DNA of 64,000 nt. Source: Heterotrichella gracilis. Taxonomy: Eukaryota > Sar > Xanthophyceae > Tribonematales > Xanthonemataceae. A program made the translations under genes and the position numbers. Below are positions 1-64,000 of this stretch, in pieces. The notes under the pieces are model-generated. The model was not told the DNA's origin, made no database searches, and worked only from the letters and a program-made list of their open reading frames with translations. Each line of letters starts with the position of its first letter. The stretch's first letter is position 1. The stretch covers positions 42,687 through 106,686 of the forward strand of contig JAULBX010010545.1 in the NCBI GenBank assembly GCA_032358255.1, written 5' to 3'.

Positions 1-3000
1 TGGTGGCATCCGCAGCCGGGTCTGCCTGGGGTCTGGGCGCCTGGTGAGCAAGGTCACTGAAAGGGCTGGGCTGACATGGTGGTCCATTGAAAGTGCTGTC
101 CGAAGTCGCGTTGCCTAAACTGGACAGGAGCCGGTGGTTCAATGGGCTGACGGGCCGCAAAGAGCTATCGGTGAAAGAAGCCACTGGCCGCGCCCCCAAA
201 TCCAGGGACATGCGCCCAGTATCGTAACTCGCCATACGCTGGGCATCTTGGGCAAGGCTGGCAGACTTCTGCGGAAGGCTCTTGAAGGTCAGCTGCCCTT
301 GATCTGAAGCCACCTGCCCTTGATCTGAAGCCACCTGCCCACCTATTTGCTCTAGATCCTGATCGATCCTGACCAGCGCATGGATTGCATGCGCACCCTC
401 ATCTGACCCCCGACGCCCGCGAACCTTCTCCGAATGTGCGTTTACCCCTGCCATTAACGGGCTGGGCATATTCAGCACGCCTGCGGACAGCGGGACTTGG
501 GCCAGTGGGATGGAGGTGCTCCGTGTCACTCGGGAGCGGGGCGTAGTGCTGGGCTCCATGCAGCGGATGACCGCAATGACCGCTGCCATGCTGGGGCGCT
601 CGTGGGGGTTGGTTGCGCAGCAGGCCTTGATGAGGTGGGCAAGGCCTTGGGGGCATTCCTCGGGCACCCTGCACACAAATCACAATTCGGTTAATGCTGA
701 GTAATTAATATAGGATTTCTTCATTAATAAAACCCTGGACGTTATACAAAAACAAGTTTACAAGCAATTTTTATGGAGATTCCTTTGCAGCAGGTAAACA
801 TTTCAAGTGGTTTGATAGCGAGCCTGCTCAATTCACAATATGGAAGCTGCTCACGGTCTGGAAATTAACCAAAGCAAGGGCAGCCACACACATGAGCTCC
901 AAAACAAGATTTTCAAGTTTGCTCAGCAGGCATGGCCGTCCACATACACGAGACCCTAGGTAGGGTTTAAAGGTAAGCCACGCACATGAGCTCCCGCAAG
1001 TGCCTCTCCCTGGGCGCCTCCCCCGTGCAGAGCTCCCACAGCACCACGCCAAAGCTGTACACGTCAGCAGCCGTTGTGGCGCAGTTGCCCTGCAGCACCT
1101 CAGGCGCCATCCAGGCCCAGGTACCTGCCAGGGGGGTCTGCTCCAACCCGCTGTGCTGCACAAAGTGCGCCATGCCCATGTCACCGATCTGCAAACAACC
1201 ACCACATGTTATGCGCGTTGCTAAAAAATGGTGTTACAAAATAGTCCTCTACTTGCCCGGCCTTGCATTGAGGGTACTGCATGGCTTGTGCCCCAAGTGA
1301 CACATGCAGGTGCAAGGCCCAGTGATGCAACACACCAGGCCAACAATTGCATCAGGGTCTAGGTTTTATTATCTAGGGTTTACGGTGTAGGATGAAGGTG
1401 CACTATGATAGGGTTTAGGTGCATGGCGCAGGCAAGGACGACACCATGCCGACAACTGCAGTGCCCTTTACATCAGGCAGGGGGTCTTTTGGATTAAGCA
1501 GGGTTCCCATTGTAGTCGCAAGCAACGGTGTTCTTCGTTGCGGCTCACCTTTGCCGTGCAGTCCCTGTTGAGCCGTAGGTACAAGGGCTCAGGGTTAGGG
1601 ATTAGAGACAAGGTTCACACCTTTGCCATGCCGTCCCTGTTGAGCAGTATGTTTGCGCTCTTGATGTCCAGGTGAAGCACGCCCTGTTGGTGCAGGTAGT
1701 GTAGGCCCTGGGCGGCGTCCATTGCGATGCGGCGGCCCCTACCGCAATGACACAATGCACTTGTCAGATTTTAGACAATTATGACCATTTTGACATGCTT
1801 TTGATGCGGGTACAGCCAGCCCTTGGGGCATCCAGTGCCATGCAACGGCCCTTGCACTATCCGCAGTAGTGCGCATATTGCAACAAAGTTAGCACCACAT
1901 CTGTGCTCTGAGTTTGGCGCCACAAGTTAGGCAAGAAACCGTACTCCTCAAACCCGCTGAAGGGGTAGACTGACTCTGGACCCTGCCCCTGATGCCCTAA
2001 TGCTGTGCGTACTTGTGGAACCAGCCAAACACCCGCAGCCCCACGCGCTTGATTGCCGAGTACAGGTCCCCTCCCGACATGAGCTCCGTGACCACAACCA
2101 CCTTGCCGGGCTGGATGCTGGCGCCAAGAAACTGCGACAGTGGGGGTCACTTAGTGGGGCCAATGCTGGCGCTACACATTAGGGTTTAGGGTCAGCTAGG
2201 TGGGACGCCAATGGCGATGCACTAGCCCAAAGGGTTTTGCCATGGCGGCAAACGCCAGTCTATGCACTACTCTATGGGAACGCACACACAGCGTTGGGGA
2301 GACACAAGCAACCGCAACCGCTCAGTCACATAAGGCAGCATCAGGGGTGCCCCCGCTGTAGTGCTAAAGGTATATACAGTAGTGTTAGTCAGCGTGTGGC
2401 TGTGTGCATAGAGCTCTTAATCTGCTGCTGTTGTACCCGTGTACACCCCTACAATCTAAAAATATGCTTGGCTGCACCTCATGTACCCTACACCCTAAAA
2501 CCCTAACCCCTAAAGGCATACCTGCACCACGTGTGGGTGCCTGCAGCTCTTGAGCAGCTCCACCTCCTGCACCACCTGCTGCTGCTCCACCTCGCTCATC
2601 ACCACCACATCAAGAACCTTGACAGCAACGTCCAGGGTCTCAATCCACACGCCCTTGTACACCTGCAAGGAGGAGAGTGAGTAGGGTTGAGGGTTTTGGG
2701 TCTCGATCAAGTTGCCTATAGTACACCTGCAGGGTGTAAGGTTTGGGTTTACAGTTCAGGCTGTTTATCCACACGCCTTTGTACACCTGCAAGATGGCAC
2801 ACATGAGGGTTTAGCTGGTAAAGCCTTGAAAGCCCACAGGGAGGTACAGTACACATGGTTAAGGGGCTTAGGGCTTACAGAATGGTACATCTACAATGGG
2901 ATGCAGAGTTATTAAAACATGTACACTCACAAGGTCAAGGGGTTAAGTGCACCACAATTTGCAGTGTTGAGCGGGGTTCACTCAATCAGATCAGGTTTCT

Positions 3001-6000
3001 ATACGCGCACGTACCGATCCATACTGCCCCTTGCCCAGCAGGATGGGTGTGCCGTCCTCCTGCTTGCAGATGGTGACACTGGAGGCGTCAAATCCCCACA
3101 ACATGCCGCTGTGCATCCCCAGGGACCCAATCTGGGAGGCGGCAATGGAGGTAGCTGGCGCACCAGTGGAGGTGGTTGGAGCAGTGGTGGACATGCCGCT
3201 CTTGGCTGACCCGCTCCGCAGTAAAACGAGGTCAGAGTCTGGGCGAGCATCTGATTTGGTGGGTGAGGCGGGGCGTGACTGCCTGGAAAGCAGGTGGGGC
3301 AGACGGGGTTGAGAGGGGCCTGTTTAGAGTTTAGGGTTGCAGATAGGGTTAAGAGGGACCTGTTTGGGTTGAGGCTTGCAGATAGGGTTGAGAGAGGGGC
3401 ATGTTAAGGGTTGCAGGCAGCGCTTAGTGGTGGTGGTCAATGGCAGAAATACACAGCCATATTTACCATATACATGTACGATGCGTCCTAGTAAAAGGCT
3501 ATAAATATGTGGGTGCATGGTTATGAACTGTGCATTGGTGAAGGTGCCCTCCAAATTTGGTCATGTGCAGTTTACAGTGAACATGCATAGGGTTATAATT
3601 TATAGTCAAGTACGTTCCAGCAGCACAGCCAGATAAGCAGCCGCCCTTGCACAGCTTCCGCACAACCATATACTTGTCTCACGAGGCCCTACCCCATGTC
3701 AAATTTGGCAACGCTTCAAGAGCGACATGCAACATGCGACTCACTTTGTGGGTACCCTGTACGAGGCCAGGATGGCGGTGGCCATCTCCCGCACAATCGC
3801 CAGCAATGAGACGCCAGTTGCCTGGGTGCCTAGATAATCCACCACCACTGTCAGCAACGACAGTACAGCCACGGTGAGGGCCAAGCAGCGCGCCCTGAAC
3901 AGGATGACAGACCAGGCGCCCCTGGCAAGCTGGATTGCCCGGAAAGCCAGGCTGCCCATGGGTGGCGAGGCGGGGAGGACGCTGGCCACTGCAAAAGGAG
4001 AAGGAGAATGGTTTAGGTTTTGTGGAATACGCTGCATGCTGCACGCATCCGCACATGTGCAGGGTTTAGGGTTGTAAGATCATGATGGCCCACAGTACGT
4101 GGCTACACATGTACAGTGCCCACGGGCCTGTTTTCAACTGAGCTGGCCAAGCTGCATACCTACACACATGTTGGGTGCAAGCTGTGATCCAGGCACGACA
4201 TTGAGTCATGTTTGCCAGCCCTAGACCCTAACTTGGTATGCTGGGTTGCACAAGACCTTGCACGAAAAGGCACTGCTATCAGATCATGTGTTGCCATGAG
4301 TCAGCGGCATGTGCAAGTGTGTGAGGCCAATATGCGGAGCATGCAAACCTGGCTTCAGTGCGGCTACATGGCAAATTTCGCCCCATAAAGCCACCCACAT
4401 GAGATCAACATGCAAGCCCTTGAGCTATGTTGGGACTCAAGCAAAGCAACAATAATGTTGACAGAAAAAGTGGCGTGCGAAGGATCAACATTTCAGGCTG
4501 CACGCACCGTGGTTGAGGTTGCCTTTGATAGAGTACCGAACGGTATGTGAGCCATGCAGCAGCGCCATGTTGGCGCTCCCCTCAATCACCAACATGCAGG
4601 AGCTGCTCCCCTCGCTGCACTCCAATTCATCCGCTGAGAACGAGAACGATGCCAGCGGCCTGCTCAGCATCCGCTGGCTGAACCTCGACTCCCGGATGCT
4701 CTGCCATGTGTCAGCGTACAGGTCCAATGATGTGTCTGCAACCGCCTCCCTGCAGTGCTCGATGTTGTGGCACTGGCAGGTGAGCGCAGCTGCTTGCACG
4801 TCCTCTAGCCTGCTGGAGCTCCTCTCTACCGTCTGCAGCACACAGGATTCCGCTTGATGGCGTTAACCAATATGGCTGTGGCCCAAGCAAGCATAGAAAA
4901 CCACGGCCACTCCCATCCCTAGACTGCAATGCAAACAAGTTTGACTTGCATTACGCGTCCATCACCGGGTGTAACACAGCACTGTCAAAAGTGCCACACA
5001 GGCAAGCCAAGATGCACAGGCAAAAATGCCAGGCTGATTTGTTCTTCTCGTTCAAATCTGGATTAGGCTGACATGGGTCATCCTACACTTCAATTGTGTT
5101 CCACTCACCAGCGCCAGCTGTGTGTACACTTCCACAGGAGGCATGCCACTCTGCCACGTGCTCTGGTCCACAGGCAAACACTCCAAGGCCTGGGTGGCAG
5201 ACAGGTTGCGCACACTGGCATGCGAGCACAGCAGCAAGCCGCACTTGACAAACGGCTCTGCAGGCAGATAATTCAGCATTACACGATACCCAACCAGGTA
5301 AGGCGCTTGCGCTTTGAGTTATTGCCAGGGACACACTAGCACATGCAAGATCAACCAATTATTCAATTTGGCAAAGCCTTTTGCACAGACTGGAGCCAAG
5401 ATAAGGCCATACATAACGCTCTAGGGCACATGCTTGCAGCAGGCAAAGATAGGCAATAAGTTCAATTCCATCCAGGGCTACAGGTTGTACCCTACAGCAT
5501 GCATATGTGGCCATTACACTGAATTTATGTGGCCTCATTATGGTAATTACCTGTGATGGCTGGCACGAAAATATGGTCAAAGGAGCCGCCTTTGTAGCGC
5601 GTCAACCGCGCTGTTTCTTCCGGATCTAGGGGGTCAAAGGTGACCCACGGTACAGAACCAAATAGGACAGTGAAGTCTTTGTAGCTGTCATGGCCAATTC
5701 TACATCAGATAGACTCAGATGAAACCGAGTGTATTTGCGCACAATTATGTAATGACATAGCGTAGAGCGCCATTGCACAACAAAGCATGGCATGGTAGGA
5801 AAGAAAGGCATAAACCTACTTTTGGGGGCTGTTAGGTGGCTGCCTCACACCCGTCTGTGCTGCTGAGAAGAAACGTTGCGGCACTTGCACTGCATTCCTT
5901 TTTCTGCTGTAGCGGCCCTGCAATGCAAGGAATCTGCTAAGAACCAGCAGTCCTGGTTGTTGATGCATCTCAGGACATGTGCTGGGCTATCTGGCTCAAT

Positions 6001-8133
6001 CTCTGTGGCACAGCATGCAAACAATGCACCATGCCTTCCAATCTTGCAGCAAACAAGTGCAGCCAGCATGCAGACAAAGTGCATTGTAAATCCACTGTTT
6101 ATGCTACATCACATGTCCTACATTTTCATGCAAAACACTGCTTCCACTTACCGGCAGGTAGGTGTAAGACTGCTTGGCAAACACTCGGGCGCATGTAGCC
6201 TCATCAGCTTTGCAGTGGAAGGTGTGTTTGGACCCCACAACCTCTTTCCACTCGCTGCTGCCTTCATCAATCCTGGTTATTGCTGGCCGCAGTGGTAGCG
6301 ACACGGTTTCGTTGCTCTTTGTGACTACCCGCCCTCGGGCGTCATAGATCTCTATTGCCCACCATGCCAAGGAGTGTGACTCTGAAACCACACGCAAACA
6401 AGTCACACATGGGTGTGTCGAAGTGCACGGCTAGGGCAAACAGGGCAATTTGGTGGTGGGCGTTGGGGAGAAACAATCCCACAAGGTTTTAAAGGGCATT
6501 GCCCGGCGCACGAGTTGTGCTTTAAAAGGCAAGGATATATTCGCAATTTGTGCCTATGTGTGTACCATGGAATGCATACATTTGGCATAAATGAACACTA
6601 AGGCACATGCGTGCGGATGCTGGCAAGCATACAAGAAGACATGAGGATAGTTGACACAGGCCAGACGCCATGAGCGCATTGGCACATCCATGCATACATG
6701 CGCTTGAACACTGTGACATGTAGTCCTATTGCCCAACAACACACTCGGCATGCACCACGGTTGCACTCCATCGGCAGTCAACAACCGTAAGATGACTCAT
6801 GCGGTCAGGTAATAGCGCACCTGCACAGAAGTCCCAGTCCACTCCAGCAGGTGACCCCGACTCCCCTGGACAACTATCTGTTTCAATAGGGCACCAGGGC
6901 CGTTCTCCCTTATCTGAAGTCAGCACGCACGATGAGCCAAACACCGACTTTGTGATGTTTTGCTGTGTATCAAGAACTGAAAACCGAGTCCTGCAGCTGC
7001 ACCCAGCAGCTGTCTTGGGGGCATCATAATCTGCAAGCAGGGGCACGCGGCGTCAACAAAAGCTGCCAGAGCGTGCATGGTATGGAGCTGTTGTGACAAG
7101 CCATGGTCCCAGGTGGCGCCACATTCACAATGGTTTATAAGGGCTTGGCAGCGGTCTGCTGTGTGGCCACTTTTGATGGATGCATCCACCAGGGCATGCA
7201 GGGTATTGTATTTAATAACAGCTGATCACGGTGTGCAAGATTGTAACTTTACAAGCCAGCGTAGCACTTGAATGCCAGCGTTCAAGCTTTTGCTTCGTTT
7301 ACCTGTTAAGCAGTAGTCAAAGAACACTCCAGCGCTCAGCTCCCGAGGTTTGTACAGAGTGCAAGTAGATGGGTTCACAATGCAGATTGGAACTAGGACA
7401 GCTGGGCCAAACATATCTGGCGTTGGTGTAAAGCAGTGGCTGCAAGCAATAGATGGGTCGGTTGGTGGTCACAGGTTCATTAGGGTACCGACACACACAT
7501 ACAGCCAAGGCAAAGAGCAACAGCTGAACCAGCAACCAGTACCTGTGGGGGGAACGTAAGTGTTGTCCTACAGTGCCCTCTAGTGAGTAAGGCTCCGAGC
7601 TGCACGTGCACCCCCCGCCAGTGTGCCCTGGGGAGGTGATGACTAGCCCTGCACAAGTCAAAGTCAGCGGGGTTGGCTACTGGGGCGCTCAGTTCACTCA
7701 CAAAAGACCGGCTATTGCGCTTCCTTGTTTAGGGTTGAGGGATTGGAGCTGGTACTCAATAAATTTTCAGACAAGTGCCGAGAGCTCTTATTTGTTAACA
7801 AAGGCAGAATGGAGGTGCCAAGGGCAGAGGTATTGCGGTGGGTGGGGAACCCAGCCAACTACACACCTTGTGGCGCAAGCGCATCTGGGGTCCCTCTTTG
7901 GACCTCAGCCAAGGTTGTACTCTCCTGCACAGTTGCAAGCCACATGTTGATCGAGACCTGGGAGGAATGCACCACACAGGTGCACTTTGCAAATATACTG
8001 GTAAATATATTTGTCAGAATGTACATGCCAGGCTTGGCACACTCACCTCGCAAGACGCCAAGGCGTTGCTGAGCAGCAGCAGCAGCACACCCACATAGAA
8101 GCTCCTGGCGCTTAGCTGCAGGGTCGTGCTCAT
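1..8133 (-). CDS. Receptor-like TKL protein kinase A (3' end cut by window edge)
   Basis: Sixteen exons on the minus strand, in transcript order: 8133-8047, 7957-7867, 7648-7543, 7439-7303, 7030-6821, 6381-6152, 5699-5551, 5257-5109, 4832-4508, 3988-3745, 3282-3015, 2662-2522, 2131-2013, 1738-1621, 1188-986, 668-<1. The ATG at 8133 opens a signal peptide with a leucine-rich core (GVLLLLLSNALA). A cysteine-rich ectodomain follows (motifs FFDYCL, WDFCA, LTCQC), then one membrane segment near 3800-3950. The cytoplasmic kinase has glycine loop LGKGQYGS-VYKG, VAVK lysine, [11 protein letters not shown] catalytic loop, DMG instead of DFG, and an intact APE. The ORF after kinase subdomain XI stays open to the window edge as a Ser/Pro-rich tail. 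Exon order and most intron phases match kinase B, so the two are tandem paralogues. Ligand and pathway are unknown. The junction between 6152 and 5699 does not keep phase (see findings). Protein kinase identity is firm; function in the receptor is inferred. Confidence 0.85.
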
Positions 8134-10882
8134 AGATCTGTCCACTGGGAGGCCGTTTCTTGGAAGTCCAAAGTTTTGGCAACCTTGTATGCAACCCGCA
8201 TAATGGCTTCCATGGATACTGGAGGTCATTGCACCATCCTCGGTCAGCCAGCCTTCAGCACGTGTGGGTATGGATCTGGCTCTCAAGGGTTTGGTGTTCT
8301 AAGCCAACGTCAAACCAACTTTGGGGTGCATAAAGTGCCTCGATGTGCTGCAGAAATATCTGAACGTTGCCACTTGGGCGCCCATCACCAACGCCAGGAA
8401 GGACGCGTCGCTGCTGGCAACTGCTGTTACTAGCGTACTGGCCAGCTGGCTTTGCGTCGCGCTGCTGTGAACACCGGTGGTGGCGCAGCTGTTTACGAAG
8501 GTACCTTCTCCATTGGTACATTCTCCTCATGGCCCAGCCAAATCAGCCCATCTGAACCCCGACTGAACAGCGCTAATCGCGAGCGTTCAAATCCACTCCG
8601 CGGTGGTACACCTGCTCCACGCCAACCTGCCACTTCCTTTGCCTTGCAACACAATACGACACTTGCAAACGGGACCTGGTGCTGTGAATCAAGGGCTCAA
8701 AAGGGGCCAGCCTCACCAACGAGCCCGTCAAACGTGCTTGTTGGGTTCAGAAGTAAGCAACAAATGCCAGGTTGTGGTAACGCTCTTGGCTGTTGCCAAC
8801 AGTTGTTGGCCCTTTTACGTTTTTAGGGGCAACCTAGTATCTCTAGTACTCGGATACTGGGGGCACGTCTCTCGCGACAGTGCGCTTTTGTGGAAGCTTT
8901 TTGCAGACAAGCGGCGTGGCAGAGCCACAGACGGAACCGCTGCACCACGTCATCATTACCGCCATGTCATCACTTAAATAAAAAAGTGACGACATTTATT
9001 GAAAGCTCAGAAAATGGGCCAATATCACTGCCCGAGTGATACTATTGCCAGTGGCTCAAGCTATTTGTGGTGTGCTCAAGTCCATCTGGAAGTCCAGTTA
9101 GTTACATCCTCGAGCGCAGTGGTCTCACAGCGCCTGTGCCAGGCCTAGGCTGGCGATTATAACGCAATTCACAGCCATCGCACGCTGGTCAGCGCTTTCT
9201 TACATACACTGTGTGCATGTTCTACGGCAGAACACCCTGGGCGTTACATAGTTGAACGAAATATACGTATTAGACAACAATTAACAGTTGGCAATAGCGC
9301 ATTGGGTCCAGAGGGCTGCTGCGGTGGTGGGGTTACCCATGTATGTGCATCAAACTTGTATAATTCAAAGAGATGACCCAACCATGTGCTTGCATCTACA
9401 CATCCATTGGCGTATCTACAAGCCAAGTCGTGAAAGGGACCACCTGTAGTGGTGGTGACGCAGCCCTTATGCGTAGCAGCCGTGTTCAGGTCTCAAGCAG
9501 TTCCAGGCCAAAGGGAAGGCAAAGCAGACGGGTCTTTAGGGCGTCCCCGCACGACCTGTGTCCCTGCACAAGCAGCACACAGGTAGTCTAAGTCAAAATG
9601 TGGGGGAGGGGGCAGGGGGCACGGCCATGACTCGGGCCTGGGGTGGCGCTGACCATGCAGGTGGGTGGTGGTGAGTGGTGGGGTGGCCTTCAGCAACTTG
9701 CCAAGCTTGGAGCCTAACCCCAAACCCCTAAGCACAGTCCGCAGGGTACTTCTAGGAGGAGCACGGTACAGACTGAGGTCAGGCGGCAGGGTCCATAAAT
9801 CCACTAGGGACAAGGGCACTGCTTGAAGGCGAAGGCTTGGCGATACTGCGGTTTTAGTCACGTTAATCGAACAATCTGTTACTCCTGAGCACAATCTCCA
9901 GAGCAGGGCTCTTCCGGTCCTTGGAATGACCATCATGGTTTTTAAAAGCAATTTCATGGCGTCTGATTGCGCTTGCCATCCGTATGCAGGCCGTGTTTGG
10001 CAGCTGGTTATATATCAGCAGGTGGCAGGCCGTTTGCACACGTAGTCTTTGTACAGATCTATAGATGCGCACTCCATATATGCGCACATGCGCACTGCCA
10101 CTGCCAGTGAGTGACTCATCCGATTTCCTGAACAATGTGCTGCACAATTGGATCAAACCCAGGGCCCATTACAGAACATTGCACAGTTACAATAACGGGT
10201 ACAAGTCGTACAACTGATATGCCGCCTAATTAATGCATTTAGCTATTATTTTCTTTCTGTGACCGAACAGCCTTGTCTTTCTACACGGTACCCATTGCTA
10301 AACACACGCCATACTGAGGTATCACAGTAATGGCATGCCATGTAGTATTGGCACTACTTGCAGGCCCAAAAATTGGCAGAAGTGCATTTTTTTATTATTG
10401 AAAAGGGCTTATAGAGAATGTACTGAGCCAGCCTTGCAGGCTGGCTGTCCTGGACCATGGGTGTCCACATCATGATTTAGAAAAGCAGAATCGGAGTGAA
10501 TAGGAGTCAACTAACAACTATACAGCTAAATTCCCAACTGGATTTTTGCAAACGGTACCGCGCAATGGTGTGCAACGCATCTTTATTCGAACAAACGTGG
10601 TAAGGTGATGAGCTTGTTAGCCCCTGAGGGGCACTGCCTAGTATGATGCCACAATACTCTTTCTATTGCTACAAACCAAAATCAAGAACATTATTAAGTC
10701 GGGAACATGCATAGTTCCCTCATGCCTGCGGCGCCGCCTGAGAAATTAGGTCCTGAACTTTCAGCAAAACCAGCAGCCTAGCATTTAAATCTACAGCAAA
10801 AACAAAACAGCCAAGACCACACAATGCGCTCTGCAAGTGCACGCCAAAATGCCTGTATACATGCAAGGCATTGCCACAAATC
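8134..10882. other. Spacer between receptor kinases A and B
   Basis: Holds the 5' flank of kinase A and the 3' UTR of kinase B, which are transcribed in the same direction. The longest frame (minus, 9957-9493, 154 codons) has no recognisable domain and no splice partners, so I do not call it. No RNA gene or mobile element was seen. Confidence 0.5.
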
Positions 10883-13800
10883 TCACGCATCCCCGTCCTT
10901 CTTTGCGGCTTCTTTTGCCGAAGCTGTTGACAGCGCATGCGCAAGCTCGGGAGACCACTCATCGAATGTGGGCTCCCTGTTCACTGGACCTGCCACACCA
11001 CTCTGCCCTGGCGCCTGCTCCTGTGCTGCACTGGCTGCCTCAGCATGGGTGCTGAGCGCTGCCGAACCCCTTGCCTTGGACTTCCGCTTTGTGGTCCCCG
11101 ATCCCACGCCACTGGCTCCACGGGCCACGGCTTCCGCCAGTGGCGGCCCATCGCCCACAATCAGCTCCGCCAAGTGCTGCATGTGCGCCACGCCCTTCAT
11201 CCCGGCCCGCATGAACTCCCTCAAGGTGGCCTCAATGTCGTCGGCATGGTCCACGAGGGCTGGGTCATCCGAGCCACCGCTGCTGTTGCGCCGCATCGCG
11301 GCGCCGAAGATGTGGTCGGCCTGGGCTACGGATGCGCCACCAGCAACGGGCACGGGGGCCTGCAGCCCAGCCACATGCTGGGGGCCGGGACTGCGCAGCG
11401 CGTTGAACGCCCCGCTGTAGGCGGTGTCCTGGCGCACGCCCAGCGGTGGCGGAGGCAGGCGCGCGCTGCTGCGCGCTTGCTGGGTGGCCTGCCCTGCAAG
11501 CATCTCCTGCAGCCCCATGGTGGGCGGCGCGTGCCTCAGTGGGAACGAGGGTAATCCCCCGGATGGCCGGGGGGTGAACTGGAACGACGTCTGCCGGCCA
11601 AACCCTCCGCCCAGCACATCCTGCTCCTGACGCTCGCCCTCGGCTGCATCTGCTTGCCTGGCTGGGTTGGGCTGGGAGGAGGTGAGCTTAGATGTCAACT
11701 CGAGAAGCTCGTCAAAGGAGAGGTATGGGGCGGATGGTCCGCCCCTCACGACAGACGCATGGGCTGCACCCGGTGCCTGCCCGCCCTTGGCCAATTGTGC
11801 TCTCCAAAGGTCAACCAGGCTTGATGCACCAGCCCGGGGCAAGGCAAGCTCACTCTCTGACGCCTTGGCAGCGGATGCGTGCACCGCGCCCAATGGAGGG
11901 ACAGGGCTGGCGGCATGCAGGGGCAGCATGGCGGGAGGGGCACTCCCTTGCTCCTTCAACTGCGCACCACTCCAATCCACTTGCTCCTGCTGCGCCAGAC
12001 TGATACCCACATGTGCCTTGCTGGCGCTCGCCTGAACTGAATCATGCCCACCACCAGCACCGGCTACAAATGACGCGGGCGGGTCAGAGGCACCATACAG
12101 CTTTGATGCTGCCATGTCCTGCGCTGCAGGGTGGGACGCTGGGCCATCCTGGGACGAGGTGGGCGCGGGTGAAGGCGCGCCGCCCAGTTGTGCTCCGCCA
12201 AACGAGCCAGGGGCGCTGCTGGTGGGCATTACAGGAACGCTGACCACGGGTGAAGCTGACGCGCTGGGCGCGGGCGAGCAGAAAGGGGACACGCGCCGGA
12301 TGGACGGCCTCCTGGGGGGGATGCTCATGCCCTTGTGGGCGCCTGCTTCGCTGGCCGTGCGGAATAGCTCGGGGCCTGCGGCTCCTCCCCCCTGGCTGAG
12401 CGCGAGCGCGTGCACGGTGGCGCCCCCCGTGCTCTCGCCCACGCTCCTCTCGCTGACCCCGCTGAGGGGCGCCATGCCCTGGGTGGGCATGGAGAGCGGG
12501 CGCTGCAGCTCCCTGCTGCTGCGCAGCGAGCGCACCACGGCCTGGTGGTGGCTGCGCGTGAAGGCCTCGGCGGCGCGGATGGCGGCGATGACTGCGGCCA
12601 TGTCGGGGCGCCGCAGCGGGTCTGGCAACAGGCAGCAGTCGATGAGCTCGGAGATCTCGGCGGGGCACTCGGCGGGCACCCTGCATACACCCGGAAAGCG
12701 TCAGTTATGTTGGCTTGATATCTCGGTATTCCCACTACTTTGTATCAAATTATTGAGTCTTGCACAATAATGTATTCTTTAATAAAAAACTAATTTAACA
12801 AGCATTTACTTATTAATTCATTATTTATTAAACTCAGTGGTATCAAAAAAAAAATCATAATAAACAGACACTAATAATCGTTGAAGCACTTTTGCGAGTG
12901 CGGCATGCCGACCCACTGCCCAAGGGCAGTGAAGTGGTGGGTGCTTTTGCCTGCTTACACATAGCTTACACAAACACCAGCCTGGGCTCCACCCGTCTCA
13001 CCCCCACGAATCCCCGCCTATGGTCCACCAACCCACCTGAGCTCACGCAGCTTCCCGCGCACAGGCAGCTCCCCTGCGCAGATCTCCCACATGACCACGC
13101 CAAAGCTGTACACGTCAGCAGCCGTGGTCACCAAGCGCGCATCCATCATCTCCAGAGCCATCCAGGACCATGTGCCGGACAGCGCCTGAGCGCTCATGGT
13201 GAACTTCTCTTGCATGATGTGCGCCAGCCCCACGTCAGCAATCTGCAAGATTCACAGCGTGTGTGAAAGGGTGGTTGATAGCAGCAGGCCACTGGCTGAT
13301 TGCTGGCGAGGGGGGCAGCTCTAATTTTAGGGTTCAGAGCTCAGGTGTTAGGGGTTATGGTCACTTTTAGCGCTTCCTCCATGACCAAGTGCCGGACAGC
13401 GCCTGGACATTCATGGTGAACTTAATTTGTACGATGTGCATCGCCCCTGCGTGGCGATCTGCGAGGGTGTTCACGGCGCGCGTCAGTGGCGCTCGAATGC
13501 AGCAGGCAAGCAATCGGTTGCTGGTGAGGGGCTAAGGTTCATGCTAGGGTTTACTCATGCATCCGTCAGTCCTGGAGCAAGTCATGACCCAGTGCCAGAC
13601 AGCGCCTGGGCGCATTGTTCCCATGCATGATGTGCGGCAACACATCGACTATCTGGAGGGTTTTCACAAGGGTTTTGCAAGCACACGACTGCAAAGGTTG
13701 ATGGCAACAGGTTGCCACGGGTGGAAAGCTGCGCAGCGCGTTGCTGTGGTATCTGTGGTACCAACACACTTGAGATGCGCAATCTTTCAAAAAGACCATT

Positions 13801-16800
13801 GGAGCATGATCACTCTTCAGCTGCGGGGTATTATTATCAGCATTGAGTGGACTATTGCTGCACCTCGGCTTGATGACATTCAAGACCATCAACCTAGGCA
13901 TTGGCCCAAGGCTTGTGCGGGAAAATGAAGTGCTAAGCTGTGTTGCCATTGCATTACTCTTTACCCATATTGGAGTGCAATGCTATGATGGTGTCATAAA
14001 AGTGCATTAATTCCCACCTTTGCCAGGCCATCCCTGTTGAGCAGTATGTTTAGGGTTAGGGTTTAGGGTCCACACCTTTGCCAGGCCGTCCCTGTTAAGC
14101 AGTATGTTAGCGCTCTTGATATCCAGGTGAAGGACGTTCTGCTGGTGCAGGTAGTGCAGCCCCAGTGCAGCGTCCAGCGCAGTGCGATGTCCCCTGCAGC
14201 AGGAGGCCATTACATTGGTCACGCGATTGGCGATTGTGATTATGGATTGTAATGCCCCGTTTTAATATTCATTTCAGGTATTGCAGGCCTACAGAGTCCG
14301 CCGCATTGCGATGGGGAGACAATATAATTGTGAAGGTACTGGGCAATATGGTTGTAATCACCCATTTATAATCACGATTATGATAGTGCAGGTAGTGCAG
14401 CGTCCAGCGGAGTGCGATGGTCCCTACAGATGGGAGACGATTAAGTGGTGTTTGGAATTACCAGTGTGATTGCACATGCGATCCAAGCCCTAAAACCTGG
14501 ACCATGAACTTGATTCCTCCATATGCCCACCTATCCCCATCCCACGCCCGCATCCCTTCGCACCCACCTGTTATACCAGCTGAACTGCTGGTTGCCAGGC
14601 CCGCCCTTGGGGCTTCGCAGCGCGGTGTACAGGTCTCCGCCCGCCATCAGCTCTACAAAATTGGAAAAAAATCATTACATATAATATTTTAATACTGTCC
14701 TTTTTACTAATAATTAAATGAGATAATAATGGTTGTAAGAAGAGAAAAAAAGCTGTACCAGTCATAATCGCGGTGCGCTGCTCGTCGAAGGCGGCCCCAA
14801 GGAACTGCACGATGTGCGGGTTGCGGCATGCGCGCAGTATGTTGACCTCCTTGACCACCTCCTTGACGTCCTTTTCGGTCATGGTGATGGGGTTGAGCAC
14901 CTTGAGGGCCACGTGCAGCGCGCCCTTCCACTCCGCCTGGTACACCTGCACAGGGAGGGTTTTGACAGGGTTTCATTAGGGTTCTGGTAGGGTTGTGGTT
15001 GAGCACCTTGAGGGCCACGTGCAGCGCGCCCTTCCAGTAAGCTGGTGCACCTCCATGGGTAGGGTTTTGGTAGGGTATCATTAGGATTTGCGGCTGGCAA
15101 CAGCGCATAGTCTGCACGTACAGTGCACCCATCCACTGCACCTAGTCTACCTGTACCGTTGGGGTTTGAGAGCACTTTGAGAGCAAGTACTGGTGTGTCC
15201 GCCCTAGGAACCCTAAAAAACACTAGCTAGCACATGCGCAGCCCAGTGCATTTCAAAAACCCTACTCAACACCCTTGTCCACAGATTCAACCGTATAGTA
15301 CCTACCCCTCTACAAACGCCCTCGCCCAGGATTCAGCCTGACCCGTCCCAAACATGCCCTTACCACCCCCAAACTATCCCTTACCGTCCCAAAGTTGCCC
15401 TTGCCAAGGACCAACTCCGACCCATCCTCGTTGCGACAAATCACCACGTCCTGGGCCGCAATGTGCCAGTCAAAGGCAGCAAAGTCGAACAGGCCTGTAG
15501 GGTCCCGCGGCAGCCCCCTCCTCTTTGCGCTGCCGGCTGATCCAGACCCCATGGGTGGCTGGGAGCTAGCGCCCGAGCCCACGCACCCATCGGTGGTGTG
15601 CGTGGTGGAGCAGGAGGGCGCCGTTGCCATGTGCTGGAGGCTTTGCCTGCAGGGGGGGCGATGCGGTGAGGCGGTGGAACTGAAGTGCATTCCAGCAGTT
15701 AAGCGAGACCACCGCTTCTCAACAGCAGGGCAAATGGCAGCGACAAGGCATGCATATGGTGTTGCTTCCCAGCTGGCCCCATACTACGTCCGAGTGAGTA
15801 AACATCTTGGAAACACAGAGTAGAGCAGAGCATGATGATCTAATGGTGGTCATGGTGATTGTCAGTTGACTGACAATGGCTGGTCATCAGCACTGTTGCC
15901 AGATAAATCATGCAATGATGACGGATGTGCATCATGGCCTGATGCTTGGTCAGCATGGTCCGATGTCTCAGGGTTGGAAATACAGGGTATTCTTTTCCGT
16001 TGTCTAGGGTCCAGGTAATTGGCGGTAAGCTGGTGTCTAGGGATTAGGGTTTTGCAGTCACCTGGATAGCCTCTGCACCAATGGCATGAGCATCCGGGGC
16101 CGCGAGTGGCGCCCCAGCAGCCAGTCAACCCCCAGCGCCACTGCCAGCGCACCAACGGCTACCGTCACGGTCACGCCTGCAGCTCGCCAGGCGCTCCCCA
16201 GCAGGGCACCCGCCCGCTGGAACAGGGAGACAATGGCTGCCAGGGTCACTGGCTGGTGCAGGGTGCGCACGTGGGCCACTGCAAATACAAATCACAGTTA
16301 TTTTGTATCACCAATTTGATGATGTTTGATTTACTCGCTGATAAGATGAATAACATGTTATACCACAAATAAGAGGAATATAGGATTACACTTTTGTTCA
16401 TTGCTGTTGCCTGACCTTCCGTTCCAATCTGGTGTTGCATGACTTAACAAGCGCAGAAACAGAGTGCTAAAATTGTCTGCTTTTCAAATTGCAGGTCAGA
16501 CCACACAAACCCTCGCTGGAGAGCCCTGGCACTGCTCTTTGTGTACCCACCTCTATTCAAGTTCCCTTGCATCACGTAGCGCAAGCTCTTGGCTGTCCTC
16601 CAGGCACCGTTGCTGTCGTCGCTGTATGCATCCTCGCCAAAGTAACGCACACACCTAGACACATAGATACACAGCTAGTCAGCGACAGACATGCCAGCAA
16701 CACAGGCGCAGCAGTGGTCAGCCTTGTACATGCAGTGCCAACCAGTTGTGGCCTAGCATTGTGTATACCACCTTCAAGATGGCCATTCATGAGAATCAGG

Positions 16801-19800
16801 TCTTGCGCAATCTGTCAGACAAGTTTTGCGCAGCAGTGGTCAGCCTTGTACATGCAGTGCCAAGCAATTGTGGCCTGGCATTGTGTATGCTACCGGTAGA
16901 TTGTAAATTAAACCCAGAATGCTAAAGGTAGCATACAAGTAGCACAAGTATGCTACCATTCAGATCTTGCAAAATCTGGCAGACAAGTCCTGCTGCGTCA
17001 GGTCAGCCCATGCAGCCCCAGGTCAGCCCATGTGGCCCCACGCGCACCTTGACGCATCGCACACTACATCGCTCCTGACAGTGGGGAACACGGGGATGCT
17101 GTGAATGGGCGCCAATCCCCACTGGCTGGCCTGGAGCTTGGCCCAGGGATGCGAGTAGAAAGCCAGGGATGTGTTGGCGGTGGCCGCTCGGCAGTCTGGC
17201 GTGTTTTTGCATGTGCATGTGAAGGAGGCGGAGCGCATGGTGGCAAGGGGGTTGAAGTCCCTTTCCTGCAAAAGGGGAAGGGGATCATGTCGGGAAATTG
17301 TTTGTCATCTAGGGACTTTGCACATGCATGTGAAGTAGGCGGAGTGCATGGTAGCCAGGGGGTTGAAGTCCCGGTTCTGCAAAAAGGGGGGGAAAACATG
17401 TTGGCATTGGGTGCTAGGAGGGACTCCGCCCGCTCCCAGAAGGCCAAAGGCAATTCAATTGCTGAGGCAGACACTTTGTTTTATGAACAGCATGTGAAGG
17501 AGGCTGAGTGGGTGTGCAATGCTGGAAGGTACGGCCAACGGCAGGCAGACATACGAAACACACGCTGCCTCATTGCAATGGACGCCCAGTGTAGAGCTGT
17601 GGCGACAAAGGGTTAAGGGTCAAGGGTCTGTAGCGTTCTCCATGCCCGGACACATCCGCACCAGCATTGTCACGCAGTCGTTGCATACACTGGCGCCATG
17701 CTCAAAACATGCTGCTGTCCAAAACGATCCATTATTTTGCCTCCTTTTGTCTTCATCTCATGCAACGCTAGAGCAGGGCCCTACGCACCAGCATTGCTGC
17801 GTAGTCGATGTATACCTCCACAGGCGGCATGCTTTCACCTGCCCAAAACAGTATACCATTTTGCCTCCTCATGTGTTTATCTCATGCAACCCTAGACCAG
17901 GGCCCTACGCACCAGCATTGCTGCGTAGTCGATGTACACCTCCACTGGCGGCATGCGCGCCTGCCACACGCTGGACCACGCGGGGGGGCACTCCTCTGCC
18001 CGCTCCTCAGACAGGCCCCGCATGGTGAGGGTCTGGCACAGGCGCCAGCTGCAGGTCACTATGGGGTCTGCAAGCACAGGTGCGTGTTGTACTCAGAGGG
18101 TGGTTGCGTGTAAGTGTGACTGGGGTCTGCATGCGCAGGTACATTTAGTACTTGGTGAGTGATTGCGTAGCACTTTTGGGGAGTAGTTACTGGGCAGCTG
18201 CGCGTCTCTATGGAGTCCAGGCCCAAGCCGCACCCTTGTACATGGCACAACACACTGGGTGTGTTCCATCTAGCAAGGCACCAAAAAGGCGCCAGGGAGG
18301 CATCCTCAACCAATCAACGTTGGGGAGTGGTCACCCAATGGCTGTGCCCAGCACCCACCTATACTGAAGTTTGCGTAGACGTAGTCCACCACTGCCCCAG
18401 GGAATTTTGGCACCCGAGCCCTCTCGATGGGATCAAGGGGGTTGAAGTCTACGTAGGGCTTGGGGCCATATTTGAAGCTGCCGTTGATGGGTGCGGGATC
18501 TAGGAATCGCATGGGCAAAGAGGTGAGCACATGGTTGCTGTTCTGGATCTGCACCATGGAGAACACACAGCATGGTGGTTAGATTGATTTCAAAGCAAAG
18601 CTACTTTTGAGAATGGTTGGGGAGGCACACAGGCTGTCAGTCAGTTGATCCAGAAACCTGAATAAAGTGATTGCTGTTCTGGATCTGCACCATGGGAGAC
18701 ACACAGCATGGTGGTGAGTTCCAAAGCCAGGAATAAGCCTGGAAATGGAGGAGACACACAGGCTACCAGTCTGTTCTAGGTTCAGAATACCACATTGTGG
18801 CCCTACATTTGATGGCCGCTAGTGCTAGTACAGTACTGCGCTTGGTCCAATGTATGCACTGTACGCACGTGCGCTGTGTGCACCATACACGGGTGCATGC
18901 CCCTTCCAGTTGATGCTTATGCATATTGGGTCCTTGACACAGTCCTCCATCCTACCTAGTGAACAGACAGCCATGTAGTGTAATGTAATGTAAGGTAAGG
19001 TAAGGTAATGTATTGAACAGACAGCCACAAGTCCCAAAGCCAGCCTCACCAGTCTGAACACCTGGCTCCTTGACCACACGCCTAGAGCCTAAACCCTACA
19101 CGCACCAGCCCACAAACCCTACAAACCTGGCTCACCAGTATCAGGCAGGACAGCTGCTTGCGGAACAGCATCTCGCACTCCCCATCGTCCATCGGCCCAC
19201 AGCTGCGGACACACTGCAGCCCCACAGTGGACGCCTTCACCCGCCAGTTGGCTGTGAGGTTCATCCTCCGGAAGCCCGGCCCCTGGCCGAGGCTGAAGGT
19301 CAAGTTGAGCTGCAGGTTCTCCTTACCCCTGCAGGTAACATGGTTTGGGTGAATTGTAAATGACATTTAATAAATGTGCTTTATTTTTGCCGCTACAAGC
19401 ACACCCACTGGTACAGGAAAAATAGAGAGGCATAATTCATAGAGTGAGTAGACCTAATACTTTAATGCACAATTTCAGGAGGACTTAATACATCACATGA
19501 TATATTAAAGTCCTCCCGACAAAAAAATGATTTTCTTAACAGATTCCATAAAAATTGTGGCTATAAAACATGTGGTCGGCATTCACCCGCACTCGCACCC
19601 GCACCCGCATTGGCCGGAGATCACACGCAATGTCTCTCACACAACCGCATTCAATGGGTGTAAGCTGCCAAGTTGGGCAGATCATGGCATGTGTGGTAAG
19701 GCAAATTCATATAGATGGATACCTGCTGTCATAGCCATTTGACTCCCAGAAGGCATCGGGCGTGGGGCAGTAGTCCCAGTCGCTGCCAGCTGGCAGCGAC

Positions 19801-21671
19801 CCGTTGGCCCCGCAGGTGCCTGGCTGTGTGTAGCACCAGGGCAGGGGCCGATCCACGGTGGTTGCACACCAGCTGCCGGTGCTGTCCAGTCGGGCGCTGA
19901 GCTGGTGGTCCACCATGCGGTAGCCTTGCTGGCAACTGCAGCCCGCAAGTGTGGTGACCGGTGGTGGGGCGCCGCCTGCAGGCGCGGGTGTAGGAGTGAG
20001 CAACCAGCGGGAGCCACACGGGGCGTAGTGGCAAACAGATAATCAAACAGATTTGGAATTTAATTTGCACAAAAGTTGGATATTTGGGACTAATCCCATG
20101 ATTGCCCTACTTTTCATACCTCGTAGGTAGACCCTAAACCCTAATGCCCTACTCTGCATACCAGGCAAGCAGTAGTCAAAGTAGAAGCCTGCAGCGTGCT
20201 GCAGAGGGGGGAAGTGGGCACAAGAGGCTGGGTCCACTTTGCACACAGGGATGGGCACCTCAGGACCCAGCAGGTCCGGGAGAGGCGTGTAGCAGTGCCT
20301 GCAGGACAGAAAGAACCATTATAGAGGAAGGAAAATGGGGAGTGGTGATGGTCTTGTAATGCAGATCATCGCATTACAATGGATGATCTGCGCATTACAG
20401 ATCATGTGCAGATCATCAGGTCGCGGATGACAGTAAGAAATCAACAAACAAAAAGGAAGCGAAGCAGGGATGGAAAATTGAAGTAAAAGATAATAACTTC
20501 ATGTAAAAAGTGACATTTTTCATTATTATTCAAAAAGCGTATGTATTTCGCTGGTTTTTCCCTACAAGGATCAAACCGCCACGATAGAACTAAAACCAAC
20601 CGTCTACAAACCCAGCACCCAACTTGTCATAAGAAAACCTCTCATCCACAGCAATCTCATAGCGTTGGCCCTTTGCAATACCTGCGCGTAATGTTGCTGG
20701 GTGGGGGTGACACATTCCATTGATTATTATTCACAGGGGCACTCACAATGTCTTTGTGCTTGTCACAAATGTACATACTTGCCAAACCTATCACTAGTTA
20801 TTCCGGAATTGACATCCTAAGTGGTGGTGGATACAATGCACGCCCTCACCTACCCAAAACAACCTTAATCCTCAACCCAAAGCAACTCCTCACCTGTAGG
20901 GCGACCGCAGGTACTGCCCCTCAAAGGGCGGAGTGGTGTACTCATATGGGTCGGGGAGGCAGTGGCACCCACCCACAGTCACGCCGGGAGAAGTGATCAC
21001 CAGGCCTGCAAGCGGCCCACTGTGTAACGAGATGGCATGTGATGGTGATGTGGCGCACTAGGGTGTGAAAGCAGCGTGCAACGTGCGTGGTGACTGTGGT
21101 GCACCCACGCCACAGTGTACAGTATGATAGGGGCCCTGATAGCCACTTCTTGCAGTGTATGATGCACACATGCCATGACATGCTCTAGAGCCTGAGTGCA
21201 CCATGCAGCGGCCGCCCGAGGAATTGCATGCCAGACAGGAGCCTGTTTTGCGTACTCACCCTCATCAGCTGCGTATTGCTCACTGGTAGAAGCACTTAAC
21301 TGAGAGTGCGGTACCTGAAAGTTGAAAAGCATGGGGTCAAGGCCAAACCCGTCCACTGCTGCAGTGGTGACACTTGGCCTTTGTGCACTGCAGTTTTGCC
21401 TGGCATGCAGCATACTGCGTAGGAGCTTGTGCACACTCTTATGATACTTGCAACATGCAGAAAGACAAACAGGCACCTTGAGTCCCTGCGCTGCCCAACG
21501 CCAATTGAATTGCCCAGCAAACCCAAACCCTCGTGAAACGCCTGCCCCCTCAGCAGGCTGTGTGCCACACTTGAACCACTCACTCACCCTTTCGTGCTGG
21601 TGTGCAAGCACCCCCGTTGCAGCATTCCTAGTTGCTGCAAACAGGAAGCTGACCAGCAGCCAGAGCAGCAT
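10883..21671 (-). CDS. Receptor-like TKL protein kinase B, complete (1457 aa)
   Basis: Seventeen exons, phase-continuous to 1458 codons: 21671-21588, 21314-21260, 21005-20894, 20298-20162, 19975-19723, 19328-19136, 18548-18359, 18067-17913, 17265-17048, 16654-16551, 16278-16062, 15646-15385, 14945-14759, 14652-14568, 14193-14076, 13242-13037, 12680-10883. Residues 1-20 are a signal peptide ([13 protein letters not shown]). Residues 21-500 are a Cys-rich ectodomain with FDYCLP, GCSC, PWCYT, SDWDYC and CTCKNTPDC motifs; the PWCYT...WDYC spacing recalls kringle/FN2 modules, but I cannot assign a family. A membrane segment lies at about 530-555. The kinase (about 650-900) has [20 protein letters not shown] (773-777) and DVG (793-795), but ALE at 819-821 where APE is usual. 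A single large last exon encodes an Ala/Ser/Pro/Gln-rich tail of about 550 residues. It should act at the plasma membrane; substrate and ligand are unknown. It lies head-to-tail upstream of paralogue A on the same strand. Confidence 0.92.
13374..13660 (-). repeat. Two degenerate copies of the kinase B exon 13037-13242 edge
   Basis: The exon segment around 13161-13245 (codes for the SGTWSW region and the start of DVG) recurs at about 13374-13463 and 13567-13660 inside the adjacent intron. Shared blocks such as AGTGCCGGACAGCGCCTG are still clear, but the copies carry indels and stops, so I treat them as non-coding relics. Confidence 0.8.
14018..14108 (-). repeat. Copy of the kinase B catalytic-loop exon end
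   Basis: The exon end at 14076-14108 (CCTTTGCCAGGCC...AGCAGTATGTT on plus) is repeated at 14018-14053 within the next intron. A TTAGGGTTAGGGTTTAGGG run (about 14050-14068) separates the two. Confidence 0.85.
14883..15045 (-). repeat. Copy of the kinase B VALK exon start
   Basis: About 39 identical bases (ending GCGCGCCCTTCCA on plus) occur at 14895-14931 in the exon and again near 14999-15037 in the intron before it, including the start of the exon and its acceptor side. Confidence 0.85.
17651..17955 (-). repeat. Three copies of the kinase B exon 17913-18067 donor edge
   Basis: The true exon edge (about 17900-17955) is repeated at 17779-17831 with only a few mismatches over about 53 bp, and more weakly at 17651-17701. 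All include the codons for MPPVEVY and the donor. Confidence 0.85.
18541..18716 (-). repeat. Copy of the kinase B exon 18359-18548 acceptor edge
   Basis: The string TTGCTGTTCTGGATCTGCAC at the exon start is found again at about 18671-18690 in the intron, followed by a similar ACACACAGCATGGTGG stretch. Confidence 0.85.
18976..19012. repeat. TAATG/TAAGG pentanucleotide microsatellite
   Basis: Imperfect 5-bp repeats flanked on both sides by GAACAGACAGCCA, so the flank itself is a direct repeat. It lies in a kinase B intron. Confidence 0.85.
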
Positions 21672-24279
21672 CGAGGTCCTTTTACAAGCTGCCACCACAG
21701 GAGCAGGTCCTGCCCCATGGCTAGATTGCACGCACAGCCTTGGTGAGCGCATCCAGAAGCCGAGGCGGAAGCTTCACTGGCTCGCGCTCAGCGCATAGCG
21801 AAGCCCACTGGTTCAATAGGCTCCTTGGTGCCGGTGGCTGTTCGAATTGGAGTGCAATGGCAGCTGCGTACTTGGGTAGCATGTGCAGGGAGGAGGAGGA
21901 GGGTGATACACGCAACGAAGCTTCGGGCTCAAGCCTAGTACTCCCCAATAGCTCGTGGGCATTGAAACTATTGGTCGTCCTCAAGCCTGAGCCCTTCCAA
22001 CTGGGCGAGGCTAAACCTGGGGCAGCAGTGGCAGCAGGGTAATAGGGTTGAGAACACTGGGGACAAGGAAAGAGTCCAATTCACATACTCGAGGTTGCGG
22101 TAGAGGGAGTGACAGGCGTAATAGCTTGCAGCGTCTTTCGCCTGTCGCCCCCCGCTACCGCAATCTTGAGTATAAAGCTATCCTCTTGCAAGTTCTGCGC
22201 ACAGTTCCTGTGGGCGCTGACCTACACAGGAGCACCTGCACTCGTACATACCACCTAACAGGCACACAAGCTTTGGGCGTCGCAACGACTGCGGTGCCAC
22301 GGCATCAGTGTGCTTCCTACCACTGGGAGGGCGTGGGTAGGGTCCACATTGCGGTAACTAGGTGCTGTGTAGTAAGCCCCACCTTGTTCGAACCTGACGC
22401 TTGCCTTGCTCGGTGAGAGGACCAAGCACTGCTCTTTACTACTATATTGCCGACGATGGACATGGGCCCACAACCTCAGTATACAGGTCCAGTCGGTATC
22501 CAATACTTCGATTATCGTTCGAATTGCACCCGGTTCACCGGTTCAGCATTTGATAGGCCACACCTCGCTGAGCTAAGTGTCCGATCGATCCAGCGCGGTG
22601 GTGGGCGAGGAAAAACAGGTAGAATACAGCGAGCTGCATAGGAGGTTTAAGAAATTGGCGCATGGGTGCGGTCCAGAACGACGAAACGACTCGAGTAAGT
22701 CACGACTCAAAGTGCTTATTAGGCATAGGACGTGGCCCCGCAGAACAGAAAGGGACACCTCTCCACCCTATCCAGTCAGCGGGAAGGCAAACTGTCAACC
22801 TGTAAGTCAACACTGCCCAGCAGGACCACCGCATTGCTACGCATATTGGTCGCCGCGACGGCGATTGCTTGGCGTCTATGGCAGTGCCCAGTGCCCATAC
22901 CCATCTGCACATGCCAGAACAGCCTGAACCAAGGCTCAACCATGCTTCGCTTACTGCAACTTTGCCGCAACCCCCTGCCTAAGAGCGGTAAACGTCTTCC
23001 TATTTAAATATGCTAATATTTCCTATTCCACCTCAATGGGCTCGCAGAGAAGAACGCGCATACATGCATGGAATTGCAGAGGGTGTGGAGCGTGTGCTTG
23101 TCGCATAGATACGCCGACAAACAAAGATGGGCCATCTCAACAACTTGGAACGTCATGGCAAGAGGCTCCAATTGGGGCGAAGGCTCTTTACAGTGTAGGA
23201 GTGCCTTCCGTGATCGCACCGCATGCATTGTAAGAGCCAAGGGGTATCAAAGGATAACCCTATACCCCTTGGTAAGAACTGAAGGACCGGTGCAGTTGCT
23301 GAGTTGAAGTTATTATTGCATGCACCACCAGGTGTCAGGCGGGTTGAGGCATAGGTTTTGTTAGCCAGGCTAAGGGTGAACCAATGGGATGGAGAGTGGC
23401 ACACAACACACAGCGAAGGCATTGCAAGTCAGACACTGAGCTGCAGCATGGTTTATCCCTAGTTCAGAACGCCCAACGGCTGGCCACATGGATACTGCAG
23501 CCCAACGCCGATGGTCATGTCCACGCATAAGTTAGATAACTAGGGCGTGTTACAGTCACTTGCCCCTTGGCGCAACAAAGAAAGAAAGTCACTGTACCCA
23601 ATGACCGACCCTGGACCCTAAACAGTGCCTCCCAAGGCAACTGTTGCTGTCATTGCAGCACGCGAGAAAAACTTGCATAAACAGTATACGCAAAGGGGTT
23701 GCTGTTGCATGCTATGCACTGCGCTATGCAAAGCACATCCCCACGAAAAACAGCTAATAATATCTGACAGCAAGCCGGTAAAGAATGATATGCCTTGCTG
23801 CAGAATGATAGTGACCCCTTGAGCAAAGGTCCAACACGCTCTGCTGTGCTTCAAAAAGTGCTAAAACTCAGCACTCAGTGCAGTATATGTAGCGTGCTTA
23901 ACGGCCCAAAGGCGTTGTGTAGACCAGCACAATTTCTTGAGAGCACGCACACTAACTCTGCACGTTCCCGCATATAAAAGCCATGAATAAACTAACGGAT
24001 GAAAAACGCACCATAGGCCAATGTGCTAATGCATTAGCTTTCCAAGAAATGATCCCCTCAAAACAAATAGAAACCCCCATAATTCCACCTTCCCCTTCCG
24101 CATTCAGTGTTTTATGGTAGCGCACATCTTGAGCTAGCCCCCCAAGTCATAGTCAACAAAGTACACTGCACGCTGCAATCTCAGGAACCCCTCGCAAGAG
24201 GCAGCCCAGCTATCCAGGCCGATATCCCCAAGCCTGCCTGAATGTCCATCGCTGCGCCCCGGTACATGGATGTGCCTGC
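21672..24279. other. Spacer between kinase B and the bestrophin gene
   Basis: Contains the promoter side of kinase B and the 3' UTR of the bestrophin gene. Scattered frames of 60-120 codons exist on both strands, but none carries a recognised motif. Nothing else is supported. Confidence 0.5.
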
Positions 24280-27200
24280 TCAAACATTGACAGCGGTCTT
24301 CACTGGCTCGCTTGCCTCGATGTCCTCCAGCACCATGGTCACATTGGAGTCGTCATAGTTCATCATGCCAGTGATGTTGCGCTCAATGGTGCCGCTGATG
24401 GTCTGCACACAGAGGGCGGTCCAAGGGTCAGCAGGGTGATTCTGGGGTTACACAAAAAGTTTGTGGGATGGCAATTAAATGCAGCAAATGCGCCTCTGAC
24501 CCACAGCGGCGAGGAAGTGCCACAGGCGCCATAATTGCATGCAGCGCCTGCACAGCTTGTCCCACCCAGATCTGTCTCGCCCTAGTCCCGTACACCATAT
24601 GTCACATGCAGAAAGCCCCTGCCCAGTACATCTGGAAACCACAGTAATCAGGGGTCCATCAGCAGGTGCTCACCTCCAGTGGCAGGATGGAGAATGGCTC
24701 CTCAATGGACACGCCAATCTCCTCAATCCCCAGCAGCAGGAAGGCAGTGATGCCTGTGTAGAAGATGGTGGCCCAGCCGCATGTGTCCCACAGGGTGAAT
24801 GGCACAAAGGTGAGCCACATGATCAGGAAGCGGGAGGTGTGCCTGCGGGGGTTTGAGAAGGTATTGAGAAGGGTGTTGGGTGTATTTTAAATATCACATG
24901 ATGAGCCACAGCAGAGGAAGCGGGAGGTGTGCTTGCAAAGTGCTGTTTTGCAAATGGAAGGTAGAGCTTGACAGGACTTGTTGCAGGGCCAGTTAGGCAA
25001 CGAAAACGATGGAAGGGGCCAGACGACTATTCTTGTACTAAGTGTCCAACAGGCATGTGGTCTCCAGGTGCTCACCGTGTGTAGGACAGAGGGATGGGCG
25101 TGCGCAGGATGCGCTCGCAGCCCCCGATGCAATCCGAGAAGTTGGTGATGTTCATGTCCATGGACCGCTTCTGAGCATAGTCCAGGCCAGCCTTGTCCTG
25201 AATCTTGGTCAGCACCTGCAGGGAAAAGAATCCGCACTTGTCAGTTGGCTATGGAGGAAACAGCAGGTGAATGTCACATGTTGGCACAGGTGTGGTCAGA
25301 ACCCAGCGCTGAAAGCAACCTGGAGTGCAAGTGGGTGAAAGTGTTTGCTGATGGATGCATTTGACAGCAGGATGGCGCTAAGGAAGGAGGGATGGGACTG
25401 CACAGTTCCAGGTGGACCTTGTGTAGGGACAGGGCAAAATATATATCTTCGCTTCATTGACAAACTCTTCCATTTGCACTTGTATCCCATGCATACGTAC
25501 GTTGAGCACCGCGTGTGGGCCGTGGCCTGCCTTGCACACCATCTCTATCTCCTTGGGCGTGAGCACGCCGGTCAGCATCTCCGTCATCTCGCGGTCTGTG
25601 CGGAAGTGCGCGGTCATGGACTTGCTGATGGCCTTCGTCCAGCGGGCGTGCGCGTCCTGCAAATCACAAGGTAAGAGTTACACCTGTAAACAAAAGAAAT
25701 AGAAAAGGGAGCTAGTGTGCGGTCATCGGCCTGCTGATGGCCTACATCCGTGGGCGTCCTGTGAATCACAAACAACAAGGTACAGAATAGCTATGCCAGC
25801 TGTCTGGAACAGGCGCATTCACTGTGCAATGAGTTAGCTGTAATGGTCAAGGGCATTGGGTGCGCGGTGCACTACGCGCTGCGCTGCCAGCTTGGGCAAG
25901 TAACACAGCCTGCCCTGCCCAAGCTGTCCCGGTTGCTGTCACATGGCCTGCAACAGCCAGTACCTCACCATGCAAACAATGGGTTACATAAAGCTGTTAT
26001 TCAGAGTGGGTTTGGGTTTAAGAGCACGTGGGAACATATCTGGCTGGCTCAGAGTTTGTGGTTGCATTTTGTACCCTGAGCGTTGTGCTCTTCATCCACC
26101 AGTATAGTTAAGATTAAGGCGCATACCTGAAGGGCGATGACTCAGAGTTAGGGTTGAAGGTTGCATTCCGTACCCTGAGTGCTGGGTCCTTGATCCACAC
26201 AAGCCCCTGGCGGGCCAGGTCGCGTGACCTGTTGACAACCAGCCCCCACATCTTGCGTGCGCCATCCCACCTGCACACCACACAGCAATGGGATTGAGCG
26301 ACTAGCACAGCCAACGCAGCCAGTGTGTCCCAGGCGCTATTAAACGTGCAACGTGCGAGCCACGCCAGACCTGAAATCATAAACCCTAGACAGGTGCCAG
26401 CTGTGTTTTCTACGGGCGTGCAAGTGCACAGTAGGTGGGTGCAGACGCAAGGCACTGAGCGCCATGCAAGCGGAGTTGGAGCAAATTCTGCATTCACCCC
26501 TGGCATGGTTGCTACCTTGGCATAAATGGTACCCTAGCAAAGGGTTTTGGAGTTCGATCGTACCGCTCGTAGCTGGCGTTGGTGCGGAAGACCAGCAGCA
26601 GGGACAGTGCGAATGAGCTGAGGGTGAAGGGGCCAAGGGTCTTGACAGCCAGGTCAGGCATGAAGTCAGGGATCAGGCCAGCCTGCGTGTGTTGCGTAAC
26701 AGGTTTTTAGCACAAAGGAAACACCCCTATGTTGGTAGTCAAGTGTGTAGGACCTTGGCAACCAGGTCAGGCATCCAATCAAGGAAGGTAGGGAGCCAAC
26801 AGGCATCTGGCCGTGGGAGGCTTTAACAACCTAGACAGCTGCAGCACGGTGCTATGAGGCATTGTTGCACAGGCGGGAGCACACAGTGGTGGTCGTGGGT
26901 GGGTGGGCGTACCGTGAGGGCGGACTGGTACAGGCACACCGCAGCCGCCACCGACACGGCATATGCCACTGGGCCTGCAAGTCCCCACACCACGCGGGAG
27001 CTGCACAGTGGGAGGGCAGGGAGGGGTCAGGTGGGAGTCTGTCAAGAAGTGGGCTGGTAATAATAGAGACAGCGGTGAGGTTAGATATAGGTGCAAGAGT
27101 AGGGCTACGCAATGCTTTGCAGGTGCAGGGGTGGTGGTTGGGTTGCTGGCTGAGGTACAGGTGGGGGTGGTGGGCAATGCAGCAGGTGGTAAACACAGAG

Positions 27201-27993
27201 GGGTGATGTGCATACAGCTAGTGCACTGGAGCCAATTGAGTTAGACAGCGGAGTTCTGGGTGCCTGGGTGCAGCAGATCGCTGTAGCATGCATAGGTGAG
27301 AGGGTGCACTGGCGTAAACGCCACTGAGGACTCACCTGAGCATGCCCATCATATGGCGGAGGAAGCGCCTGTTGGTGCGATGGTGTGCCCAGTCATCGAA
27401 GTCGAAGACCTGCAGCCAGGCAGCGTTAACACGACGTAGCATTGGTAGAAACATTCCAGAATAACAAGGCGGTGTGCAGGTGCAACAGGCACGGGTGCAT
27501 GTGGTAGGTTCCACGCGCAGGTGCTGGACGAAGACTAGAAGCGCAGGGGCAATGCGGGCTGCCAGGCAACCCCAATTGGAAAGCAGTGGATCGCGCTGCT
27601 GGACAAATAATACGTTACACGAGTGTGGTTTGGGGGCCACCGCTTGCATGCAGACATGGGTTGGGGGTTTCGGTCACCCACCGTCCTGCGGTACTGCCTT
27701 GCAGCCTCCTTCAAGGTGTCTTTGTCGCGCTTGTGGACGGGCTGCGAGTTGGTTGGTGGCGTTACAACGACAACGCCGTTGTTGGACACGTTGGACACCA
27801 CCAGGCTGCCCCTCTGGGCCACCTTCCTTGAGATGCCATGGCACGGGCATGTGCCGGACAGATGATTGCACTGCCTCAGGGACGAGCGAGCAAGGGAAGG
27901 CTTGAGGTGGGCCACCACGGTGGATGACCGCCTGATGGGAGCTGCAGATAGGCTGGAACGCTGCAGCAACGAGTGCTGCATTGTGGCCTGCAT
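24280..27993 (-). CDS. Bestrophin-family anion channel, probably plastid (425 aa)
   Basis: Nine exons, all junctions in phase: 27993-27682, 27409-27336, 27000-26913, 26682-26564, 26270-26174, 25656-25501, 25215-25076, 24842-24674, 24402-24280. The N-terminal ~60 residues are Ser/Arg/Ala-rich and acid-poor, like a chloroplast transit peptide. The bestrophin core follows: FDDWAHHR, RVVWGLAGP and the first membrane helix (exon 3), a second hydrophobic helix ending LLVFRTNASYERW (exons 4-5), RSRDLARQ, the TPIPLSYTRH motif with the long hydrophobic helix FLIMWLTFVPFTLWD (exons 7-8), and GIEEIGVSIEEPFSILPLE. Plant and algal relatives are thylakoid voltage-dependent Cl- channels and the Chlamydomonas BST1-3 proteins implicated in bicarbonate delivery to the pyrenoid; which ion this one carries cannot be read from sequence. 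An internal ATG at 27981 is an alternative start. Flanked by kinase B downstream; no operon-like context. Confidence 0.93.
25715..25768 (-). repeat. Copy of a bestrophin exon acceptor edge
   Basis: The exon start at 25610-25668 (coding DAHARWTKAIS plus acceptor) is mirrored at 25715-25768 in the intron, with GGTCAT, CTGCTGATGGCCT and GGGCGT blocks conserved. Confidence 0.75.
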
Positions 27994-30900
27994 TGTGTCT
28001 CGAGCAGGAAATAGGTAGGAAACGACCGGCGTGGTCAATGGCCAGTAACTGACAAACTGTTGTAGCAACGAAGTCAGACAGATTCAACCAGGCGACGCAA
28101 GGATAGAAAGCCAAGTCTTGCGCGATCTAATACCCGAAACGTGGTAGGTTTGCTTGGTGCGTGGAAGGCTTGGCACTGTGATGACTGCTGCAGTTGGTTC
28201 TGAGCACTTCTTATGCTCTCGAGCCGTTTCTCTCGCACAAACCACGCTGTTTTCACCACAAGCTCGACCAGCAACTCTCTACTACCTGTTGTAGGTTTCA
28301 CTTAAAACTCACTTCGGTAAAAGTATCGGCTGTTTTCCGCCTACTCTACTCTACTACAAGGGGGTGGTGTCTTACCCATAATCAATTACACCCAGACCCT
28401 CACGAGGGTTTTACCCCCAGGTGGCCACTGCATTTCTCCCCGTTGCTGCTCTGCTGGAAAGGATCAGGGCTGGCTTCGACCAAAAGGGTGCAAAAGTGCA
28501 AATTTACAAGCAGTTATTGTACAAGAGTTTATTTGACAGTGACATGCAGGGATCCAACCTGGGCCGCCTCACAAGAGCATTGGATGCTTGCAAGCTGAGC
28601 CTCACAAAAGAAAGAAGAAAGAAAGAAAGGAAACGCCCACAGGGCATAGCCAGGCACAACACACACAACAGGGCACAAAACCATAGGAGGGGCGCAACAT
28701 TTTGCAACAAAAAGGTTGTCACCCCGTACGCTGACAACACAGTTGAAGAGCCATAGGGTGAGGTTCCTGGGGCAAGTGGGGTAAGGCAGGGCGAGAGATC
28801 CTGGGCTAGGGTCGGAAGGCAGTGGCTGGCGAGCAGTTTGGTCCTCTGTGAGAGATCCAATCAGGATGTCTGGTGAGGCATTGCTACCTGTACGGCGTGG
28901 TAACGTGGCTGTATTGCTGGGCCTGTGTGCCCACAACCTGCTTTGAATACCCTAAGGGTGCCAGACCGGCATGACGACACACACCCTTCTCTGGTTCTAG
29001 GGATAGGTCTCCCTTCACAAGGGTGGTGTGCTGCAAGGTGCGGCCAGCGTTGCAAAATGTGGAGTGCATTGGCAGCATTGCACAAAGGGCTGGTAGTGGA
29101 TTGATCGATCAAGGGGGCTTGGTGCAAGGGGGCTTGGCGCTGGCAGGTAAAGCTTTGTATGGCCGCTGCACAAGAAACGTTTTACAACAAGCACCTTCTG
29201 CAGCTCTTCCCACTCGCGCCCCAAACGATAAGCAACACAAGGTACCCGCCAAGGGGGTGCAAGCAGTGCACTGAGTCTGGAGGAGTTGGCGCTTGCAGTG
29301 AAAACTGAGTGTGCACATACACACAGTGCACTAGACTAGGGGTGGGAGCGAAGGTGCATGGATACACTACACCTGATGAGGACAGTGTTGATGACAAGTT
29401 TGAAAAAGCTGTATCACTGAGTGACATGGGTGCACCGCCATATACAATGCACTGCAGTTGAGGGGTAAGGCCTGTGCAAGCCTACAGTGCACGGTGTGAG
29501 GTTGCTCCTCAGGTGGGGAAGATTGCACCTGAAGTGGAGGGACCAAAAAACCTGAACGCCTGTGATGCACATCTTGCTTGCTTGCTTGTCTTCAAAATTG
29601 CAGGTGCTGAGGACCTTTGCCCCTCAGGAGTGGCCACCAGTGGTTGGAGCGCAACCTGCCTGCCATGCATATACGGACGGCCCGACCACTGCTGAAGACC
29701 GCCCCCATTGATTGTTGTGCACCTTGAAAATATTTTAGTGGCTTCAGGTGAGGTGCAGATTTTATCCTAATAGGTGCTGCTTCGTTGGTGCCAGCCGTAC
29801 ACAGACAAGATGTAAGCCTCCTGCCAGAGGCCTTTAAGCACGGGTGGAAACGTGCGGGGCAGTTTGTATGTATGATAATGACAACTGCCAGCTCTGATGC
29901 CACGCCTACCAGGCACGAAAACCTTGTAGGCCTATTCTGGGCAAGGAGACGTGGCCGCATACAAACAATACATGTATTTTGTGTGAGTTCCTGTAATAAT
30001 AGGCAAATGACGCTTTATGATGTAATTTCTGGCCCAAATCCGATCCTCTGGGAGCAGAATTGCAGCAGGCAGTGTGGAAATATGGCTCGCGTTGAAAAGT
30101 TGTAGGGCGATCAGGGGCGTTCGTTCGAAAGTTCTTCCTTTTTGGGGGCGAACACAGGCATAGACAAAGCATCCTCACAGCAACGTGTCCATCTCTTGCC
30201 CGCCATTCGTTTGCCGACGGTGGCATTAAACCCATGCTCCGGACCACTGCTTTGGATCGAACCACACACACATCGGCTCCACTGCTCCAGCCATCTAAAG
30301 CGCTCTAGGCGAGAAGGTGCGCGCGAGTTGCCCTTAACCGACGAACCGCTAGACAGGTCGCCAATATGGGTAGATGGTATAAATCCACGAGCTGGGTAAC
30401 GTCTTTCGTGTCTTTGGATGGTTGGTAGAGGGGGTGGCTTGGGCAGTGTGGCCATCGCCTCCACAGTAGCTACCCATAGCATCCCTACTCAAAGGTTCCG
30501 GAACTGCGGCACTTGCAAAGAGGGGGAGTCGAAAAGTTGCGGCTACAGATCCTCGCAGGTTTTCGCACGCTCACACGCACGACTGTGCACCACGGTTGCT
30601 CACGGTGTGTGTAGTTGCGGGTGCATGCGTGCGATCTTAGTTTGACTATGTCGCATCGCACAACCATGTCAGGCAGACCGTAGCAGGCGTGTGACATGCA
30701 CGGCACACCTTGTACATCTTGCTTGGCTGGATAGCCCTGTCTGGGTTCAGTTCCAATCCTTCCATGTGCACATGCGAGCCCAACGGGCCATCACATTCCA
30801 AGGCCCGGGGCCTAGGGGCCTGGGGGCCTGGGGTTTGCACCCGTTCCAGCATGCGTAGGGACCGCATTGAACCGGCTCTACATATGCACCGTTGCTCAAG

Positions 30901-31149
30901 ACGGACATAGTTCCACCGTGGGTGGATCTTGAACCACCTCGTGCTTGGCTTAACCCTAGGGCCGAGACCCTACACCAACAAGCTATAGGTCGCCCTGGAA
31001 ACGCACACTCCGCTGCCCACCAAGCCGATCAGACCCCCACAAAAGCTCCCGGGAGCTCCCTTCCCAGCAATAAAACCCTCTCCTCCCACCCTCCTACAGG
31101 CCCTCAATCAGATGCGCCACCATCCCTTTGTTGTGGGACGCACCCGAAG
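27994..31149. other. Divergent spacer between bestrophin and kinase C
   Basis: This is the only divergent (head-to-head) arrangement of the first half of the window, so it should hold two promoters. It includes an A/G-rich AAAGAAAG tract near 28608-28632. An undetected N-terminal exon of kinase C could lie here, because the kinase C frame stays open upstream of 31150. I see no recognisable ectodomain motif like those of kinases A and B. Confidence 0.45.
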
Positions 31150-34100
31150 ATGCCGCCCGCCAGCCTAAACACCCCACTCCCCACCACCACCACTGCCACC
31201 CCCACCACCCACCACCAGCTCACCAAAGCGCTTGCATGGGGCGCCTCGGTGGCAGCGGCTGTGGCCCTGGTGGGGACTGGGTGGTGGGTACTGGGGCGGA
31301 AGCGCAGGCTCATGATGCGGGCAGCAGCTGGGGGAAATGACAAGGCTGCAGATGTTGCTGTGGCTACTGACGAACCAATGGGTATGTTCAGGGCCGCTGC
31401 ATTAGGGCTGAGGGCTTCAGGTATTACGTTTCACTTGCGCCTTCCGACTGCCACCCTGCAAGCCCGCTGGGTAGGGTTTGGGGTAATACTTAGTTGAGTG
31501 GAAGGGTTTTCAATGTGCTTCGTGCCACCCCAGTGTGGCCAACTGGTGGTGGGACTGGGCCACAGGCGCGTGCTTGTGGTGGCTGTGGCTGTGGCTGTGG
31601 CTGTGCTAGGGCTAGGGCACAGTTGATGCATGTGTGTGTCAGCCCTGTCACCACCTGGCGGGTCCATGCACTCTGGCAACACGGGCAAGACATCCCCCCC
31701 TGCCACAGGCCTTTATGGCACAAGCTTTGGCTGTGAGAAATCCATGCCCAGTCACACCCCAAAGCACCCACTTTGCACCCACGGCCACCCCACCACACCC
31801 CTGCACACCCCAGCCCTGCACCGATGAACACCACCCCCACCCCCTTGCAGACCCCCCGGGCTACCACGTCAAGGCCATCACCCCCCCGCCCTCCACCCTC
31901 ACCGCCTTTGACAGCGATACACTGCTAGCGAGGTGAGGGTGAACCCTTAGCTAGGGTGTGTCTAGGTTACAGGCCCCTCAAGTCACAATCAAGGGTTCCA
32001 ATCATATCTTGGGGCCCCCTCAAAATAATGCATCGCATTACCGGATAGTAAGGTCCATTTTGCACCTCTCCCCCACAAACGCCAGGACCACCCACAAAAT
32101 ACCAACACCATCTACGTCGCCTCCCCCGCCCACCCACTCCCACCCCCCGCAGCTCCAACCGCCCGCCCTACCCCCGCCGTGCAAAGGATGTTGCTGCACT
32201 CAAGCAGCAGCTGGCGGACGCATCCCAGGAGATGCTGTGGAGCAGCTGCATCATCGACCCTGAGCAGGTTGAGATTGTGAAGAACAACAACGGGGAGGAC
32301 ACCCTGCTGGGCGAGGGGGCATACGGCAAGGTGGGTTAGAGTTTGGAGCAAAGCGGAAGCCCAGCATTTGAAGCACCGTTGAATCACTAATGTTGCGAGC
32401 AGGGTGTGTAGGCGTTTTTGGGAAGAGTGGCTGTGTCTTGGCCCCAAGCAGATCTAGTTCTTGAAGGTTGCTGTGCAAATTGGAAGGAGAAAATCCCCCA
32501 AACACCCACTCCCCCACCGCCACACCCACCACTCCCCCCAACCTGCAGGTGTACCGGGGCCGCCTCAACGGCCGCCTCCCCATCGCCATCAAGCTCCTCA
32601 CGGGGGCCGCCACCGCCTCGCCCTCCCAGCGCCACGCCTTCTGCCAGGAGATTGTGCTGCTGCGGCAGCTGCAGTCGCCCTATGTGGTGCAGTTCCTGGG
32701 TGTGGCCATGGAATTGGGCAGCAACAGGCCGATGCTGGTCACTGAGCTGATGCAAGGGGGGTGCCTGCAGGGGGCGATTGAGAAGGGCATTGGGCGGTGG
32801 GATGTCAGGTGGGTGGTGTTGAAAACGAGGGCTTATTGGGTGCAAGATCTGTGATGTGACATCTGCAAGCGCTATCTTAACCCTCACAACCACCCTCGCA
32901 TTGCCCCACCCTTGCACTGCCCCTGACACTGCATTGCCTGCCACACTACACTGCTGCCCATTGTCCCCCACACTGCACTGCCCCCACTGCCCCCGCATTG
33001 CACTCCACTCCTAGCCCCCCTCCCTTCTATGGGTATGAAACCTATAACTCATTCAGACTCCCGCATCCCGCAGGGGCCCCCGCATCGCCATGGACATCGC
33101 CCTGGGCCTCCACTTCCTCCACTCCCGCCACACCATCCATTTCGACATGAAGTCCTCAAATGTGCTCCTCACAGCCACCGCGGGGGCCAAAATCGCGGAC
33201 GTGGGGCTCGCCCGGGTGGCAAACAACACCCTGGTGACCGTGGAAATGCACGGCACATTTGCCTACATGGCGCCCGAGCTCTTTGACCAGCACAAGTGCA
33301 ACGAGAAGGTGGATGTGTATGCGTTTGGGGTCATCCTATGGGAGATGATCACCGGGGGGGTGCCCAGGAGGGGCCACATCAGGGACATACGGTGCGCTGG
33401 GATACCCTAGATCCTAACACTAGCTAAACCCTAAACCCTATCCAGCGCATTGCGTTTGGGGTCAATTTAATGGAGATGATCACTGGGGGGGTGCCCAGGA
33501 GGGGCCACATCAGGGACATACGGTGCGTGGCAAACCTTAGATCCTAACCCTAGCTAAACCCTAAACCCTATTCAGCGCATTGCGTTTGGGGTCAATTTAA
33601 TGGAGATGATCACCGGGGGGGTGCCCAGGAGGGGCCACATCAGGGACATACGGTGCGCTGGCAAACCCTACCATTAGCATAATTGTTATTGTTATTAGTA
33701 ACAATATTACAAGCTGACAATCATACTTTGGAAACCTGTAATCGGACCGTTGCTGCTAGTTCCAACCCAATTGAGCCCTGAATGCTTGTGTGCCTGAAGA
33801 GTGCTGCCAGACTTCATCACCAATACCCTAACCCCCAATTTCAAACCCTGGTCCGCTCATGCAGGGTGCCTGAGGAGTGTTGCCAGACTGCCAAGGACCT
33901 GGTCTGGGCCTGCCTGGACAAAGACGCTGCCATGCGCCCCTCAGCGGGCCAAATCATTGAGACCCTGCAGAAGTTTGCGCGCCGCTCGCCCCCCGTCTCT
34001 ATCAACATGGACAGGTCCGAAAGCCCTATCAAGGGTTTCCCAGCAGAAGTGGCGCCAGCTGGGTCGGCGCCACACGCCGTTGTGCAGGTGGGATTTGCGA

Positions 34101-34335
34101 CCTAAATTCCTTGATTTCTGCACCCCACACCCTGGTTAGTGCTTTTCTAACCCGGGACCCTGTTCTCTTGGAGAGCTTCTTAAAAATGTACATAATATCC
34201 CTCATGCCATGCAGGTGGCTGACAGTTGGGGCAGTGGCGGCTCCCAGGGGGTGGTGGAGGGCACTGCCACACCTGGAATGGCTGAGGGGGATGGCGTGTG
34301 GATGAGCGGATCGTCCGCAGGTGGATCGTCTGCAG
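31150..34335 (+). CDS. Membrane-anchored TKL protein kinase C
   Basis: Exons 31150?-31381, 31851-31932, 32153-32330, 32549-32808, 33074-33391, 33865-34087, then 34215-34320 or -34335. The N-terminus is short and Thr/Pro-rich, followed by one membrane segment (GASVAAAVALVGTGWWVLG) and a basic stop-transfer stretch (RKRRLMMR). The kinase is complete: LGEGAYGK-VYRG, IAIK, FCQEIVLL (alpha-C Glu), HFDMKSSNVLL, DVGLAR, APELF, DVYAFGVILWEM and the C-lobe RPSAGQ. HFD replaces HRD and DVG replaces DFG, as in kinases A and B. The intron before VPEECC has the same position and phase as in A and B, so all three share ancestry. The start is uncertain: the ORF is open upstream of the ATG at 31150 and an acceptor-like site lies near 31099, so an ectodomain exon could be missing. 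Without the last splice the protein would stop at 34105. The last exon joins the globin exon in phase (see findings). Confidence 0.8.
31576..31606. repeat. GGCTGT hexanucleotide microsatellite
   Basis: Four to five copies of GGCTGT in the first intron of kinase C. Confidence 0.85.
33452..33660 (+). repeat. Two tandem copies of the kinase C exon 33074-33391 donor end
   Basis: The last ~75 bp of the exon (from GCGTTTGGGGTC at 33321, coding AFGVILWEMITGG to HIRDIR) recurs at 33452 and 33582, a period of about 130 bp. Each copy is preceded by CTAAACCCTAAACCCTA and keeps an open frame with I-L-W changed to N-L-M. They follow an AG and precede a GT, so they could be cryptic exons. Confidence 0.9.
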
Positions 34336-36553
34336 GTGGGTTTCAACTCCTCTTTCTTCAGTTTTAGATCCCAGTTTTGCCTATCTGCACTTCCTCAGAG
34401 GTGGGTTTCAGGGTCCAGGATCCAGGGTCCAGTGTCAGGGTCCATTGGCAAGGTCAGGAGGAATTCAAAAGTAGTGATACTAGGGGCTAAAACCTGCTGG
34501 CTGCCATCATGCCATGAGCAGGGCAAAGCCCATCCTAAGGAACAGGGGGAACAAATGTTGTCACCAAGGTGCCAAGATGTGGCTCAAATCTTGAAATGTG
34601 AATGCGAATCCATGTGATGTGTGAACCATCATCCTACTGTGTGCATTGCAATGCGAGCCCTGGTGCTGCAGTGATGTATGCAGTCCTCCTGGTAAGGGTT
34701 GGCAAGCTGCCTCAACGGGGAGGGTGGCAATGTCAGGGCAAGGGTTAGGGCTCAGGTGGGGTTCCCTGGCGGAAATAGCTTCAGGGCTTGCCGTCACTCC
34801 TGACCCATCACCACTGAGTGCCCTCCCCCCTCTTTCCCCCTCCCTCGCCCTTGGCCCCTGTGCAAGTCCCCCATCTCCCACCCAGATTTCTTGCCCCCCC
34901 TTCAGGCTCCCACCGCACCACCTCCCTTGTTGAGCGAATTGGGGGTCTGGCCACTGTTGCTGCGGTGGTGGCGGACACATACAACCAAGCGATTGGCGAC
35001 CCCAGGCTGGTGCACTTCTTTGATGGAGTGGATATGCACAGCGCTGTGAGCAACCAGGTAGAGTAAACCCTATAAAACCTTAACAACTAAATCGTAAAGT
35101 GGTGCAAGTTTCTAATGGGGTGGATGTGCACAGCACTGTAAGCAGCAAGGTAAGGGCAAGTGGGCCAACCCCAAATCCTAAAGTGTAAACCATCCACAGG
35201 GTTTGCAACAGGGTGGGCATGCACAGCGTGAGCAACCAGGGAAGGGCAAATGGCCAGCCCGAAACCCTAAACCCTTACATTAGACGAGAGCGTGCACGCA
35301 GGCACATGGCCCCACCGTATCACCTCAACCCTGAACCGGGTAAAGCATGCGCACAGACAATGGGTCAACCGCCCTGATCCCTGTGGGTGGTGTGGTGGCT
35401 TTCACTTACAAGCAGGCGCTTGGTGACCCCACGGGGGTGCATCCCTTCCATTGGGTGGACGTGCGTAGCCAGGAAGAGTATTTTGGCATAAGGGGGCATG
35501 CGGTCAATTAAAACTTGATTTTGAACCTCGAGCTTGCGTGGGGCAGTGGTCTTTGTCAAGAAGGACAGGAGTACCTAGGGTTGCAAACGGCCACTGGCTT
35601 TTGTTGGAGCAGGGGGGTGGCATGCGTTTTAGCATTACAGCCAAAAAAGCAACCACTTTCCCCTCCATCTCTCGCCCCTCTGACACCCTCTTACGCCCCC
35701 TCCCTCCCCCCCCACAGGTCCAATTCATGGCCACCATTTTCGAGGGGCCCGCCGCCTACCGGGGCCAGGATCCGGTGGCGCAATACACCCCCCTCATCCG
35801 TGCTATGGGCCTAAATCAGGACCACTGGGTGATTGTGGCCAGCTACATCATGCTGGCATTGGAGGCGCAGGGGGTGCCGCAGGTGAGTGCATAAGATATG
35901 TCGATAAATGAAAATGGAGGGGAAAACTATTGGCATGGGTTTTTATTAAAATGCAAGAAATTGCCAAGCCAAATCTGTACATTCAGTGACTCTGGAAGCG
36001 ATAAAAAATGTAACTTGATAGGTTGGTAGTAATATCCATAATAGTACCAATACTGACACGCATCATTTCCCTCTTGCAGAAGCTGGTAGGCGAGGTCATG
36101 GACAACTTTGGCGCCACCAAGTGCCTGTTCCCAGAGCCCAAGCTGGCGCCCCTGCCCATCCTAGGGGCCACCGCCTCCCTCGAGAACAGCGACTCCACCA
36201 CCACCACCACCACCACCACCGTCACCACCGTCACCACCACCACTACCACCACCAGCAGCAGCAGCACCACCAGCAGCGGCAGCAGCGGCAACAGATCAGG
36301 GGATGCGCCACAGGTGGACGCTGGTGTGCAGGCACCCAAGGAAGCGCTTGAGGTGGTGGGTGGGTCAAGGGACGGTACCATAGGCGAGGAGGTGGGGAAG
36401 GAAGGGGGGGATAACAGGAGCCAGGGAAGCCAAACCATGGGGTCCTGGGGTGATCAATTTACGTATGGGGACAGCACTAATCATGGGGCAGGGGACGTCT
36501 TTCCGCCTTCCCCTTTCAGCTATGTCCATGCCTCATTTTCTGGGTGCATGTGA
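34209..36553 (+). CDS. Truncated (2/2) haemoglobin-like domain, possibly the C-terminus of kinase C
   Basis: Globin exons 34906-35057, 35718-35882 and 36080-36553, phase-continuous to TGA at 36551. Class-I-like 2/2 globin features: VERIGGLATVAAVVADTYN (helices A-B with the B10-type Tyr), DPRLVHFFDGVDM (CD region, FF pair), FMATIFEGPAAYRG, NQDHWVIVASY and the C-terminal GVPQKLVGEVMDNF. The segment DPVAQYTPLI aligns with the usual helix-F segment where the haem-binding His sits; no His is present there. After the globin fold the last exon adds a Thr/Ser-rich low-complexity tail from an ACC/AGC microsatellite, then an unrecognised Gly/Glu-rich end. The first globin exon has no ATG and its frame is closed upstream by TGA at 34815, so it must be spliced to 34215-34320/34335. 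That exon is either the end of kinase C, or the start of an independent gene using the in-frame ATG at 34209. Confidence 0.8.
35101..35241 (+). repeat. Degenerate copies of the first globin exon end
   Basis: The exon end coding FFDGVDMHSAVSNQ (about 35010-35057) is mirrored at 35101-35151 and 35199-35241, with a fainter remnant near 35450, all in the next intron. Confidence 0.75.
36194..36285 (+). repeat. ACC/AGC microsatellite inside the globin last exon
   Basis: Runs of ACC with GTC interruptions, then AGC. In frame they encode a Thr-rich then Ser-rich tract after the globin fold. Confidence 0.9.
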
Positions 36554-38864
36554 ACCTGACGAACGGGCGTGCTTGGCAGCAAGGGGGACCGTTTAGGGTT
36601 TTAGGGTTTTGGGTGCTTGCCATCAAGGGGGATGGCCAGCTATTTGCAAGCAGTTCGAAAACCAAATGGAGGGGGCCCCCATCCTGGAGGTCCACAGCAA
36701 CGCATGGCAACTACGGCAGCGGGTGGGAGGGCTCTACAAGCTGAGCGGGGGTTTTGGCTTGAGCAAAGCGGGGATACTTGGCAGCCACTCACCACCATCA
36801 AGTGGGCTAACCACCAATTAAAACGCAGTATAGAACACTAACTTTTCTGGGGGATGTGCCAATTGCCAGCAAGGCCGCAGCAGGGTATGGAAGCTATGGC
36901 AGGTTAGGAGAGGAATGGCAGGCTGAGTTGAGCACACCCTAAACCCTAAAACGCTTGCGCACATTGTGTCCTCAAAGCAATGGGGATGTGTATCACCAAA
37001 TGTACCACCCGGCTTGCCTCTTCTCCACATGCTCTCAAAATTTGCAAAATATTCAAAACGTTGAGCTGATTGTTGCCGAGCAGAAATAGATGATGGTTTT
37101 TTTGTTAACTCCTCCCTAGCAGGGAGCGTCTAGTTTTGATTCTGCGTTTTAGCCTCTCTGCCACAGTCACTATCATTGTGGCATGACCACCATATCCTGT
37201 TGTGTGTGTTGCATCTGCAGCTATTAGTAAAGTACATGGTGCAATCTTGCAAAGTGTGGTCCGTGTCGCTCTTTCTTTGTCCTGTAGACAGTCTGAGACG
37301 AGTGGTGTCGTTTTAAATGTCCAGCACGTGCTGTACAACAAATCCTGTTACTAACAGATGCAAAGTTCACACACCACCCGACTGCTGTTTGCTTGCAGTA
37401 AATGCCAAGCAAACAGCAAATTTTGGTGTAACGTAAATTCTTCCTTCTGAATCACGAATACGCTGACCTAGCGCCGATACCCAGCAGGGCCCGTAAAACA
37501 ATGTGGGCTGAACAGCAGGCCCTTGTGACCCGGTGGCACCTACATCCCTGGTGTTAAACCCTGTGCCGCACAGCGGCTGTGGATATAATATATTATATTG
37601 GATGTACTATCATAGTGAGGAAAACCGGAAATCAAAGAAAAAAACTTTCTTCCTTCGGAAGGAAGTTAACACAGAAGCCGAGGTAGGAGGACTAGCCAGA
37701 GCTCACGCCACAGCACACCGCCAACCAACCAAGACGATGGTTTCACTCCTCGACCATTAGCATCTCAAATATCACAGGCCCTGAGTGAGGCAGCTTGCAC
37801 CACATTAATTCAAGTCAAGTGAGGCCCTGTGGTGTGTCTTTCCCTTGGTCTACGTTCACTTTTTCAAGTGTACATGCGGGTCTAGCCCACTGTGACAGAA
37901 TCTCCGAGTTTGCGTAACAACACGGCAATAATTGATTACACCGGTGACCGTCCTAAAGCTAGATTTTTGAGAGACCGTCTTCACTTTAAAGGTTAAAGTC
38001 TTGAGAGAAACACTGGTCGACTAGGATGCAAGCCCGCCTTCAGTAAATTTGGACACTGACATGGTGGATCTCACATGCACACCAGCGCACCTTAACATTG
38101 CAACATTGCAACCCTTACTCCGGCCTTGGGAACCATAGTTCCCAAGGCCGGAGTAAGGGTTAACAGCCACCCCCTGCACACCTGTTGATGATCTCTGTGG
38201 GGCCCCAAAAAAATGGGCACTGTGCGTGGCCCAACTTGGTGCTGCACTGTAAAAGAAATTTATAATAATGGCAGAAAGGTTGCAACAAAGCAGTCTGAAC
38301 AAACAACGTTTCAGTTCTCACAAAACTGACCAGTACAAGGACAATACTTTTTTTGCAGACTTGAGCCTACCAACAGCATCGGACGTACCACGAATCCAAT
38401 AACAGCACGTCTAATATGACAAGCATTTTAACCGTCGAAAGAAAGCGGCAGAAAGAAACTTCCTCAAGGGAAATTGGAATAATTGGAGCAAATACATACC
38501 AAAATAAATTATGTTTGGTCAAAGCACAGTGGTCCGCTGCATAAAAAAGGGCTGCCGGTTTAAAATGTGACGTGTCAAAAGCGCTGCCCCATGAAAGGAC
38601 TGCCGCATGAAAGGAACCATCAACTGCTGCCATATCACAATCCCTGCGCTGCCATCCAAGCCGCACCCCTACATTGCTGAACAGGGTGTATACGACCGGT
38701 CCACCCTTGCACACATGGCATCCCATGCAATGGACGCCTGGCGCTCTCCTTGAGCATGCTGCACCAAATGCCCATCGCCCACCAAAGCCGCTGCCTCACG
38801 GACAAAGCGCTGTCGCATCAAACACGCCATGTCACAAGCGCTGCCGCCACAGAAGCACTGGGCA
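36554..38864. other. Spacer downstream of the globin exons
   Basis: No convincing coding frame. It includes TTTAGGG-like motifs near 36594-36613, a short stem (arms CTTCCTT/AAGGAAG) near 37645-37661 and the perfect hairpin at 38110-38161 listed separately. Confidence 0.5.
38110..38161. repeat. Perfect inverted repeat: 24-bp arms, 4-nt loop
   Basis: Arm 38110-38133 (begins AACCCTTACTCC) is the exact reverse complement of 38138-38161 (ends GGAGTAAGGGTT), with loop CATA. No mismatch in 24 pairs. It lies outside any gene model. Confidence 0.95.
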
Positions 38865-39962
38865 TCAAAATCGCTGCGCCGCAGTGCACAGCGCACCGCA
38901 TGCGACCGAAAAACCCAGCAAACCTACCCAGTCCAAGCAGAGCAACCCCAGCCCTGCTGCGATGAGCAGCCTTTCATCGGGGTCGGTATCCTTCCTCTGC
39001 AACCACTCCAGCCCTATTTGGAACCCCCGGCTGGTCCCCTGCCCCAGTGCCATCGCCAGGGTGGCGGCTGGCATTGGTGGTGCGTGGCAGGGCTTCCGGG
39101 GCAGTGGATTTGGAGGAACTGTGCCCTGCTGTGCAGAGCGATGAGCAGAGTGTTGCAGAGGGCAAAGAGGAATGCGCGGCTGGCTGCGTACTGCTACAGG
39201 GGGGACAGCTGGAGCGCGCAGGAGGGGGAGGGAAACAGGAAGCACAGCGGGCCTTGAAGTGAGAAGGAGGGTTTAGGACTTAGGGTGTAGCAAAGGGCAT
39301 ACATTTCTAGTGAGTCAATTGCCTGCATGATACAAGGGCGGCAACATGGAATAGAAAGGAAAAAGAAAGATGAAGCACTGAAGAAAGAATCCAATATGCA
39401 AATGAACCGGCGTCTGGGCAAGGTGTGTCATTAAACAATGAAGGGGTATCCAATGAGCAGTCAAAGTTTTGATGTATGCATTGCCCTTGGCTGACCGCTG
39501 CAAGACACCTGTGCTGCCACAACTGCTGCTAAGTGCTCAGGGTTCAGGGTTTAAGTTTAAAGGCGTAGGGTTTCATACCCCTTGCCTTGATGGAGCCAAA
39601 GAATACAGCTGTCACCGTTGCTGTACATTACTAACTTTTCATTTTTATTACTTACTACATTATTGCGCCAAAGAGCTGTGCTGCCACCGTCGATGTGCAT
39701 GGCTCAAGTTTCATTATTTTACCCAAAAACCGCAACACATTTACAATAATATATATATGCCTTGCCTTTATTGCGCCAAACAGCTGTCACCGCTGATGCG
39801 CGTGAATCTGTTTGCGTTTTTACATTACTTTACAGACAACATGCATGTCACCCATTGCGAGCAGCGCCACCGGTACTGGTCTTCGAGTTGGGCGTTTTTG
39901 AACGCCAGGGGCTGTTAGCGGGCGACGGCCCCCAGCCAGCGCATCACGAGCTTTAACTTCGT
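38865..39962 (-). pseudogene. Decayed tandem copy of the 41129-44124 membrane-protein gene
   Basis: Three blocks resemble the intact gene in the same order and strand. Around 39840-39960 lies a damaged version of its first exon (residues like QPLAF.NAQLEDQY and CSQW survive on minus). Around 39590-39810 are three degenerate copies of the exon carrying KQLFGV. At 38880-39240 is the last exon, where residues such as SRGFQIGLEWL and DTDPDERLLIA mirror SRGFQSTLEWM and DTEPDERQLIA. The last-exon copy has TAG at 39194-39196 in place of a Gln codon and a later frame change. The exons equivalent to 42377-43491 are missing. I infer a tandem duplication followed by decay. It lies just downstream of the intact gene. 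Confidence 0.7.
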
Positions 39963-41128
39963 CGCCATCTCCTCGTCTTGCTTTTCTAACAAGGGCCTTC
40001 AGATATGCATGCACGCATTAAGATATGCATGCATTGTGGAAACCGTGGTCCCGAATAGCCCGGTTTGACCTCGCAGGGCAGATGGCAAGCCTCGCTAGAA
40101 ACATGCAGGGCCTTTAAACTTCATAAAGCGGTTTTTGAAGGGGCACCCCGTGGGTCTGGCAGAGTGGGGTCACCTGAGTTTTAACCCAATGACTCATGGC
40201 ATGAGTTTACACCCCTTGCACCCCTTGCTGGTGGTGGGTGGGGTGGTGGGCATTTGCATTGCCATATGACCAGTCCAGCTACAAGCTGCGCTTTGCTTTA
40301 TTTTGTGCTTTTATTCCCCCTGCCATAGCAACTGCATCCTGTTTTGCTATCGTCAGCAAACTAGCCTGGGGCCTGTTTTTCTCAAGGAATAACGCGCGTT
40401 CACTATAGTAGCCACATATTGTTTTTGGGCATAGGGATTGGTTCTCACTGTGTGCACCGTCAAAGGACAACCAGTGGTACCTAACTGTTGCAATGCACTC
40501 ATCCTATTCAGGTATTCAGGCATGCATTGCATGCATCCTATTCAGGCATGAACTACACTATTTTACCCCCCATGCAGCAATCTGACGGATAGTAATGCAA
40601 CGGGAAAAGTGAAACAAGGCAAAAGGGAGGAAGCAAACAATTCTTGTGACTGTGAGCATTTGATAGGCGTCACAGCATCAACAGTACACCCGGCGGGCCA
40701 CGGTGTTTTTGAATAGTAAAACGAACTAGGGTAATGATCACTGAAAATGGAAACAGCAGTAGAGTATCACTGCCAGCTGAAGGAGCACACTGCAGATCAG
40801 AAAACTATCCTATTATACAATTCCTATATAGTATATAGGGTTTATATAGTCATTCAGCGAGCTCATCATGAAGCCTATGATTATGAATCGCAATGCTGGT
40901 AAGGTGAGCACACAGAGTGGCAAGAGAAAGGAAGGCTTGGCCGCCACTGCCAGGCACAGCAGAATCAGATCGGATCGCATCATCATATGACCTGACGGGT
41001 GTTCCCGAACATTGGCAAATGACCAGCACGAAAATTGGCATTCCCACGCCCAAAATTGCAATTTTGGAACTGGAAGTGAATTAATAATGGAACCAGAATG
41101 GAATCAGAGTCCTGAGGATTGCACCGCA
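39963..41128. other. Spacer between the membrane-protein gene and its pseudogene
   Basis: Downstream flank of the gene at 41129-44124. I see no coding frame with recognisable residues, no RNA gene and no clear repeat apart from short GCATGCAT-type runs. Confidence 0.4.
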
Positions 41129-44124
41129 TCACAAGCGCTGTGTCGCAGTGCACACCGCCCCCCATGCAGCCGAGAGGCCCACCAGCCCCACCCACCCCAC
41201 GCAGTACATTCCCAACACTGTGGCAATCAGCTGCCTCTCATCGGGCTCGGTATCCATCCTCAGCATCCATTCCAGCGTGGATTGGAACCCCCGGCTAACC
41301 TTCGCAGCCAGTGCAACAAGCCAGGGTGGCGGCTGGCGCTGTTGCTCCGAGGCAGGGGTTCCTGGGCAGTGGATTTGGCAAAAGTGCGCCCTGCTGCGGC
41401 GCTCGATGTGCAGGGAGACGAGGAGCGGGGCGGTGTTGCTGAGTGAGAAGAGGAATGCGCGGCTGGCCATGCACTGCTGCAGGGGAGTCAGCTGGAGCGC
41501 GCATGCAGGGGAGGGGACCAGGGAGCACAGAGACCCCTGGAGCAATGGGCGCAGACACAACAGTCAAGGGGGTGGAAATATCATAGATTGAGATGTGTAA
41601 GTAAACCAAATGACAAGCAACATCACCCATGCGGTATTAGAGGATCTCATTCCTCATTTCCTAATGAATTCAAATAGAGTAAATGAATTTGTAAACTTAT
41701 CCGATTACAAAAATTCGCAAAAAATATCCAAGCCAACTTGCTCAGTGCAAAGGTTGCGCGGTATGTCACGAGGCGCTGGAACAATTGCCAAGGGGTGTAT
41801 TGTAGAAACAATCCCAGGGAACAGATGTGATGATCAAGGTTAAGGATCCAGCCACCCGCCCCCCACCCCTTGCCTGAATGACGCCAAACAGCTGTTTTGA
41901 CACCTCTGCTGCACATGGCTGCGTGTCTAGGAGCTGCCTGCACTGCCCATGGAGGCCCCGAGCAAGGTCCTGCAGGTACATGTAAAGAAGTAAAGAAATG
42001 AGCAAATAATGAATAACATAACAATATCAACTTGATTATCCCACAGAAAGCAACCTCGTGCGGGTACATATTTTCAAGTAGGAAATTGGGGTCATTTCAG
42101 TTCCAAATAAGGCCCTTTCTCAAAACCCATTCCTAAGCTTTATCAACATTTCCTGAAGCCTTAAACCATAAGCTTTCCACCTATGTATAAATCACACTGG
42201 AACGCATTTCGGAAAAAAAAGGCCTTTTTCTCCAGTTTTTGACGTGGTCGTAGGCCCCGGAGTCAAGGCTACAAGGGCCAGAATGCACCAGACTTCCGTC
42301 CTTACTCACCTTCCTGGGACACACACTGCGCACTACACGATTTACAGGATTTAAATTTTACAAGATGTACACGCACCTTCCTGGCCCAGAATATGTAGAG
42401 GAGGAGGTTCCAAAGCAGCGTGCACGCCCAATGTTGTAGCTGCAGAATGCCTATCAAGGGCGCAGTTCCCAGGCGCATGACCACGGTTGCACCCACCTGC
42501 AACCACACGTGGCAGTTAGGGTCACGATTGCGAGTGTGAATATGGTTATTATTGTGGTTAGAATGACGATCATGATCAGCAGTATGTTGATGAGCATGAT
42601 TAATCAAGTAATTGCGTTGTGACTACAATAGGTGAGTGCGCCCACCTGCCAGTCCCCGTTACAAGTACAAATTGTTGCATGGGTCTTCATCACAGCTGCA
42701 ACAAACTTCATTGCATTCCTATATACAGCCAAGGGTAACAAGGCAATAGTCCTATTACTATCTTATTACCCTTTGTTACTAAGGACCTGCAGGCGACAGA
42801 CATCCAAGAATGGTACAAGCAATGTCAGGATAGGGCTGGTGGGCGCAAGCTTGTGCAAGGCTGATTGCTTATCTGGCTTTGTAGCCGGTATGCTTGTAAT
42901 ATCTACCCTTCGTTAGAGCTGGGTCAAAATCCATAGGCAAATCAAATGAGTAGTCACCCACCACACACTGTGCCTGGTTTTCAAGCGCCTAGTGCACCTC
43001 CTTGCCGCCGGCAAGCCAGGCATAGGCGCAGGTATTGGGAGCAATGGCATTACGGGGCATGTAACTATGTTTGGACCTACGACTGTGATACTCGACCATA
43101 CACCAGTAAAGAGACGTTGACTGTACTTGTGACTGTGATAGTATGGACCATGCAACAGAAAGGGTGGCGTTGACAGTACCTGCGACCATATGCGCTTGGC
43201 GCAATCCCCCTTGGCGACGGCGACGTACGCCACCGCGTATTTTGGCATGATAGCCATGACTGACACAAGGCTCAGCAGCAGCAGCCATTCCCTTAGGTAG
43301 GGCCAGAAGGCGCCCCAGTGCACCTACAAAGGGTACAAAGGGTGAGGGTCGATGCGCCAATTCCCAGAAGTTTCAGGAGAACCCTAAGATGCTGGTCAAC
43401 AGCACCAAAGGGTTTCGAGTTAAGGTCATTGAGCTCACCTTCCTACAGAGGAAGGCTATGAAGCTGGCCTGCATCAGCAGTGCCTCCAGCCCTGCACACA
43501 CAGGGACAGGCCTCGAACCCTAAACAGGGCAAGTCCTAAACCCTAAACCCTAAATCCTGAACAGCAGCGCGACCGCCACCCTGCATGCCTGTATCACCCC
43601 TGGCCTTTGAAGGCATCTACTGGCAGAGACTCTCTGAGGAAACCACCTCCCCTCAAGCCAACCCCAGAACAGGGCTGCTTAAACCGTTCAAAGAGGGTGG
43701 GGATCAATTCAAACGCCAAACATCATAGCCATGCCCAATGCTGGGATGAACCTTAAAGGCCAAGCAGTGCTTCAGACTGTAAGCGCGCCCACCCACTGTA
43801 CACCAACGTTCACAAAGGCTTCTCACGTCAACACCGCTTGGGCTCACCTGCTACCCAGGCAGGCTCTGGGCCGCTGTCCGCTGTTATGGGTGCTGTAGTG
43901 CCGAAGTACAGCCTCCGCAGGAACCTTCCCCCGATAACCACACCGGTGACGACTTCCCCAATGGTCGTTGCCCATTGCGAGCAACGCCATTGCAGGTATT
44001 GGTCCTCCAGCTGGGCATCTCTGAACGCCAAGGGCTGGTAGTGGGCCATGCCACCCAGCCACCTCACCACCCCATGCGTGCTAGGCCGGAAGGAAGGGAA
44101 CCAAGAGCTCAACCAGGGCGCCAT
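41129..44124 (-). CDS. Multipass membrane protein of unknown function (about 363 aa)
   Basis: Proposed exons 44124-43848, 43491-43439, 43323-43180, 42684-42646 (13-codon exon, weak), 42496-42377, 41969-41874, 41491-41129; these sum to 364 codons with phase kept. The start context is an ATG at 44124 after a stretch without an open frame. Hydrophobic segments occur in exon 1 (TIGEVVTGVVIGGRFL), exon 3 (WLLLLSLVSVMAIM), exon 5 (LLWNLLLYIFWARK) and the last exon (a stretch after MASRAFLF, and VLGMYCVGWVGLVGLSA near the C-terminus). So at least five membrane spans are likely. I do not recognise a family and assign no function. The intron after exon 6 appears to use a GC donor at 41873-41872. A decayed copy lies directly downstream, which supports this being a real gene. 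Exon 4 and the GC intron are the weakest parts of the model. Confidence 0.6.
43535..43557. repeat. Interstitial telomeric repeat, CCCTAAA x3
   Basis: CCTAAACCCTAAACCCTAAA plus a degenerate end, in an intron of the membrane-protein gene. Similar short runs lie near 2497-2515, 14050-14068, 33424-33440, 33554-33570, 35266-35278, 36594-36613 and 55540-55558. Confidence 0.9.
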
Positions 44125-45692
44125 GCTTAAAACAGAAGGACACTGAGAGGTCCACCGCTCAGATCAAAAGGTCAGCCTGGCCAGACAGGCGTGGCACTGG
44201 TACATTGTCTGCCAAAAGTTGTCATTGTAACAAGTTGGCAATTTGGTCCCCATATGTTTCGATCGATCGATCCCCAGTGGACACAAACCTCATACACTGT
44301 TGTTCACAAGGCACAGTTGATTCCTTTTGGAGGGAAGAGGAGCTAAGTGTGTGAGCTTTTATTGCTGGCACTCATCGTGATGGCATGGGTGTGGATGGGC
44401 GAAACAGGTCAGCATGGCCTCGGAGACACCAAAGAAGGCACAAACGCAGATTCTGCAACACACAAACTCTAAGTTATACCTTAAGCCTTTTTCCTGGCTT
44501 GATAGGACATTGATAGGTGATCTGTCCAGGATGTTATCGTGTACTTTGGGTCGACCCGAAAATGGCCGTAATTAAAGGGGAATAAACTTGCCGTACGCCT
44601 TGCAAGCTGGGGCCATTACTACCAACCCCCTTGCACTGGTGGCCTGTGAATCCTGGACCAGTGATCCCTGGCTTCATATTGGCCCGCCACAGGCTGCAGG
44701 TTAATACACACTAAGTTAGTTGTTAAACAGACACTTTCGCTGTGCATGTAATATACACCCTACCAGGATTGTATCAAATATGGACTCCACCGGATTACGT
44801 TTGAGGGCCTCAGATCAGGTTCAACCAGCCAGACTGAGTGTCACATATAGTTGTGGGCCACAAAGCACTGTTAAATTCTGGAGTTACAAGGCTAGAGCCA
44901 GACTTGACCAGGTCGCGGTCTCTTTGCAACATATCGAACGAGCAATGCCATAACCTACACACGATGAGCATGTTGGCATGCACACTGTCACCCAAAACCC
45001 TTGCTTGGCTCAACGCATAATTTACCACACTGATATGTAACATACATAATGAGGATCTGCGCCCCTTTCACGCAAACTACTCCCCTTAGGTATTCTGTTG
45101 TTGTTTCAACATGCTGCTAGCTTTGGTTAGCTCTGGCCCAACCCCCGCACAAGCCCTTCCCTGCATAAGTGCTCAGAGCAGTGCCCACTGGCAAGTCAGC
45201 GTACACGAGAAAACACAGATGAGCATGAGGAACGCAGCAGCACTCTGGCTTGTACCACGCTTGTAAGGGCGTCCGCTGCCCGGACGCCCGATGTAACTTT
45301 GTAGAAAACAGATATGCGAGGCTCTGCCACCACCCAGCGTAGGTGCTCACCCACCCTGTCTCAAATGCCAGGAGCTTCACATTGTCAATGCACAAAATTG
45401 CTGCAGTTCACAGCGCTGTAAGCCCTGCACAATTACCCCCTTGCCTAAACGTGGAGGCGCCATTCATGAGGCAAAATGCTGGCAAATGGTAGTAATCTGC
45501 TGAAAAAGCTGTTGTGCTGGACACAAACTTGTCAAATTCGTGTTGTTCGCCATCCCTGCCTCCCCTTCATACCACACTTGCTGGCACCAAATGGCTGCCG
45601 TTGGTCCACAGTCAGGGCACAACCCCTCAGTAATGCAGCTCTGCACTTTGCGCAATAGTGCCCAGTGCTCCAGCTACACCAGCTGGCCCCTC
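44125..45692. other. Spacer between branching enzyme and membrane-protein gene
   Basis: Contains the 3' UTR of the branching-enzyme gene and the promoter side of the membrane-protein gene, both on minus. Only short frames without motifs occur here. Confidence 0.45.
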
Positions 45693-48600
45693 CTAGAACT
45701 CGTAGTATGGGCCAATCCCCTTGACGCCCAACCCGGGGATGCCAGTTGGCTTGCTGTCAGCCTGCAGAAAGCACGCAATGATTAGAGTGTGGACAATGCA
45801 CGTAGCAAGCAAGGCAATGGTAAGAGTGCGTACAGAACCCCGTTTGAATGCAACGGCAGGTTAAGAGGTATGGCAAAGGGCGGCCCCTGTGGATCTGCAC
45901 CACCCATGTACTTGACCAAGCAGGTTGGTGCATGCCTGCCAGCATGCACCCTGTGCCACCGTGGCTGCAAAGTACATGCCCTGTGGCAGGATTTCCAGGG
46001 AACCCCGGGGCTTGCCTCAGGTGTGCGCAGCTTGGAACACACAGGAAATGCAGCACTAAGATGCTACCACAAAGTTCCTGGCATTCCCAGGAGATTGGTG
46101 TGGGTCTCCATGGCACACTTGACAAGATGTTCGGTACACAATCACAATTGAAACAACAGCCCTTGCGCCGCGCACCTCTGAATCGCAGAAGTCTGCCGGC
46201 GCGTACACCACCACTGTGCGCGAGGGCGCATACACCTGGAAGGAGTGTGGCCTGCTGTCGTGGTTGCCCTCGGCGGTTGCGTGCACCGAGTTGTACTTCT
46301 TGCTGGCGTTCTCCCACCCGCCAAACGCACCCTCGTCGCTGCTCAGCACGATCTGCGCCACAGGATCCACCCAAACATCAGTACATATTATATACTTTTG
46401 CCTTTCCTTTCATCAATTAAGTTCTACATGCATGCCCGTTCAAGAATTAGGCAACTTTCATTCTCTATTCTATCATTGAGCTGCTCTTTAATATTCCTTT
46501 ACACGCAATTTCATGCAGCAATCTCCAATCAGCTTTTAACGGTAAAAGCAATGCTTCAAGAGCTTTTGGTTCTCTGTAACATGCCATTGCGCACAGTCTG
46601 AGATTGAGTAGAAAGAAACACAGTGTGGTAGGGCGCGGCTGCGGTGCGGTGCTGCGCACCTTGTATGGCCCTGGCTGGAAGCAGCCCACCCGGTAGTCCT
46701 GGTACGACTGCACTGGGTGGAAGTTGAACACAAATACCAGGTCGCCGCGCTCCAGCACGATGACCTTGTCGCCCTCGTTCATGCGGCTCACCCAGGTGTG
46801 GCTGGCGGCAACAAAGCCAAAGGCCTGCGCACACGCGGGAAGGGGTCGGAACTTAGGTGGCTGCAGGGTGTAGGGGTGCAGGTGCATGGGGCTTGCTAGA
46901 CAAGACAGATGCCTAACTTGCTCCCACCATCGGCTGACACACTGCTTCCAGCCACCGGCAAACCAACACTCCAAGCGCACAGCAAGGTGCCCAAAACGCA
47001 GGCGCTTATTATGCCACATGCAGCATAGATATGGATGTGTTGAGGGGATGCCATGGCACGAGTGACTGGATATTTGCCTCCACCCATTCCTACCTTGTCC
47101 AGGTGCATGATTGCGCGGTCGTAGGCTGCCATGTGCTTGTACCTCAGGTTGGGCGAGTCGCACAGGTCCCAGCGACGCCTGCAGGAAACATAAAAAAGGC
47201 GGGGATTAAAACAGCACCATAGGGTGTCCGCCGCAGCGACAGAAACATCAAGGTGAGAATAGCAGTGGACCTCAATTTGGCATCTCGTTTTAAAACGACA
47301 TGTAACTAAGATTGGGGACAACCTCCATTGCAGTCAGGTCTGGATATATAGGTCTAGGACTGCTGTCTGTTCCCAACACCCCAATGACCAGCCTACCGCC
47401 ATTTCCCCAAGAGCTGCCATGTTCATGCTGCATGTGCAGTAAATGGCACCATGCTGCTGTGGATGTCCAGGGAGTTGCTGGCATCACATTTGTATGTGAC
47501 ATTTGCCATTAAACATGTAGCCACCAGCCGCACAAGCGGCCCACACAAGCGGCCCATGATTTCCCCCTTGCACATCCCATACCACCACCATGACCACACC
47601 CGCCTGCACTTCTCCAGGGACCCGCCATTGCACACCCTTCCGCCGACCCCGCCGCCACCCCCACCCCCACCCCCACCACTACCACACCCACCTTCTCCAG
47701 CGGTCCGCCGTTTGCCCGGCGCCATGCTGCCGGTGGGTCCAAGAAAACCCACTGAGACCCCTCCCCCCTCTCCCCCCCCCAATCACCCGGCTAATGTGCC
47801 CCTACCGCATTGACCAGCCCAACAGATACCCCAACAGGTGCAGCTCAAGATGCAACCTGCGCACACCCACCTGCACTTCTCCAGGGACCCGCCGTTGCCT
47901 GGCACCATGCTGCCAGTGGATGGGTCCAGGGAGTCGTCGCGCGGGAAGTCGATCCACTCTGGGTGGCCAAACTCGTTGCCCATGAAGGTGAGGTAGGACT
48001 CGCCCCCCAGGGTCATGGTCAGCAGGCGGATCATCTTGTGCAGGGACACGCCGCGGTCAACCACGGGGTTGGAGGGGCTGTGGGAGGGGGTGGGGGGTGG
48101 TGTAAGGGGTGGGGATGGTGGTAGCAGGCAGGCTATTTGAATGCTGCCCCACAGTGGCAAGGAACTGCCAGAATCAGGGTTGCAAGTCGACCCAGCATGC
48201 TCTCCTGGTATGCAGCTGGAATGCACAACAAACCCAGTGGCCAAGCTTGGTGAGAGGGTCAACATGTGTGTGCAGCAGCAGGCACCGCATTGCACCACTG
48301 ATTTCTAAGTGTAAGTTTTCTAAGTTTCAGATGGCAGCAGACGAAAGTGAACAGAGTGCAGCGCTCTACTTTCTTTCTCTGAGTATCCCAGCGATGAGCA
48401 TCACAGTGATGGCGCAACCCCAGCCAACAACCATGCTACACAATGGCAATCACGCCCATTCAACCCCCAAATCCTGGACACTCACCCTCCTGCGCCCATG
48501 CCATCGTACATCTCCTTGTCCATGAGCCAGAAGGCAATGGTCTTGTCACCCACCAGCGCCTGCGCAAGGGGCCCAGCAGCCGGTCAGTGTGGGCCTAGAA

Positions 48601-51600
48601 AGCAATGGCGGCTACAAAACATAAGGACGCCATGCCTGCTCACGGCTCTACCCCACAACAGAGCCACCAATCCACCAGCCCTGGCCTATGTCCCCGTTCA
48701 TACAACAACCATTTCCTCCCCGTCCACAGGCAGTCCTCCCCCACCTGCAGCACGCATGTCCCCTGCGGGCCCTGCCTGTTAACCATGGTATGCACGGCAT
48801 TCCCAAGCCCATGCTTAACTCCCCATTTTTAAAACCCTGACAAAGCCTTACACACAGCCCCGTCAACCCAAACCCACTGCACACGCTTAACTCGCCCCTC
48901 TGCAGCATGATGCAGTTGGAGCCGCGCCCTCACCTGGTCGTGCGACTCTGCGTAGCCCACGCACGCCTCTGCGTAGCGCCTGTTTGTCATGGTGTGCACC
49001 AGGTTGCCCATGTTCCAGGCATCGTCGGGCATCTTGCTCAGCACCTCGATCCACTTGTCCGCAATGGCCATCTGCAGGCGGTAGTCAAAGCCCACGCCGC
49101 CCTCCGACACAGGCCTGCAAAGGGGGGTGAGGCGGTGAGGGTTGGAGCGCATGTGAAGGCAAGGTGTGAGGGGTGTGCAATTTGGAGGGGGGGTGTGGTG
49201 AAGGGACTACGGCTGATGCTGAGGTCCATTTGACCCACCAGCAGCAAACCTCATGATAAAAACCTCCCCAAATGCACCTGTTATAAACGCCATCCTACAT
49301 CCTCCTCAAGGCCATGGTGCCATTGTGCGTTTCATTCCCACCCCGTTCAGATTTCAGACCCATTGTGCCCAATCCCCTTGCTGGTTGCTCACACCAACAG
49401 TGGTGAAGACCAACCACAGTTACAACCCAGGCACCTATGGCGCAGCAACCACCCCCACCCCCACCCACCCACCTGCAGAAGGTTGGCATGCCCGACACGT
49501 CCTCCCCGATTGTGATGCAGTTGGGGAACAGGTCGTGCAGCATCTGGTTGGTGATCATGAGGTACACCACCGCCTCGATGTCGGTGGACAGGCCAAAGTA
49601 CTCGTCGTAGTTGCCTGCAGACCAAGGGGGAGCACATATTATTACAAATACCTGTATATTTCAAGTATTTTCGAAGTTTTTTGACAAACAACCGACGTAA
49701 CCCTTGGTGCTAGCTGCTGCTGCTCCCAAATTATTTCTCTGCTTGTCACCTTGTGCTGGTACCCCACACTGCCTCAGATCAGGACCTGGCACCACCTGTG
49801 AAGCCACCTGCAGGCTGTCTTGGTGGTATAACACAGACATGAAGCCATTCAACTGAAGGCAATCCCGGCAAGCCCCAGCCCACTTGAGCCCTGAACCAAC
49901 CCTGGGCATCATCCAATCCTAAAGCAACCCCGCGGGGTCCAGCCCGCACCTGTGAACGCCATCTGCAGGCCGTGATGGTGGTACATCATGGATGTCACGC
50001 CGTCAAAGCGGTACCCGTCGAACTTGTACTCGTCCATCCACCAGCGGGAGTTGGACAGCAGGAAGCGCAGGGTCTCCCAGTTGCCTGGACAACCACAACC
50101 AAGGGTATATACTTGCTTCAACAACCACGAATAAGATTTTTGCTGAGGCATACCTTCCACAGGGACAGGGACAGGGGTCCCCAGCCATTCCGAGTAATGG
50201 ATACATAAGCATGCATGATGCAGTTGGCCCACATCTGCTGCCCAGGCTCAGAAGGTGGGCCTCCATAACGTGCACCTCACGACACTTCCCCACCCCCCCC
50301 CCACATCCCCCCCCAGCCACACGCACCATAGTTGAAGCACCTGGAGTCCCACATCCAGTGGTAGCCCCTGCCGCCGCCGTGGAAGTACATGGCATCGGTC
50401 CCGTCAAACATGTTGATGCCATCGTTGGTGTTCTTGGACGCGTGGCTGTGCACAATGTCCATGAGCACGTACAGGCCCAGGCGATGCGCCTCGTCAATCA
50501 TGGCCTTCAGCTCCTCGGGGGTGCCGAAGCGGCTGGAGTTCTGGGGTGGATGGAAAGTAGAAGATTTAGGAAATCAGGACTTGCATTTGGAGTTGTAATC
50601 CCTATTGGAGTGAGCCAGCAAGGCATTGCCAACCATGGCCTGGACCTCTAAAATTCCAAATGGGTGCAGCTTTTGAGGGGCTAAGGGTGAATGCGCAGGT
50701 GCAGAGTTTACCACTGGCGAGTTGTACATGAGGAAGGCAGGCCTTGTGGGCGTTGCATTGTGCCGGCCACTCACGCGGACAAGCACGGCCATGCGGCGCC
50801 ACATGCCTCCCTTGAGTACTGTATGGTGGCCTGATCTTGAACTCGTTTGGTGGCAAATGCACTCACAGAATCATGAAGTGCATGCCTCACACCAGCTTCA
50901 ACCGCATACCTCCACACACCCGTCCCATGCAGTGACCATATGCATGCCCACCCCATCCCACAACCCATAGAACAACAGAGCACCTCACATGCCATCCATG
51001 CCCTTGCTCGCGCCAGTGCGCAGTAAATCCAACCTTAACATCCATCGAGGTCAAGTCGGGCCTCGCTGAATGCCCATCCCCACTCCGAATCCCCACAACC
51101 ACTACCCACTCACCAGAATCTGGATGGCGTGGTACCCCACTCCATCCACCCTTACCCACCACCACCCACTCGCCCCCGAAAATCCACAACACCATCACCG
51201 CGGCACCAACACCACCATCCACCATCAAGGTGCCCACCCGGGCGCCACCCATCACCCCGGCCCATTGTAAACCCTAATAGGGACCAGCTTCTGAACTGGC
51301 AACTGCACTCACCCCGAAGAAGTTGGTGACGTGGTATCCAAAGGAGCCGTAGTAGGCGTGCTCCTGGATGGCCATGATCTGGATGGCGTTGTATCCCAGC
51401 TTGCGGATGCGCGGCAGCATGTCCTTGCGGAACTCCAGGTAGGAGTTCACCTTGGGCTCCTCAGAGGACATGCCCACGTGGCACTCGTAGATGCGCAGGG
51501 AGCGGGGCCTGTGGAGGTGGTGCTCGCATCAGGGGCAGTGCCATACCGCGCCAATATAGGAATTAGCAAACTGGCCATCGGCTACTGTCTAAGCATGGCT

Positions 51601-54027
51601 CCCCGACTTGACCTCATGGAAATTCCTGTGACCCACAGTATGAGGCAGGGGCATTGATACTGCATTGTGGTGTATGTGGCTTGGTCTCCCACACGAAAGT
51701 TCTCACCATCTAAAAAACCCAAGACACGGGATTAGGGCTGCAACTCGGCAGCACGCGCTAAGTACAGGAACGGGGTCCAGCCACATGACAACACCCAGCC
51801 TGTCTACTCTTGCAACCAGCAAAACACACCCCATCCACAATGCTCTGTTCCCCCCCAGAGCCACACACACTGCCACACCCCGGCATTCCCTTCCTGTCTC
51901 ACATTCGCCAGAGTCCCTGCGCTTACCTGGCTGGGCGGGGATACTTGAAGGTGTACCTCTTGTCGGGGTCAACCTCCCCGGGTGCGCCCACCTCGGGTGG
52001 GTCCCAGTACACACCGTTAAACTGGATCTCGTTCCACTCCTGGGTGGCCCACTTTATCCAGGCAGGGATGCGCTCCACCCACTCGCCGTAGGCGGTCTCC
52101 AGGCGGCACTTCACCTTGGTCCTGGACAATGGGAGGAGACAGAAAAGGGTGAAAACCCGCGTGGAATCATGAACCGCCGCCTGGGGCTGGGGGGACGAGC
52201 AGTTGCCCTTGCATAGTTTGCGCCCCCCTTTCTTGCAACCCTGGCAATAATCCAGCTGTCCAGGTGCCACCCAGAATTGCGATGGTGTGCTTAAAGGCGT
52301 TTTGCCGCGTTGTCACTCATGTTCTAGGATATATGAATTGTTCTGCACTAAAGATCAGTGCAGAAAGCTTCTCCTACTTGTGGCTAGATAAGGAGCATGC
52401 TAGCTTCCCAGCGCACTGCATCCAGTTCAGCCTGCTGAGCGCACCTGTGGGGGAGGGCTGGGGTTCCATCCTCGTTGTCGGGAAGGAACAGGTTCCACAC
52501 GCCAAAGTCGTTCTTGATGGCCCAGTGGTCAGTCTTTGGCTCCCAGTCGTTGAACTCGCCCACAAGCGCCATCGCCTGCACCACAGTAGGCAAGATCAGT
52601 GAGGATGCATGGTTATTCCAGCTTACACGCAGGCTTGCTGGGTATGGGCGCACTCTATATCGTTAGCCAAGGCTTTTCTAACAGGTCTCGGTGTAGTGGA
52701 TGGTGGCCAAAGCGTTGGTCAATGCCTGGTATCAGGTACCAAGGCAAAGCCAAAGCTGGCGAATACACTGCCCAGCAATGTGTATAACTCTATAGCCTTG
52801 ACATTCGACCTTAGCTTGTGCAACACCATTACGTGGTATTACCAGTGCCTTATATAACTTGCCTGGCACAAGCCTTGCTGTATTGCTGGAATGCATGGAG
52901 TTAGCCTAATTGTAGTGCTGGAACATAGGGAACTAGCTTAATTAGTTATTACCTTGGCATTGGGTGCCCACTCCCTGTACCACACTCCCTGCTTGCCCTC
53001 ATGCTCCCCGCGGTTCAGGCCATAGAACTTGTAGCCTGGGAGGGAAGGAAAAATTCAGGATGTGCGACAGGTGGACACACGAATATGCAGCTGACACTCA
53101 GCACCCTGACACTCAACACTTGCCATAGCAAGGCATGCTTGCAATCTTTCAGAAACTAGCACGAACTTTACCTTGGCTGAACTTCTCCAGGCCACCCTCG
53201 TTCTGGTCAATGGCACCCCGGATGCTCTTGAATACGTGCCAGCGGTACTACAGGAGGGAGCACATGGATTGTCAGCAAAGTGGCATGATCATGGACAATA
53301 GTGAGATACACCAAGAAGGTGGTATCGCAAAACAGAAACCCAGGCTCTGCTTTCGTTCACTCTTGACAGCCCAGTAGCAAGTGTGTCGATAACGATGTGG
53401 TTGTTCCAGTATTGGCTTAGTTGAAGAGTGGACCATGCCAAACCAATAGCCAACTGTTTCCATCGTACCTTGAAGTGGTCTTGGTGGGTCCACAGTGTGG
53501 AGTCCCACTTGAGGCACTCTGTTCCGTCGTGATCTGGGATAGGGGACATGGGGCCATAGGGATCCTTGTACTCTACTCCTTCCGGCATGACCACGCTGGG
53601 GCTCCAGTAGTCCACCTCATCCTTGGGCTCTGGGTGGTCGTACAGAGAGCCGTACGAGGTTGGTACCTCCACGCTGTTGTCGGACAGGGCCTGCTCCAGG
53701 TCACCGATGGAGCTCTCAGCCTGGTTGATGGTCTGCTTCAGCAGCTCGTTCTCCTTCTTCAGCACCTCCAATGGGCTTATCTCTGCCTGGGCCTTTGTCT
53801 GCACACGAGCATACCGAGAGCCTGCGACACCATATGCCAGGGTTACCCGTGCTGTTGTGGCACCGGATCTAGTGCAGTGCAGAGTGGTCAGGCAGTGAAA
53901 GGCTACGCATCACGGTGCATAGGGGTGCGCTCTCACCGCCCGCTCGCTTGGGCTGCTGGGGCAGTGGGCCTGCTCCTCTGAAAACCTTGCTGGATAGAGC
54001 GGACAGCTGCGACGTGCCGCTCAGCAT
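45693..54027 (-). CDS. 1,4-alpha-glucan (starch/glycogen) branching enzyme, GH13, complete (857 aa)
   Basis: Makes alpha-1,6 branches in starch by cutting and transferring alpha-1,4 chains. Seventeen phase-continuous exons: 54027-53937, 53821-53469, 53247-53172, 53035-52953, 52575-52445, 52121-51927, 51508-51313, 50540-50327, 50084-49950, 49614-49473, 49114-48934, 48559-48486, 48077-47871, 47178-47094, 46824-46660, 46352-46176, 45761-45693. Residues 1-30 look like a plastid transit peptide. A predicted coiled coil (about 40-75, [13 protein letters not shown]) precedes the CBM48 module (about 202 onward, GEFNDWEP). The GH13 barrel carries all four conserved regions: DIVHSH (403-408), GYRFDGV with nucleophile Asp about 474, GEDVSGMP with acid/base Glu about 529, and AESHDQ with His597-Asp598. 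The C-terminal all-beta domain includes VFNFHP. Length and order match the eukaryotic SBE/GBE1 family. Plant-type class II versus class I was not resolved. Confidence 0.96.
47601..47716 (-). repeat. Two copies of the branching-enzyme exon 47871-48077 donor edge
   Basis: The exon edge at 47868-47900 (CCTGCACTTCTCCAGGGACC on plus) is repeated at 47602-47636 almost exactly and at 47688-47716 with more change. The stretch between them is CCACC-rich. Confidence 0.8.
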
Positions 54028-55153
54028 GGTGGCTTGAAGCTGGGGTTAGCCTAGTACCTTGCTGCCATACACAGATGGAGACGCAAGGTGAGGATAACTG
54101 CTGGCTCCCTAGCGACAGGCCATGCCAATGGAAACCGGGGCCGGTGTCAGAGCACAGCTGGTTACGCAGATGCTCTAGGTGATCTTAAGCGCACGGTTAC
54201 CGTGCAAGCAACGTTGTGACCCAAACAAACTGCTGCAGCTTGTAAAGGAGAAAAGCAACGGTGCTGCAAAAAGTGGTGTAGTAGGCTCCAATTCAGGTCC
54301 GGGATCTGCGTCACATTTGTTGAAATGAAAGGGTGCCCGGCAATTCAACAGTCCTAGAACCATTTATGCCCCTATAAATGTTAAACATTGCGTTAACCCC
54401 CCTTTGAGATGGCCATTTGCGGTTGCAAAAGTGTTTGGGACAAGAAGCACTCTGACCGCGCTAGAGCTTACAAAGTCCAAACGAAAAGGCCGGGATGTAA
54501 ACTTAAACCCAGGTCAAGGTTAACACCTGAGGTGACATAGCCTGTCCCCGCACGCATTTGATTGGCATTTACAGCCTGGTGAAGCCAACATCTAAGCCGA
54601 AAATTCCCGCACGAGTTCAGCACGAGTTTGGTGATTGTGGCAACATACAGCCCGGTTGTGGACGGTTACAGGCCACGGCGACGGTGCCCAGCTTAACGCT
54701 GTCGCGTGTACTGTGCCTAGCTCGCATATCACTCTGGTGAGCACTGCAGTGCCTAGTGCCCACCTTCGGGCGACGTCGCGCACAGCGCATGTGTCTATTA
54801 CCCAACTTGAACCCGAAAGAACACAGTATTTTTCTTGACCGTCTTCAAAACCCATTAGTTTTACAAGCACACAGGATAAAGCGTTTACTATGCCACTGGA
54901 ATCCCTCACTGGCATGTACTGATTGCGGAACAGTCAATATTGCATGCATACAGCTCGTTCACCTCCCATAGTCTTTGGTGTGCAAACAGCAGCTTGGGCG
55001 GTTAAAAAGCTGCCCGTTGCCCAGCCGCAGTGCAGCGATTGCTGTGCTACATCTTCCCGGGATGAAACCATAGGGTAAACCTCCTGTACCTCGAAACGAA
55101 CTCTTAAGTGGACTCCGGCACTGAACAGCCAACGAGGAAGCAGCAGGAGAGTG
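54028..55153. other. Divergent promoter region: branching enzyme / permease
   Basis: The two genes start on opposite strands with about 1.1 kb between their ATGs, so both promoters and 5' UTRs lie here. I could not identify specific regulatory sites. Confidence 0.5.
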
Positions 55154-58100
55154 ATGGAAACCTCTGAGGGCATCACGGAACCACTGCTGCTGGAGCAGCA
55201 AGGGTAGGTCACTTGAGGGTGGTGCAGGTTCCGGGCTAGGAACTGTTATGTGTGATGCAGTGGCGTCACCCTGCCTGGCTTTTCAAGCCTCAGAAACAGA
55301 TGTTGTTCTGCTTTTGTGATCCTCCTTTGGTGAAATAATACACTGCCAGGCCGCATGGCTCTCTGGCACCTTCGAGATGAGTCGAGCCACTGGGACTTGG
55401 TTCAAGCGGACGAGTCACTCGTGGACTTGATACCCACCAGAGTGGTTCGTTTTCACAGGAACATGTGGGTATGCTTTGTGCACAAGAGTGGCAGGTAGCT
55501 GGTGCAATTCACTCGTGGGCATCAACCTCAGTCATGTGCTTAACCCTAAACCCTAAATCCATTGGCTCAACCTCAGCCATATGTTAAACCCTACGCCTCC
55601 CCATCCTAAGGCTGCCACCCACCATCACCACCGGCGCCACCACCAACCTCACACCGGAAGGGGGTCTCGCCACCTCCACTGATCCTGCGACACCCTTGCT
55701 AGGGTCAGGCAATGCCGACATTGACGCCACATCTCTCCCCTTGCGCGTGGTGCCAGAAAATGGCGACATGGTGGCGGTGCGCTCCAATACAATTGTTAGC
55801 ATTGTCATCCTGTCCAAGACAATCGTGGGCGCAGGTAGGGGAAGAGCAGGTTGGGGTTGGGGAGGGGTTTATTCGCACACTGCCCTAGCTTAGGGTTTAG
55901 AGGTGCCTGGCGCATACGCATGCAGTACTGCCTGGTTTTGGGTATTAGGTGTGCCTTCTGAATGCACTGACCTAGCTAGGGTTTGCACCACCCACCCTTT
56001 CACCCATCACATGGCATGGCTTGCATGCACGTTTGCCACTCCTAGGTCTCACTGCTGGCACAAACCTGCTCCCCTTCCTAACACGATTCACACAGTCAAC
56101 AATCATACCTTATCAGAAAGCACATGACCTGCTACGCCTGGATGCGCGCCATGCGCACAGCCACCCACCCATCCCCATGAATATATAGCGGCATCCTCCC
56201 GCGCACTCGGCCACATGCACGTGGGATACACGTGGTTCATGCCCCTCGCTAACAATGCCCTAGCAATGGCCACACGCCATGCTCCACGCCTGGGCAGGGC
56301 ATGCGCCATGCGCACCTCCTCACCTCCCCGCCACCCGCCCCTCTCCCTCCTAGGCCTCGCCATCATCAGAATCCTAGTGCTGGGGTGCGCATGGGTCACT
56401 AATGATAACCTAATAAGGGCCCCATACCCTGCTGCAATGTGTACACCTCGGCAGAACTTGCGGCAAGGGCGCCGCCCGTCTACCCCTCACTCTCCCCCCC
56501 CCCTCCTCCCCCGCAGGCATGGCTGCGGTGCCCCTCGCATTCACCCTTCTAGGCCTCGACCATACCTCATGCACATGGTTCATATGGTTCATGCACCTTC
56601 ATCAACGACACCCTAGCAAGGGCCACACGCCCTGCCCACTCCTGGGCCTCGCGGCGGCCATGTGCCTAGACCCATCCACCCCTCACTCCCCGCCACCCGC
56701 CCGCAGGCATGGCTGCGCTCCCCCGCGCATTCGCCCTCCTGGGCCTCGCCCCTGCCACCTGCCTGCTGCTGCTGATGGGCTGGTTCACGCACTTCACAAA
56801 CGACACCCTAGCGAGGGGTACCCTGCGCACGGGGCACATGTCCTATCCGGGGGTGGCGCAGGCGCTGCTGGGCAGGCCCGGGGCGGCGGTGCTGGAGCTG
56901 TGCCTGGTGTTCAGATGCGCAGGTGGGTGGGGAGGATGACGTGGGGAGATGGGAGGTTGCACATGTGGAGGGGGAGGTTGCGCATGTGCGTTTCGAGGGA
57001 GCGGCGGGGAATGCATTGCACACAGCGCGTATGTCCTCCCTGGGCGTGCTGTAAGCGCTGCTGGGCAGCTCTTGGCCGGGGCAGCAGTGCTGGAGCTGTG
57101 TCTGGTAATCAGATGCGCAGGCGGGTGGATGGGATGACAAGGGGTCGGGGGAGAAAGGGTGTGCTGACGTGGGGTGTTTTGGGACAATGCATGTGCATGC
57201 CAGTGAACGTGGGTGGTTGGGTGGGCGTGCGGGCGGGCACGGGCCGCGTGCCTTCCCCGTGCGCTGCTCAGCCTCGCTGGGCAGGCTAACCGCTGTGCTC
57301 GGCGGTGGACAGGGTAATGGGTGCAGTGGAGGGCGGGTGGGGGGTGCATGGATTTGACGCCTGCAGCAGCAGCGCCTGTGCAGCAGCACAGAGTGGCAGG
57401 AGCACTTGCTTACACACAGAGGTTGCTATCTTGCCAAACTGGTGTATGATCATCACCTCTTCATCACGTTCTGGCCTTGAGTAAACATGATTCTCGCCTC
57501 ATCATAACCGATGGCAATTCAAGCATACATGTCAAAAGCACTCTAAATGTTTGCAGGCCTGATGCTGGTGTACATGATCGTCACCGCTGACATCCTGGCA
57601 GGGAGCGAGCGCTACTCCGGCCTCCTGTGCGACCTCATTGGCTCCCTCCCCTGGTGTGGGTGGTGCAGCAGCCGGCCCCTGGCGGTGGCCCTTGTCATAT
57701 TCCTCATCCTGGTACCCCTGGTGTCATTCAAGTAGGCTCATGACCCTGGACTCTAAACCCTTCATCTTCAGCATCCTGGTATACCCTTGGTGTCATTCAA
57801 GTAGGTTTCATCTACTCATCCTGGTACCCCTGGTGTCCTTCAGTTTGGTGCTTAGGCTAAGTTTTGGAGTTTTGAGGTGTTTTTCATCTCTGCAAAGCTG
57901 GTGCTGGGCCCCGAATCGAATGACACTCCCGCATGTTACCAGCAATGGCAGAAAACTAGTACCATGTGGACGCAGTGTTACTACTATCCCCGCCATCCCT
58001 CCCCTTGCCTTTGCCCCTCCATGCCTCCCAAGTCCAGCCGGCTGCAAGTGCCTGCAGACCCTACACACTGAACAGTGCATCCTCATGCTCGCCCGAAAAA

Positions 58101-61100
58101 ACAAAAATCAACAAGAAAGGCATCCTAATTGATTCCAAAATCACCCATTTTGACAATGAATTTGCCCACTGCTGCCCTCCAGGCGCCTCAAATCCACTGC
58201 TTTGTCCAGCTGGCTGGGGATGTTTGCGGTCGCGTGCTGGAGCTCCTCCACTATCATACTGGTCATTGCGGCAGCGGCAACAGGTGGGTGATCTGTGGCG
58301 GTGATTTCATGCATAAATGGAATGCCAAATCATCAACTGGCGTTTCTACAGCTCCACCTAGTATTTGAAAGGAGATTGAGATTATTTTTAAATGCAGCTG
58401 GAATGCTGATATAGCATGACAGGCCGGTTAGTCAGGAGGGGGAAGAGGGACAGTTTGCAGTGCGCCACGTCCGACAGTGTCCCATCGGTTTTGGTTGTGT
58501 ATCGGCATTGAGAAAGAGGTTATGAGCTCAGGCTGGCGACCTCATTTATAGAAATTTCTCGTAAATGCTGTATCCCTTCTGACTGCTAATCCGGCTGTAC
58601 CAGGAGAATTCTTAATACAGCACCAGGACTTGAATCATATCAGATGCACATTCCTCCTGGCTGTACTGCTGGAGCAATACCAAATGACCGTGTGATAGAC
58701 CTCTAATTGTATCACCCCCTTCATTTCTACCCATTTCTCTCACCTTGCAGGCCAGCTGCAGCACGTGCACGTGTTGCCCGACCTGTCGCTCCTCGGGCCC
58801 TCCACCTGGCAGCGGGTGACGCAGGTGTTTGCTGTGCTGCCCATACTGGCCACCGCATACACCTGCCAGATGACTGTGCACTTTGTGGTGGGTGGTGATG
58901 GTGGACGGGGTTGTCATGGGCATACCGTTCTGCACCCGCACGCTATGCATGGGAGTGGTGCGTGCTGTTGAATGGTGGGTTTGGGCAGGTTGATGGTGTG
59001 CGGCATCTTGAGGATGGTTTGTTGTGGTTTACTTTAGACCAATGGAGATTAAAAGCAGCTCACGTGGTTGGATGGGTACCATGATTCATGTTGCAATATA
59101 TCCTGAGCTCTCCGCCCTCTGATTGTGCGGCTGCATTCCCATACCCTGAATTCCACCTACCCTCTTGTTGCAGTATTGCGACGTGCATTCCAATCCCTAA
59201 ATCCTACACCTGAACCCTATTCGCCCTTTTGGTGCAGTATCGGGACCTGTCCCCTTTCAACCTGCCGAGGGCCGCCACTGTGTCAAGCTGGGCTGTGTCG
59301 GTGTGCTCAGCCATGTTCCTCATTGTGGCCATAGGGTCATGTGCGGGTAAGGCTGCAGAGGAAACCCTAAATCCATTACCCTTGCGTCTATGTGTGTCCA
59401 GGTGTGTAAACTGGGCGGTAGCCATGCGCTCTGGAAGTCTGTCCTTGTTGTTTGCCATTGGGTCCTCCTGTTGGACGGCACGAGAAGGATGACACATGAA
59501 TTGCAGATCCAACGCTGTGTATCAGTCCGCTTTAGATATCCTTTGTTGCATTGCATTGCATTGCGTTGATCTTCACCTCAGGATCATGCGTCCACAATGT
59601 GTGAGCATGGCGAAGCACGTTAGCTTGATTTGCATCATGGAGCACTTCTTATGGCTGGAACACGAGTGGCGGCTGCGCATTACAATGCTAGCACCAGCAT
59701 CAAAACCACCCACCAGCCACCCACACCCTCCCCCTCTGCAGTGTTTGGTCAAGGCGTGCCTGTGGACGTCCTCCAAACCTACACCCCCTCTGTTATGTCC
59801 CCCCTGATCGGCCACTACGGGGCGGTGGTGATGTACGTGGCAGTCAGGCTCAGCTTCCTGGCCAGCGTCATTACCCTCTTCCCAATGCAGATGTGGCCTT
59901 TTCGGGATGCCTTCATGAGGTGCGGAAAATCCTAGGGTATGTAAATGACTGAAAATCCAGTGATATTATACTTAAGGGTGCAGTTCCGTATGGGCACTCC
60001 TTTCTCATGGTAATCTGGTCCCGTTAGGTCAGGTCAGGCCATGGCCAACTTAGTGGGCCAAGTATTGGCTTTGCTGGCGGCCTGCTTTGCCTTGTGGGCA
60101 CACAGGCCCCCACTGCCATCCCCAAACCCTACACAAGGGTCTTCTGCTGATGGCCTGCGTGCAAGCACACTTCTTGCCAGCCTGCCGTGCTTTAGCCTAG
60201 TGGTTTATTTCCTATATCTATATCTAGTAAAGTATAAAGGCTTTACAGCTTTTCTCACTAGAAATAATAGTGAACAATTATACAGGCGTTCAAGGGTCAC
60301 GGTGTACAGAGTGACCCATGGCTTGATTTACTGACTGACATGCCTTGGCTGCGCATACCCCCCTCGTCCAGGCTGGCATTTGGGCGCGATGTGGAGGGGC
60401 CCACATTCTATGCGGTGACGTACGTTTCCTTGCTGGTCATTTACCTCAGTGCGATGGCGCTGCCTTCCATTTGGAAGCCGCTGCAGCTCATTGGGGCAAC
60501 TGCAGGTAAGGCAAAAACCCGTGTGGTGCACTGCAAAACCCTTTGCCACACCTTTGAAAACTCTTGCTGGTGCACCACTTGGAAATCGCTTTGGTTTGGG
60601 GACCACTGCAGGTAGGCGCAGCGGTTTCCAAACCCTCTGCTTTACCCTAATGAAGCCCCTAAATCCGCCCCTGCGCCCACCTAACGTGCGCTTTGATCGC
60701 ATTCTTCTTACCAGCCATGTCCTAACGAGAGTCTCACCCCTGCGCCCACGCAACAGGTGCTTTGATCGCATTCATCTTTCCAGCCATGTCCTAACGAGAG
60801 TCTTACCCTGCACCTACCCAACAAGTGCTTTGATCGCATTCATCATACCAGCCATGTCCTAACGAGAGTCTCACCCCTGAACCCACGCAACAGGTGCTCT
60901 GATCGCATTCATCTTCCCAGCAATGATCACCTTTGCCATGGAGGACAGGCTGGATGTGGGCAGCATGGCCCGCATGGCGGGCGCGTGGGCGCTGGTGGCG
61001 GTGGGGGTGGGCCAGTTTCTGGCGGGGATTGTTGCTTCGCTGTTCCTCCCAGATCCAGCCGCAAACGGGGGAGCGAGGGGTGCGCTGCAAGGACCCATGT

Positions 61101-61111
61101 ACCTGTTTTGA
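55154..61111 (+). CDS. Amino acid/auxin permease family transporter (AAAP, SLC38/AVT-like), 513 aa
   Basis: Ten exons, all in phase: 55154-55203, 55611-55834, 56707-56922, 57557-57731, 58183-58283, 58751-58887, 59238-59346, 59742-59919, 60372-60505, 60894-61111. The short first exon (METSEGITEPLLL) fits the acidic, leucine-tipped N-termini of this family, and its phase matches the second exon, which has no usable ATG before its conserved part. The hallmark first helix is NTIVSIVILSKTIVGAGMAALP. About ten further hydrophobic spans follow, including GLMLVYMIVTADILAG, VALVIFLILVPL, SSTIILVIAAATG and VIYLSAMALPSIWKPLQLIG, ending with a helix at VAVGVGQFLAGIVASLFLP. The family couples H+ or Na+ to amino-acid transport at the plasma or vacuolar membrane; substrate and membrane are not determinable here. 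Degenerate copies of exons 3, 4 and 10 edges sit in the neighbouring introns. Confidence 0.93.
56210..57122 (+). repeat. Partial copies of permease exon 3 on both sides
   Basis: The start of exon 3 (GCATGGCTGCG... from 56707) is copied at about 56516-56640 (GCAGGCATGGCTGCGGTGCC) and more weakly at 56260-56350. The exon 3 end is copied at about 57050-57122, ending in the same ATGCGCAGGnGGGTGG string. The copies lose frame and are not used in the gene model. Confidence 0.8.
57704..57845 (+). repeat. Three repeats of the permease exon 4 donor edge
   Basis: TCCTGGTACCCCTGGTGTCA at 57704 (exon end) recurs in slightly altered form at 57773 and 57817. The first two copies are followed by TTCAAGTAGG, which contains the donor. 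Confidence 0.85.
60685..60915 (+). repeat. Four tandem repeats of the permease exon 10 acceptor edge
   Basis: Units begin at 60685, 60757, 60825 and 60894 (period 68-72 bp). Each contains GTGC(T/G)(T/C)TGATCGCATTC, and the second and fourth are preceded by CAACAG. Only the last continues as the open exon (ALIAFIFPAM). Confidence 0.9.
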
Positions 61112-62585
61112 GCGGTGTTGTAGAGCCGTGTATGGTCACATGGGCAGCATGGCGGGCGGGGCGGTGCTGGTGGGGTGGGGGGGAGCGAGTTTCTGGCGGG
61201 GATTATTGCTATGCTGGTGCTCCCAAATATTCATTAGTGGTGTGCGGCACTGTTCTTGGCAAGGACACTTATCCGGCAATAGCAAAGGTTACTATATAAA
61301 CATTAGCAAAGGTTACTCCTGCTTCAGCAGATGTACACGTGTTAAGGGTGACGAGGATGCAGTGTTGTAGTATGGTGAACCCGCGGCCGCTGGTTCATAT
61401 GAGGGAGCCACTGCCAACAGCAGGCAGGGCCAACAACACTCTGTGTGCCATGGCAATACACTGTTAACAACCCATGGTAAAGGCCTGAAACAACAGGCTT
61501 TACTGGTGCGATACAGGCTGTATCAAAGATCCATACAGCCAGCAGTGGAATTGGCCTAAAACTGCTTACGGTAGACCTAAAAATGGTAGTAGGATTAGTT
61601 GTCAGATCTAAAAGTCTTTTTGGGCAGATCTAAAACTCCATTTGTGCCTGTCAGAAAGAGTTATAGGCCAATTCCCCCGGGGGGTACACATGTGGTATCA
61701 CATGTCTGCCACATGTACACAATCTAACGTTTGCAAATGCGTGGGAATCTGACAAGTAAGAAGATACAAGGCGATGCGGTGGGGATATGCGGATGGTACA
61801 TTTCACGATGAGAAGGCAAACCTACGTGATAGTCGTCGACGTCAGCCTGGCGTTGCCATACTTACCCAGGTTTTGGTTTTCCGAACGTGCAAACCGCCCA
61901 ATCATTGCAAACTTCTGCATCATAAACGGCAGCTACAAACTATCCTGGCTACGGTACACTACCGACGTGTCCTCGCTGACCCGCTGTACCACCTGCAAGT
62001 GTGACCCAACAACTGGGCCAAACTGCTGCAGCGAAGAGTTCTGCGTTCAGCGAAGTGGACGCTTGCCTAAGGTTTGAAGCGCTGACGCACCCGCGTTGAG
62101 AAGAGCCCGCTTCAACGCTTCGATAATAGCGCGTTGAGACGGTATAGACGGTACGCCTCTTCGAACACTGGTGTTGGCAATGCGAGGTCGAGCATGCATG
62201 CATGCATATGTAGCTCTTAGTGGGCGCCTGAGCAGGCCTCTACCAGTCGAGGGGGAGGGGTCAAGGTTGTCTTGGGTTGGCTTTGCCTTGAGTCCTGAGA
62301 TGTGGTCGTTTCGCGTGTGCGTACTGGGTGTCCTTGTCGTAATTGGCTGCTTGTCGTGGCAGCATATGCTGCCCGATAGCTTCCACGCACCTCCCGCTTT
62401 GCTTGTGCCCAAAAGCCAACGCTAGAGCTGTACAACAGTTGTAAACTGGTGCCTTCGAGTTTGTTCACTCGCTGTTGTGCCTGGCCCCAGCCCCAAACCT
62501 CCCTCAACAGCGGCATCGCGACCGCTGCAGGTGAACTTTGCTGTAACAGCTCGTTCCAGGAGGTGCTTCAGACCGCTCTGTCCAG
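61112..62585. other. Spacer between permease and bZIP genes
   Basis: Holds the permease 3' UTR and the upstream region of the bZIP gene. A short GCATGCATGCAT run lies near 62192-62205. No other feature is supported. Confidence 0.45.
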
Positions 62586-63887
62586 ATGGCCGGACTGACG
62601 CTCTCCAGCGCGTCTGCAAACCCACCGAGGATGCGAACAGCTGCGGAAGTGCTGGACGAGCCTCTGCAGGTGGGTGAGAGCAGACCCACGTGTATACATG
62701 TGCCTTGCAGACTGTTGCATGCCGTACCGTAGTGTGTGGCGAACACAGTGGCCCCCCGACCTTGCAACTTCAGCGGGTGTTGATGTTTCGCATATACTGT
62801 GCCCACCGAACTTGCAAGTGCTGTGCCCTGCACCGAACTCTTGGCAACCTTCCTTGGATGCTCGGGGTGTAGTGCAGTGCTGAGTTCAAGGCGCTTTCGG
62901 TAACCCAAGCGCACACCTTGCTGCAGGGGTGGGATTCGATCATAGACTCAACGATAGACCTCTATCAGCTGCCGAACACTGGCTTCACCGGTTTCCCAGG
63001 TTGGTGACCTTCCCCGCACACAGCAACACAGCCCCTGCTGCTGTGCTGTGCTGTGCATTGTGCTCCGGACCCTCCATTCTTGGGTTGAGCCCTGCCTTAA
63101 AGCCCACTGCACCATTGCACCTGTGCTGTGCATTGTGCTCCGGACCCTCCTTTCTTGGGTTGAGGCCCTGCCTTAAAGCCCATTGCACCATTGCACCTAT
63201 ACTGTGCATTGTGCTCCGGACCCTCCCTTCTTTGGAATGAGGCCCTGCTTGAAGCCCATCGCACCAAGTGCCTGATTCCCTTCCCTGTGTGCCTGCAGAA
63301 GAAACCCGCCAAGCACTGGCAAGCGCCTACCAGATGGCCGGCCTGGAAGTCCCCTTCGCCCCCAGTGAAGCCAACTTCAACCTCGACTGCTCCTTCTCAC
63401 AGCCCTTCTACCCCCAGTCCAGCCAGGCGCAGTGCCAAACAGAGCCGGTATGCTACACAGACCCTGGCCGCGCCTTCCCCACTGCCAGTTTTACCAGCTT
63501 TAGGAGCGTCAGCACCCACAGCCACGGCCAGCCGGGCGCGCGCACCATCACCACCAACTTTGCAGGGGACAGCATGCAGCAGCAGCCCATGGCCAGCAGG
63601 CAAGGCTTCAAATTGGAGCAGGCGAACCTGCTGGCGGCTGGTGGCAGCGAGACAGGGAGTGACAAGGACAGCCATGGCGATGGGTATGGGTACAGCCAGG
63701 GCACTGCCCTGAGTGGCCCGGCCAGGAAGAAGCGGGGAGGGGGCGAGGTGGGTGGGTCCAAGCCCGCCAAGTCTGCTCCCCCTCTCTTGGAGTGCTGCAA
63801 CAAGAAGAAGGTTGGGCGGCCCATCGCCTACGTCGGGGACCCCGACGACCCCAACCTGACTGAGCAGGAGAGGAGGCGCGTGAAGAG
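62586..63887 (+). CDS. Probable bZIP transcription factor, 5' part only
   Basis: Exons 62586-62669, 62927-62999, 63299-63887 join in phase from the ATG at 62586 (MAGLTLSS...). Later residues include MAGLEVPFAPSEANF and a Gln/Ser-rich middle. The third exon ends ...DPDDPNLTEQERRRVKR at a GTAGGG donor. The Asp/Pro-rich lead-in followed by an Arg-rich start, cut by an intron, closely resembles the entry to a bZIP basic region (normally continuing R-I-A/S-N-R-E-S-A-R). The basic region proper and leucine zipper would lie beyond the right edge. A nuclear-localisation-like cluster (ARKKR, NKKK) precedes it. Identity as bZIP is therefore inference from the boundary; other basic-domain regulators remain possible. 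Confidence 0.65.
63051..63240 (+). repeat. Three ~75-bp tandem repeats in the bZIP gene intron
   Basis: CTGTGCATTGTGCTCCGGAC starts copies at 63051, 63126 and 63202. The copies run through CCTTAAAGCCCA-like and ACCATTGCACCT blocks. Confidence 0.9.
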
Positions 63888-63925
63888 GTAGGGCACAGCT
63901 GCTGGGTGCCCACCCGCTTTGGAAC

Positions 63926-63947
63926 TAGTTAGTTAGTTAGTTAGTTA
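63926..63947. repeat. TTAG tetranucleotide run
   Basis: Five TTAG units just after the donor of the third bZIP exon; intronic. Confidence 0.85.
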
Positions 63948-64000
63948 CATGCATTCCAGCAAAATAGCCAGATTAGCAGTCAGTCTTGCACATGCGGCGC

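What the first reader, a model, noticed from the sequence alone, without database searches (positions are those of the whole stretch)
31150..36553. Possible transmembrane kinase-globin fusion gene
The last kinase C exon (34215-34320 or -34335) ends with one spare G. The first globin exon (34906) needs exactly one base and lacks any ATG, with its frame closed by TGA at 34815. Joining them gives one continuous 734-codon reading frame: membrane segment, TKL kinase, linker, 2/2 globin. Only 103 bp separate the alternative kinase stop (34105) from the alternative globin ATG (34209), with no TGTAA poly(A) signal between, which is tight for two genes. A globin attached to a eukaryotic receptor-type kinase would suggest gas, redox or haem sensing.
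Basis: partly seen in the sequence, partly recalled or inferred. Interest (0 to 1): 0.85.

Follow-up and report, generated by a model that had tools for sequence, protein, structure and literature searches.

The report
Membrane kinase joined to a globin
This alga-like genome carries a gene that most likely makes one protein combining a membrane-anchored signalling kinase with a small haemoglobin-like domain; it has about nine sister genes of the same design, and the haemoglobin part of this copy has lost the residues that normally hold the iron-haem.

Summary
Ten exons with nine GT..AG introns (31150-36553) read as one 734-codon frame: membrane segment, TKL kinase, linker, group 1 truncated globin. 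The arrangement recurs: ten same-strand kinase-then-globin units were found in this genome, window included, with 1, 2 or about 6 globins each. In C150, C749 and C376 neighbouring globins share one open frame. Seven of ten first globin exons have no in-frame ATG upstream. All ten kinases lie on one side of a supported branch. One fused gene is therefore likelier than two, but no transcript was available. The gas/haem-sensing reading is weakened for this copy: proximal His F8 is Tyr and the Lys53 equivalent of THB1 is Asn, whereas 16 of 19 other tabulated domains of this genome keep His F8. Fusions of 2/2 haemoglobins to protein kinase, and tandem globins, are already mentioned in print (PMC7082302, passage seen). 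So this is a new variant of a known kind: an expanded family of membrane-type TKL kinases carrying one to about six globins, some apparently haem-free.

The parts
31150..31381 (+). exon A: start and a weakly hydrophobic membrane segment (about residues 24-48) followed by RKRR
   Evidence: best 19-residue hydropathy 1.55; three sister loci have a stronger segment before the kinase
31851..31932 (+). exon B: juxtamembrane
32153..32330 (+). exon C: juxtamembrane and glycine-rich loop of the kinase
32549..32808 (+). exon D: kinase N-lobe (IAIK lysine, helix C Glu)
33074..33391 (+). exon E: catalytic loop HFDMKSSN (non-RD), DVG, APE
33865..34087 (+). exon F: end of kinase C-lobe; phase-0 donor CAG|GTGGGA
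34215..34335 (+). exon G: Gly/Ser-rich linker (alternative end 34320)
   Evidence: coding score modest
34906..35057 (+). exon H: first part of group 1 truncated globin; no in-frame ATG upstream
35718..35882 (+). exon I: middle of globin; Tyr at proximal F8
36080..36553 (+). exon J: last globin helix and a Thr/Ser-rich tail to the stop
33451..33522 (+). intronic copy of the 3' end of exon E (92%)
33581..33652 (+). second intronic copy of the 3' end of exon E (93%)
35100..35144 (+). partial intronic copy of globin exon H (80%)
35381..35459 (+). partial intronic copy of globin exon H (72%)

Best explanation
The locus is one gene for a membrane-anchored protein: short N-terminus, membrane segment, cytosolic non-RD TKL kinase, flexible linker, and a C-terminal domain of the group 1 truncated globin family, followed by a low-complexity tail. 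It belongs to a local family of about ten kinase-globin genes with 1, 2 or about 6 globins. Shown by sequence: the open gene model, the recurrence, the domain identities, the residue changes. Inferred: that it is one transcript, that the membrane segment is real in this copy, and that the globin regulates the attached kinase from the cytosolic side. In sisters with intact axial ligands a haem-bound gas or redox signal could do this. The window copy has lost the proximal His and the distal Lys, so it most likely acts without haem (scaffold, dimerisation or other-ligand domain, as the non-haem globin of RsbR does; recalled), or less likely binds ferric haem through Tyr.
For: Open 734-codon model with nine GT..AG introns. 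Both Pfam domains above their cut-offs. Ten same-strand kinase-then-globin units: window, C272, C150, C749, C413, C427 (two), C376 (two), C277, about 0.4-1.5 kb from kinase end to first globin codon. No in-frame ATG upstream of the first globin exon in 7 of 10. In C272 only 179 nt lie between the kinase read-through stop and the opening of the globin frame. Neighbouring globins share one open frame in C150, C749 and C376. Signal-peptide-like start, membrane segment and kinase start share one open frame in C150. With the corrected label, the ten globin-linked kinases need 2 label changes on the kinase tree against 8.1 in shuffles (0 of 500 as low), all inside a 13-row set at 95/93 (near-copies help such a count). 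Window residues: F8 Tyr, E10 Asn.
Against: No transcript or peptide. A neighbouring gene pair could also be copied as a block. An ATG at 34209 offers a separate globin start. C749, C413 and C376a have in-frame ATGs upstream of their globins. In C277 the globin start is not clearly read, and an in-frame ATG lies just inside the part aligned. By the site rule no direct in-frame join existed for window, C272 and C427a; the window needs exon G, and for C272 and C427a I found joins by eye. The linker of the two near-duplicate C427 genes is poorly conserved. The window membrane segment is weak (1.55, below the 1.6 cut). Three kinases of the 13-row set showed no globin in about 3.2, 3.2 and 1.0 kb downstream (C392, C465, C198).
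Confidence: 0.82

Rival explanations
1. Two adjacent genes, a kinase ending at 34105 and a globin starting at 34209, duplicated together several times.
For: Stop and ATG exist in the right places. Neighbours can be copied as a block. Truncated globin genes without a detected kinase also exist in this genome, such as C556 with an in-frame ATG in its first exon.
Against: Spacing leaves 103 nt here and 179 nt in C272 for terminator, promoter and first exon. Seven of ten first globin exons lack an in-frame ATG upstream. Globin number varies while the order stays.
Confidence: 0.13
2. A fused gene whose globin half is decaying and has no function.
For: Both axial ligands changed; the longest end branch (0.82) of the 8 rows in its weakly supported group, though C413 and C427 globins are longer still; partial exon copies in introns.
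Against: Frame, splice sites and globin length intact over three exons; true-frame coding score of H, I and J1 clearly positive (0.24, 0.46, 0.61); TyrB10 and PheCD1 kept.
Confidence: 0.15
3. A haem-bound gas or redox sensor kinase.
For: 16 of 20 own-genome domains tabulated, window included, have His F8 and 8 of 20 have Lys at E10, as THB1 has.
Against: The window copy has Tyr at F8 and Asn at E10.
Confidence: 0.15

Closest known systems
2/2 haemoglobin domains fused to protein kinase, and multidomain truncated haemoglobins (one sentence in the Introduction of PMC7082302; its refs 16-19 seen only as citations)
   Same: a truncated globin and a protein kinase on one polypeptide; several globins on one polypeptide
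   Different: which kinases and organisms were meant could not be read; here a membrane-type TKL kinase, about ten genes, up to about six globins, and loss of haem ligands in some domains
Chlamydomonas THB1 (PDB 4xdi)
   Same: best solved match of the globin family profile (E 1.1e-36); TyrB10 and PheCD1
   Different: THB1 is a single domain with His77 and Lys53 (numbers recalled); the window domain has Tyr and Asn there
Chlamydomonas THB3 and THB5 (PMC7082302, passages seen)
   Same: THB3 lacks His F8; THB5 has four consecutive globins
   Different: no kinase is mentioned for them in those passages
Multi-globin chimeras of Guillardia theta (PMC4101818, passages seen)
   Same: six globin domains in two large proteins; one globin of that genome lacks His F8
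   Different: 3/3 globins with a putative cytochrome b5 N-terminus; the word kinase does not occur in that text
Bacterial globin-coupled sensors, including histidine kinases (recalled)
   Same: works-like comparison: globin domain next to a signalling output
   Different: there a 3/3 globin sits N-terminal; here a truncated globin sits C-terminal of a Ser/Thr/Tyr-type kinase
Receptor-like and other TKL kinases: SYMRK, TNNI3K, IRAK4, CTR1, BRI1, B-Raf
   Same: kinase domain
   Different: almost no outer domain here; the candidate sensor is the inner C-terminal globin

Membership tests
Group 1 truncated haemoglobin | sequence match to the truncated globin family | tested here: met
   PF01152 E 2.8e-9, 37.6 bits against cut-off 21 for the joined protein; profile of 18 domains hits THB1 at 1.1e-36
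Group 1 truncated haemoglobin | TyrB10 and PheCD1 | tested here: met
   Y and F (position names recalled, mapped on THB1)
Group 1 truncated haemoglobin | proximal histidine F8 | tested here: not met
   Tyr in the window; His in 16 of 20 own-genome domains. So a domain derived from the family, not filed as a haemoglobin
Group 1 truncated haemoglobin | haem binding and 2/2 fold | not testable with these tools
TKL protein kinase | kinase domain with catalytic Lys, Asp and metal-binding Asp | tested here: met
   PF07714 E 3.5e-45; IAIK, HFDMKSSN, DVG, APE by eye; of the 60 of 204 solved hits shown, all but the first (a chain labelled EGFR) are named as TKL-type kinases by recall of their class
Receptor-like membrane kinase | membrane segment before the kinase | tested here: inconclusive
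   window segment weak (1.55); clear segments in C150, C427a, C427b; no topology predictor was run
Kinase-truncated globin fusion | both domains on one transcript and polypeptide | tested here: inconclusive
   gene model and ten recurring units say yes; no cDNA or peptide
Bacterial globin-coupled sensor | N-terminal 3/3 globin followed by output domain | tested here: not met
   globin matches the truncated family and lies C-terminal of the kinase

The most novel reading that the evidence does not exclude
A receptor-kinase family that reads the cell interior with a string of globins: outer globins of the string keep haem ligands and sense a gas or redox signal, while the globin next to the kinase has lost its haem and became a transducer. 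In the three genes with about six globins the kinase-proximal globin has Val at F8, and the only globin of the window gene has Tyr there.
Probability: 0.3. Interest if true: 0.8.

Novelty: new variant of a known kind. Interest (0 to 1): 0.58.

Why it matters
Eukaryotic kinases wired directly to globins would make haem-based gas or redox signalling in algae testable on one polypeptide. The natural series in one genome (one, two or about six globins; haem ligands kept or lost) would let haem-dependent and haem-free regulation be compared within one family.

Tried and rejected
TGTAA as proof against two genes: 0 in nine gaps with 3.9 expected, but 1 in the tenth, C427b, and introns of these genes carry 10 in 13.5 kb, so only weak. 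Linker conservation between the two C427 genes: too diverged to help. External relatives: two scans of viral contigs (one kinase exon, one globin part) confirmed none; other eukaryote genomes could not be searched. Literature: nine searches listed no paper whose title or abstract start describes a membrane TKL kinase with globins; PMC7082302 states that kinase fusions are known. Of its refs 16-19, two (Hade 2017, Vinogradov 2011) were looked up and are not held; the other two were not looked up. The first labelling of kinase C427b as globin-free was wrong: one search found its globin (score 335, best of eight shuffled queries 60), and repeats the count with the right label. A first layout of overlapping loci assumed reversed pieces and clashed; one search set it right.

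Full report
The window is part of an unnamed 68.5 Mb genome in 903 contigs. Its intron-rich genes, an alpha-amylase C-terminal domain in a gene that looks like a starch branching enzyme (the latter by eye) and the closeness of its globins to Chlamydomonas THB1 fit a green alga, but the organism was not identified.

Observation. The coordinates in the finding check out. Exons A-J, 31150 to 36553, join through nine GT..AG introns into 734 codons. Pfam finds a kinase domain (residues 156-391) and a truncated-type globin domain (479-587) in the product. Without joining exons, the Bac_globin family did not reach E 0.001 in the window. A codon score trained on kinases of seven sister contigs favours the model frame in 11 of 11 exon segments, with exon G only modest.

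Recurrence. Searching the whole genome with the globin and with the kinase part (one search scored 90 of 435 candidates, so its list is a lower bound) showed hits of both on the same contigs. Most kinase introns and the two globin introns sit at the same places, mostly in the same phase. Globins without a detected kinase were C161, C556, C141 and C306; about 4.5 kb upstream were held for the first two and about 1.5 kb for the other two.

One gene or two. Seven of ten first globin exons have no in-frame ATG upstream: window, C272, C150, C427a, C427b, C376b, C277. The C277 globin start is uncertain, and an in-frame ATG lies just inside the aligned part. C749, C413 and C376a have such ATGs, with possible acceptors after them. 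In C272 only 179 nt separate the kinase read-through stop from the opening of the globin frame. By the site rule, direct in-frame joins exist in C150, C749, C413, C376a, C376b and C277 and not in window, C272 or C427a. In the window exon G mediates. For C272 and C427a phase-0 joins were found by eye in the printed DNA. One join in three would fit by chance, so this is support, not proof. In C150, C749 and C376 the end of one globin and the start of the next share one open frame, so arrays are single polypeptides at least there. In C150 one open frame carries a signal-peptide-like start, membrane segment and kinase start. The missing poly(A) signal is weak support.

Kinase tree. With the label corrected, the ten globin-linked kinases fall in a 13-row set at 95/93 and need 2 changes, against 8.1 in shuffles, 0 of 500 as low; the drawn root is only the midpoint. 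Two changes fit one gain and one loss. The other three rows, C392, C465 and C198, form one supported group (95/92) and showed no globin in about 3.2, 3.2 and 1.0 kb downstream. The 12 kinases outside scored 41 to 67 for a globin on the kinase strand in the held DNA, which reaches 0.6-1.3 kb downstream. Shuffled queries reached 60 and the weakest accepted first globin, C277, scored 136 to 151. The genome-wide search missed the C427b globin, so further misses are possible.

Haem. Against THB1, the window domain has Tyr at F8 and Asn at E10 (Lys53 of THB1; number recalled), while TyrB10 and PheCD1 are kept. Among 20 own-genome domains tabulated, F8 is His in 16, Tyr in the window, and Val in the kinase-proximal globins of C376a, C376b and C277. 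The table leaves out the C427b globin, two C376a globins and the C376b and C277 globins known only as hits; those of C427b and the two of C376a show His in the aligned place. So the window copy is probably not an ordinary haem sensor, while sisters may be.

Mechanism, inferred. Membrane anchoring is clear by hydropathy in C150, C427a and C427b and weak in the window (1.55). All ten kinases carry HFD in place of HRD, so all are non-RD. The globin would hang on the cytosolic side behind a flexible linker and regulate the kinase from within. Partial copies of exon H in the following intron and of a globin exon in C749 show how globin exons could multiply locally.

Known or new. PMC7082302 (Introduction passage) says that 2/2 haemoglobin domains fused to protein kinase, and several such domains on one polypeptide, had been found; it also reports THB3 without His F8 and THB5 with four globins. 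The cited sources could not be read here. PMC4101818 (passages) reports multi-globin chimeras in Guillardia theta. This case is therefore called a new variant of a known kind.

Noticed in passing
window 33398-33657: Two extra copies of the 3' end of kinase exon E with its donor site lie in the next intron (about 130-nt unit, the two copies 95% alike).
   Followed up: partly
window 35100-35459: Two partial copies of globin exon H lie in the following intron, a likely trace of globin duplication.
   Followed up: partly
window 15462-12575, minus strand, open tail to about 10883: A second TKL-like kinase (HLD loop) with a long low-complexity tail; a scan of the whole window found no other globin.
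   Followed up: partly
window 46465-47205, minus strand: Alpha-amylase C-terminal domain (E 8.1e-11); neighbouring open frames look like a starch branching enzyme by eye.
   Followed up: no
L048 and L050 (C150:42330-43090, minus strand): The kinase tail of the C150 sister gene carries about eight copies of a 13-residue repeat like FGRRDSNPRNDES before the globins.
   Followed up: no
C376 42006-52231 and 57991-67101: Two neighbouring kinase genes, each followed by about six globin domains; kinase-proximal globin with Val at F8 in both.
   Followed up: partly
C392, C465, C198 kinases: A supported subgroup of the same kinase set without a detected globin, possibly a secondary loss.
   Followed up: partly
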